Shown here: in pieces, positions 1 to 35,203 of the stretch
How positions within the stretch are numbered: the stretch's first letter is position 1
Layout of the letters: each line of letters opens with the position of its first letter
Virus record (IMG/VR): IMGVR_UViG_3300043331_001369
Span: 1-35,203 of that record
Strand: one strand, 5' to 3'
DNA from: a virus
DNA length: 35,203 nt
The notes under the pieces: model-generated
What the model was told of the DNA's origin: nothing
The model's database searches: none
Seen by the model: only the letters and a program-made list of their open reading frames with translations
Made by a program: the position numbers and the translations under genes

Positions 1-1782
1 GGTGGAGGCACCGGTGATGTCGGTGCCCGAGGCGGCCCCTTCGACCCAGACGGGTGGGGGTGCGGTGAACCCGAGCACCGTGCTCTGGGTCCGCTGGTGG
101 GTGACCGCGGCCCCGGTGGCTCGTCGGGTGGCCGTGGTGGTGCCGCTGGTCCGCTGGGCGGTCTGGGCGGCCCCAGCGGCCCGGTGGACCCCGGTCGTCG
201 TGCCAGCGTGGCGCTGGACGACCTGGGTGGCGGCCTGGCCGCTCTTCTTCCCGCCGGAGACGCCGGCGGCCGTTCTCGGCTGGGGCAAGCCGGCACCGAT
301 GCCGACCTTGGCGCCGGTCGCCCGGACCGTGGTGCGCTGGGCGGCCGGGGTGCCGCCGCTGGACGCCTGGGCGCCCCGGCCGCCCAGGGTGTTGACCCGG
401 CTGGCGGTCGGGGCGGTTCCGAGAGCCTGCTTGCGGGTCGTGTCGACGGTGGCCGACCGCTGAGTGGCTGCGGTGGTGGCGGCGGCCTGCTTGCGGCCGG
501 TGGCGACGACGCTGGACCGCTGCAGGCCCTGCCCGGCCCCTGACGGGGCGGCCCGGGTGGCTGCGGTGGCGGTCCGCTGCCGGGGTCCGGCCGCGCCGAT
601 GCCGCCCTTGACGGCGGCGGGGACGGTCGGGTTGCCGTAGTCGTCGCCGTAGACGCTCTGCGGAGCCAGGACAGCGACCCGCTGGGCGGTCGCACCAGCC
701 CCGGCGGCCTGCTTGCGGCCCGATGTGGCCGTGGCTGGCCGGGCGACCGCCGCGCCTGCTCCCCCAGGGACCGGCTCCTCGGCCAGCGACAGCGACCGCT
801 GGGCGGCAGCGCCGACGCCGACGGCCTGCTTGCGACCGGTCGAGGTGTCAGCGGTCCGCTGGGTCGGGGCCCCGGCGCCGATGGCCTGCTTGCGGACCGT
901 CGCCGTCGCCGTGCTGCGCTGAAGGGTCGGGGCGGTCCCGGTGGCCTGCTTGCGGCCGGTCGCCTGGACGGCTGAGCGGTTGGCGGTGGCCGCCGACCCG
1001 ACGGCCTGCTTGCGGATGCTGGCGTCTGAGTTGGACCGCTGCGGGCTGGCCCCGGCGCCTGAGCGCGAGTCGCCCCCGGCGACCGGGACCGGCTTGAGCG
1101 CCCCCAGGAACGCCGTCCGCTCCCCCGAGGACGCCAACGTCCCCGTCACGCTTCCCGACGACCCCGCGACCAGGTCCGGGCCGGTCGCGGTCGTCCCCGA
1201 CGCGGTGTCGTGGCGTTCGGTCAGCCCCGACGGCGGGGTCCAGCTGTCGCCGCCGTTGACCTGGGTCGCCGCGAACACCCACAGGGTGTTGTCGACGGTG
1301 GTGTCGATCGCCACCGCCGGCGTCGAGGTCCCCGCCGTCTCGTCCGAGACGATGTCGAAGTCGTCGAACGGGTCGCCGGAGGTGACCGCGCCGGAGATCC
1401 GCAGCGCCTGGGCCTCACGGAACGTCGAGGCGTGGGTGAAGGCGTAGGTGCCCGACTCGGCCCCGCTGGCCCGATGCCAGAACACCCGCAGACGGGTGTT
1501 GAGGGTGGCGACGGTCGCCTTCTCAGTCCAGGTCCCATCCGGCGCCGTCACCGTCACGCTGGGCTCGAGGAAGAACGCGACGACCACGACGTCGTTGGTG
1601 GTCGTGCCCGAGGGGACCGGCACCGAGGCGTTGGCGGCGGTCGCGCCCGTCAGGATGGAGCTGGTCTCGAAGACCGGCGGGGTCGTGGTGGTCGGCCCAG
1701 CCGGTGGGGTGATGAGCTGGGTGGCGCCGCCCGCGTCGACGGCACCGCCGTCGGGGATGGGCCAGCGGAGCAGGTTGCTCAC
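1..1782 (-). CDS. Repeat-containing phage surface/fibre protein, C-terminus cut by left edge
   Basis: An open frame of 594 codons reads from a GTG at 1782 to the left edge without a stop. A TAG lies two codons upstream of the GTG, and a GGGGG stretch in front can serve as ribosome binding site. Residues about 30-230 look like a beta-sandwich domain of the kind seen in phage receptor-binding or decoration proteins (alternating Thr/Val/Ala-rich strands, a WTPP..LTER segment). From about residue 245 to 565 it consists of 20-residue repeats with a GRKQA core and a QR at each boundary. This is probably an elongated virion fibre or appendage protein; that role is inferred from composition and position. 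The HNH gene ends 13 bp upstream of its start, and similar N-terminal domains occur in the next two structural genes. Confidence 0.7.
   Translation of the reverse strand, partial: MSNLLRWPIPDGGAVDAGGATQLITPPAGPTTTTPPVFETSSILTGATAANASVPVPSGTTTNDVVVVAFFLEPSVTVTAPDGTWTEKATVATLNTRLRVFWHRASGAESGTYAFTHASTFREAQALRISGAVTSGDPFDDFDIVSDETAGTSTPAVAIDTTVDNTLWVFAATQVNGGDSWTPPSGLTERHDTASGTTATGPDLVAGSSGSVTGTLASSGERTAFLGALKPVPVAGGDSRSGAGASPQRSNSDASIRKQAVGSAATANRSAVQATGRKQATGTAPTLQRSTATATVRKQAIGAGAPTQRTADTSTGRKQAVGVGAAAQRSLSLAEEPVPGGAGAAVARPATATSGRKQAAGAGATAQRVAVLAPQSVYGDDYGNPTVPAAVKGGIGAAGPRQRTATAATRAAPSGAGQGLQRSSVVATGRKQAAATTAATQRSATVDTTRKQALGTAPTASRVNTLGGRGAQASSGGTPAAQRTTVRATGAKVGIGAGLPQPRTAAGVSGGKKSGQAATQVVQRHAGTTTGVHRAAGAAQTAQRTSGTTTATRRATGAAVTHQRTQSTVLGFTAPPPVWVEGAASGTDITGAST
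91..1035 (-). repeat. 60-bp repeats encoding 20-residue GRKQA..QR units
   Basis: Inside the preceding gene the boundary Arg codon recurs at plus-strand positions 91, 151, 211, 274, 334, 397, 457 and 517, and again at 796, 856, 916, 976 and 1036, so the period is 60 bp with two 63-bp steps. The best units lie at 796-1035, where GRKQA-like cores are spelled almost identically. A degenerate stretch (about 520-795) separates the two arrays. The regular spacing points to internal duplication of a rod-like segment. Confidence 0.8.
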
Positions 1783-1795
1783 CAGCTACCCCCGC

Positions 1796-2329
1796 TCAGT
1801 CGCCGCCGATGCCACCTACTTCCTGCCACAGGTGCGCCCAGCTCTTGCGGCGCATGATGGCGCTGACCTGCGGCTGCGAGATGCCGAACTCGTCCGCAAT
1901 GCTCTGCTGGCTGCGGCGCGGCAGTCGCTGTAATTCCCTCACGATCGCCCTCACCTGCGCCTCGGTGAGCTTGGCGTGCGGATGCGCCTCGCCTCGTTCG
2001 CGGGATTCCCGCCCTCGCTTGCGACTGGCGCGGTCCTGCGCGTTCTCAGCAGGACCGCCTAGGTGAAGGTGGGCCGGATTGCAGCAGGGCGGGTTGTCGC
2101 AGTGATGAAGGACGTGCTTGCTGTCCGGGATCTCGCCGTGGTGGATCTCCCACGAGACTCTATGCGCCTTCGCCCACTTGGTCCGGTAGCGCTCGCCACC
2201 CCAGAGCACGCCGTAGCCCAGGCGGTGCCGTGATCCTTGCCACTCCCAGCAGGCGTCCGGGTCGCCGGCCGCAATGTGCTTCCAGAAGCGGTCGGCGGGT
2301 GATGACGGCCGTGGCCCATATCTTGCCAT
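1796..2329 (-). CDS. HNH homing-type endonuclease with C-terminal HTH
   Basis: A 177-residue protein. The HNH core is at about residues 72-90: two adjacent His (75, 76), then a C-D-N-P-P-C-C-N-P-x-H-L stretch, which matches the HNH_3 family of phage homing endonucleases. A helix-turn-helix follows at about 143-165 (SIADEFGIS..QVSAIM), probably for target recognition. It sits alone between two virion genes. It is less GC-rich than they are and is preceded by an unusually AT-rich patch (2330-2365). The start has no clear Shine-Dalgarno. This is the usual picture of a free-standing homing endonuclease gene inserted between structural genes. It likely cleaves related phage DNA lacking the insertion and has no virion role. 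Confidence 0.85.
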   Translation of the reverse strand: MARYGPRPSSPADRFWKHIAAGDPDACWEWQGSRHRLGYGVLWGGERYRTKWAKAHRVSWEIHHGEIPDSKHVLHHCDNPPCCNPAHLHLGGPAENAQDRASRKRGRESRERGEAHPHAKLTEAQVRAIVRELQRLPRRSQQSIADEFGISQPQVSAIMRRKSWAHLWQEVGGIGGD

Positions 2330-2358
2330 AGGCCACAGTCTATCATTAACTTACAACA

Positions 2359-2802
2359 TCACTTTTGCCATTTTATCCAGAAATCCAGGTGCTGGGCGGT
2401 CCCGGTCGGGCAGTTGATGATGACGCCGTTGCCGGTGCCTTCGGGGATCTCCAGCTCCTTCTCGGCGAAGGTGAACACGATCCCCGACCCGATCGCCGCG
2501 CCCAGGCTCGCCTGGCGGATCGTCGCCGCCACCGTCGAGGCGGTCGACTGGCTCGTGAACGCGGTCTCGGAGGGGGCGGCGTTCGTCGGGTCGTCGGTCT
2601 GGTACTCGGTCAGGGCGCCGGCCTGGGTGCCGGTGGCGGTGCAGACCGCGACCCCGACCGCCACCGCCGAGGTGGTGGTGTTGGTGATGCCGATCTCCCG
2701 CACCCAGAACTTCCCCGACGACGCGCCCGCGAACACCCCAGGCCCGGCGGTGGTGGTGGGGAGGTTGGTGACGGTGCGTCCGGCCGCTCCGTAGATCGCC
2801 AT
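2359..2802 (-). CDS. Small beta-rich structural protein
   Basis: A 147-residue protein rich in Thr, Ala, Gly and Val with alternating-strand character throughout. It includes a WVREIGITNTT-like segment often seen in phage decoration, collar or tail-fibre tip proteins. There are no cysteine clusters and no signal peptide. The start ATG at 2802 follows an AGGAAC ribosome-binding sequence. It lies between the 236-residue structural protein (14 bp upstream) and the HNH gene. I place it among virion proteins by composition and location; no specific family is recognised. Confidence 0.6.
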   Translation of the reverse strand: MAIYGAAGRTVTNLPTTTAGPGVFAGASSGKFWVREIGITNTTTSAVAVGVAVCTATGTQAGALTEYQTDDPTNAAPSETAFTSQSTASTVAATIRQASLGAAIGSGIVFTFAEKELEIPEGTGNGVIINCPTGTAQHLDFWIKWQK

Positions 2803-2815
2803 CGACTCTGTTCCT

Positions 2816-3526
2816 TTAGGAGCTCGGGGGGGCCATGACCAGGCTCGGCGGGCCCGGGGCAGCAGCCGGGGCCGGCTCGAGGGCCAGGGTCATGAACGCC
2901 TTGGTGTCGGTGGAGCCCATGGTGGCGCCGGGGGCGCCGGTCGCCCCGGCGGTCACCATCGAGGCGGTGGCCAGCCCGAACCCGCCACCGGTCCCGGCCG
3001 CGGTCCAGTCATCCATCCGCTCGGTGATGCTGGTCAGGCCGGTGCCGCCGGTGACCGCGCCCAGGTTGGCGGTGGTGGCCAGGTCGCGGCCGGTGGCGAT
3101 GATCAGCAGGACCAGGCAGTCGGCGGCGGTGGTGGTGACCGACGGCCACGCCGCCGAGGTGTCAGCCACCGACTCCACCGAGGTGGCGACCTGGTTCCAG
3201 GGGTTCCCGCTGGTCTTGACCCCGCGGATGGCGATGTAGCGGCCCATGTTGTGGTTGCCCGCATCACCCCACGAATGGGCGGTCACGCTGCCGTCATAGC
3301 GGCGCCAGATCACCGTCAGGGTCGTCTGGGAGTCCTGGGTCACCGGGCTCCCGGTGACATGGGCGAACCCGTTGGTCGCGGCGCTCGGGTAGGTCTCGGC
3401 CCCGGCCGACTCGCCAATCCCGATGATCACGTCGTCAACCGCCATGCCGGCGGGGAACGCCGGGGTCACCGCCGTGGTCGCGCCGGTGGTGGCCGACCCG
3501 ACCGCCACGACGGTAGGGACGGCCAT
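2816..3526 (-). CDS. Beta-sandwich virion surface protein
   Basis: A 236-residue protein whose ATG directly follows the TAG of the upstream gene, implying coupled translation. It contains a single predicted beta-sandwich of the type found in fibre-like proteins next to phage head genes: a start with VGSATTG..., a W-R-R-Y-D-G turn, a GxxW segment and a closing TLALEP strand. It ends in a Pro/Ala/Ser-rich tail. The same fold pattern is recognisable in the N-terminal parts of its two large neighbours. It is probably a capsid or tail decoration or receptor-contact protein; the precise role is inferred. Confidence 0.6.
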   Translation of the reverse strand: MAVPTVVAVGSATTGATTAVTPAFPAGMAVDDVIIGIGESAGAETYPSAATNGFAHVTGSPVTQDSQTTLTVIWRRYDGSVTAHSWGDAGNHNMGRYIAIRGVKTSGNPWNQVATSVESVADTSAAWPSVTTTAADCLVLLIIATGRDLATTANLGAVTGGTGLTSITERMDDWTAAGTGGGFGLATASMVTAGATGAPGATMGSTDTKAFMTLALEPAPAAAPGPPSLVMAPPSS

Positions 3527-5641
3527 CTAGGCGCCTTCGTCGGGGACCAGGGTGACGCGGCTGATCGTCGGCATGTCGGGGGCGTCGATCTCGATCAGCA
3601 GCCCGTCGGTGGCCGGGTCCAGGTCGATCGGGGTCTGCTCGACCCCGTCGATCTCATAGGTCAGGGTCGCCCCGTGGGTGGCTGGGGTGTAGGCGATCAT
3701 GCCGATGATCCCGCCGGTCACCGGGTCCAGGGCCTGCTCGACCCGCAGGTCCGCGTCGGGGTCGCCGAACAGGGTGACGACCGGGGCGGACTGGATGGCG
3801 ACCTCGGCCAGGACCGCATGGGTGCCGATGGCGGGTGAGGCGTCGCCGGAGAACCCCAGCCGCAACGCGAGCGCGTCCAGCATGGTCGGGGTCCAGTCGA
3901 TCCGGCCGCCCGAGGCGCGGACCATCCTGCACAGCCACGCCGGGGCGGTGGTCGAGGCGTCGAAGTTGACGTCGGCGGCCGCGGCCAGGGTGTGCTCGGT
4001 CGACCCGTCATGGGCGCGCAGCCCGATCGTGGCGGCGGTGGCCGACGCCGCCCACCCGCACACATACGCCTTGACCCCACGGATGGACGCGACCCCGGTG
4101 GCCGGGTAGGTCTCCATCGGGATGTTCACGTAGTCGCCGGTCGCCGTGGTCGACTGGACGAACCCGTCCGCGCTGGCGCCGATCGTCGGGGGGACATCCG
4201 AGATGCGGGTCAGCGCGGTGGCGGCGTTCCAGGCGGCCAAGGTGCCGTTCGCCGACATGATCTGGAAGTTCCCCGAGGTCCCCGAGATCGTCAGGGTGCC
4301 GGACGGATCAGCCTTGAGCCCGATGATGCGGTGGTCGCCGAGCGGATAGTGGCTGCGGACGATCGAGCAGGCCACGTCGTCGTAGCGGATCGTCGCGGTC
4401 GACGACGCCGTCCAGCCCAGGATCGGGGTGTAGACGGTGCCGACAACCGATGCCGTCGTGAACGTCGCCGTGGTCTGGGTGACCGGCACCGGCGTGACCC
4501 CGGCGCTGGCGTCGTAGGTGACCTGCCATTCGGCCCGCCACTCAGCCCCGGCGTCATACAGCACCATGTCGACCGCGATCCACTGATCCGCAACCACGGT
4601 CGCGTCGCTGAGTTGCTCGGTCCCGGTCGAATGGGCCCGCAGGCCGATCTTCTGCGACGACGACCGGTAGGTCAGGACCGTGGAGCCTTGGGTGCTCATC
4701 GAGCAGATATCGACGTCGGCGCCGGGGAGGCTGGAAGGGAACATGAAGCACACCCGCAGCCCCGGCGTCTGGGCGGCGGTCGGCAACGACGGCAACGCGA
4801 TCTGCTCACCCTGGACGTTCTCGATCGCCGCCGACGCGGACAGTTCCAGACAGTAGCTCCCGGTCCGGGGATTGGTGGAGACAATGGCGGGGCTGCCGTT
4901 GACCGTCTCGAACACCCGGTTGGCCGAGTTCCCCGTGCCCAGACCGGCGGTCGTGCCCCACTCCATGCCCCACATCTGGCGCAGGTCCGCGGCCCGCTTG
5001 GCGCCTTCGGCGGAGAACACCGCGATGATCCCGGCGGCCAGGTGTGTCCCGCTGACCGTCTGGTTGGTGCTCGCCGACGCCGTGAACGTGCCGATCTGGG
5101 TGGTGTAGCTCACCCCGACGCTCTGGCTGATCGACTCGGTCGCCGTGCGTGACTCCGCGTCGATCTCGGTGACGCCGCTGTGGCCGCTGATCGTCGGCGC
5201 GGTCGCCCCCTCGGAGTGGGCGAACATGGCCACCACGATGCCGTCGTAGGTGGTCGAGGTCGCCGTCGTCCCGGTCGGGATGGTGCTGCCGCTGGACGCC
5301 GACGACGAGATCGCCACATCCGCCGGGACGCTAACGTCGAGGTTCTGGACCTCCATGACCGTCCACACCACGTCGTCGGCGATGGCGATGCTGATCGACC
5401 AGGACGTCTCACCCGCCGAGGCGTTCGCCTTCACATACAGATACAGCTTGACCCTGGTCCCGGCGACCTCCGAGTCGACCAGGGTGAACCCGGTCGGCGG
5501 GGTCGAGATGACCTGGCCGCCGGTGGTCACGGCCAGGATGATCCCGCTGCCCGCGGTCGTCGCCGACAGGGTGGCGTTGCCGCTGGTGGCGTTGAAGTTG
5601 CCCGAGTTGACCTGCAGGATGTCGTCGGCGGACAGCGGCAC
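3527..5641 (-). CDS. Large multidomain virion surface protein (LamG-like)
   Basis: A 704-residue protein read from GTG at 5641, chosen because GGGGG lies 8-9 nt upstream; an in-frame ATG at 5701 would overlap the divergent small gene. Residues 1-215 form a Thr/Ser/Ala-rich beta-sandwich. Residues about 225-450 resemble a concanavalin/LamG-like carbohydrate-binding jelly roll (YCLELSASAAIENV..., strands ending in a YDDVACSI-type motif). The remainder contains further beta domains. Such architecture is common in adhesin-like phage proteins that contact the host wall. It probably helps adsorption. No enzymatic motif is seen. Confidence 0.6.
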   Translation of the reverse strand: MPLSADDILQVNSGNFNATSGNATLSATTAGSGIILAVTTGGQVISTPPTGFTLVDSEVAGTRVKLYLYVKANASAGETSWSISIAIADDVVWTVMEVQNLDVSVPADVAISSSASSGSTIPTGTTATSTTYDGIVVAMFAHSEGATAPTISGHSGVTEIDAESRTATESISQSVGVSYTTQIGTFTASASTNQTVSGTHLAAGIIAVFSAEGAKRAADLRQMWGMEWGTTAGLGTGNSANRVFETVNGSPAIVSTNPRTGSYCLELSASAAIENVQGEQIALPSLPTAAQTPGLRVCFMFPSSLPGADVDICSMSTQGSTVLTYRSSSQKIGLRAHSTGTEQLSDATVVADQWIAVDMVLYDAGAEWRAEWQVTYDASAGVTPVPVTQTTATFTTASVVGTVYTPILGWTASSTATIRYDDVACSIVRSHYPLGDHRIIGLKADPSGTLTISGTSGNFQIMSANGTLAAWNAATALTRISDVPPTIGASADGFVQSTTATGDYVNIPMETYPATGVASIRGVKAYVCGWAASATAATIGLRAHDGSTEHTLAAAADVNFDASTTAPAWLCRMVRASGGRIDWTPTMLDALALRLGFSGDASPAIGTHAVLAEVAIQSAPVVTLFGDPDADLRVEQALDPVTGGIIGMIAYTPATHGATLTYEIDGVEQTPIDLDPATDGLLIEIDAPDMPTISRVTLVPDEGA

Positions 5642-5703
5642 GCATGAACCCCCAGCGGTACGGGTACGGGCGGGGTGCCCACCCCCTACACGAAAGGGCA
5701 TCC

Positions 5704-5940
5704 ATGCGCAGGTTCACCATCGCGGCGCTGCTGGCGCTGGCGCTCGTGCTCGGCGTGGTCGGCTACGCCATCGGCCAGGTCGTTCCACCTGCTGATGGCG
5801 ACGACGAGCGGATCACCGCCTGTGTCGGCGGGACCAACCTGAACGTGCCGCCCGCCCAGCGGTCCTGGGTGTGGCTGAACGAGAACCTGGCCGAGCAGTG
5901 CCCGACCGGCTACACCCGGGTCGACTGGCTCAACAGCTAG
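5704..5940 (+). CDS. Small secreted protein (moron-like)
   Basis: A 78-residue protein on the strand opposite to the virion operon around it. The ATG at 5704 is preceded by GAAAGGG. Residues 1-25 form a signal peptide (MRRF then a Leu/Ala/Val-rich core ending near GYAIGQ). The mature part is about 50 residues and has two cysteines and several Trp. A strong hairpin follows 11 bp after the stop, so it appears to be its own transcription unit. That arrangement is typical of a phage moron: expressed from a prophage, acting outside the cytoplasm, for example on superinfection or host surface. No family is recognised. Confidence 0.6.
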   Translation: MRRFTIAALLALALVLGVVGYAIGQVVPPADGDDERITACVGGTNLNVPPAQRSWVWLNENLAEQCPTGYTRVDWLNS

Positions 5941-5951
5941 ACTGCGGATCT

Positions 5952-6001
5952 GGCGGCCCCCGGAATGGTTGCTGAGCGAGCTTCCTCCCCCGGGGGTCGC
6001 C
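5952..6001 (+). terminator. Hairpin after the small secreted gene
   Basis: GGCGGCCCCCGG (5952-5963) pairs with CCGGGGGTCGCC (5990-6001) at 11 of 12 positions. It begins 11 bp after the stop at 5940. No U-tract follows, as is common in high-GC actinobacterial terminators. Confidence 0.5.
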
Positions 6002-6102
6002 TACTGTGTGTACCCGGAACCGGGCGGGAACCCTGTCCCCGCGGGCCGAACGCGGAGCCTCGAAGGAGGAGGGGGGGTCGACCGCCCGGCCGGGATGGGG
6101 CG

Positions 6103-6402
6103 CTACTTCGTCCGCAGCAGCGTCGCGGTCCCGTCCGCGACCGTCGCCCCGACCGCAGGCGGGGTCGGGTCGGACGCGCCGGTCGTGCCGGCGACCGTCA
6201 CCGTGTACTTCTTGCCATCGGTTACCTGGATCTCCTGACCCAGGGTCACCGCGCTCGACACGGGACGGATCACCCGCCGCAGCCCCCGGCCGAGCCCATC
6301 CGCGGTGGAGGTCGTCGCCCGCCCCAGATGGTCCAGGGCGTTCACCGTCGGGGCCGACAGGTCCCGACCCAGGTAGTCCTCCCGGAACGTGGTCGTCGCC
6401 AC
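6103..6402 (-). CDS. Small virion-associated protein
   Basis: A 99-residue protein. The N-terminus reads FREDYLGRDL...; the C-terminal half has the TGASxPTPP..GxTVxDGTATL pattern that recurs in many phage tail or head-associated beta domains. It follows the coiled-coil protein by 3 bp in the capsid operon. It may be a connector or accessory head/tail protein, but the similarity is only to a common short motif, so the role stays open. Confidence 0.55.
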   Translation of the reverse strand: MATTTFREDYLGRDLSAPTVNALDHLGRATTSTADGLGRGLRRVIRPVSSAVTLGQEIQVTDGKKYTVTVAGTTGASDPTPPAVGATVADGTATLLRTK

Positions 6403-6405
6403 CGC

Positions 6406-6768
6406 TCAGCCCTGCTTCCTGGCCTTCGCCTGGTCGGCGGCCGCCTTGTCGATGTCGGCCTGGCGCTGCTGCTCGGCCCTCTGCCGCTCGGCGGCCCGCT
6501 GGTCGGCCTCGGCCCGCTGCCGCTTGGACGACTCCAGCCCCTTGTTCTCGGCCTCGGCGCGCTCCTCAGCGGTGCGCAGCCACGGGCTCTGACGGTAGAC
6601 AGCCGCGGCGAGGCGCTCCTCATCCTGGGCGACCTGCTCCCGGCCGGCGTCCCGCTCGGCCTTGAGCAGCTCGAGGCGCGCCTTGGCCTCGGGCGACTTG
6701 GCCTCGATCTCGTCGAGCTTGTCGACCTGGATCGACCCGCTGACATACCCGTCCTCAGATACGAACAT
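6406..6768 (-). CDS. Coiled-coil hypothetical protein downstream of capsid
   Basis: A 120-residue, highly charged protein. After a short N-terminal strand (residues 1-15) it is almost entirely helical heptads rich in Glu, Ala, Arg and Gln (about 18-115). A good AAAGGAG site lies 6 nt before its ATG. The position right after the capsid gene would suit a scaffold-like or small accessory head protein. However, the capsid itself seems to carry an N-terminal delta domain, so a separate scaffold is not needed. Function unknown. Confidence 0.55.
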   Translation of the reverse strand: MFVSEDGYVSGSIQVDKLDEIEAKSPEAKARLELLKAERDAGREQVAQDEERLAAAVYRQSPWLRTAEERAEAENKGLESSKRQRAEADQRAAERQRAEQQRQADIDKAAADQAKARKQG

Positions 6769-6789
6769 GGGTGCTCCTTTCTTGTGTGA

Positions 6790-6849
6790 CGGCAGGCCAG
6801 GGAATCACGGGGCCCCATGCTTAGCCGGACATCCATCCGGGACCTGCCG
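6790..6849 (-). terminator. Nested inverted repeats between capsid and coiled-coil gene
   Basis: The 106-bp gap after the capsid stop contains an outer 7-bp inverted repeat (CGGCAGG 6790-6796, CCTGCCG 6843-6849). Inside it is a 5-bp hairpin (CCGGA 6825-6829, TCCGG 6836-6840). It could act as a partial terminator or an RNA-processing structure that sets capsid expression above the distal genes. Confidence 0.35.
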
Positions 6850-6874
6850 CCAACATCAATGCCAGTAGCCGGGC

Positions 6875-8128
6875 TTAGGTCAGGTTGACGATGCGCTGCA
6901 CCCCGGCGGTCTCGATCAGCATGGGGGTGAAGTACCCGGCGTAGGCGACCTGCACGCCCAGCACCGACGGCTCGGTCACCTGGAGGGCGCCGACCCGCTG
7001 CTCGTACACCTCGACCGCGGACGAGGAGATCACCGCGCCGTAGTGGTTGGCCACCACCGGATAGGACGGCGAGCAGATCACCGGGATCCCCGAGATGCTC
7101 CCAACGACGCCGGAACCGAAGTCGGAGGCATTGAACCCGGTCGACTGGGCGTTCTGGGGGTTGACCGGCGCGAACAGCTGCCCCCAGTTGCCGAGCCGGG
7201 CCGGGGGCACGACCAGCGCGACCCGCCCGACCCCGCGCATCGTCGCGTACACGTTGGCGACCGCCGTCCACAGCGCCTCAGCGAAGGCCGTGGCGACCAG
7301 CGCGGCCGCGCCGGCGCCGGTCAGCTCCACGTTGTTGGCCTGGGCACCGACCAGGGCCCCCAGCGCCGTCTCGGTCTGGATGGCGTACTGGCTGGCGAGG
7401 TCGTTGACGACAACGTCCAGCATCGACGGCTGGGAGAAGTCGATGTCCTGACGGGACACGTTCACATACCCGCCGTAGGTGACCGCGGTCCCGGTGAGAC
7501 GGGCGATGGTCATCTTCTGGGAGACCAGCTCCGACTTCTCATCGGCGGCGGCGCCGGCGGAACCCTGGGCGGCCACGGTGGTCCGCTGGGTCACCTTCGG
7601 CCGGTACCAGGTCGCCGAGGGGAGGTTGCGGGGGCCGAGGAAGTTGACCAGCGGCCGAGACGCGTCGATGAAGTTGATGACGTCCCCGATGATCGGGTCC
7701 GGCACGACGCCGAGGTTGTCGGTGGTCTTCTGGTGCGCGGCGGCGCGGGTGTAGACCTCCAGGCGCTCCTTGGCCGACACACTCCCGGTCTGGGCCGAGA
7801 TGTAGTCGGCCAGATACGCGCCAGTGGAGCGGTACTCGACCGGGGCGTTGTCGACCTGGTTCCGCATCCGGGACAGCTCCAGCTGGACCTGCTGGGCGCG
7901 CTGCCGGGCCGAGGTGGTCCGCTCCCGCGACTCGTACAGGTGCTTGAGCTGGTCCTCGAGCGACCCGATGCGGCTGCGGGCCTGGACGGTCAGTTCCTTC
8001 TCGTTGTCGGTGAGGTCGCGCTCGCCGTCCTGGGCGTTGGCGATGACGCCCTCGATGAAGGAGCTGCGCTCCTCGATCTCCTTCTCCAGACGCACGATCA
8101 TGGCGTCGCTGTGATTGCCAGCAGGCAT
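6875..8128 (-). CDS. HK97-family major capsid protein
   Basis: A 417-residue protein read from ATG at 8128, which has AAGGAG 8-9 nt upstream; an in-frame TTG at 8170 lacks a site. Residues about 5-110 are a charged coiled coil (delta/scaffold domain) normally removed by the prohead protease, which is encoded next door. The rest has HK97-fold character: GVVPDPIIGDVINFID..RPLVNFLG, a SATWYRPKV strand, then the long alternating A- and P-domain segments and a final MLIETAGVQRIVN strand. It assembles the icosahedral head. Position immediately after portal and protease supports the call. Confidence 0.9.
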   Translation of the reverse strand: MPAGNHSDAMIVRLEKEIEERSSFIEGVIANAQDGERDLTDNEKELTVQARSRIGSLEDQLKHLYESRERTTSARQRAQQVQLELSRMRNQVDNAPVEYRSTGAYLADYISAQTGSVSAKERLEVYTRAAAHQKTTDNLGVVPDPIIGDVINFIDASRPLVNFLGPRNLPSATWYRPKVTQRTTVAAQGSAGAAADEKSELVSQKMTIARLTGTAVTYGGYVNVSRQDIDFSQPSMLDVVVNDLASQYAIQTETALGALVGAQANNVELTGAGAAALVATAFAEALWTAVANVYATMRGVGRVALVVPPARLGNWGQLFAPVNPQNAQSTGFNASDFGSGVVGSISGIPVICSPSYPVVANHYGAVISSSAVEVYEQRVGALQVTEPSVLGVQVAYAGYFTPMLIETAGVQRIVNLT

Positions 8129-8277
8129 TGGGCCGGCTCCTTCCGGTGCTGTGGTCGATTGGTTGGCCAACTCGGCCAGCGAGCACCCGCGACAGCCAGC
8201 CTCATTCTCCGAGGCGACGCATTCTCCGCGTGGCTGGTAGTGCTAGATCAGCGCGCCAGGACTTCCTGGCCGATTCC

Positions 8278-8355
8278 ATGGATTACGAGGCAGCTGTCCG
8301 ACGGGTTATCGACCTGTCGCCCCAAGTGGGGGAAGATTCCAACGTCAACTGGTGA
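8278..8355 (+). CDS. Possible micro-ORF upstream of the zinc protein
   Basis: A 25-codon frame (MDYEAAVRRVIDL...) ends 13 bp before the next plus-strand ATG, and the AGGAGG of that gene lies just after its stop. It has no good ribosome binding site of its own. It may be a leader or chance. The rest of the 8171-8368 gap is less GC-rich than the flanks and should hold the promoter for the plus-strand gene; I cannot identify clear -35/-10 boxes. Confidence 0.25.
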   Translation: MDYEAAVRRVIDLSPQVGEDSNVNW

Positions 8356-8368
8356 CTAGGAGGCCGAC

Positions 8369-8614
8369 ATGACCATGCTGCACAGGACCGCTGCGGAGAT
8401 CGTTCAGCTTCTCGCCAAGGCGGGCGAGCCGATGGACGATGATGGTTGCTTGTTGTGTGAGGGCCGCTGGGACCCAGTTCGAGACCTCCACGAGTACATC
8501 CATGCGGACAACTGCGCGTGGCGTCTCGCGCGCAACTGGCTGGCTGACCAGGAGGGTTGGCCCGGCCCCGTCCAGCCAGCGCTGGCAGGCACCTCAGCGA
8601 GCAGGCAAGAATAG
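8369..8614 (+). CDS. Small putative zinc-binding protein (moron-like)
   Basis: An 81-residue protein inserted on the plus strand between capsid and protease genes. AGGAGG sits 6 nt before the ATG, one of the best ribosome binding sites in the window. It has a CxxC (residues 27-30) followed by HxxxxC (about 44-49), enough for one zinc site, in an otherwise helical acidic protein. A hairpin begins right after its stop. Opposite orientation with its own signals suggests independent expression. Function unknown. Confidence 0.6.
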   Translation: MTMLHRTAAEIVQLLAKAGEPMDDDGCLLCEGRWDPVRDLHEYIHADNCAWRLARNWLADQEGWPGPVQPALAGTSASRQE

Positions 8615-8632
8615 AAGCGCGGTTCAGCGCTT
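8615..8632 (+). terminator. Hairpin after the plus-strand zinc-protein gene
   Basis: AAGCGC (8615-8620) and GCGCTT (8627-8632) form a perfect 6-bp stem with a 6-nt loop, starting at the base after the TAG. It overlaps the end of the convergent protease gene. Confidence 0.45.
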
Positions 8633-9256
8633 CCGCGCGCCGAGCCAGGCGCGCAACTCATCCAGGGCCGGCGTCACCAGCGGCGGCAACTCGACCGCCG
8701 GAGCTGGCGGCGACGCCGACCGGACGCTCAGCACGGCCGCGCTCTCCCAGGTCGGGTCGGACACCAGCGACAGGTGATCCATGAACGCCCGCTTCACCCG
8801 CCGAAGCCCCGGCCGGACACTCTTGTCCAGGTTCACATAGCGACCCGGCGCCGCGTACCCCACCGACGCGCCGAGGCATTCGTCGTCGGCCAACGCCAGC
8901 GTCTCGTCCCCAAGCGGGGTCTTGGCGATCCGGGCCGCCCCGACCAGCCCCTCCTCGCGGGAGGGCCAGAAGTTGACGACCTTCCCGACGGTGCGGGTCT
9001 TGTCGTGCTCACGGTTCACCTTGACCCGGTTCGGGCGCTTCTCGATGCCGTCCCAGGCGCCACGCTCGAACATCTCCCGCCACGGCTCACCACGCCACAT
9101 CACCACGGCCTCTTCGTCGTAGGGGGCGGCGACGAACTCGATGATCCGCTGGGCGAAGTTCACCCCGACAACGCTCGAGGAACGGAACAGCAGCGGCCCA
9201 TCCGGGACTTCAGCGGCCGCTGGGGATTCCTCGAACGGCTGCACCTCGGTGGTCAC
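8624..9256 (-). CDS. HK97-type prohead protease (peptidase U35)
   Basis: A 210-residue protein starting at GTG 9256 through a GTGA overlap with the portal stop. It shows the family's landmarks: an N-terminal strand ending in FVAAPYDEEA, an FERGAWDG segment, the catalytic His in NREHD (H84) and the nucleophile Ser in LGASVGY (S131), followed by an L-x-x-V-x-L-V-S-D-P-type strand. It matures the head by removing the capsid delta domain and degrading itself inside the prohead. The gene order portal-protease-capsid is canonical. Confidence 0.92.
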   Translation of the reverse strand: MTTEVQPFEESPAAAEVPDGPLLFRSSSVVGVNFAQRIIEFVAAPYDEEAVVMWRGEPWREMFERGAWDGIEKRPNRVKVNREHDKTRTVGKVVNFWPSREEGLVGAARIAKTPLGDETLALADDECLGASVGYAAPGRYVNLDKSVRPGLRRVKRAFMDHLSLVSDPTWESAAVLSVRSASPPAPAVELPPLVTPALDELRAWLGARKR

Positions 9257-10533
9257 GACCGGCCACCCCCTGTCAACGCCTCAGCAGCCACCAGATCCTC
9301 ACCATCGGTCGTTGTCTCCGTCCCGGGCGCGTCGACGAGCCGCTCCATCACCCGAATCTCCTGACTGCTCAGCGCACCGAGCACGACGAGCTTCTCGTAC
9401 GCCGTCGCCCGCTCCAACAGCGACGGCCGCGAATACTCGTCCCGGTTCAGCTCCACCGACTGGCCCCTGGGCAGCGCCCACCCCGACAGCGCCGACATCA
9501 CCCGCGTCGCCGCCGTCTTCAGGTAGCGGCGGTCGTGGAAGTCGAACACCTGGCTGACGTTGCTATACGTCATAGATTCGTTGGTGGGCAGGCCCAGCAG
9601 GAACGGCGGCACCCCCAACAGCACCGCGACCCGGGCCTCGTTGTAGCCGGTCTGCTCCTCAAGCCCCATCTCCTGGGGGGTCAGCTGCAGCGGCTTGGCC
9701 TTCACCCCACCGCTGAGGACCGCCGGCTTCCACGCCTCCCCCATGTTCCGCATCCGCGACGCCCACCACTGCTCCAGCAGCTGCTGGGCCTCGGCCGGCT
9801 TCATCGGCAGGTCCGTCTCGAGGACGTACTTGGGGATCGCGCCGTCGGCCATCTCGGCCGCATACCGGGCCAGGACCGACACCTGCACCAGACGGGCCCG
9901 ACCGGCCTCCAGCGGCCCCACACCGCGGGCGGTGTCGGTGGTCGACTTGTAGCGGATGTGGAGGATCTCGTCGGTGACGTCCAGGCTGCCGATCTTGTAC
10001 ACCCGCCGGCCTCCGGCCATGTCGGCGGTGACCAGCGGCGGCGGGATCACCCGCAGCGCATACGGCCAGCCGTCCGCCGCCCGCGACATCGGCAGCACGA
10101 ACGCCTCGCCGAGCGCCTGGAAGTCCCAGAACAGTTGTTTGGCGAACTCCGACCAGTCGCTGTAGATGTCGGGGTCCGGGTTCCCCATCCACGCCGTCGG
10201 TGGCAGCACCTGACCGTTCCGGGTGCGGTAGACGGGCATCGCCGACAACACCGAGGCGTTCAGGTCCAGCGCCGCCCAGGCCACGTCGGTCAGATCCTGG
10301 AGGCTGGCGCTGCCGTTGGCGGACCAGGCGGGGGTCGCCCACGTCGCCGGCCAGCCGTCCCAGGGGGAGGTGACCACCGCCGCCATCCGGTTCTGGGGCG
10401 GCTCGGTCGGGTCCTCGAGCACGGCCCCGTGGGGGTCGCCGGGGCGGTAGGTCGGCCCCACCGAGTCGGGGTTCTCGACCGTCGCGTTGGGGGTAGCGCC
10501 GGCGCCGGTCGCGTACCAGTCCAGGAACGGCAT
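9253..10533 (-). CDS. HK97-family portal protein
   Basis: A 426-residue protein from ATG 10533 (GAGGG 6 nt upstream; a GTG two codons earlier is possible). Family features include the N-terminal WATPAW..NGSASLQDLTDVAWAALDLNASVLS segment, PVYRTRNGQVL, and a DILHIRYKS-like strand. The clip/stem region follows, with PPFLLGLPTNESMTYSNV and FHDRRYLKT. It forms the dodecameric portal through which DNA enters and leaves the capsid and on which the terminase docks. It lies between terL and the protease gene. Confidence 0.92.
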   Translation of the reverse strand: MPFLDWYATGAGATPNATVENPDSVGPTYRPGDPHGAVLEDPTEPPQNRMAAVVTSPWDGWPATWATPAWSANGSASLQDLTDVAWAALDLNASVLSAMPVYRTRNGQVLPPTAWMGNPDPDIYSDWSEFAKQLFWDFQALGEAFVLPMSRAADGWPYALRVIPPPLVTADMAGGRRVYKIGSLDVTDEILHIRYKSTTDTARGVGPLEAGRARLVQVSVLARYAAEMADGAIPKYVLETDLPMKPAEAQQLLEQWWASRMRNMGEAWKPAVLSGGVKAKPLQLTPQEMGLEEQTGYNEARVAVLLGVPPFLLGLPTNESMTYSNVSQVFDFHDRRYLKTAATRVMSALSGWALPRGQSVELNRDEYSRPSLLERATAYEKLVVLGALSSQEIRVMERLVDAPGTETTTDGEDLVAAEALTGGGRS

Positions 10534-10545
10534 GGACACCCTCTG

Positions 10546-12102
10546 CTAGTAGATCGCCGGGAGGAACGTGGCCAGCTTCCCGGCAGCGATGGCGTCGTTC
10601 CGGGCCGCCAACGCCAAGGTGGCCGCCACCGCCGCGTCGATCTTGCGGGGCGAATGCGGCCGCTCCTTCTGGAGCACGAACGGCCGCCGCTCCCCGTCAT
10701 CGGTCCGCAACCGCACATACAGCCGGTGGGCGTTGGCGACATGGCGGGCGAGGCGGCTGTCCCCGTCGTGGGTCAGCTCACCCTGGCGGACGGCGGTATC
10801 GACGGCCTCGACCGCCGGGGCCATCCGGGCGGCCGAGTTGGTCGGGAACTCAGCCACGACATCCTTGCCGAACTCCTCAGCCCACGACGACAGCCAGCCG
10901 CGCCACCACGCCGGGTCGCCGTACATCCGCGCCACCCGCCAGCGGGAGAACGCCGTCCGCACCGCCTGATCAACCTCGGCGGTCGGGACGACCCAGCCCT
11001 CGCCGGCGTGACCCTGGGGACGCTCCCACACCTCGACGACGAACAGATGCCCCTCGCGGGTGCAGCCGACCAACGCCGAGGCGTCCCGACTGATGGAACC
11101 GTCGAAGCCGAGGGTGATCGGCTCGCCGTCGGCCACCACCACCGTCGGGTCAGCCCGCTCAGCCCACCGCCGCGGATCCATCCACCGGGCCGAGCCAGCG
11201 CGGCGCTCGTTCAGGAAGTAGCGGCGCTGCTCGTTCTCATCGGCCGTCGGGTCGCGGATCTCAGCCTTGATCCGCTCAAGGTCCATCCAGGCGACCGACG
11301 GGCCGTACACGTACCGCAGCGCCTGCTCAAGCGCCCCGTCGTCGGCCAGGTCCAGGTCCCAGTCGGCACCCTTGTGGTCGAACAGCGTCCCCGGCAGCTG
11401 TCCCTTGCGGACCGCCTCGTGGATGTGCTCACAGGTCGAGTCCTCACCGGGAGCGAACATGGTCGAGGTGAGCAGGAACCAGCCTTCGGCGTCGCGGCGC
11501 TTGACGGTGTTGCGCTTGACCGTCCGGTACATCGCCTTGTTCTCAGCCAGCACGTACAGGTGCGGCTCATCGGCGACGCTGAACGACTCCTTCCCGCCAT
11601 CCTTGGCCGCCGAGCTCGCCGTGCTCGGGCGGATCTCGCCGCCGTCGGGCAGAAACGTCCGGGTCGAGGACTGCCAGTCCCGGCCGATATCGACCCCGCC
11701 GAATACCTCCGGGTGGCGGTCCCTGGCCTCCGACAGCATGAAGCTGACGTTCAAGTACGTGTTCCCGGACTGGCCTTCCTCAGTGGACAGGCAACGGATG
11801 AACGGATAGGTCACCGGGCGGCCGACGGGATCACCGCGAGCGTCCCACCCGTCGAACCGGACCGGCCCCAGCGCCTCCGCGCAGACCAGCATCCCGGCCA
11901 GCTCGCTCTTAGCCCGCCCCTTGGGCCGCGACAGCAGCGCCTGGTCGTAGCGACGTCGGCCCTGGTCGGTCAGGGCGTAACAGTTGCAGATGAACCGGGC
12001 CAGCTCATCGTCCAACTCGATCGGCTCGCCCTGCACGTCACCGGGTCCGTGAACCAGGTAGGTCTCGATCCAGTCGATGACCTGCGGGCCGAGCGTCAGC
12101 AC
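10546..12102 (-). CDS. Terminase large subunit
   Basis: A 518-residue protein from GTG 12102, which directly follows the terS stop. The ATPase half carries a deviant Walker A (SRPKGRAKSE, residues 58-67) and a Walker B ending in ADE (about 177-179). The C-terminal RNase H-like nuclease shows acidic residues in LGFDGS (D334), MYGDPAW (D396) and KIDAAVA (D489). It cuts concatemeric DNA and pumps it into the prohead through the portal. Length is normal for the family. The deviant lysine position in Walker A is common in actinophage terminases. Confidence 0.93.
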   Translation of the reverse strand: MLTLGPQVIDWIETYLVHGPGDVQGEPIELDDELARFICNCYALTDQGRRRYDQALLSRPKGRAKSELAGMLVCAEALGPVRFDGWDARGDPVGRPVTYPFIRCLSTEEGQSGNTYLNVSFMLSEARDRHPEVFGGVDIGRDWQSSTRTFLPDGGEIRPSTASSAAKDGGKESFSVADEPHLYVLAENKAMYRTVKRNTVKRRDAEGWFLLTSTMFAPGEDSTCEHIHEAVRKGQLPGTLFDHKGADWDLDLADDGALEQALRYVYGPSVAWMDLERIKAEIRDPTADENEQRRYFLNERRAGSARWMDPRRWAERADPTVVVADGEPITLGFDGSISRDASALVGCTREGHLFVVEVWERPQGHAGEGWVVPTAEVDQAVRTAFSRWRVARMYGDPAWWRGWLSSWAEEFGKDVVAEFPTNSAARMAPAVEAVDTAVRQGELTHDGDSRLARHVANAHRLYVRLRTDDGERRPFVLQKERPHSPRKIDAAVAATLALAARNDAIAAGKLATFLPAIY

Positions 12103-12525
12103 CTAGTCGCCATCGGCCAGCGCCCGCAACCGCTGCCGACGGTCCTCCCGGGTCGGGGCCGGCTGCCCACCGACCTCGGGGACGTCAAAGCCGATCCGCA
12201 GCCGTAGCCGATCCTCAGGGGTGGCACCCAGCTTGGCCTCCCGCAGCCGAAGCTCAGCCGCCGCCGACACCTCGCCACGGAACAGGCGATCGGCGACATA
12301 GGCGGTCGTGGCCAGGAACTCCCACTCGGTCGGCCCGAACATGGCCGCTTGAGGAGCGTGACGCCACACCTCGTACCAGTCTCGAGTCCGTTTCAGCCAC
12401 CGACCCCGAGGCAAGTCCGGCGACGGACCCTGGAACGGCTCCGGCGACAGGATCGTCTTGTCCGGCTGAGCGTTACGGCGACGCCGCTGGTCGTCTGGTT
12501 TGGGGACTGGGCCACGTCCGGCCAT
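12103..12525 (-). CDS. Terminase small subunit
   Basis: A 140-residue protein. I use ATG 12525 because the MAGRGPVPKP start is typical of actinobacterial phage small terminases and GAGAGG lies 9 nt upstream; in-frame starts at 12534 and 12573 are less likely. The protein has a basic N-terminus (QRRRRN), a central helical part beginning near W-Y-E-V-W-R, and a C-terminal charged helix. It recognises the packaging start site and recruits the large subunit. The repeat cluster just upstream is a candidate binding site. Confidence 0.85.
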   Translation of the reverse strand: MAGRGPVPKPDDQRRRRNAQPDKTILSPEPFQGPSPDLPRGRWLKRTRDWYEVWRHAPQAAMFGPTEWEFLATTAYVADRLFRGEVSAAAELRLREAKLGATPEDRLRLRIGFDVPEVGGQPAPTREDRRQRLRALADGD

Positions 12526-12547
12526 GGCCACCATCCTCTCCCGTGCG

Positions 12548-12694
12548 AATCCGGGCCGATCCGGTGAGATCACGGAGGCCTCGGCAGTTCAGGAACCAAT
12601 CAGGGGTCTGGGCGGCAAGATCCGGCCAGATCCGTACGAACAGCGAGATCGGGGGCGCGGGGTCAGGGCAGGTCGGGCTATCAGAAAAATCCGG
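12548..12694. promoter_or_regulatory. Repeated ATCCGG motifs upstream of terS (cos/pac candidate)
   Basis: Between terS and the small membrane gene the motif ATCCGG or a close relative appears at about 12549, 12560, 12620, 12629 (truncated) and 12689, along with related GATC words at 12568 and 12646. An inverted repeat CAGGGCA/TGCCCTG flanks the last copy. The location next to terS and an HNH gene is where cos-type phages keep their packaging site. It could instead be a terminator/promoter region. Confidence 0.4.
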
Positions 12695-12838
12695 TCATGC
12701 CCTGCGGCGAGGGAGACCCACGTCGATGGCGAAGTGGGCCATGAACAGGGCGACCCCGAACCAGACGAGGTCGAACCATTGCAGCCCGTTGTGGATGGCG
12801 TAGATGGCGACGAGCACCGCAGCGATGAGCGCGAGCAT
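12695..12838 (-). CDS. Small two-TM membrane protein
   Basis: A 47-residue protein. The ATG at 12838 overlaps the TGA of the HNH gene (TGATG), with AGGAGA just upstream. Two hydrophobic stretches (LALIAAVLVAIYAI and WFDLVWFGVALFMAHFAI) are separated by a short HNGLQ turn. It ends in basic residues. Similar tiny membrane proteins are common in actinophage terminase regions. Function unknown; a holin-like or superinfection role cannot be told apart. Confidence 0.65.
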   Translation of the reverse strand: MLALIAAVLVAIYAIHNGLQWFDLVWFGVALFMAHFAIDVGLPRRRA

Positions 12839-13140
12839 CAGCGTCTCCTCTTGGCCGTGTTGCGGTTGCACCTGATGTGGGTTGGTCCCTCGTACCCCGC
12901 CCTGTCGGGGGTGTGGCCCTGGTCCCAGGGTGGTGGACCCAGGGGTAGCCCACACTTGGGGCAGGGGTCCGCTGGCGTGGTGCCCTGCTCATCCTGAGTC
13001 TTGCGCTGCTGGTGAGACCAGCCGTACCCACGCTGGGCGGTGGTTCCCCTAGCTCTGTCCTTAGCCCGGGTGTGCTCAGGGCACCTGCTGGCGATGGATA
13101 GCCGTGGGCATCCGGACTCAAGGCAGGGGCGGCGGGGGAT
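12838..13140 (-). CDS. HNH endonuclease next to terminase; apparent ATC start
   Basis: A 100-residue protein matching the small HNH nucleases found beside phage terminases: an N-terminal zinc knuckle (PRRPCLESGC..RCPEH), an RGYGWSHQQ segment, a second CxxC (60-63) and the HNH residues in WDQGHTPD (H76), H88 and CNRNTA (N92). In HK97-like cos phages such proteins assist terminase in cos cleavage. The frame has no ATG, GTG or TTG before the conserved start. An ATC occupies the place where relatives have Met, with GAGG 7 nt upstream and an in-frame TGA three codons before. A GTG/TTG start exists only in another frame. Confidence 0.7.
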   Translation of the reverse strand: MPRRPCLESGCPRLSIASRCPEHTRAKDRARGTTAQRGYGWSHQQRKTQDEQGTTPADPCPKCGLPLGPPPWDQGHTPDRAGYEGPTHIRCNRNTAKRRR

Positions 13141-13182
13141 GTCAACACCTCACCGATGCTAGTGAGTAAATCACGAACTGCG

Positions 13183-13680
13183 TCAAGTCGTCACGCCAGG
13201 TAGTCGTGCCCCGTACCTGGCGTCTTCCCTGGCTCCGGTCTGGACCCCGAGGCGGGCCCATTCGTCCCTGCCCCAACGATACGGCCAACCGTCTTGGGCG
13301 TGGGCGTCGGCCTGCCAGTTGAGGCACACCACCTCGTCAGGCTTGATGGTGCGGTCCAGGTCCTGGGGGTCGTCGTCACGGACCCAACCGACCAGCTTGC
13401 CGACCTCGCAGTGGGGGCAGGTGTAGCCGGTGCGGTCGGTGATGTCGATGCGCTTGACCCGGTGGAGGATCTGGTTGAACCGGGTGATGTGGTAGCGCAG
13501 GGACTGCTCGGCGCTCGCCATCTCCGACACCGGGTCGATCTGGAGCGGCGGCCGGCTGGCGGGCTGTGGTCGGCGGCCGCCTTCGCCCTGTCCCGGCTCG
13601 ATCTTGCCGGCGACCAGGCGGTACTTCCTCAAGAACTCCTCCAGGAGTTCTTCCATCGGGTCGGGTGGAGGGTTGGTCAA
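13183..13680 (-). CDS. Hypothetical protein with CPHC zinc motif
   Basis: A 165-residue protein from TTG 13680, overlapping the TGA of the preceding gene (TTGA) with GGGAGA 6 nt upstream; an in-frame ATG at 13656 lacks a site. The N-terminal helical part (EELLEEFLRKY) is followed by a basic linker and a segment with a CPHC pair and a later Cys. It resembles small actinophage proteins with a helical N-terminus and one zinc ribbon. I do not recognise a function. A weak promoter (TTGACG, 19 nt, TAGCAT on the minus strand, 13186-13156) overlaps its end. Confidence 0.6.
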   Translation of the reverse strand: MTNPPPDPMEELLEEFLRKYRLVAGKIEPGQGEGGRRPQPASRPPLQIDPVSEMASAEQSLRYHITRFNQILHRVKRIDITDRTGYTCPHCEVGKLVGWVRDDDPQDLDRTIKPDEVVCLNWQADAHAQDGWPYRWGRDEWARLGVQTGAREDARYGARLPGVTT

Positions 13681-13832
13681 AGGCGATCTCCCGTCACCTT
13701 GATGTTCTCCATGGGCCGCCACCAGTCGCCCTCCCGCCACCCGTCCCGACCATCGGGAACGAGCCGGTCACATGGTTCCAGGAGATTGGCGTCGAGGTTG
13801 CCGAACAAGTCCGGCTGGGTGGGTTCGGTCAC
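13677..13832 (-). CDS. 51-residue coupled hypothetical protein
   Basis: Starts at GTG 13832 inside a GTGA overlap and ends in a TTGA overlap with the next gene. The protein is acidic with DLFGNLD near the start and a GWREGDWWRPMENIK patch. This Trp-rich ending recurs in small actinophage proteins. Function unknown; translation is evidently coupled on both sides. Confidence 0.55.
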   Translation of the reverse strand: MTEPTQPDLFGNLDANLLEPCDRLVPDGRDGWREGDWWRPMENIKVTGDRL

Positions 13833-14299
13833 GGCAGTGTGGTCTCCGGCAGGTCAGGAGCTGTCGGCTGGGTCGCCGTCGGCAGCGTCGAGGTCCGGTA
13901 GGTGGTCGTGGTCGGCGGCAGGGTCGACGGGGTGGTGGTCGACGATGGTCGGGTGGTCATGCCAGTGACGGTGGGCCGGGCCGTCCTTGAGGAGGCTGTG
14001 GTGGAGGTCCTGGCCGGGTGGGTGGGTGTGGGGGTGGCCGTGCCGGAGGGCACCCGAACCGATTCGCCGGGTCGGAGGGTCAGGGTCGTGGTCGGCCATC
14101 CTGGCTCCTTGGTCGTGGTGGTCGGCTTGTAGGTCGGCATGGCCGGAACCCCGAGGTCGAGCTCGGCGTAGCGGGAAACGAGCACCGCGACCCCGAACCC
14201 GATGGAGGCGGACGCCACGACCAAGGCGATCCAGGTTGTCTGCGACCAGCGGGGCCGGCGGCCCCAGAACGCCGCGAGACGGTTCCTGGCACCTCGCAC
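13829..14299 (-). CDS. Single-pass membrane protein with Thr/Pro-rich outer domain
   Basis: A 156-residue protein from GTG 14299. A basic N-terminus (RRPRWSQ) precedes one membrane span (about residues 23-45, IALVVASASIGFGVAVLV). About 100 residues very rich in Thr, Pro and Ser follow, low-complexity and probably extracellular or wall-spanning. No enzymatic motif is seen. Such Thr/Pro stalks are frequent in actinobacterial surface proteins and can be O-mannosylated. A role at the host envelope, such as exclusion, is inference only. Confidence 0.6.
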   Translation of the reverse strand: MRGARNRLAAFWGRRPRWSQTTWIALVVASASIGFGVAVLVSRYAELDLGVPAMPTYKPTTTTKEPGWPTTTLTLRPGESVRVPSGTATPTPTHPARTSTTASSRTARPTVTGMTTRPSSTTTPSTLPPTTTTYRTSTLPTATQPTAPDLPETTLP

Positions 14300-14581
14300 C
14301 TAGCCAGCACCCCCCGAACGGCCCTCAGCGGCCGTTCTCGTGGCTCCTGGCGATAGTTCGGCGGGTCGGTCCCAGCGACCTTCGTCGGCGCCTCGTTCAC
14401 CCTGGGCGCCGACCTCCCGGACAGCCACGTCCAGACCGACCATGCCGGGGAACCCGCCCATGGCCCGTTGGAACTGGCGCTGGACGGCGTCACCGGTTAG
14501 GTCGGGCCGGTCGTAGCGGAAGCTGATAACGACCTGGTGCTGGCCCTGGGTCGGGTCCTCGATGGGCTTGGGCTTGGTCAC
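14300..14581 (-). CDS. Hypothetical protein
   Basis: A 93-residue protein from GTG 14581 in a GTGA overlap with the preceding small membrane gene. Residues 15-60 look folded (QVVISFRYDRPDL..., FQRAMGGFPGMVGLDVAVREV, a plausible beta-alpha-beta unit). The C-terminus is charged and low in complexity. No family recognised. Confidence 0.55.
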   Translation of the reverse strand: MTKPKPIEDPTQGQHQVVISFRYDRPDLTGDAVQRQFQRAMGGFPGMVGLDVAVREVGAQGERGADEGRWDRPAELSPGATRTAAEGRSGGAG

Positions 14582-14742
14582 GAACGACGCTCCAGGTGTT
14601 CGACGACCAGGATCCCGGCGGCCGTGAACGCGACGACGGTGGCGGTGGCCCACAGGACCCCGCCCTTGTTGATGGCGTCGTTGAGATACCAGGCGGTCCC
14701 GATGGCGACCACGATCAGGGCGGCGAGGCGGGGCCGGGTCAC
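14578..14742 (-). CDS. Small two-TM membrane protein
   Basis: A 54-residue protein from GTG 14742, overlapping the methyltransferase stop (GTGA). Two hydrophobic helices (LAALIVVAIGTAWYL and WATATVVAFTAAGILVV) are joined by NDAINKGG. It lies in a chain of coupled genes. Function unknown. Confidence 0.55.
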   Translation of the reverse strand: MTRPRLAALIVVAIGTAWYLNDAINKGGVLWATATVVAFTAAGILVVEHLERRS

Positions 14743-15398
14743 GCGGCGGCCCCTAGGGCGGCAAGTAGGAACTGGCCTAGATGCGAGGTGTACGCCGGAG
14801 GGATGGCCTGGCTGAGCTCATCCACCGTCATCCAGTCGATTCCCATGGCCTCTCGCCAGGAGGCGACCGGCTGTCCGGCCTGTCCGCCACCGAAGACGTA
14901 GCACCAAGCGGTGTCGTACTCCTTGCCGTGCTGGCGGACGCGGTAGCGGCGCTTGTCATGGGCGCCATGGGCGCAGCCGGGCGACATGAGGGCAAGCGGG
15001 CTCTCGAACAGTCGGTGACGCTTGATCGGCAGCCCGAACGCCGAACCGCAGAGCATGACCGGGTCACGCAGCCAGGGCCGAGCGTCCATGACGTTCTCGA
15101 TGATCCAGGGAACGCCTGCAGCTTCCAGCCGTCCCCTGGTCGGAGGGATCAGGTTCTCGTGGTTGGCCTGGGAGCCGCGGACGTTGGTGATCTTGCTGTG
15201 CCACTGGCAGGTCGGCGAGGCGTGGATGGCGTCGAACCCCTCCAGCGGGAACGTGAGCGCGTCGGCCTGGTGGAACTCGAACGGGTAGCGAGGCTGCTCA
15301 GCTAGGTCAACACCAACGACCTCAAAGCCAGCCTGGTAATAGCCCCTCGCCGCGCCGCCTGCTCCACAGAACAGGTCGAGGAGGCGGGGCCGGGTCAT
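14739..15398 (-). CDS. Small DNA (cytosine-5) methyltransferase-like protein
   Basis: A 219-residue protein; ATG 15398 forms an ATGA overlap with the phosphoesterase stop. Motif I is LLDLFCGAGGAARGYYQAGF (6-25). Motif IV is SPTCQ, with catalytic Cys64; most C5 methylases have PPCQ, so one Pro is replaced by Thr. IENV (100-103) and IKRHRLF (125-131) match motifs VI and VIII. It is shorter than typical bacterial enzymes, with little room for a target-recognition domain, like a known group of compact phage methylases. It probably modifies phage DNA against restriction. The sequence target is unknown. Confidence 0.82.
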   Translation of the reverse strand: MTRPRLLDLFCGAGGAARGYYQAGFEVVGVDLAEQPRYPFEFHQADALTFPLEGFDAIHASPTCQWHSKITNVRGSQANHENLIPPTRGRLEAAGVPWIIENVMDARPWLRDPVMLCGSAFGLPIKRHRLFESPLALMSPGCAHGAHDKRRYRVRQHGKEYDTAWCYVFGGGQAGQPVASWREAMGIDWMTVDELSQAIPPAYTSHLGQFLLAALGAAA

Positions 15399-16354
15399 GC
15401 CCAGCACCCCGCAGACACGCTGTCAGCGATCTGCCCGTCGGTGCGAACGAACTGGCTCGCCCAGGCGCCGGGGCTGAGGGTGAGCTTCAAGATCCCGAAG
15501 TGACTTGCATCTCTGTAGCGCGTCCCCGTCCGGGCGGTCGTGGAGTTGAACGGGATCAGCGAACGACCTCCGGTGCCGATCAGGATCTGCCGGATCCCCT
15601 CCCCCGTCGGCGAGAGGGTGCCGCCGGGTCGCATGGGTCCGAACCGGGCGTAGGCGTGCTCGTGGCCGACGATGACCAGGTCGGCGTGGACGTGGTTCAA
15701 CCGGTTCCAGAACGTCGTCATCAGCAGGTCGTCGTTGAACGGGGCGCCGGAGCCCCAGCGGGGGTGGTGCCAGACGGCGCCGATGCAGCGACGGCCGGCG
15801 TTGGCGGCCAGGTCGGCGGCCAGCCACTGGTCCTGGGCTGAGCCGATGCGGCAGTCGGGGCTGCCGCCGTTGCGGGCGCAGTCCGAGGAGAGCATGTACC
15901 AGCGCCAACCCGAGTTGGGGAGGTTGAAGGCGTAATAGCCGCGGTCGGGGTGACCCGAGGTGGCGCACGCCTGGAGTTGGTCGGTGAAGTAGCCGAAGAA
16001 CCCCGGCGCCCCCGCCGTGAGGTACTCGTGGTTCCCGGCCACCGGGCAGGTCTGGTTCTTGAACCGGCCCCAGCTGCCGTCATAGCCCAGCTCGGACTGG
16101 AAGGCGTCCAGCGCGCCGACCTCGTACTGGATATCCCCGGGGATGAGCACCCTAGCGTCGGGGTGGGTGTTGAGCTGCCGCAGGACTTCCTCGGAGGTGG
16201 CGTAGTCGGCGGTGACGCGGCTGTTGGTGGCGGGGGCGATGTCCCCGGCGGCCAGGACGATGTCGGTGGTGGCGGTTTGGGGGGTGGCGGGGGTGGCGGC
16301 CAGGGTCGCCAGCAACGCGGCGAGGGCGAGCAGGATGGGGAGGCGTCGGGTCAC
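15395..16354 (-). CDS. Secreted metallophosphoesterase (purple-acid-phosphatase-like)
   Basis: A 319-residue protein from GTG 16354, coupled through GTGA. Residues 1-26 are a signal peptide (MTRRLPILLALAALLATLAA, then AT repeats). Metal-binding motifs of the calcineurin-like fold are present: AAGDI (D38), PGDIQYEVG (D74), GNHEY (N108-H109), VWHHPRWG, and GHEHAYAR near residue 235. Four cysteines could form disulphides outside the cell. The family hydrolyses phosphomonoesters or diesters. A secreted version inside a phage replication/packaging operon is unusual and could serve phosphate scavenging or act on host surface polymers; both are inference. Confidence 0.85.
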   Translation of the reverse strand: MTRRLPILLALAALLATLAATPATPQTATTDIVLAAGDIAPATNSRVTADYATSEEVLRQLNTHPDARVLIPGDIQYEVGALDAFQSELGYDGSWGRFKNQTCPVAGNHEYLTAGAPGFFGYFTDQLQACATSGHPDRGYYAFNLPNSGWRWYMLSSDCARNGGSPDCRIGSAQDQWLAADLAANAGRRCIGAVWHHPRWGSGAPFNDDLLMTTFWNRLNHVHADLVIVGHEHAYARFGPMRPGGTLSPTGEGIRQILIGTGGRSLIPFNSTTARTGTRYRDASHFGILKLTLSPGAWASQFVRTDGQIADSVSAGCWA

Positions 16355-16503
16355 GGAACCACCTGGAGTTTGACGACCTGGCGGAAGGTCCCGCCGCAGC
16401 CGTGATGGGTGTAGCAGGGCAGGTGAAGGTCGCCGGTGCTTTCGAGCTCGAACCCGCAGGTGCAGGCGAACCAGCGTGGGGGCGACAGCCAGTCCCGGGT
16501 CAT
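16351..16503 (-). CDS. 50-residue putative zinc-ribbon protein
   Basis: ATG 16503 lies in an ATGA overlap with the gene before and the stop overlaps the phosphoesterase start. Cysteines come as CTC near residue 14 and C..HHGC near 33-38. The pattern fits a small zinc ribbon. Function unknown. Confidence 0.55.
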   Translation of the reverse strand: MTRDWLSPPRWFACTCGFELESTGDLHLPCYTHHGCGGTFRQVVKLQVVP

Positions 16504-16706
16504 GGGATCACCGGCTCGAACGCGCCGTCGAGCAATCCGCGGGCCTGGAGATCTAACAGCACCCGCAGCAGTTCACCACGCCTCACCTCTGGGTCAGCGC
16601 GCTGCATGTCCTTGAATCGCACCTCGAACCACCGAAGGAACCAGAGATGCGACGCCAGCAGGATCGCCCGCTCGGTAGCGTCGCCTTGGTGGGCTGGTTG
16701 CCCCAT
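16500..16706 (-). CDS. Helical hypothetical protein, possibly the frameshifted end of its neighbour
   Basis: A 68-residue frame from ATG 16706 (ATERAILLASHLWFLRWFEVRF..., then a leucine-rich helix) that ends in an ATGA overlap with the zinc-ribbon gene. Its start has no ribosome binding site and lies 124 bp inside the preceding gene in the -1 frame. The sequence looks genuinely coding, whereas the last 35 residues of the overlapping gene look like an out-of-frame reading. The two could be one gene split by a frameshift. Confidence 0.5.
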   Translation of the reverse strand: MGQPAHQGDATERAILLASHLWFLRWFEVRFKDMQRADPEVRRGELLRVLLDLQARGLLDGAFEPVIP

Positions 16707-16894
16707 GGCTTGCGGGCGATCTGGATGATCCAGTCCAGCACCTCAGCCGAGGTCGTGCAGGTGTCCAGATCGATCTCATAGTGGTACGGCCAGACGGGGT
16801 ACAGCACCCGCATGTCAGGGTCGAGGCGCCAAGGCCCCCAGTCGTCCGGCTCGGCCAGGAGTTCCGCCAACGAACGCGTAACCAGTTCGCTCAT
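16583..16894 (-). CDS. Conserved actinophage-type hypothetical protein
   Basis: A 103-residue frame with ATG 16894 in an ATGA overlap with the putative loader gene. Residues 15-66 match a pattern common in small actinophage proteins: W-x-L-D-P-x-x-R-x-L, a P-Y-H-Y-E-I-D-L strand, C-T-T-S-A-E-V-L-D-W-I-I-Q-I. The remaining residues are Ser/Arg/Cys-rich and probably not real. The authentic protein may end near residue 66 or switch to the -1 frame. Function unknown. Confidence 0.6.
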   Translation of the reverse strand: MSELVTRSLAELLAEPDDWGPWRLDPDMRVLYPVWPYHYEIDLDTCTTSAEVLDWIIQIARKPWGNQPTKATLPSGRSCWRRISGSFGGSRCDSRTCSALTQR

Positions 16895-17337
16895 ACCCGC
16901 TCACTCACCTCTGCGGCATCTCTGGCGGCAATGGCCTCCAGTTCGGCCAGCTGCTCGGCCCGGCTGCGCCCAGCCGGCCGCTCCTCCGGCTGACCGTCTG
17001 GAACCCGCGAGGCGGCCAGGAACCGCTCGCGGGCTGCTTTGTAGTCCGCCGGAGGCGGCACCCCGAGCGAGTCCGGGTCGCGGGCCTCGATCGCCCGGTG
17101 GCTGGACGGCTCAGCGGCCCGTTCCTGGGCGTTGGCGAGCATCGCGTCGAGCAGTTCGGCCAGGGTCGGCCGGAACCGTGACTCACGGCGGCAGCGCCGA
17201 ACCGCCCGCCACACCCGCTCGGCCGGGTACTCGCGGAGTTCGTCGTAGAACTCAGCGGCGGTCATGGGTTCCATCTGCTGGCCGGGGAAGCTCGCGTTGA
17301 GCCTCGCTACGATCTCGGCCCACTCCTGCCTGGTCAC
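16891..17337 (-). CDS. Putative helicase loader / replisome accessory protein (G39P-like)
   Basis: A 148-residue protein from GTG 17337, with GGGGG 7-8 nt upstream. It overlaps the end of the replisome-organiser gene by 86 bp. The N-terminal half (RQEWAEIVARLNASFPG, FYDELREYPAERVWRAVRRCRRESRFRPTLAELL) has the helical pattern of phage loader/inhibitor proteins of the G39P type. The C-terminal half is a charged Ala/Glu helix. Following a DnaD-like protein, it would help bring the host replicative helicase to the phage origin. Similarity is judged by pattern only. Confidence 0.55.
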   Translation of the reverse strand: MTRQEWAEIVARLNASFPGQQMEPMTAAEFYDELREYPAERVWRAVRRCRRESRFRPTLAELLDAMLANAQERAAEPSSHRAIEARDPDSLGVPPPADYKAARERFLAASRVPDGQPEERPAGRSRAEQLAELEAIAARDAAEVSERV

Positions 17338-18247
17338 CGCTGTCACCCCCCGCCCATGCGCGCATCTGGTCGTAGGTCGCCTTGGCCTGCGCGGTCGCCT
17401 TCCCCATGACCGCCGGCGGACCGTCGCGTTGGAGGTCGCGGAACTTCTCCAGGTGCTCGGCGTCCCGCAGCAGCAGGTCCAGGTCGTTGTAGACCGTGCC
17501 GGTCGAGTTCTGGCCGCAGTGGTGGGGTGAGTGCTGCCAGCCTTGAACAGCGTCAAGGACGTCCTGGAGCGGGTACTGCGCCAAGGCGGCCTTGATGCGG
17601 CGGCGGCGCTTGGGGTCGAGCTGGGCCCGGTGCTTGCGGGTCGCTTCCTTCCAAGCGTTGAAGACGGCGGTGGTGTCGTCGATCGGTCGAGCTTGCTCGA
17701 CGACGGTGTTACTCCCTGACGTATCAGCTACAGAACTGCCTTCAGTAGCTATAGGGGGTACGGGAACGGGTACGGGGGCAACCGTTTCGCTACCGTTACC
17801 AGGGGAGTTAGTAACGGCGTTACCACCAGCGTTACCACTAGGGCTACGACCCTTGTTACCACCCTTGCGCTTGTTCTCCCGGTACTTGGCGACCCGCTCC
17901 TTGGTCTTCTTTCGCTCGGCCTCCACCTGGGCGCGACTTGGCTGGTAGTGGTGGTAATCGTGGATGAGGAAGCCGCCGTCGACCTCCTCCCACATGCCGA
18001 CCCTGACGAGCCGGCGGGCGATGACCATGGGATTGAGCTCGACCCAGGTGTCGCCGTTGTCGCCGATGTTCTCGCCGAGGCCGTTGAAGTCGAGCAGCGT
18101 TCGTACGGCGCCGTAGGGGATGTAACCATCGGTGAGGTAACGGTTGCTGTAACAGAGTGACGCAACCTGTAACGCGATGCCGAGAGGTCCCACCGGGGCG
18201 ACCTTGGGATGGTGGGGGAACTCCTCGTCGATGCGGACCCAGGGCAT
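17252..18247 (-). CDS. Phage replication initiator / replisome organiser (DnaD-like)
   Basis: A 331-residue protein. The N-terminal 110 residues (PWVRIDEEFPHHPKV, ALCYSNRYLTDGYIP, VRVGMWEEVDGGFLIHDYHHY) form the winged-helix module typical of actinobacterial phage replication initiators. A low-complexity Lys, Gly/Asn and Pro/Val linker (115-185) follows. Residues about 195-290 (FNAWKEATRKHRAQLDPKRR, VYNDLDLLLRDAEHLEKF) form the conserved C-terminal domain. No helicase motifs are seen. It should bind the origin and recruit host helicase. Its ATG has no ribosome binding site but overlaps the stop of a 14-codon leader that has AGGAGG. Confidence 0.78.
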   Translation of the reverse strand: MPWVRIDEEFPHHPKVAPVGPLGIALQVASLCYSNRYLTDGYIPYGAVRTLLDFNGLGENIGDNGDTWVELNPMVIARRLVRVGMWEEVDGGFLIHDYHHYQPSRAQVEAERKKTKERVAKYRENKRKGGNKGRSPSGNAGGNAVTNSPGNGSETVAPVPVPVPPIATEGSSVADTSGSNTVVEQARPIDDTTAVFNAWKEATRKHRAQLDPKRRRRIKAALAQYPLQDVLDAVQGWQHSPHHCGQNSTGTVYNDLDLLLRDAEHLEKFRDLQRDGPPAVMGKATAQAKATYDQMRAWAGGDSGDQAGVGRDRSEAQRELPRPADGTHDRR

Positions 18248-18291
18248 CAGGGGCCGTGCCCATGGTCGCTAAAGGGACGTAGACTACTCAC
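18247..18291 (-). CDS. Predicted 14-residue leader peptide coupled to the initiator gene
   Basis: GTG 18291 stands 8 nt after a perfect AGGAGG (18300-18305). The frame runs for 14 codons and ends in TGA, which shares its A with the ATG of the initiator gene (TGATG). The initiator's own start has no Shine-Dalgarno, and an in-frame TAG blocks any longer start. Re-initiation after the leader is the simplest way to translate it. Confidence 0.5.
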   Translation of the reverse strand: MSSLRPFSDHGHGP

Positions 18292-18323
18292 GCCCGAAAC
18301 CTCCTAGGTAGGCGTAGGGCCAC

Positions 18324-18355
18324 GACCCCCGGCCGTCGCAAGCGGCGCGGGGGTC
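18324..18355 (-). terminator. Strong hairpin upstream of the leader
   Basis: GACCCCCGGCCG (18324-18335) pairs with CGGCGCGGGGGTC (18343-18355) apart from one bulged base, with a 7-nt loop. On the minus strand it lies between the 59-residue gene and the leader. It may terminate the upstream early operon or act as an attenuator. No U-tract is seen. Confidence 0.5.
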
Positions 18356-18380
18356 ACTAGTAGGGGCACATCGTAGCAGC

Positions 18381-18560
18381 TTAGGGGGCCTTTCTCGAAC
18401 TCACTTTCGGGTTTGCGGGTGCCGGCGCGACCACGCCCCAGGGCTGCTCGGGGGTGGTGCCGGGGTAGTTCTCGATGACGACGCCGGCCCAGTAGCGGGC
18501 GGATCGGAGGGCCTCGCTGAGGGTCTTGCGGCGGGCCTTGAGCTTGGGCTGGGCGCTCAT
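18381..18560 (-). CDS. 59-residue basic hypothetical protein
   Basis: ATG 18560 overlaps the preceding TGA (ATGA). The sequence is basic at the start (PKLKARRKTLSEALRSARYW) and then has GVVIENYPGTTPEQPWGVV. It has the size and style of small actinophage DNA-metabolism accessory proteins. It is the last gene before a strong hairpin. Function unknown. Confidence 0.55.
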   Translation of the reverse strand: MSAQPKLKARRKTLSEALRSARYWAGVVIENYPGTTPEQPWGVVAPAPANPKVSSRKAP

Positions 18561-18877
18561 GCGACCACCCGGTCGGAGACGAACGGGGCGGTGGGGTCGG
18601 TGCAGCCGTCGAACCCGACGATGACCCGGCAGCGGCACGGACACCCATTCCCCTCGCACGACTGGCCGTGTCGGCGGGTTCGGCATGGTGGGCAGCCGAG
18701 TGGGTCGTGGTCGGCCTCGGCCGCCTTGATCTGGCGGTGGCGTGGCCGTTCGACCCGGGGGAGTTGGTCGGTGCCGAGGAACTGGGCGGCGACCTGCGGC
18801 CAGGTCGGGTCCTGGGGGTCGGGGCCGTCGAGGGCGGCGAGCAGCTCGGCCCGGTGGCGGCGCTGTTCGGGGGTCAC
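18557..18877 (-). CDS. Cysteine-rich hypothetical protein downstream of RecT
   Basis: A 106-residue protein from GTG 18877 in a GTGA overlap with the recombinase stop. The N-terminal part is helical ([23 protein letters not shown]). The C-terminal part has eight Cys/His residues (CPPC..C..CPCRC, then a later C), probably one or two zinc fingers. The position suggests a partner in recombination or replication; no family is recognised. Confidence 0.55.
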
Positions 18878-20151
18878 TTCTCCCACCCCGGTGGTTCGGT
18901 ACCGGCAAGGGAGGGCGTGCCCACCGGGTCCTGCCGCTTCCCCTCGGCTGGTCCCGATGCTCCCGGCTGCTCTCCCTTGCCGGCCCGCTTGGAGCCCCCC
19001 GGGGACCGACGACCGGGGGAGGGTTCGTCGGTCGACCCGGGGGGCGTGGTGGCATCGACCTTGGCGTGGGGGGACGCCGGGTCGGTGCCTGGCTGGTTGG
19101 CGCCCTCGACCCCGGCAGGACCAGCCTTGGCCTTCTCCACCGGGGTCGGGGGACTGGTCGGGCCCGACCCGGGGGAGGCGTCGGCCGCCGTCACAGCCGA
19201 AGGGTGAGCCTCGAACCCCGGGTCGGGCAGTTGCAACGCTTCGGTCAGCACGACCCGCCACTGCCCGGCGATGGCGTTACGCCAGAACGCGGACCAGTCC
19301 GGCCACGTCAGGTTCTTCTTGGCGACGCGCTCCTTCACTGCTTCGCGGTAGTCGTCGCTGATCTCGGGCTGTTTGAGCAGCCACTTGGCGTCCTCGGGGT
19401 CGCGGATGTTGGCGATCGCCCAGTCCTTGGGAACACCGTCGGCCCATGGTTCGCCGTCGACCTCGGCCGGGCCCACCTGGACGGCGACGGGGGCGTTGGT
19501 GGCCTGGGCCATCTCGTCGGTGGTGTAGATGCCCGACAGCTCCTCGGGGAACGCGGTCCGCAGCGCCAGGGCCTCAGCGCATTTGGCCAGCTGCTCGGCG
19601 TCCATCCGTGCCCACATGGCGTTGGGCTGGCCGTTGCGCTTGGTCTGGACGTACGCCTTCCAGCGGGCGATGGCCTCGGTGGGGGCGGTGAACCCGCGCC
19701 GGCGCACGGCGACCTTAGCCGCGGCCGGTGGGGTGTCCTCGAGCCAGACGTCGCGCCAGCGGCCGTCCGGTCCGCACCACCAGATCCCGACCCGCCCCTC
19801 GTACAGGCCGGTGCGGTCGGCGATGAGCCGGTAGCCGTCGATGCCGGTCTGGTGGGTGCCGATCTCCTCGAACCCACCTTCGCCGTTGTTGAGGCGGGCG
19901 TTCCAGACGCGGCGCTTGACGAAGTGGATCTGGCCGGTGAAGGGGTTGAGGCGGCGGTGGTTGCACACCGACACGAACAGGTCGAGCTCGGCGTCGGTGG
20001 CATCCTTGCAGATGGTCCGCTTGAGCAGGTCGACCTGCTCGCGGTCCAGGCCGCCGAACGCCACCAGCGCGGCCGGCTGGGTAATCGAGGCCGGGGTCAG
20101 GTCCTTGTGGGCGAACTCGGGGTGGTGGGTGATGTCCAGGTCGCTGGTCAT
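18874..20151 (-). CDS. RecT/Bet-family single-strand annealing protein
   Basis: A 425-residue protein. Residues about 20-215 carry the RecT/Bet signature: [57 protein letters not shown], and further on [12 protein letters not shown] with [36 protein letters not shown]. The last 90 residues are a Pro/Gly/Ser-rich disordered tail. It anneals complementary single strands during phage recombination and replication. The usual exonuclease partner is not visible next door, so a host or distant nuclease would be needed. GTGA/ATGA-type overlaps link it to both neighbours. Confidence 0.88.
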
Positions 20152-20288
20152 TGGTCGTTCTCCTCTGGCTGCTCGCCGAACCCGAGGCGCTCACGGGCCA
20201 CGGCGGTGCCGTGCTGGGTGCCATTGCAGGAGCAGCGGCACCGCGACGGCGGGGTCTTGGACCAGGTGCAGCGCGGGTCGTGGCTCAT
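20148..20288 (-). CDS. 46-residue cysteine-rich protein
   Basis: ATG 20288 overlaps the WhiB stop (ATGA). It contains C7 and a CRCSCNG cluster, with basic and Ser/Thr residues, so one metal site is possible. It sits between whiB and the recombinase gene. Function unknown. Confidence 0.5.
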
Positions 20289-20671
20289 GACGCCTTCTTC
20301 TCCCGTTTCCCGCCGCGCTGTTTGGGCTGGTCCAGCCACACCCCGCCCCAGATGCCGCTGGTCGCTTTGATCTGGCGGGCCCAGACCAGGCAGGCATCCC
20401 GCATGTGGCAGGTGTTGCAGAGCGCGATGGCCTGCTGCGCCCCCTCGTCGTCAGTGCCGTTGGGGTGCCACAGCTCGGGGTCGGCGTCGGGTCGGGTGCA
20501 GGGGCTGCCGGCACCGGCGAAGTCGGGCGGTTCACCGGCGTTCTTGGGGAACAGGTGCTTGCCGGGGGTCGCTTGGCCGGTGGCGACCTCGCGGGTTCGG
20601 TCGCCGGGGCGCCAGAACACGCGGGTGCCGTTAGCGTGGATCGGGCCGGACCCGAACGCGCCGCCCTTCAC
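20285..20671 (-). CDS. WhiB-like iron-sulphur regulator
   Basis: A 128-residue protein from GTG 20671 (GTGA overlap). The four cluster cysteines are C58, C85, C88 and C94 (CxxC plus a Cys six residues on), followed by GIWGGVW at 106-112 and a basic C-terminus (KQRGGKREKK) for DNA contact. A 55-residue N-terminal extension is longer than in most family members. WhiB proteins are confined to actinobacteria and their phages and bind sigma factor region 4. Mycobacteriophage TM4 WhiB is known to repress host whiB2 and block septation. This one lies in the early recombination operon. Confidence 0.88.
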   Translation of the reverse strand: MKGGAFGSGPIHANGTRVFWRPGDRTREVATGQATPGKHLFPKNAGEPPDFAGAGSPCTRPDADPELWHPNGTDDEGAQQAIALCNTCHMRDACLVWARQIKATSGIWGGVWLDQPKQRGGKREKKAS

Positions 20672-20901
20672 GACCCGCCGCCCCGTTCGGCCAGGAACCC
20701 CTCGGCCTCGGCGACCAGCGCGGGGCCGGCGACCATGGCGGGGTCGTGCTCGAGTTGGTCGATGCGGTCGGTGGCGGCGGCGAGGCGGCTGTCGAGGACG
20801 CCCTTGGCGATCTCGGCGTGGGCGAGCTGGAGCTCCTGGTCGACGACCTCGCGGGTGAGCCGCCCGATGGTGTGCTGGCAGCCGCCGGGGCAGGCGCTCA
20901 C
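20668..20901 (-). CDS. Hypothetical protein with N-terminal CPGGC and coiled coil
   Basis: A 77-residue protein from GTG 20901 in a GTGA overlap. CPGGCQH is at residues 4-10, and a long charged helix (residues 14-70) follows. Function unknown; it is translated in series with the WhiB gene. Confidence 0.5.
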   Translation of the reverse strand: MSACPGGCQHTIGRLTREVVDQELQLAHAEIAKGVLDSRLAAATDRIDQLEHDPAMVAGPALVAEAEGFLAERGGGS

Positions 20902-21113
20902 GACTCCACCGCCTGGTCGTAGGCGTTGAGGGCGCGCCGAAGCTCCGTCCATCTCCGCTCGTGGGGGATGGTGGGCGCTACGATTGCCCGGCTCGCCTCG
21001 ACGACCTCGCGGGCGGCGCGGAGTTCGTTCACGGCGTCCCAGACCCGCTGGCGGTCGTCGCCTTCGAACAGGTAGCCGAGCTGGTCGAGGGCGTCCAGGT
21101 CGACGCGGGTCAT
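20898..21113 (-). CDS. Helical hypothetical protein
   Basis: A 71-residue protein with ATG 21113 in an ATGA overlap. Acidic at the start (DLDALDQLGYLFEGDD), then helical with ERRWTELRRAL near the end. It resembles small actinophage proteins of unknown function. Confidence 0.5.
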   Translation of the reverse strand: MTRVDLDALDQLGYLFEGDDRQRVWDAVNELRAAREVVEASRAIVAPTIPHERRWTELRRALNAYDQAVES

Positions 21114-21220
21114 GGTCGGGGCCTCCGGTCCCAGGTGTCGCGGCCGATGACGCGCCCCCAGTCGACCAGGACAGCGGCGACGGCCAGCACGACCAGCAGC
21201 ACGACCCAGCCGACGCTCAC
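21110..21220 (-). CDS. 36-residue membrane peptide
   Basis: GTG 21220 lies in a GTGA overlap and the stop overlaps the next ATG. One hydrophobic helix (VGWVVLLVVLAVAAVLV) is followed by a basic tail (DTWDRRPRP). Function unknown. Confidence 0.5.
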   Translation of the reverse strand: MSVGWVVLLVVLAVAAVLVDWGRVIGRDTWDRRPRP

Positions 21221-21366
21221 GACCAGGCCTCCTTGGTGTCGTGGGCGCGGGTGAGCAGGCGCCGGTCCTCGGGTCGGACGTGCAGGTGAAGGCTGTAGTT
21301 GTGGAGGCACAGCCAGCAGTGGAAGCTGCCGTCGGTGTCGACCTTCACGGTCGCGGCGAGGGTCAC
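21217..21366 (-). CDS. 49-residue hypothetical protein with CWLC motif
   Basis: GTG 21366 in a GTGA overlap. The sequence is strand-like, with FHCWLCLHNYSLHLHV in the middle and a basic, helical end. The Cys pair with nearby His could bind zinc. Function unknown. Confidence 0.5.
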   Translation of the reverse strand: MTLAATVKVDTDGSFHCWLCLHNYSLHLHVRPEDRRLLTRAHDTKEAWS

Positions 21367-21509
21367 GACCCACCGTCCTCGTCCACCGGGGTGATTCGCA
21401 GCTGGGCACCGTCGGCGGGCACCCACACGATGCCGTCCCGGGGCGTCCAGTCGCGCGCGTCCACCGGGGCGCCGTCCATGGCGAAGAACTCCAGACGCAG
21501 GGCAGTCAC
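21363..21509 (-). CDS. 48-residue hypothetical protein
   Basis: GTG 21509 in a GTGA overlap with the preceding gene; the stop overlaps the next GTG. It is a short acidic beta-type sequence (ALRLEFFAMDG, DGIVWVPADGAQLRITPV). No family recognised. Confidence 0.5.
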   Translation of the reverse strand: MTALRLEFFAMDGAPVDARDWTPRDGIVWVPADGAQLRITPVDEDGGS

Positions 21510-22060
21510 GACCCCGCCCCTTCGCTCTTGATGAGGCCGCGCTGGGCCAGCCAGGACTCGCCGAACCGCTCCAGGTGACGGGCGGCGTCGACGATGGCCT
21601 TGATGGTGTCGGCGTCGACCGCCTGGTGGTGGCCGGAGGCGGCGCGGGCGGCGTCGACCTGGCGGCGGGCCTCCACGACCGCGCTCAGGCAGTCGGTGCC
21701 GGTGTGGACGTCGACCCGGAGGTCTTCGACGTGGGTGGCGAGGCGGATGGACTCGGCGAACGCCTCGTCGTCAGAGCTGCGGCCGTTGCCGTTGGTGTGC
21801 CTGACCATCGCGGCGGCCTGGGACAGCGCGACCTCGTTCGGGACCGGGACATACCCCTTGCCGGGGACGCTGCCGAACTCGTCAGTCGGAGCGTCGGGGG
21901 TGACCTTTGGGGTGCCGTCGGCGTTCCACTGGGCGGTCTCACCCAGCGGCCCCCAGGTGTGGCCCTTGATCTTGGGGTGCTGTTCCTTGATGCACTGCTG
22001 GGCGCCCTCGACCGTCTTGCAGCGGACGGCCTTGGCGGCGGTCAGGGTACGGTTTGCCAT
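21506..22060 (-). CDS. Early-operon hypothetical protein
   Basis: A 184-residue protein from ATG 22060 (CGGAG about 9 nt upstream; a GTG at 22078 is in frame). The first 50 residues (TLTAAKAVRCKTVEGAQQCIKEQHPKI) look like a small folded domain. A Pro/Gly-rich linker leads to a C-terminal helical region (SIRLATHVEDL, TIKAIVDAARHLERFGESWL). Function unknown. It is the first gene of the tight early run that leads to WhiB and RecT. Confidence 0.55.
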   Translation of the reverse strand: MANRTLTAAKAVRCKTVEGAQQCIKEQHPKIKGHTWGPLGETAQWNADGTPKVTPDAPTDEFGSVPGKGYVPVPNEVALSQAAAMVRHTNGNGRSSDDEAFAESIRLATHVEDLRVDVHTGTDCLSAVVEARRQVDAARAASGHHQAVDADTIKAIVDAARHLERFGESWLAQRGLIKSEGAGS

Positions 22061-22129
22061 GCGATAGACTCCGATCACTCTGGCGTCGCTCGGCTTGCCT
22101 CTAGCTAGGTCGGGCGGCGCCGGGTTACG

Positions 22130-22372
22130 TTAGGACGCTTCCCGTCGCCTCCTTCTGATCTCGGCGAGGACCGGGTTCGTCCGGTCGACGGCGGGGACTT
22201 CGTGGGCGTCCATGAACGCCTCCAGGGCGCGCTCGCGGATGCGGATGCGGGCACCCTTGCGCTTGCCGATGCGGGTGTGGGCGATCAGGCCGTCGTTGCA
22301 CAGCCGCCGGATGGCGTCGGCGGAGAGGCCAAGGACCTCGCCGGCCTCCTCCGGGCTGTACACCTTGTCCAC
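22130..22372 (-). CDS. Excisionase-like / MerR-type HTH DNA-binding protein
   Basis: An 80-residue protein from GTG 22372, directly after the repressor-like gene. It has the winged HTH-17 pattern: YSPEEAGEVLGLSADAIRRLCNDGLIAHTRIGKRKGARIRIRERALEAFM. This is the fold of excisionases and small phage regulators. An excisionase role would need an integrase, which is not in this window. A regulator of the early operon is equally possible. Confidence 0.7.
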   Translation of the reverse strand: MDKVYSPEEAGEVLGLSADAIRRLCNDGLIAHTRIGKRKGARIRIRERALEAFMDAHEVPAVDRTNPVLAEIRRRRREAS

Positions 22373-22600
22373 CTACTCCCCCTCCCCCTCGACCCATTGG
22401 GGCCGGAACCCTGCTTCCTCGACGGTGACGCCGAGTCCGGTGGCGATCAGTTCGGCTTTCGGATAGGAAATGGTTAACTGCTGGCCGTTGAGGACCTTGT
22501 GGATGGTGGTCTTCCCCAGCTTCCCCGGCACGGCCAGGGTCCGGAATGACTTGTTCTGCTGTTCCATCAGGGTTGCTAGCTTGGCTGGGTCCGTGAGCAC
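22373..22600 (-). CDS. XRE-family HTH regulator (possible repressor or Cro)
   Basis: A 75-residue protein from GTG 22600 (GAGG 6 nt upstream); a TTG at 22624 behind GGGGGAGG is an alternative start. The HTH runs through ATLMEQQNKSFRTLAVPGKLGKTTIHKVLNG; a short C-terminal helix and GEGE end follow. It faces a second XRE protein across a 300-bp gap full of repeated half-sites. The pair resembles a cI/cro-type switch; which is which cannot be read from sequence. Confidence 0.7.
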   Translation of the reverse strand: MLTDPAKLATLMEQQNKSFRTLAVPGKLGKTTIHKVLNGQQLTISYPKAELIATGLGVTVEEAGFRPQWVEGEGE

Positions 22601-22676
22601 GTACGCCTCGCGGAGCACGGGCAATGCAAGCAACCTCCCCCGTTGGTGGACCGGTCCCGGGAGTCAACCGCCACCC

Positions 22677-22823
22677 GTCCCCTTTGTCAAGAGGTTGGAC
22701 AAGATTTGTCCCCTACTTGGCGAGAAAGGGGGACAGGCGGGGGCGGGAACGGCGGGGCCGGGAGGCTTTGCTGGCTTGGGATCGGGCCGGTCGGTTGCGT
22801 GTCCCCTTTCCCATAGGGGACAC
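22677..22823. promoter_or_regulatory. Divergent control region with TGTCCCC half-site operators
   Basis: Between the two XRE genes three inverted repeats share one half-site: GGACAA-GAT-TTGTCC (22697-22711), TGTCCCC-N15-GGGGACA (22707-22735) and GTGTCCCC-N9-GGGGACAC (22799-22823). A lone GTCCCC lies at 22677-22682. On the minus strand TTGACA at 22690-22685 could be a -35 box for the repressor-like gene, but its -10 is unclear. This is the layout expected of a lysogeny switch. Confidence 0.65.
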
Positions 22824-22896
22824 TTGTCCTCGGCACGGACCGCATCCGGGGGTGGCCAAGACCTTGACCGCAGCCAGCAAGCCCCTGGAGACGACG

Positions 22897-23253
22897 GTGA
22901 ACCGGTTTCAGCAGCGCCTCGACGACCGCCGCCGCGAACTGCACCTCTCCATGCAGGAGCTCGCCGACCGCTCCGGCCTCCCCTACTCGACCACCCGCCG
23001 CATCCTGAAGGGCCGCATGGTCCACCCACCGACCGAGCGCCAGCGCCTGGCGCTCGCCAAAGGGCTGCGGTGGCCGGTCGAGTTCCTCGACCAGGGCGCC
23101 GGGGAGATGGTCCACCCCGGCCTGAAGCCGGTGTACGAGGACGAGGATCTGCAGATCGTGGCCGCGTCCTGGGAGGAGCTGTCGGAGCGGGACCGGCGCA
23201 CGATCGTCCGCATGGTCGAGGAGTTCCGCCGCGACCACCACAACGGCGGTTGA
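22897..23253 (+). CDS. XRE-family phage regulator (immunity repressor candidate)
   Basis: A 118-residue protein from GTG 22897, with GGAG 7-8 nt upstream; in-frame GTG 22852 and TTG 22864 are alternatives. The HTH is at about residues 10-55 (RRRELHLSMQELADRSGLPYSTTRRILKG). A C-terminal helical segment, EELSERDRRTIVRMVEEFRRDH, resembles the dimerisation tail of many phage XRE proteins. It is the first gene rightward from the operator cluster and likely binds it. It could be repressor or antirepressor. Confidence 0.72.
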   Translation: MNRFQQRLDDRRRELHLSMQELADRSGLPYSTTRRILKGRMVHPPTERQRLALAKGLRWPVEFLDQGAGEMVHPGLKPVYEDEDLQIVAASWEELSERDRRTIVRMVEEFRRDHHNGG

Positions 23254-23447
23254 TGTAGGCCGAATGGGTGGCGAACAGCCGTTCGGGGTCGTATCGAAGC
23301 TCGGCCGCATTACGTATTGCGCCAATTGCAGATTGAACGGTCAACTGTGCCCAGTCACTTCTGTCCCGAATTGTGAGACAGAGCAAGCACCGGCCGTGTT
23401 TCCCGCCGACCCGGACCTTGTCGGCGCTTCCCCCGGGGGGGTCCGAG
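23254..23447 (+). promoter_or_regulatory. AT-richer intergenic region
   Basis: These 194 bp hold no convincing gene. They are less GC-rich than the flanks around 23300-23400, contain another TGTCCC word, and offer TTGACC on the minus strand near 23340. A promoter for the following small genes is likely, but no clear -35/-10 pair can be assigned. I saw no att-like core. Confidence 0.3.
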
Positions 23448-23703
23448 TTGCATGTTGTCCGCCAGCCCATACCAACCGACGTCAAGGTCGAGGTGGTCGT
23501 CGGTCGCTTCGACGGCGAGACGGCGGTGATCGCCGACCCCGACCTGCCTCCCCAGCGGCTCCTGGACGTTACCCGGCCCATGCTGAGCGACCCCGAGCAT
23601 GCCGACCTGGCCGCCAAGCTGGCTCCCCGCCAGCGACCTGCACCTGGTCACCTGCCGGGCCTGCCGCGACAAGGCCAAGGCGTCGGGCGGGGTGAGCGAG
23701 TGA
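23448..23703 (+). CDS. Small early protein, apparent +1 frameshift
   Basis: TTG 23448 follows GGGGGGG with 6-nt spacing. The frame reads VRQPIPTDVKVEVVVGRFDGE...DLAAKLA up to about 23624. Convincing coding then continues in the +1 frame as SDLHLVTCRACRDKAKASGG and ends in TGA 23701-23703, in a GTGA overlap with the next gene. The switch lies in GCTCCCCGCC (about 23622-23631), a C-run. It could be a programmed +1 shift, a real mutation, or a sequencing indel. The restored product would be about 85 residues with one CxxC. Function unknown. Confidence 0.45.
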
Positions 23704-23966
23704 GCGAGATCATCAGCCGGATCATGGATAAGGCCGAACGGGCCGACCGGGAAGCCTTGTTCGCCGCCGTGCAGGCCGCCGTGGTCATCCTGACCGACCT
23801 GAAACACGGAGAGGTGCCGTCGGCAGACGATGCATTCTCCCGCCTTGAGCACGCCCTGGACGTTGGCAAGCCGTACGGCAGGAGGCCGCTTCCACTGCCA
23901 GGGCCGCGGTCGCGGGACTTTGGCCAGGTCTATGACGTAGCGGATGAGAGCGGGGGCGAGGCGTGA
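23700..23966 (+). CDS. Helical early hypothetical protein
   Basis: An 88-residue protein from GTG 23700, overlapping the preceding TGA. It is mostly helical (SEIISRIMDKAERADREALFAA...), with an acidic middle and a Pro/Arg-rich region near the end. Its stop overlaps the next GTG. Function unknown. Confidence 0.5.
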   Translation: MSEIISRIMDKAERADREALFAAVQAAVVILTDLKHGEVPSADDAFSRLEHALDVGKPYGRRPLPLPGPRSRDFGQVYDVADESGGEA

Positions 23967-24214
23967 CCGATCCGTACTTCGAGATCCTGCGTGTTCTCGG
24001 CCCATGCCCGGTGGATGACCTCGGCGGTCAAGGGAACTGCACCTGTACTGAGTGGATCACGCCGGAGCAGATCGCTTGGCTGGCCGCTGAGGTCGGATGG
24101 TGGCGGGCATCGGTCAGCCGGATCGCTGAGTTGCACACCGAGGCGGCTATCCGGGCCAGCCTCAAGGATCTCCTTGACTCCCGCCACCATCCATCAGCCG
24201 AGGAGCTGCGGTGA
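23963..24214 (+). CDS. Early hypothetical protein
   Basis: An 83-residue protein, GTG 23963 in a GTGA overlap. It has DPYFEILRVLGPC, a CTCTEW patch and a helical second half (EQIAWLAAEVGWWRASVSRIAELH). Small proteins of this look are common in actinophages; no function known. Confidence 0.5.
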   Translation: MTDPYFEILRVLGPCPVDDLGGQGNCTCTEWITPEQIAWLAAEVGWWRASVSRIAELHTEAAIRASLKDLLDSRHHPSAEELR

Positions 24215-24417
24215 GCCCCGACGACATCTTCGCCGAGTTGCGTGCCATCGAGAATCCCGTGACCCGCGAGCAGGCGTGCCGGTTGGCGATCGCCGTGGCC
24301 CGTGAGGTCCGCGCCGAGGCGCTACGGGAACTGCACGGCAAGCTCGGATCGTGGGAGAAGGTCGGCGACGCGACCGGGCTGCCCCGGCAGGACGCCTGGC
24401 GGATGGCCAAGCGATAG
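24211..24417 (+). CDS. Small HTH-like protein
   Basis: A 68-residue protein, GTG 24211 in a GTGA overlap. The second half (ALRELHGKLGSWEKVGDATGLPRQDAWRMAKR) has the helix-turn-helix spacing of small actinobacterial regulators. It may control early genes or help replication. Family assignment uncertain. Confidence 0.55.
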   Translation: MSPDDIFAELRAIENPVTREQACRLAIAVAREVRAEALRELHGKLGSWEKVGDATGLPRQDAWRMAKR

Positions 24418-24480
24418 CCACCGTTGCGGGCGGTATCTACGAACACGCACCCTTGACCCGGCTGTTCAGTTTGCGGCATG

Positions 24481-24506
24481 GTTCGGTCAGGAACCTGGAC
24501 AGGTTC
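24481..24506 (+). promoter_or_regulatory. Inverted repeats upstream of the BldC-like gene
   Basis: GAACCT-GGAC-AGGTTC (24491-24506) overlaps GTTC-N6-GAAC (24481-24494), 35 bp before the BldC-like start. TTGACC at 24453-24458 could be a -35 box, but no convincing -10 is seen. It may be an autoregulatory operator. Confidence 0.4.
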
Positions 24507-24540
24507 GCCGAGACCCCGGACACGAGGAGACACTGCCCCG

Positions 24541-24729
24541 ATGGCCTACCTGAAGCCGCATGAGGTCGCCGCGATCCTCCACGTCGATCCCAAGACCGTG
24601 TCGCGTTGGGCCAAGGAGGGCAAGCTGCCCCACATCCGCACCCTTGGTCGGCACCGCCGCTATCCCGAAGACGAGATCCGGGCGCTGGCCGAGTCGCTGA
24701 AGGTCGAGCCGACGGAGGCGACCCGATGA
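24541..24729 (+). CDS. BldC-like / MerR-type HTH regulator
   Basis: A 62-residue protein from ATG 24541; GAGGAG lies 10-15 nt upstream. The sequence YLKPHEVAAILHVDPKTVSRWAKEGKLPHIRTLGRHRRYPEDEIRAL is very close to the pattern of BldC, the small MerR-like developmental regulator of Streptomyces, including the wing (RTLGxHRRY). BldC binds direct repeats cooperatively. Here it may regulate phage genes or interfere with host development. Excisionases share the fold, so an Xis role is possible. Confidence 0.78.
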   Translation: MAYLKPHEVAAILHVDPKTVSRWAKEGKLPHIRTLGRHRRYPEDEIRALAESLKVEPTEATR

Positions 24730-24965
24730 CCCTTCGTCCGCTGCGGCGGCTGTTCGACCGCGCCTACCCCGACCCGGCGGCCTCCTGCCGCAACGTCCCC
24801 GACGACGACCTCGAGCCCGAGGACCCGCCGGTGATCACCGACCACGAGTTCCAGGGGTACAAGCTCGGCGACCAGTTGATCTGCATCCACCTGGACGGCA
24901 CCCGGCCGTGCGGCGGGTCCGCCGGCGAGCACGCCCGCGTGGTCGAGGCGCCCGCCCAGCCGTGA
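24726..24965 (+). CDS. Acidic hypothetical protein
   Basis: A 79-residue protein, ATG 24726 in an ATGA overlap with the BldC-like gene. It has an acidic DDDLEPEDPPVITDHEF region, then a strand-rich part (YKLGDQLICIHLDGTRPCGG) with two Cys. Function unknown. Confidence 0.5.
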   Translation: MTLRPLRRLFDRAYPDPAASCRNVPDDDLEPEDPPVITDHEFQGYKLGDQLICIHLDGTRPCGGSAGEHARVVEAPAQP

Positions 24966-25147
24966 CCCTGGTCGTCTGCGAGCACTGCGGCCAGCAGGTC
25001 GGCCGGATGTTCCAGGCCCGGCATGGTCCTGATCGTGGCCGCTGGCGGGTCGTGCGGCATCAGGTCCTGGCTCAGGCGGGCCGTCCGGTGCGGACCGACT
25101 GCCCCGGCCGGTACGAGACCCGGGAACGGAGCGCGCCCCGGCCATGA
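24962..25147 (+). CDS. 61-residue zinc-finger-like protein
   Basis: GTG 24962 in a GTGA overlap; the stop overlaps the next ATG. CEHCGQQVGRMFQARH near the N-terminus and a later Cys suggest one zinc finger; the rest is basic. Function unknown. Confidence 0.5.
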   Translation: MTLVVCEHCGQQVGRMFQARHGPDRGRWRVVRHQVLAQAGRPVRTDCPGRYETRERSAPRP

Positions 25148-25401
25148 GCTGCCTGGATCTGGACTGCTGTGAGTGTGATATGTGCGGCGGCTGCGAGGTC
25201 CATGAGGGCTGCAACGAAGATTTCAACCACATTGCATGGTTTACCCGGTTCGCCTCACCAGGTGAACCGATTTGTGGGGTTGAGGGTGCCCCTCGCGGCT
25301 ATCCGGAGCGGCCTTGTGCCCGGTCGGCGGACCATGGTGGCGAGTGGCACCAGGACCGCCGGGGTAACGGCTGGCCGAACAGGAGCACGCCCCGGCCATG
25401 A
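25144..25401 (+). CDS. Cysteine-rich small protein
   Basis: An 85-residue protein, ATG 25144 in an ATGA overlap. Nine cysteines lie in the first 45 residues, in patterns such as CCECDMCGGCEVHEGC, and two His follow (DHGGEWH). It probably binds metal. It is the last gene of the rightward early run; a hairpin overlaps its stop. Function unknown. Confidence 0.5.
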   Translation: MSCLDLDCCECDMCGGCEVHEGCNEDFNHIAWFTRFASPGEPICGVEGAPRGYPERPCARSADHGGEWHQDRRGNGWPNRSTPRP

Positions 25402-25411
25402 CCGCCGGGGC
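25389..25411. terminator. Perfect hairpin between convergent operons
   Basis: GCCCCGGC (25389-25396) and GCCGGGGC (25404-25411) form a perfect 8-bp stem with a 7-nt loop spanning the stop of the cysteine-rich gene. It faces the end of the minus-strand operon at 25427, so it may work in both directions. Confidence 0.6.
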
Positions 25412-25426
25412 GCGACCGTTCGGGGT

Positions 25427-25507
25427 CTAGGGGCGCGTCTTCCACCAGCTAACGACACCTACGCAGACGACGAAGGCGAGCACCACCGCCACCTGCCAGG
25501 GGGTCAT
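25427..25507 (-). CDS. 26-residue membrane peptide
   Basis: ATG 25507 shares its A with the preceding TGA (TGATG). The product is one hydrophobic helix (WQVAVVLAFVVCVGVVSWW) with a basic KTRP end. It terminates just before the convergent hairpin. Function unknown. Confidence 0.45.
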   Translation of the reverse strand: MTPWQVAVVLAFVVCVGVVSWWKTRP

Positions 25508-26082
25508 CAGCTGGCCTCATGCACCCGGTCGTACATCTGATACAGCACCGGGGTCCAGGCGGCCAGGTGCCGGCCCCAGTTGCCGTCCAGGACGCGGGCG
25601 AGCTCGGCGTCGCCGGCCGGACCCAGCTGGAACGCGAGGTGCCGGAGACCGTGGAGGACGACGTCCCATTGGCGGACGACGGGGGCTTCGGCGGCGCCGT
25701 GGGTCGGGGGTTTGCCGACGTGGCCGGCGACCTTGGGGCTGACGGGGAGGGCGTCGGGCCATTGGGAGCGGACGGGGCCGTGGCAGCGGATGACGGCCAT
25801 GTAGGTGAGGATGCAGGCGTCGCGGTCGATCCGGCTGGAGGTCTGATGCAGCAGGGCGGTGGCGCCGAACATCTGGGCCCGGATCAGCTCCAGCTCGAGG
25901 TCGGCGTGGGGGTCGCCGTTGTGGCCGATGGGTTCGGTCATGAGGGGCCAGTCGCGGGTGAGCAGCCAGATGCCCTGGGTATCGGCGGCGAGCGGCCAGG
26001 CCTCGGCGATGACGTGCATGAGCTTGGACGGCGAGGGTGGGCCGCCGTGGTTCCAGTTGGCGACGTCGGGTTCGATGGCCAT
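25507..26082 (-). CDS. Conserved actinobacterial hypothetical protein
   Basis: A 191-residue protein from ATG 26082 with AGGAGG 8 nt upstream. Its pattern (GIWLLTRDWPL, ARAxxLLHQTSSRIDRDACILTYMAVI, WPDALPVSPKVAGHVGKPPTH, DVVLHGLRHLAFQLG) reminds me of a hypothetical family seen in Streptomyces genomes and their mobile elements. The function is not known to me. It is mixed alpha/beta, cytoplasmic, without Cys clusters. It is co-transcribed with an HTH protein and a coiled-coil protein, which suggests an accessory cassette of mobile-element origin. Confidence 0.6.
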   Translation of the reverse strand: MAIEPDVANWNHGGPPSPSKLMHVIAEAWPLAADTQGIWLLTRDWPLMTEPIGHNGDPHADLELELIRAQMFGATALLHQTSSRIDRDACILTYMAVIRCHGPVRSQWPDALPVSPKVAGHVGKPPTHGAAEAPVVRQWDVVLHGLRHLAFQLGPAGDAELARVLDGNWGRHLAAWTPVLYQMYDRVHEAS

Positions 26083-26093
26083 GGGGAAGCCTC

Positions 26094-26270
26094 CTACGGG
26101 TAGGTCATGCCGTTCAGGTGGGCGGAGATTGCCTGGTCCTGCTCGTAGCGCCACTGCTCATCCCGCTCCAGCTTCGTAACTCGCTCCCGGAGCTCGTCCA
26201 GTTCTCGGCGCTGAACCTGGCTGATCCCCTGGAGTTCCCGGATGGCCTCCCACAGTTGCGCGTTGTTCAT
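26094..26270 (-). CDS. 58-residue coiled-coil protein
   Basis: ATG 26270 overlaps the HTH gene's TGA (ATGA). It is nearly all helix with heptad spacing (LWEAIRELQGISQVQRRELDELRERVTKLE). Its stop lies within the ribosome-binding region of the next gene. It may oligomerise with one of its neighbours; unknown function. Confidence 0.55.
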   Translation of the reverse strand: MNNAQLWEAIRELQGISQVQRRELDELRERVTKLERDEQWRYEQDQAISAHLNGMTYP

Positions 26271-26572
26271 GGCTGCTCCTTCACGCGTTGCGCCTTGGCG
26301 ATCTGCCCGACCCGCTGCGGGGTCACGTTGAGGCGGTCGGCCATGGCGGCGGCGGTCATCTCCTCGGCGTTCCAGATCCGGCCGACCACCCGGTCGCGGA
26401 GTTCCATGGCGGCCTCGTAGGCGGTCTTGGTGGCTTCCAGGACCCGCTGGGCTGGGTCGAGGGCCTGTTGGGGGCTGGTGACGGCGTCGATGGCGGCTTG
26501 AACCTCCTTGTGTTCCCGCCTGATCGCTTCGGCGTAGCGGTCTGCGGCGGTGTCGGCGTCTGGGTTGGCCAT
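26267..26572 (-). CDS. Helical protein with C-terminal HTH
   Basis: A 101-residue protein from ATG 26572. Residues 10-70 are helical and charged. The end, MTAAAMADRLNVTPQRVGQIAKAQRV, has the spacing of a sigma-70 region 4-like or LuxR-like HTH. It is the first gene leftward from a divergent control region containing two AAAG..CTTT palindromes and could autoregulate there. Family not certain. Confidence 0.6.
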   Translation of the reverse strand: MANPDADTAADRYAEAIRREHKEVQAAIDAVTSPQQALDPAQRVLEATKTAYEAAMELRDRVVGRIWNAEEMTAAAMADRLNVTPQRVGQIAKAQRVKEQP

Positions 26573-26586
26573 ACCCTCAGCATACG

Positions 26587-26641
26587 AAAGCGCGCTTTAC
26601 ATGTCTAGCCCGAACGGCTACGCTCTGCCAAAGTCCGCTTT
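26587..26641. promoter_or_regulatory. Paired AAAGnnCGCTTT palindromes in a divergent promoter region
   Basis: AAAGCGCGCTTT (26587-26598) is a perfect 12-bp palindrome and AAAGTCCGCTTT (26630-26641) a near copy, 43 bp apart. Between them, on the minus strand, TTGGCA (26632-26627) and TAGACA (about 26608-26603) with an 18-nt spacer make a plausible promoter for the HTH gene. The layout suggests a repressor-bound loop or cooperative operator. Confidence 0.55.
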
Positions 26642-26712
26642 CCTCCCCGTGGGGGGTGATCCCTAAACCCACTGTGTCCGCGCAGGGCGCGAAGTCGTAG
26701 TGACGCGAGAGA

Positions 26713-26740
26713 CCCCGCCGGGGTGGCTGCCCCGGCGGGG
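26713..26740 (+). terminator. Very stable hairpin in front of the M23 gene
   Basis: CCCCGCCGGGG (26713-26723) and CCCCGGCGGGG (26730-26740) make a perfect 11-bp stem with a 6-nt loop, 27 bp before the M23 start. It could terminate readthrough or act as an attenuator in the leader of the following operon. No obvious Shine-Dalgarno lies between it and the ATG. Confidence 0.55.
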
Positions 26741-26767
26741 CCCAGCATCGAAAGTGAGACCCCTCCG

Positions 26768-27358
26768 ATGCACCCATATCGTCCCGCGCGTTCTGGTGGC
26801 GGGGCAATAGGCTTCCTGGCCCTCGCCCTGGCCGTGGCGTTCCCGGCGCTGGCGATGACCGTGGTGGCGACCGGCGCTGGGCTGGCGACCCAGGCGGTCA
26901 CCGCGGTCGCCGCCGAGGCAAGCGTGGCCCGGCCGGGGCGTTCCCCACAGCGTCCCGGCCGGGCCGCTTCTTGCCCGGTCGATGGCAAGGTCCGGTTCTC
27001 TGACACCTGGGGCGCGCCCCGCGACGGCGGCGCCCGCCGGCACCGGGGCGTCGACATGTTCGCCAAGACCGGGACCCCGCTGGTCGCCGTCGCCCGCGCG
27101 CGGGTGGTGCGGGCGGGTTGGTCGGGGTCCAAGGGTGGCCTGGCCGTCACCCTCCGAACCAGTCGCGGCACCGAGCTCTACTACGCCCACCTCTCCCGCG
27201 TGTCGGTCCATGCCGGCCAGCGGGTCCGCAAGGGACAGAAGGTCGGGGAGGTCGGCCGCACCGGCAACGCCCGGAGGACCCCGCCGCATCTGCACCTGGA
27301 GGTCCGCCCTCACGGGCGGACGGTGAACCCGACCCCGTACGTCAGGGCGTGGTGCTGA
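26768..27358 (+). CDS. Exported M23-family peptidoglycan endopeptidase
   Basis: A 196-residue protein from ATG 26768. Residues 13-48 form a long hydrophobic signal/anchor. The M23 (LytM/lysostaphin-type) domain covers about 70-195 with zinc ligands H92 and D96 (HRGVD) and the HLH motif (174-176); H141 (YYAHL) is the general base. All key residues are present. It would cut peptide cross-links outside the membrane. It heads a coupled operon with a lytic transglycosylase, DUF2637 and WhiB, away from the endolysin. A role in opening the wall for DNA transfer or entry fits better than lysis, but that is inferred. Confidence 0.87.
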   Translation: MHPYRPARSGGGAIGFLALALAVAFPALAMTVVATGAGLATQAVTAVAAEASVARPGRSPQRPGRAASCPVDGKVRFSDTWGAPRDGGARRHRGVDMFAKTGTPLVAVARARVVRAGWSGSKGGLAVTLRTSRGTELYYAHLSRVSVHAGQRVRKGQKVGEVGRTGNARRTPPHLHLEVRPHGRTVNPTPYVRAWC

Positions 27359-27588
27359 TGTGGGAGTTCATCGGCTGGGAGGGGCTGACCCCGAACGAGC
27401 AGTCCGCCGCTGTCGCCGGGATGATGATCGCCCTCGGGTCGGTCCTGGCCCGGCGGGTGCTGTTCAGCGGCCACGGTCTGCGTCGGCGGGAACCGTCGCG
27501 GCGGATCCGCCACCGGCCCGCCCCGCGACCGGCGAGCCCCAAGAAGCGCCGCAAGCGCGGGAAGCCGAAGCCGAAGGGGCGGCGCTGA
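27358..27588 (+). CDS. Small membrane protein with strongly basic tail
   Basis: A 76-residue protein; its ATG shares A with the preceding TGA (TGATG), and its own stop does the same with the next ATG. One hydrophobic segment (SAAVAGMMIALGSVLARRVLF) is followed by about 30 mostly Arg/Lys/Pro residues. The basic tail could bind nucleic acid or lipid head groups on the cytoplasmic side. It lies between two wall hydrolases. Function unknown. Confidence 0.55.
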   Translation: MWEFIGWEGLTPNEQSAAVAGMMIALGSVLARRVLFSGHGLRRREPSRRIRHRPAPRPASPKKRRKRGKPKPKGRR

Positions 27589-28166
27589 TGGGCCCGCCGC
27601 GGATCTGGCCGGCGGTGCTGCTGGTCATCTTCGGGCTGGCGCTGCTCCAGAACGCCGGGTCGCTGGAGCAGCCCGCCGACGCCGCTGCCGCCCCCAGCAC
27701 CCGGGGGAAGGTGGCGGGGCCGTCGCGGTTCGCCAAAGCCGACGTTCCCCCGCCCATGCTCAAGCTGTACCGCAAGAGCGGCGGCCGGAGCGCCTGGCGA
27801 ACCCGGGACGGTCGCCGCTACCCGACCTGGGCGGTGCTGGCCGCGGTCGGCAAGGTCGAGTCCGACCACTGCCGCGTCGCCGGCGCCAAACCGGGCGGGT
27901 CCTCAAGCGCGGGGGCGTTGGGGTGCATGCAGTTCATGCCCGGGACCTGGCCCGGGTATGGCCGCGGCAGCGTGTACGACCCCCGCAACTCGATCCCAGC
28001 GGCCCGGAGGTACCTGGCCGCCCACCGGGCCAAGCGGGACCTGGCGTGGGCGCTGGCCGCCTACAACGCCGGTCCCGGCCGCGCCGACCATCCCCCCGCC
28101 GTCACCCGCCGCTATGTCCGTAACGCCCTGGCGCTCGCGCGCCGCTACCAGGCCAGGAGGTCCTGA
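27588..28166 (+). CDS. Exported lytic transglycosylase (SLT fold)
   Basis: A 192-residue protein from ATG 27588 (TGATG overlap). Signal/anchor at residues 7-22. The SLT domain covers about 75-190: catalytic Glu in VGKVESDHC (E91), then GALGCMQFMPGTW, DPRNSIPAARRYL and AAYNAGPG, all family hallmarks. The enzyme cleaves MurNAc-GlcNAc bonds. Together with the M23 peptidase two gene steps upstream it would attack both glycan and peptide parts of the wall. Such pairs accompany conjugation and type IV-like machines. Confidence 0.88.
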   Translation: MGPPRIWPAVLLVIFGLALLQNAGSLEQPADAAAAPSTRGKVAGPSRFAKADVPPPMLKLYRKSGGRSAWRTRDGRRYPTWAVLAAVGKVESDHCRVAGAKPGGSSSAGALGCMQFMPGTWPGYGRGSVYDPRNSIPAARRYLAAHRAKRDLAWALAAYNAGPGRADHPPAVTRRYVRNALALARRYQARRS

Positions 28167-28622
28167 ATGCGTCATCAGCCCGCCCACTACCCCGGCATGA
28201 TCCCGATCGGCCCGCCCCGCCAGTCCACCAAGTCGGCCGTCATCGCCACCGCCATCCGCGAGGTGCTCATCTTCGCCGGCCTGTTCCTGATCGCCGCCGC
28301 CCTCGGGGTCCTCGACTCGCCCTTGATGCTGTTCGGCTACATCCTCGCCCGCGGCCTGATCCACGTCCTGGCCGGTGCCCGCCGCGACCGGCAGCTGTTC
28401 CGCACCCTCAGCCTGTGCGTGCTGGCCGGCGCTCTGGCCGCGATCGTGGCCACCGCCACCCCCGACCTGCCCGCCCTCGAGGGCCGGCAGCCCAAGCCGC
28501 CCGTGGTGAAGGTGGACGCGGCCCAGGTCGACCAGCTCGCCAAGGCCAAGGACATCTGGGCGAAGGCGTGGGCGCAGGTGGCGACGGCGTTCAGCACCGA
28601 CCCTGAGGAGGCTGCCAAGTGA
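28167..28622 (+). CDS. Polytopic membrane protein
   Basis: A 151-residue protein; AGGAGG lies 6 nt before ATG 28167. Two to three membrane helices (about residues 30-75 and 82-98) are followed by a Pro/Lys-rich linker and a C-terminal amphipathic helix (AAQVDQLAKAKDIWAKAWAQV). It overlaps the DUF2637 gene by 4 nt. It may form a membrane platform with it. No family recognised. Confidence 0.55.
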   Translation: MRHQPAHYPGMIPIGPPRQSTKSAVIATAIREVLIFAGLFLIAAALGVLDSPLMLFGYILARGLIHVLAGARRDRQLFRTLSLCVLAGALAAIVATATPDLPALEGRQPKPPVVKVDAAQVDQLAKAKDIWAKAWAQVATAFSTDPEEAAK

Positions 28623-29392
28623 ACTCCCCCCATGTAATTACACCGCTGCGGTTCCGCGACCTGACCGGGTTCGGCCGGTTCATCATCGTCGCCGTCGCCA
28701 TCCTCACCGCCCTCGTCGCGGTGGCCGCGTTCGCCACCAGCTACGGCGCCCTGTACGCCCTGGTCCGCGACACCGGCCTCTACTCCGACCGCCTGACCCT
28801 GTTCTACCCCCTGCTGCTGGACGCCGCGTTCATCGCCGCCGAGCTCGCCGCCATCCTCGGGGGGATCCTCCGTGGCCCCCGCGGCTGGCCGGTAACGGTC
28901 ATGCTGATCGCCGGGTCGCTGACGATCGCGTTCAACGTCATGCACGCCATGGGCAGCTGGGACGACTGGACCCGCGGGGTCATCGCCGCCCTTCCGCCGG
29001 TGATGATGATCCTCGCGTTCCAGGTCGACCTGGCGATCGTCGCCTGGGTGATGAAGGCCCTCGGCAAGACCGAACAGGCATTCGACGGGGCGGGGTCGGT
29101 GCTGGGGGTTCCGCAGATGGCCCCGCAGATGCAGACCCGCTGGTCAACCGGGACCGAATCCGGTCAATCCCGACAGTGGGGGAGTGTGGACGGTGGGGGA
29201 GTGGTCACCACCAAGTCCATTATCCTGGCCGAGCTGGAACGCCTCGGACCCACCGGGGTGACCCAGCTCGGCCCCGAAGGGATCACCGAGGAACTCGCCG
29301 CCCGCGGCATCGAGACCAAGCCGCGCTATGTCCGCAAGGTCATGGACGAGGCCGCCATCGCCCCGAGCACCAACGGTAAGGGTCACGCGTGA
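28619..29392 (+). CDS. DUF2637 membrane protein with C-terminal wHTH
   Basis: A 257-residue protein from GTG 28619 (GTGA). Four membrane helices lie at about 20-45, 62-85, 92-112 and 120-148, with the family's LYSDRLTLFYPLLLDAAFIAAEL and NVMHAMG segments. After a Ser/Gly/Gln linker, residues about 195-250 form a small winged-helix-like domain (SIILAELERLGPTGVTQ..., RYVRKVMDEA). DUF2637 proteins are frequent in actinobacterial conjugative elements (SpdA/Spd-type regions) and some phages. The exact role is unknown. A membrane-linked DNA-binding function is suggested by the fusion. Confidence 0.8.
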   Translation: MNSPHVITPLRFRDLTGFGRFIIVAVAILTALVAVAAFATSYGALYALVRDTGLYSDRLTLFYPLLLDAAFIAAELAAILGGILRGPRGWPVTVMLIAGSLTIAFNVMHAMGSWDDWTRGVIAALPPVMMILAFQVDLAIVAWVMKALGKTEQAFDGAGSVLGVPQMAPQMQTRWSTGTESGQSRQWGSVDGGGVVTTKSIILAELERLGPTGVTQLGPEGITEELAARGIETKPRYVRKVMDEAAIAPSTNGKGHA

Positions 29393-29628
29393 ACCCCGAG
29401 TGGATGAACCGGGGCGCCTGCCACGGCGCCCCCGACGCCTGGTTCTACCCGGATCTCGGCCCGGGGATGATCGAGGGCATCAACGCCGCCAAGCGGGTCT
29501 GCGCCCGCTGCCCGGTCCGGGTCGAGTGCCTGGACTATGCTCTGGCCAACAACGAAAAGGACGGGATCTGGGGCGGCACGTCGGGTCGGGAACGACGCCG
29601 GCTGAAGGCCGAACGGAGGGTCGCATGA
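29389..29628 (+). CDS. Second WhiB-like iron-sulphur regulator
   Basis: A 79-residue protein from GTG 29389 (GTGA overlap), the compact size typical of phage WhiB proteins. Cluster cysteines C11, C38, C41 and C47; DGIWGG turn at 58-63; basic end SGRERRRLKAERR. It closes the envelope-remodelling operon. It differs from the other WhiB in the window: no N-terminal extension and different flanking residues, so it is not a recent duplicate. It probably tunes host or phage transcription in response to redox or NO, as in the family. Confidence 0.88.
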   Translation: MNPEWMNRGACHGAPDAWFYPDLGPGMIEGINAAKRVCARCPVRVECLDYALANNEKDGIWGGTSGRERRRLKAERRVA

Positions 29629-29807
29629 GCGGGAAGGACATACCATTCCACCGCTACGTCGGGGCCGACGATGACCCGCCCGACGCGATCTGCGCAGCCT
29701 GTGGTGTCCGTAAGGACCGCGCCATCCATGATGAGGAGACCGCCGATCGACACGGCGGATTCCAGCCCGTCGAGCCCGGTCTCGAACTCCCCCGCCCGGA
29801 TGGTTAA
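29625..29807 (+). CDS. 60-residue putative zinc-ribbon protein
   Basis: ATG 29625 in an ATGA overlap with whiB. It contains ICAACGVRKDRAIHDEE, a pattern common to small actinophage proteins (CxxC with a following His). Its stop lies in the AT-rich inverted repeat. Function unknown. Confidence 0.55.
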   Translation: MSGKDIPFHRYVGADDDPPDAICAACGVRKDRAIHDEETADRHGGFQPVEPGLELPRPDG

Positions 29808-29827
29808 TAATGATACTTATGTTAACC
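29802..29827 (+). promoter_or_regulatory. AT-rich inverted repeat, probable promoter/operator
   Basis: GGTTAA (29802-29807) and TTAACC (29822-29827) flank TAATGATACTTATG. This 26-bp block is by far the most AT-rich spot in the region. TATGTT (29818-29823) could be a -10 box for the micro-ORF run that starts at 29864. Confidence 0.5.
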
Positions 29828-29863
29828 TCGTCCGCTTCTACCCCTTCTGACCAGGGAGAATCC

Positions 29864-29932
29864 ATGAGCGCTAAGTGTGTCCGGTGGCTGTGTGGGATCG
29901 CCTGCCCCGGCCCGAGCGGGTGCAGCGGATGA
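29864..29932 (+). CDS. 22-residue Cys/Gly-rich micro-ORF
   Basis: ATG 29864 is preceded by GGGAGA with 5-6 nt spacing. The product begins MSAKCVRWLCG and has four cysteines and a GPSG motif near the end. Its TGA overlaps the next ATG (ATGA). The next micro-ORF repeats the RWL...GPSG..G outline, which argues these are real peptides. Confidence 0.45.
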   Translation: MSAKCVRWLCGIACPGPSGCSG

Positions 29933-30006
29933 CCGACCGGACCCCGCGGTGGCTGTGGTGGTCGATGGGGATCGGCACGACCGGCCCCAGCGGGCCGAAC
30001 GGCTGA
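29929..30006 (+). CDS. 25-residue Trp/Gly-rich micro-ORF
   Basis: ATG 29929 overlaps the preceding stop and its TGA shares a base with the next ATG (TGATG). The product has PRWLWWSMG and ends TTGPSGPNG, echoing the preceding peptide without its cysteines. Function unknown. Confidence 0.4.
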   Translation: MTDRTPRWLWWSMGIGTTGPSGPNG

Positions 30007-30131
30007 TGCCGCGGCTGCTGTACCTGGCCGTCCTGCACGAACTGCTGGGCTGGTTCGAGGCCCACCATGTTCCTGGGGCGCGGCTGCTGCGCCGGTTGTG
30101 GGCGGGCCCGATCCCGCGCTGGCCCCAATAG
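30006..30131 (+). CDS. 41-residue amphipathic micro-ORF
   Basis: ATG 30006 lies in a TGATG overlap. The peptide is Leu-rich and amphipathic (RLLYLAVLHELLGWFEAHH, then RLLRRLWAGPIPRWP). It could bind membranes. A hairpin follows 5 nt after the stop. Function unknown. Confidence 0.45.
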   Translation: MPRLLYLAVLHELLGWFEAHHVPGARLLRRLWAGPIPRWPQ

Positions 30132-30136
30132 CAAGA

Positions 30137-30170
30137 ACGCCCCGCCACCTCCGTAGAGATGACGGGGCGT
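30137..30170 (+). terminator. Hairpin closing the rightward operon
   Basis: ACGCCCCG (30137-30144) pairs perfectly with CGGGGCGT (30163-30170). It lies between the micro-ORF run and the convergent leftward operon. Confidence 0.5.
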
Positions 30171-30182
30171 CTGGTCCCCATG

Positions 30183-30197
30183 ACCGCCTATTGCGGT
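30183..30197 (-). terminator. Small hairpin closing the leftward operon
   Basis: ACCGC (30183-30187) and GCGGT (30193-30197) form a 5-bp stem with a 5-nt loop, about 16 nt after the stop of the holin-like gene on the minus strand. Confidence 0.35.
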
Positions 30198-30212
30198 GGA
30201 GAGATTAACAGA

Positions 30213-30560
30213 TCATCCGAACACGTCGTCGTCGGCCCCGTGGTTGCTGAACGGCCGGTTCGGGTAGCCGCCGGCGGGGCCGTGGTCGACCGGCCGCAGT
30301 TCGCGGCCTTGGCGGTCCCGTGGGGTGTCGCCGGGCAGGACCGGGGTGACCCGGGCGCGGGCCCCGCGGGCGCCCCACAACGCCCCGGCGAGACCGAAGA
30401 TGAGCGGGACGGCGGCGGTGAGCGCGTCGGCGAGGGCGCCGGCCTGGTCCTCGCTCACCTGTACGTCGATCCCCCAGGCAGCGAGCAGCCCGACAACGGC
30501 CAGGATCGTGCCCCGGGTGACGACGATGGGGGTCACCCGGTCGGGGTTCTCACTTCTCAT
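30213..30560 (-). CDS. Holin-like two-TM protein
   Basis: A 115-residue protein from ATG 30560 (ATGA overlap). Two membrane helices: TPIVVTRGTILAVVGLLAAWGI and LADALTAAVPLIFGLAGALWG, joined by an acidic VSEDQAGA loop; then RARVTPVLPGD and a hydrophilic tail. This outline, with a VTPV after the second helix, is shared by many small actinophage proteins annotated as putative holins. It would permeabilise the membrane for endolysin release. It is separated from the endolysin by 2.5 kb, so the assignment is tentative. Confidence 0.5.
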   Translation of the reverse strand: MRSENPDRVTPIVVTRGTILAVVGLLAAWGIDVQVSEDQAGALADALTAAVPLIFGLAGALWGARGARARVTPVLPGDTPRDRQGRELRPVDHGPAGGYPNRPFSNHGADDDVFG

Positions 30561-30868
30561 GTGGCGTCTCCGAACTGCTGCTTGAGGTAGTTGTTCCAGC
30601 CGCGGCGGGCGACCTCGACCACCAGATGCGGGATACCGCCGTGCTGGTTGATCCACTGGTCCGGCCAGCCGCCGTCCTTCTGCGCCCGGTCCAGGATCAT
30701 GTGACAGACGGCGTGACAGTCGCCGTCGAGGCGGACCCAGACGACCTGGCGGTCACTGAGGAGCCGGCTGTCGCTGCCACCCCAGCTGATCGGGACGACG
30801 TGGTGAAGCTCGTAACAAAATGCACGACGCCCGCAAGCGTCGCAATAGACCGTTTCTCCTGGCTGCAC
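30557..30868 (-). CDS. HNH-like nuclease / zinc protein
   Basis: A 103-residue protein read from GTG 30868, 8 nt after the stop of the zinc-finger gene. YCDACGRR (8-15), then LHHVVPISWGG (21-31) and CHAVCHMILD (51-60) give two zinc-type pairs and the His residues of an HNH-like fold. Residues upstream of the GTG (GSKELPAKGW) are also conserved in a second copy at 32.1 kb, yet no ATG/GTG/TTG lies there, so the true N-terminus is uncertain. Nuclease activity is inferred. Confidence 0.55.
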   Translation of the reverse strand: MQPGETVYCDACGRRAFCYELHHVVPISWGGSDSRLLSDRQVVWVRLDGDCHAVCHMILDRAQKDGGWPDQWINQHGGIPHLVVEVARRGWNNYLKQQFGDAT

Positions 30869-30875
30869 CCAGCCT

Positions 30876-31163
30876 TTAGCCGGTAGTTCCTTTGAGCCGC
30901 CTGTAGCGGCGGTGCGCAGACTCCCGCCCCTGCTTGCGGCGACATTCGGAACAGATCCGCTGTCCATACCGCTTCTCCGGGTCGTAGGGGTGACCGGCCG
31001 GGCAATGCGTCTTGAGGGCGTTGCGGGATGGTGGGCTGTCGCCACGCAGGGAGTTCTCCCCTCGCGTGACCGGCTCCAGGTGCTTGGTGCACCAGCCGTG
31101 CTTGCGGACTGGTCGACCGCAGGGCTTGCCGTTCTCAGAGACAGGGCACCCTTGCTTTTCCAT
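30876..31163 (-). CDS. Zinc-finger HNH-associated protein
   Basis: A 95-residue protein from ATG 31163. It has CPVSENGKPCGRPVRKHGWC.KH, a GDSPPSRNALKTHCPAGHPYD segment and ICSECRRKQGRE...HRRYRR. This arrangement (a CxxxC..C..H knuckle followed by THCPxGHPYD and CxxC) is typical of small actinophage HNH-type or DNA-binding zinc proteins. The stop is followed closely by the next nuclease-like gene. It starts beside a palindromic operator shared with the divergent RHH gene. Confidence 0.65.
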   Translation of the reverse strand: MEKQGCPVSENGKPCGRPVRKHGWCTKHLEPVTRGENSLRGDSPPSRNALKTHCPAGHPYDPEKRYGQRICSECRRKQGRESAHRRYRRLKGTTG

Positions 31164-31167
31164 AGGC

Positions 31168-31181
31168 GCATGCTAGCATGC
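31168..31181. promoter_or_regulatory. GCATGC palindrome between divergent genes
   Basis: GCATGCTAGCATGC is a perfect 14-bp palindrome, and a further GCATGC overlaps its right end. On the plus strand TTGCTT (31152-31157), a 16-nt spacer and TAGCAT (31174-31179) suggest a promoter whose -10 lies inside the palindrome. It is a natural operator for the ribbon-helix-helix protein starting 36 bp on. Confidence 0.6.
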
Positions 31182-31217
31182 ATGCACCACAGTTATCACC
31201 AGCAGGAGGTATGCGGC

Positions 31218-31394
31218 ATGGCGAAAGCCACAGTCACCAAAACTGTTCGCCTCCCGGCTGCCCTCGCGGAGAAGCTCGAAGCCGCCGCGAGAGTCACCGG
31301 CAATAGCGAGAATCAAGTGTTCATCACGGCCGTGGCGAACTACGTCGGTCGACCATCAGTGTGGGAGAAGATCGAGGCTGAGGAGAAGCCGTGA
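31218..31394 (+). CDS. Ribbon-helix-helix regulator (Arc/CopG-like)
   Basis: A 58-residue protein from ATG 31218; AGGAGG starts at 31204 with 8 nt spacing. KATVTKTVRLPAALAEKLEAAARVTGNSENQVFITAVANYV has the strand-helix-helix pattern of small RHH repressors. It overlaps the next gene by 4 nt, as antitoxin genes often do, and has a palindrome in its promoter. A transcriptional autoregulator is likely; whether it forms a toxin-antitoxin pair is open. Confidence 0.65.
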   Translation: MAKATVTKTVRLPAALAEKLEAAARVTGNSENQVFITAVANYVGRPSVWEKIEAEEKP

Positions 31395-31795
31395 GCGACC
31401 GCCCATATCAGGTGACCTACGTGGCCTTACAGGCCTGGAACAAGCCGCATCGCCGCGCCATGTTCAAGACCCGCTACGGCGCCGAGAAGGCCATCCACCG
31501 GCTGGAAAGCCAGCCCGAGCATTGGGGCGGCATCAAGCGCAGCTACCCGACCCCTCCCGACTACGAGGATGAGACCTGGCACGGCGACTGGGAGTGCATC
31601 GGCATCGTTGGCGTCAGCACCTTCATCTACGACGACCTAGCCAAGGAGTTCGACCCTTCCCCCGTACGGATCATGGTTGAGGATGACGAGGGATTAGCCG
31701 AGGCCTACCTGACCATTGAGGTTGCCGAGCAGGTCTACGAGGCACTCGGCAAGGCGATCCAGAAGGCCAAGGATGCCCAGGTGGAGGCAGGATGA
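31391..31795 (+). CDS. Hypothetical partner of the RHH protein
   Basis: A 134-residue protein from GTG 31391 in a GTGA overlap. Mixed alpha/beta, acidic, with YVALQAWNKPHRRAMFKTRYGAEKAIHRLESQPEHWGG at the start, a Trp-rich middle (TWHGDWECIGIV) and a helical C-terminus. It does not resemble RelE, MazF or other common toxins by eye. Codon use is somewhat less GC-rich than the virion genes. Function unknown. Confidence 0.55.
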   Translation: MSDRPYQVTYVALQAWNKPHRRAMFKTRYGAEKAIHRLESQPEHWGGIKRSYPTPPDYEDETWHGDWECIGIVGVSTFIYDDLAKEFDPSPVRIMVEDDEGLAEAYLTIEVAEQVYEALGKAIQKAKDAQVEAG

Positions 31796-31908
31796 GCGAG
31801 AGCTTCACCCTAGCAGCCTCGCTGCTCTATTACGTGGCTGCCAGTAGTGCCGACCGTCCCCTCTTGGCCGGCGTGTATGCCGTCTGCGTGATCCTGGCCC
31901 TTCGATGA
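31792..31908 (+). CDS. 38-residue membrane peptide
   Basis: ATG 31792 in an ATGA overlap with the preceding gene. Two short hydrophobic parts (FTLAASLLYYVAASSA and LLAGVYAVCVILAL) could form a hairpin in the membrane. Function unknown. Confidence 0.45.
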   Translation: MSESFTLAASLLYYVAASSADRPLLAGVYAVCVILALR

Positions 31909-31933
31909 ACTCTGGCGGTGGTGGCGGTGGCGG

Positions 31934-32059
31934 ATGTGGTCTCGGTGGACCGGACTGGCGATCAAGTGGCAGCCACGCGCCCTCCATAGCTTCGACTGGG
32001 CGATGACCGCCTGGGTTTGGTACTGGCTGATCCTCGCTCTCAACACAGACCGAATCTAG
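31934..32059 (+). CDS. Possible 41-residue membrane peptide
   Basis: ATG 31934 follows GGCGG. The product is Trp-rich, with one hydrophobic helix near the end (WAMTAWVWYWLILAL). It overlaps the convergent minus-strand gene by 20 bp. An alternative frame from ATG 31905 gives a Gly-rich peptide and looks less real. Low confidence. Confidence 0.3.
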   Translation: MWSRWTGLAIKWQPRALHSFDWAMTAWVWYWLILALNTDRI

Positions 32060-32156
32060 GCGACTCCCAGACGTAGACGCGGCGTCCACAGGCATCGCAC
32101 AGAATTAGTTCCCCGGGCTGGACCCACCCCTTGGCCGGTAGTTCCTTGGCGGTCAC
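32040..32156 (-). CDS. Truncated paralogue of the HNH-like protein
   Basis: A 38-residue frame from GTG 32156, whose G is the last base of the metacaspase TAG. KELPAKGWVQPGE..CDACGRR matches the 30.8-kb HNH-like gene almost residue for residue, and the DNA is about 80% identical there. It then diverges and stops before the LHH..CH nuclease part. It may be a remnant of a duplication or a stand-alone zinc peptide. Without the catalytic part it cannot be a nuclease. Confidence 0.5.
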   Translation of the reverse strand: MTAKELPAKGWVQPGELILCDACGRRVYVWESPRFGLC

Positions 32157-32998
32157 TACCGCTCCCCCGACTCCTCGAACACGAGCCAGCGTCGCTGCCC
32201 CGACCCACCCTCGAGGCGGGGCCGCTGGTCGAAGTCGACACTGGGGAGGCGGCGGTTGATGGCGCGCTGCCAGTCGCGGTAGGTGGCCGGGTGCTCCTCG
32301 AGCGCCTGGAGGGCGGCGTAGGTGAACGCGCCGTTGGCGCGCCCGTTGAACCAGGCGTCGTAGGCGACCTGGGTGTCCTGGCAGGCGGCCAGGAGCAGCG
32401 CAGAGGCGCGAGCCCGGCCGCGGACAGGGGTGTACTGGACGGTCTCGGCGTCGACCAGGTCTTCTTCGAACATCCATTCGGCCGGCGGGAGGAACCTGGC
32501 TAGGCGGCCACCGATCGACACTCTGTCGGCGTACGTCGGCGGATCGGTGGGTTCATGGTCCAAGCTGAGCCGCGGGGCGAGCCGGTTGACGGTGCCCGAG
32601 TGGCAGGAGTCGCTGATGAACACGACCCGGGCCCAGCGGTGCCCGCTGGTGAACACGCGGTAGAGGTCGTCGTCGCCGATCATGGAGGTCTTGGCATAGT
32701 CCGTCGGCACGATGACTTCATCCCGTCGATCCGGCTCGTCGCCGTCCCGATCAACGCGCCACGAGCCGTGCCCGCTGTACTGGATGACGGCGAGGTCGTC
32801 GGGGCCGGTGTCGGTGATGAGGTCGCCCATGGCCATGAGCATGTTGGCGCGGGTCGCCTGGGCGTCGGTCAGCATGACGACCTGGAACCCGCGTTCGCCC
32901 AGGACGGCCGCCCAGTCCTTGGCGTCGTTGACGCATCCGGCGAGCTGGGCTGAGGTGCCGACGTAGTTGATCCCGATCGTCAGGGCGCGCTTGGTCAA
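32156..32998 (-). CDS. Metacaspase (caspase-like cysteine peptidase, C14)
   Basis: A 280-residue protein from TTG 32998, in a TTGA overlap with the endolysin stop. It has complete type I metacaspase features: RALTIGINYVG..LAGCVNDAKDW at the start, catalytic His in QYSGHGS (H77), DGDEPD..DEVIVPTDY, and catalytic Cys in SDSCHSG (C132). The p10-like part has LLLAACQDTQVAYDAW (D208 at the expected S1 position, suggesting cleavage after Arg/Lys), NGAFTYAALQAL and a QRPRLEG end. No signal peptide or prodomain is seen, so it should act in the cytoplasm. Bacterial members take part in cell-death and defence systems. A phage copy inside a lysis operon is unusual. Its substrate is unknown; it may trigger or time host death, process phage proteins, or counter defence. 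Confidence 0.9.
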   Translation of the reverse strand: MTKRALTIGINYVGTSAQLAGCVNDAKDWAAVLGERGFQVVMLTDAQATRANMLMAMGDLITDTGPDDLAVIQYSGHGSWRVDRDGDEPDRRDEVIVPTDYAKTSMIGDDDLYRVFTSGHRWARVVFISDSCHSGTVNRLAPRLSLDHEPTDPPTYADRVSIGGRLARFLPPAEWMFEEDLVDAETVQYTPVRGRARASALLLAACQDTQVAYDAWFNGRANGAFTYAALQALEEHPATYRDWQRAINRRLPSVDFDQRPRLEGGSGQRRWLVFEESGER

Positions 32999-33666
32999 GG
33001 CTCCTCCCTGGGGATCGGGGCGGTGAACGCGGCCTTCCAGGTGACCGGACCCACCACCCCGTCGGCCTCCAGCCCCTGCTGGCGCTGGAAGAACACCACG
33101 CTATGGTTCGTGCCGGTGCCGAACTCGCCGTCGGGGACGCAGGGGATGCCGCGGTGGTTGAGCTGGGCCTGGATCTTCCTCACGTCCTCGCCGGTCATCA
33201 TCGGGTCGGTGAGGCGCAGGTAGCGGCCGGGCCAGGGCGGGTACGGCGGCGGGTCGATCTTGGCGTGGTAGTGGTGGCGGAACAGCGCGCTCGTGTCGGA
33301 GCGGGCGTCGGGTCCGACGAGCACCCCCGCCCCGCCGCGTGACTCGACGTTCAAGGATCCGAGGCGGCCGGCGACATGGCCGATGCCGCTGCTCGACTCC
33401 CACGGGTAGATGACGCCCATGCTGAAGTCGCCTGCGTCGCCTTTGCCGGCGTGGAGGCCGAGGTCGTCGTAGACGCTGGCGATGGTGCCGGTCCCGAACC
33501 GCCGGACGTAGACGTTGGAGCGGTCCTCCAGCACGTTGAGGCAGGCCGAGAGGAACCCTGAGCAGTCGAACCCGTCGGGGCCGACCCCGCCCCACCGGTA
33601 GGGGTCGCCTTCCTGGGCGTGGGCGAACCGCTGGGCCCGGGTGAGGTCGTCGGTGCCAAAGGCCAC
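32995..33666 (-). CDS. Endolysin: NlpC/P60 domain plus peptidoglycan-binding domain
   Basis: A 223-residue protein from GTG 33666, whose G is shared with the preceding TAG. The N-terminal domain has YRWGGVGPDGFDCSGFLS (catalytic Cys35) and SSSGIGHVAG (H97), as in NlpC/P60 endopeptidases. After a Pro-rich linker (139-147), residues about 148-215 are a PG_binding_1 domain (LTDPMMTGEDVRKIQAQLN..., VDG.FG.GT...V..FQ, GLEADGVVGPVTW). No signal peptide, so it needs a holin to reach the wall. It cuts cell-wall peptides at the end of infection. Confidence 0.88.
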   Translation of the reverse strand: MAFGTDDLTRAQRFAHAQEGDPYRWGGVGPDGFDCSGFLSACLNVLEDRSNVYVRRFGTGTIASVYDDLGLHAGKGDAGDFSMGVIYPWESSSGIGHVAGRLGSLNVESRGGAGVLVGPDARSDTSALFRHHYHAKIDPPPYPPWPGRYLRLTDPMMTGEDVRKIQAQLNHRGIPCVPDGEFGTGTNHSVVFFQRQQGLEADGVVGPVTWKAAFTAPIPREEP

Positions 33667-33782
33667 TAGCCGGCGTCCTCGGTGTCGGGGTCGGGGGTGT
33701 CGTCGCGCTGCTGCGACTCCCGCACCGCGTCGACCTCCTCGGGGGTGAGGTCGTCGGTGTCGTTCAGTTCGCGTTCGGTCAT
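33666..33782 (-). CDS. 38-residue acidic peptide
   Basis: ATG 33782 in an ATGA overlap; the stop overlaps the endolysin GTG. The product is almost entirely charged (TERELNDTDDLTPEEVDAV...), probably disordered or a short helix. It lies directly before the endolysin in the coupled series. Function unknown. Confidence 0.45.
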   Translation of the reverse strand: MTERELNDTDDLTPEEVDAVRESQQRDDTPDPDTEDAG

Positions 33783-33934
33783 GGCTGCTTCTCCTTGTCC
33801 CAGTCGTACCGCCAGCGGCCCGGGGGCACCTTGAGCGGCCAGGCGCCCGACCCCCACTGGATGCTGAGGGGCTGGCCGGTGTTGTTGGTGACCTCCAGCC
33901 ACCGCCAGCCGTTCAGGGCGGCCGGGTCGCTCAT
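33779..33934 (-). CDS. 51-residue beta-type hypothetical protein
   Basis: ATG 33934 is preceded by GAGGAA with good spacing; a GTG at 33970 is in frame. WRWLEVTNNTGQPLSIQWGSGAWPLKVPPGRWRYDW suggests a small beta structure. Function unknown. Confidence 0.5.
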   Translation of the reverse strand: MSDPAALNGWRWLEVTNNTGQPLSIQWGSGAWPLKVPPGRWRYDWDKEKQP

Positions 33935-33944
33935 GGGTTCCTCA

Positions 33945-34064
33945 TCAGTGGTCGCAGCGTTCGAGGTCACACGGCCGCCAATACTGGCCGTCCCAGTGCC
34001 CGGCCGGTTCCTGCTCGCCCTCGGGCAGCGGGAACACCAGGTCCACGAGCTCGGCGGGGGTCAC
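33945..34064 (-). CDS. 39-residue hypothetical protein
   Basis: GTG 34064 in a GTGA overlap with the membrane coiled-coil gene. It reads ELVDLVFPLPEGEQEPAGHW and ends with DLERCDH. Function unknown. Confidence 0.4.
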   Translation of the reverse strand: MTPAELVDLVFPLPEGEQEPAGHWDGQYWRPCDLERCDH

Positions 34065-34540
34065 CGCTGGCCGTCGCCTTGGCAGTCCTGGATCCGCACG
34101 TTGTTGGCCAGCTCCCGGAACAGCGCCGCCGTCGCCCGGTCGCGTTTGAGTTCGAGGCGGCCGAGGGCGAGCAGGAACCGGCGCCGTTCGGGGTCGCGGG
34201 CTTGGGCGGCCAGGGCGGCGTAGTCGTCGGCCAGCTCCTCGTTCTCCTCCTGCTCGGCGACCGCGAACCGCTCCAGCAGGACCTTGGACTGGCGGGACTG
34301 GACGTTGCGGCCTTCGCAGGCGTCGGCGAGGGTGGCGTCGTTGGCGCGGTAGTCGCGTTGGAAGCTGTAGAGCATGAGGCCGATGCCGAGGATGGCCAGG
34401 GCCAGCGACAGGGCGACGATGCCGCGCATCCGCAGCATGGCCAGGCGAGTGACGGGGGCGTCGGGGTCCTGGCCGCCGAGGAGCCAGCGTTCCAGGCCCG
34501 TCGGGTGGCCGGATTCCCCGACGATGAACCGGCGCACCAC
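34061..34540 (-). CDS. Membrane-anchored coiled-coil protein (spanin-like layout)
   Basis: A 159-residue protein from GTG 34540. After about 38 cytoplasmic residues, one membrane helix (GIVALSLALAILGIGLMLYSF, about 40-60) leads into a 90-residue charged coiled coil with two widely spaced cysteines. The layout resembles i-spanin or other lysis-accessory membrane proteins, though hosts with one membrane do not need spanins. It lies in the run of small membrane genes before the endolysin. Role inferred only. Confidence 0.5.
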   Translation of the reverse strand: MVRRFIVGESGHPTGLERWLLGGQDPDAPVTRLAMLRMRGIVALSLALAILGIGLMLYSFQRDYRANDATLADACEGRNVQSRQSKVLLERFAVAEQEENEELADDYAALAAQARDPERRRFLLALGRLELKRDRATAALFRELANNVRIQDCQGDGQR

Positions 34541-34542
34541 CG

Positions 34543-34650
34543 TTACAGCCTCCCGATCAGCACAAGCAGGAGCGCCACGAAGGCGACGATGCCGTAGTAG
34601 GCCAGGGCAGGTGCGTACTGGCGGGCGATGTCCCTAAGCACCTTGTTCAT
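34543..34650 (-). CDS. 35-residue single-TM peptide
   Basis: ATG 34650 overlaps the preceding TGA (ATGA). A short basic helix (NKVLRDIARQY) precedes one membrane span (YGIVAFVALLLVLIG). Candidate pinholin or holin partner by size and position, unproven. Confidence 0.5.
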   Translation of the reverse strand: MNKVLRDIARQYAPALAYYGIVAFVALLLVLIGRL

Positions 34651-34835
34651 GGCTCCTTCGTGCCCTGGTGATCGCCGAGCCTAACGAGCGGGTAGCCCGC
34701 GAGCAGGCTGGCGCCGATGGCCATCACTGGGAAGTTGGGGGGTCCGTTCTCGACGAACTGGTAGACGACTTGGCTGAGGATGCAGGCGGTGCCGACACCG
34801 ATGATGACGAGGTCTCTGATGAGTTTGATGGTCAT
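34647..34835 (-). CDS. 62-residue two-TM protein (holin candidate)
   Basis: ATG 34835 with GGGGGG about 9 nt upstream; GTG 34880 is in frame but lacks a site. Two hydrophobic helices (LVIIGVGTACILSQVVYQFV and FPVMAIGASLLAGYPLV) are separated by ENGPPN. The tail is short and charged. It is the first small gene after the structural module and before the endolysin, a usual place for a holin. Confidence 0.5.
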   Translation of the reverse strand: MTIKLIRDLVIIGVGTACILSQVVYQFVENGPPNFPVMAIGASLLAGYPLVRLGDHQGTKEP

Positions 34836-34899
34836 GTAGAGCCGCCCCCCCACGGCGAGGACCGGTCCCAGCGGGGTCACGGCTGTACGGTATGTCCGT

Positions 34900-35203
34900 T
34901 TAGGTCCATTCGAGGTTGAAGGTACCCCCCCAGACTTGGCCGGTGGTCTTGGTGCCGAACGTCCCGACTACCCGGTTCAGCAGCGGGGCGGTCGCGGCCC
35001 CGGTGCCCGAGGCGGTGCCCTGGTCGATCCCGACCTCGTTCCAGGCGAAGTTCCCATCCCCCGACGCCCAGGACGCCACGACCGACAGCCGCCGCGTCCC
35101 CGTTCCCGCCCCGACGGTGCCGGCGCCCGTGACGAGTTCCCAGCGGCGGTTGGTGGAGCCGGTGGCGGCGGCCAGGTCGGTGTCGCCGACGCTGGGGGCG
35201 GTC
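34900..35203 (-). CDS. Virion structural protein, C-terminal part (cut by right edge)
   Basis: About 100 codons enter from the right edge and end at TAA 34900-34902. The sequence (GDTDLAAATGSTNRRWELVTG, TRRLSVVASWASGDGNFAWNEVGIDQGTASGTG, KTTGQVWGGTFNLEWT) matches the style of phage tail or minor structural proteins with a repeated beta topology. The start lies outside. Small lysis-type genes follow it, as in many siphophages. Confidence 0.65.
   Translation of the reverse strand, partial: TAPSVGDTDLAAATGSTNRRWELVTGAGTVGAGTGTRRLSVVASWASGDGNFAWNEVGIDQGTASGTGAATAPLLNRVVGTFGTKTTGQVWGGTFNLEWT

Follow-up and report, generated by a model that had tools for sequence, protein, structure and literature searches.

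The actinophage contig analysed here (IMG/VR record IMGVR_UViG_3300043331_001369, all 35,203 nucleotides, hereafter the window) carries seven tightly coupled genes at positions 26768-29807 that resemble the wall-opening end of a conjugation system. This module is recurrent: it was found in three divergent phages, namely that of the window and those of contigs G008 and G011. As a new observation, it abuts the sole dif-like site in all three. With roughly even confidence, we read it as a lysogen-expressed envelope operon of a temperate actinophage, that is, a lysogenic-conversion (moron) operon, devoid of a motor and derived from that part of a conjugation operon which supplies wall-opening and membrane functions.

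The coupling of seven genes had been proposed in an earlier note on this DNA and was borne out by intact plus-strand ORFs in tandem, start/stop overlaps (1, 1, 0, 4, 4 and 4 nt at the successive junctions), Pfam matches and catalytic motifs. GC3 was high in all seven ORFs in a contig of 69% GC, as expected of real genes, and minus-strand genes lie on both sides of the module. Gene 1 (26768..27358, 196 aa) encodes an M23 peptidase (Pfam M23, E = 3e-28) with the catalytic HxxxD and HxH motifs, and gene 3 (27588..28166, 192 aa) encodes an SLT lytic transglycosylase (Pfam SLT, 9e-11) with the catalytic motifs ES, GxMQF and AYN. Both proteins possess an N-terminal hydrophobic segment (residues 7-25 in gene 1) that supports export or anchoring, in agreement with the earlier description of two wall hydrolases with export signals. 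Gene 2 (27358..27588, 76 aa) encodes a small single-TM protein with a basic tail (+16), and gene 4 (28167..28622, 151 aa) a two-TM protein with two hydrophobic segments, which matched no Pfam family above the cut-off and no PHROG or NCBIfam family; its AlphaFold model was uninformative (pLDDT 52). Gene 5 (28619..29392, 257 aa) combines a DUF2637 membrane domain (Pfam, 3e-9; four hydrophobic segments) with a C-terminal helical, HTH-like domain. The latter was the sole confident part of the model (pLDDT about 90), and a fold search with it gave no significant match. Gene 6 (29389..29628, 79 aa) encodes a WhiB-like transcription factor with four Cys (Pfam Whib, 1e-21). It overlaps by 4 nt with gene 7 (29625..29807), whose 60-aa product contains one CxxC and matched no family in Pfam or further family searches, so that the name zinc ribbon given to it before is unsupported.

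The window is a fragment: genes are open at both ends, terminal repeats are lacking and no tape-measure gene was recognised. Gene absences thus hold for the contig and not for the whole genome. This also qualifies the earlier statement that the genome encodes three unlike peptidoglycan hydrolases. Three different hydrolases are indeed present, the third being the endolysin (32995-33666, minus strand; NlpC/P60 plus PG_binding_1) besides M23 and SLT, and the count applies to the contig. Upstream of the module, a minus-strand gene with a weak HTH (26267..26572), possibly a regulator, is divergent from it; a consensus promoter there, TAGACA-17-TATGCT, reads away from the module. A homologue (49%) is likewise divergent to the module in G008, where a flanking gene of no assigned function (25507..26154 in the window, minus strand) is also kept beside the module (46% over 216 aa). 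Defence-system models gave no match.

G008 represents a second actinophage, whose TerL is 34% identical to that of the window phage. It contains homologues of genes 2-6 in unchanged order, with identities of 36% for gene 2 at the matching position, 49% over aligned columns (41% by tblastn) for the SLT domain of gene 3, 35% for gene 4 and 33% for gene 5. A separate M23 gene is missing, its place being taken by an NlpC/P60 peptidase fused to the SLT (NlpC then SLT). The third actinophage, G011, encodes DUF2637, SLT and WhiB proteins together with proteins that resemble those of genes 2 and 4 in topology but were not homologous to them by profile comparison. Gene 6 shares 44-48% identity with the WhiB at the matching place in G008 and G011. 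Synteny is thus conserved between phages, the lack of which the earlier note had named as a refutation. Viral contigs scanned with the proteins of genes 1 and 5, each on its own, gave no match; tblastn of the proteins of genes 3, 4 and 5 against 50,697 phage records revealed no relatives, and neither did that of genes 4 and 5 against plasmids. An 18-nt stretch, CATGTAATTACACCGCTG (28632..28649, plus strand), is identical in G008, surrounds the palindrome TGTAATTACA and occurs once per contig. When the 15-mer around TGTAATTACA was followed up, G008 was the sole meaningful match; the other 16 matches, nearly all in lower-GC contigs, looked like chance. A hairpin at the start codon of gene 1, also present in G008, did not go beyond shuffled controls (z -1.8, -0.9).

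The likeness to a conjugative element suggested in the earlier note was supported by the SLT family, by its pairing with a second peptidase and by the order of SLT and DUF2637 genes in actinobacterial type IV secretion system (T4SS) operons. The closest resemblance is, however, to the T4SS (VirB4/VirD4) type, and not solely to the FtsK/TraB type. The nearest rows to gene 3 in the SLT tree were T4SS-linked SLTs; part of this affinity stems from a scan in which SLTs of T4SS loci served as seeds. Actinobacterial T4SS operons have an SLT of this kind behind VirD4. When 148 genomes were sampled without bias, only 7 of the 40 examined matches (the best ones for the most part) clearly had T4SS genes next to them, which tempers the claim that this SLT is exclusively of T4SS type. 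T4SS loci pair the SLT with a second hydrolase: NlpC/P60 in Embleya, Streptomyces and most others, M23 following the SLT in Rubrobacter, and a fused SLT-M23 in Paenarthrobacter. The exchange of M23 for a fused NlpC/P60 between the window and G008, with the SLT kept, parallels this pairing. The closest operons (PrgI-VirB4-VirD4, SLT-NlpC/P60, DUF2637) are the Actinomadura loci L121, L050 and L097, besides Embleya and Streptomyces plasmids. In the Actinomadura loci, SLT-NlpC/P60 and then DUF2637-HTH, the architecture of gene 5, lie directly behind VirB4/VirD4. The phage module shares with these operons the SLT family, the second peptidase, membrane anchoring and, with Actinomadura, the gene order, but its contigs are devoid of VirB4, VirD4 and PrgI, M23 is a separate gene in the window, genes 2, 4 and WhiB are added, and the module sits in a phage by a dif-like site.

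A VirB1-like wall hydrolase, which is a T4SS component, is present in the form of the SLT (gene 3) and the peptidase (gene 1). In Gram-positive bacteria, homologues of VirB1 are anchored in the membrane and have extracellular domains (PMC12857230). The resemblance to bifunctional enzymes of this class (pIP501 TraG, Tn916 Orf14/CwlT type) lies in an anchored muralytic and peptide-cleaving unit, and the G008 fusion likewise joins SLT to NlpC/P60. In contrast to those enzymes, the G008 domain order is reversed, the window has two genes and the phage enzymes are not tied to a known channel. With the transfer modules of Streptomyces plasmids and AICEs (TraB/FtsK plus SpdB2), the module may share a DUF2637-type polytopic protein with a C-terminal extension, pSVH1 SpdB2 being its putative counterpart; SpdB2 is an oligomeric DNA-binding membrane protein (PMC4170104). 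A further parallel is the occurrence of FtsK-SLT pairs in other actinophage contigs. Unlike those modules, the contigs of the phage module contain no TraB/FtsK, and transfer systems of this type have, to our knowledge, not been described with SLT and M23.

The absence of an FtsK-type pump, as stated in the earlier note, held for the contig. FtsK/SpoIIIE (PF01580) was absent from the window, G008 and G011, while control genomes were positive. In the same three contigs, which may be incomplete, tblastn gave no match to VirB4 (several seeds) or to VirD4/T4CP (four seeds). In two other actinophage contigs, an SLT of the family of gene 3 follows immediately on an FtsK-like ATPase gene: G013, which has a terminase, an integrase and FtsK-SLT, and G015, with an FtsK-like gene and then SLT.

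The dif-like site, ATGGTTAATAA-TGATAC-TTATGTTAACC(T) (29800..29828, plus strand), overlaps the stop codon of gene 7. Its 28 bp comprise a XerC arm, a 6-nt centre and a XerD arm, which fits the published dif architecture (PMC3025954). The window contains one match, with 0 expected by chance even with 3 mismatches, and G008 and G011 have one copy each at the same position, the 3' end of the module. The site is a probable attP or, alternatively, a dimer-resolution site. No tyrosine integrase (PF00589) was detected in the window or G008, contigs that may be incomplete, and G011 has one. The dif-like attP candidate, together with the lack of a tyrosine integrase gene in the window and G008 contigs, recalls Xer-exploiting phages of the CTXphi type; unlike these, the present phages, whose integration at dif is predicted and of which no integrated copy was found, are tailed double-stranded DNA actinophages and not filamentous. 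The idea of a phage-plasmid found no support: the sole replication gene in the incomplete window contig is a phage-type initiator, no partition family occurred among the proteins scanned and no plasmid genes were seen; the dif-like site suggests integration by way of Xer recombinases, or else resolution of plasmid dimers.

Since the module adjoins the candidate attP, it would stand at the prophage end, as lysogenic-conversion cargo. In the envelope operon that we favour, the products of genes 1 and 3 would sit anchored on the outer face of the membrane and cleave both stem peptides and glycan strands in their vicinity, in a VirB1-like manner. The DUF2637 protein may form or position a membrane complex together with the products of genes 2 and 4; its C-terminal domain would be cytoplasmic, with a possible role in DNA binding or regulation. 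WhiB, and perhaps gene 7, would adjust transcription of the host or of the operon. A phage WhiB has been reported to repress host whiB2, a regulator of division and septation (PMC11797047). The motor-less complex would most likely alter the lysogen envelope, for instance at septa or in defence against superinfecting phage; a secondary role might be to assist a co-resident conjugation machine in transfer. Morons and lysogenic-conversion operons with WhiB, such as that of mycobacteriophage TM4, share with the module the WhiB gene, the orientation against neighbours and, as we infer, the att-proximal position; they differ from it in that the proteins of genes 3, 4 and 5 are without relatives in the phage records searched.

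The conjugation-like components could also be taken at face value, as a motor-less, helper-dependent transfer module with which a prophage, or the circle excised from it, passes from one cell or hypha to another on contact, driven by a T4SS or FtsK motor of the host or a co-resident element, the phage wall hydrolases and DUF2637 protein making a local channel. The match to the distal end of a T4SS and the FtsK-SLT order in G013 and G015 agree with this, but no motor was found in the three contigs, no relaxase came to notice among the annotated genes, nor did an oriT or clt, and we regard it as unlikely. Somewhat less probable still is a mating module in which lysogens build a conjugation-type wall pore from the SLT, the peptidase and the DUF2637 DNA-binding membrane protein, and the excised, Xer-integrating prophage moves from cell to cell without virions, driven by host FtsK or a co-resident T4SS. 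The earlier suggestion of a transfer or entry apparatus of a new kind is likewise a possibility that the analysis does not support, no motor having been found.

The position of the module bears on two further readings. The two exported hydrolases might constitute an auxiliary operon that quickens host lysis, with the small membrane proteins in a holin-like helper role, and in the window and G011 the module is indeed convergent to the late lysis genes. It lies, however, on the strand opposite the late genes in both, and upstream of the terminase in G008. Moreover, each phage has a separate endolysin of another family, of three different kinds in all and about 3-25 kb away, so that the module is probably not the lysis cassette; lysis operons, as far as we know, normally lack DUF2637 or WhiB. 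We therefore consider an auxiliary lysis role doubtful. Virion-associated entry lysins, as tail or internal proteins, would agree with the PHROG results for genes 1 and 3, where tail, tape-measure and internal virion proteins carrying such domains were among the matches, and with a tape measure protein as the sole PDB match of gene 3. In all three phages, though, the module stands outside the head/tail operon, the proteins are small, stand-alone and equipped with N-terminal export segments, and G008 has a tape-measure-like gene elsewhere. This reading, which the earlier note had named as a refutation of its own proposal, is thus very unlikely. Marginally less probable again is that the module is what remains of a captured ICE or T4SS operon, in decay and without present function: motor genes are absent and gene content differs between phages, but the ORFs are intact, catalytic residues and tight coupling are kept after deep divergence (33-49% identity over alignments), and the module recurs in three phages.

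The module connects phage lysogeny with conjugation machinery: beside a probable attachment site lies an operon that looks like the part of conjugation systems which opens the wall. Thanks to the dif-like site, where these phages integrate can be predicted and tested. Should the envelope role be true, these genes would form an unrecognised class of actinobacterial lysogenic-conversion genes; if the transfer role is true, phages could spread by mating.

The window (IMG/VR virus record, 35,203 bases) is a tailed-actinophage fragment. Its minus strand holds the genes for the large terminase, portal, protease and major capsid protein; RecT, an endolysin, a replication initiator and an HTH protein resembling a repressor are encoded as well. 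Relatives of its terminase in the phage collection were overwhelmingly from actinobacterial phages (best 43.6%, Arthrobacter phage). Since genes were open at both ends and no tail genes were recognised in the window, the contig is incomplete. The cluster described in the earlier note (26768-29807) proved real, comprising seven intact plus-strand genes with 0-4 nt overlaps between minus-strand neighbours. Firm family assignments with intact catalytic motifs in the enzymes were obtained for M23 (gene 1), SLT (gene 3), DUF2637 (gene 5) and WhiB (gene 6). No family was found for genes 2, 4 and 7, and the label "zinc ribbon" for gene 7 was dropped, its sole feature being one CxxC. Ahead of the cluster, the divergent HTH gene has a consensus promoter at 26579-26607. 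A possible promoter for the module itself, TTTACA-17-TACGCT, was picked out by eye on the opposite strand; the two sites overlap, and their -35 boxes would do so as well.

A terminase search yielded ten related viral contigs. The gene order, treated as a unit in the earlier note, recurred in one of them, G008 (IMGVR_UViG_3300043331_000516; terminase 34% identical to the window's): gene 2 (36%), the SLT gene (49% over aligned columns), gene 4 (35%), DUF2637 (33%) and WhiB (44%) all have homologues there in unchanged order, and both divergent flanking genes are present too. Gene 1 is missing there, a similar start region remaining as a short ORF, and the SLT carries an NlpC/P60 domain fused in front, so the peptidase type is exchangeable while the peptidase-transglycosylase pairing is kept. 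Eighteen identical nucleotides, CATGTAATTACACCGCTG, with the palindrome TGTAATTACA, occur in the window at 28632-28649 (start of gene 5) and in G008 at L020:10547-10564, there within a separate 15-codon leader ORF (MTLPTHVITPLSGGR) whose TAG lies just ahead of the DUF2637 start. The 60 kb contig G011 (IMGVR_UViG_3300036861_000387; terminase 23%), detected via its SLT, groups DUF2637 (borderline, just over the Pfam cut-off in one search and just under in another), SLT, WhiB and a one-TM protein with a basic tail in one plus-strand cluster. The look-alikes of genes 2 and 4 in this contig agree in topology but have no detectable sequence similarity. G005 and G006, closer to the window by terminase, gave no M23 or DUF2637 matches, which fits the module being cargo, though both contigs are fragments.

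G000 (the window), G008 and G011 each carry one copy of the 22-nt motif ATAAYNNTNNTTAYGTWAACCT, set within a dif-like site at the module's 3' end: window 29800-29828 (motif 29807-29828, the XerC-like arm overlapping the gene 7 stop codon), L020:12550-12578 (motif 12557-12578) and L130:11022-11050 (motif L130:11029-11050). In 11-6-11 layout the phage site reads ATGGTTAATAA-TGATAC-TTATGTTAACC, a dif architecture; E. coli dif is GGTGCGCATAA-TGTATA-TTATGTTAAAT. The phage site also matches the architecture of B. subtilis and Frankia dif (PMC3025954). No chance matches were expected in the window, even at three mismatches. A close pattern was found in 5/296 actinobacterial genomes, mostly as a single copy, and never with the reversed control; such rarity would be expected were the last bases different in most host dif sites. 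No tyrosine integrase gene was found in the G000 and G008 contigs. The site, identically placed in these three divergent phages, is probably an attP through which tailed actinophages integrate by way of XerCD; a less likely role would be to resolve dimers of a circular form.

Several of the plasmid-borne relatives of gene 3 belong to T4SS operons. On Embleya, Streptomyces and Paenarthrobacter plasmids the SLT stands behind VirB4/VirD4-type genes, fused to NlpC/P60 or M23, and in Rubrobacter ahead of an M23 gene. Genomes were also scanned with an SLT alignment, a search biased by its T4SS seeds; of the 80 best relatives we counted 63 that had a homologue of VirB4, VirD4, PrgI or SCO6880 no more than 10 kb away, mostly SLT-NlpC/P60 fusions. 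Because of this seeding, the test was repeated without it in 148 genomes of one class, where 7 of 40 examined matches (mostly the best) clearly adjoined T4SS genes. An SLT-domain tree based on few columns placed window gene 3, on a long branch, nearest the T4SS-linked SLTs and grouped G008 with G011 (SH-aLRT 97). Among 30 genomes, DUF2637 followed such an SLT within 1 kb at six places in four genomes, all Actinomadura, against our estimate of about 0.1 by chance (from hit numbers and genome sizes), the loci being mutually related. They read VirB4-VirD4-(replication-relaxation)-SLT-NlpC/P60-DUF2637 with C-terminal HTH, the same SLT-to-DUF2637 order as in the phages.

The earlier note's statement that an FtsK-type pump is lacking was borne out: PF01580 (FtsK/SpoIIIE) was absent from G000, G008 and G011, with control genomes positive, and VirB4, VirD4 and PrgI seeds retrieved nothing there. 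FtsK-like ATPases do occur directly before an SLT of the module's family in viral contigs G013 and G015, and elsewhere on the contig in G014; motor-bearing and motor-less versions thus both exist, the window's being motor-less. In G013 (L132:6252-10321), a contig with terminase and integrase, a polytopic HTH protein, the FtsK/SpoIIIE-like ATPase and a T4SS-type SLT are consecutive; this is an AICE-like transfer module within a phage, and its FtsK and SLT had no relatives in 50,697 phage records (tblastn). In G015 (L134:6673-9362) the SLT immediately follows the ATPase, and phrog_9 gave no terminase match in the contig. In G014, a T4SS-type SLT gene and small two-TM genes (L133:9848-10393) separate the portal gene from the terminase gene and run on the other strand. 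Transfer by the window's module would need a motor from elsewhere, and we consider it improbable.

A role in lysis seems unlikely: each phage has a separate endolysin (window, NlpC/P60 + PG_binding_1; G008, Peptidase_M15_4; G011, Amidase_2). In G011, as in the window, the module and the late genes are on opposite strands; in G008 it lies upstream of the terminase gene. Nor are its products obviously virion parts; lysis, virion and remnant readings each seem no likelier than transfer. The window's endolysin gene overlaps by 4 nt a gene (32156-32998, minus strand) for a metacaspase/caspase-domain protein (Peptidase_C14, E=1.8e-29; YSGHG and DSCHSG motifs) whose best PDB relatives are metacaspases.

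Were the phage to integrate at the dif-like site, genes 1-7 would come to lie at an end of the prophage, a position classic for lysogenic-conversion genes. In Gram-positives, VirB1 enzymes anchored in the membrane make the opening in the wall that the channel needs (PMC12857230); SpdB2, a DNA-binding protein that oligomerises in the membrane, has TraB as an interaction partner (PMC4170104), and a phage WhiB acts upon host whiB2 (PMC11797047). We favour, with about even confidence, a module expressed in lysogens, whose products would form an anchored complex that cuts the wall and alters the host envelope.
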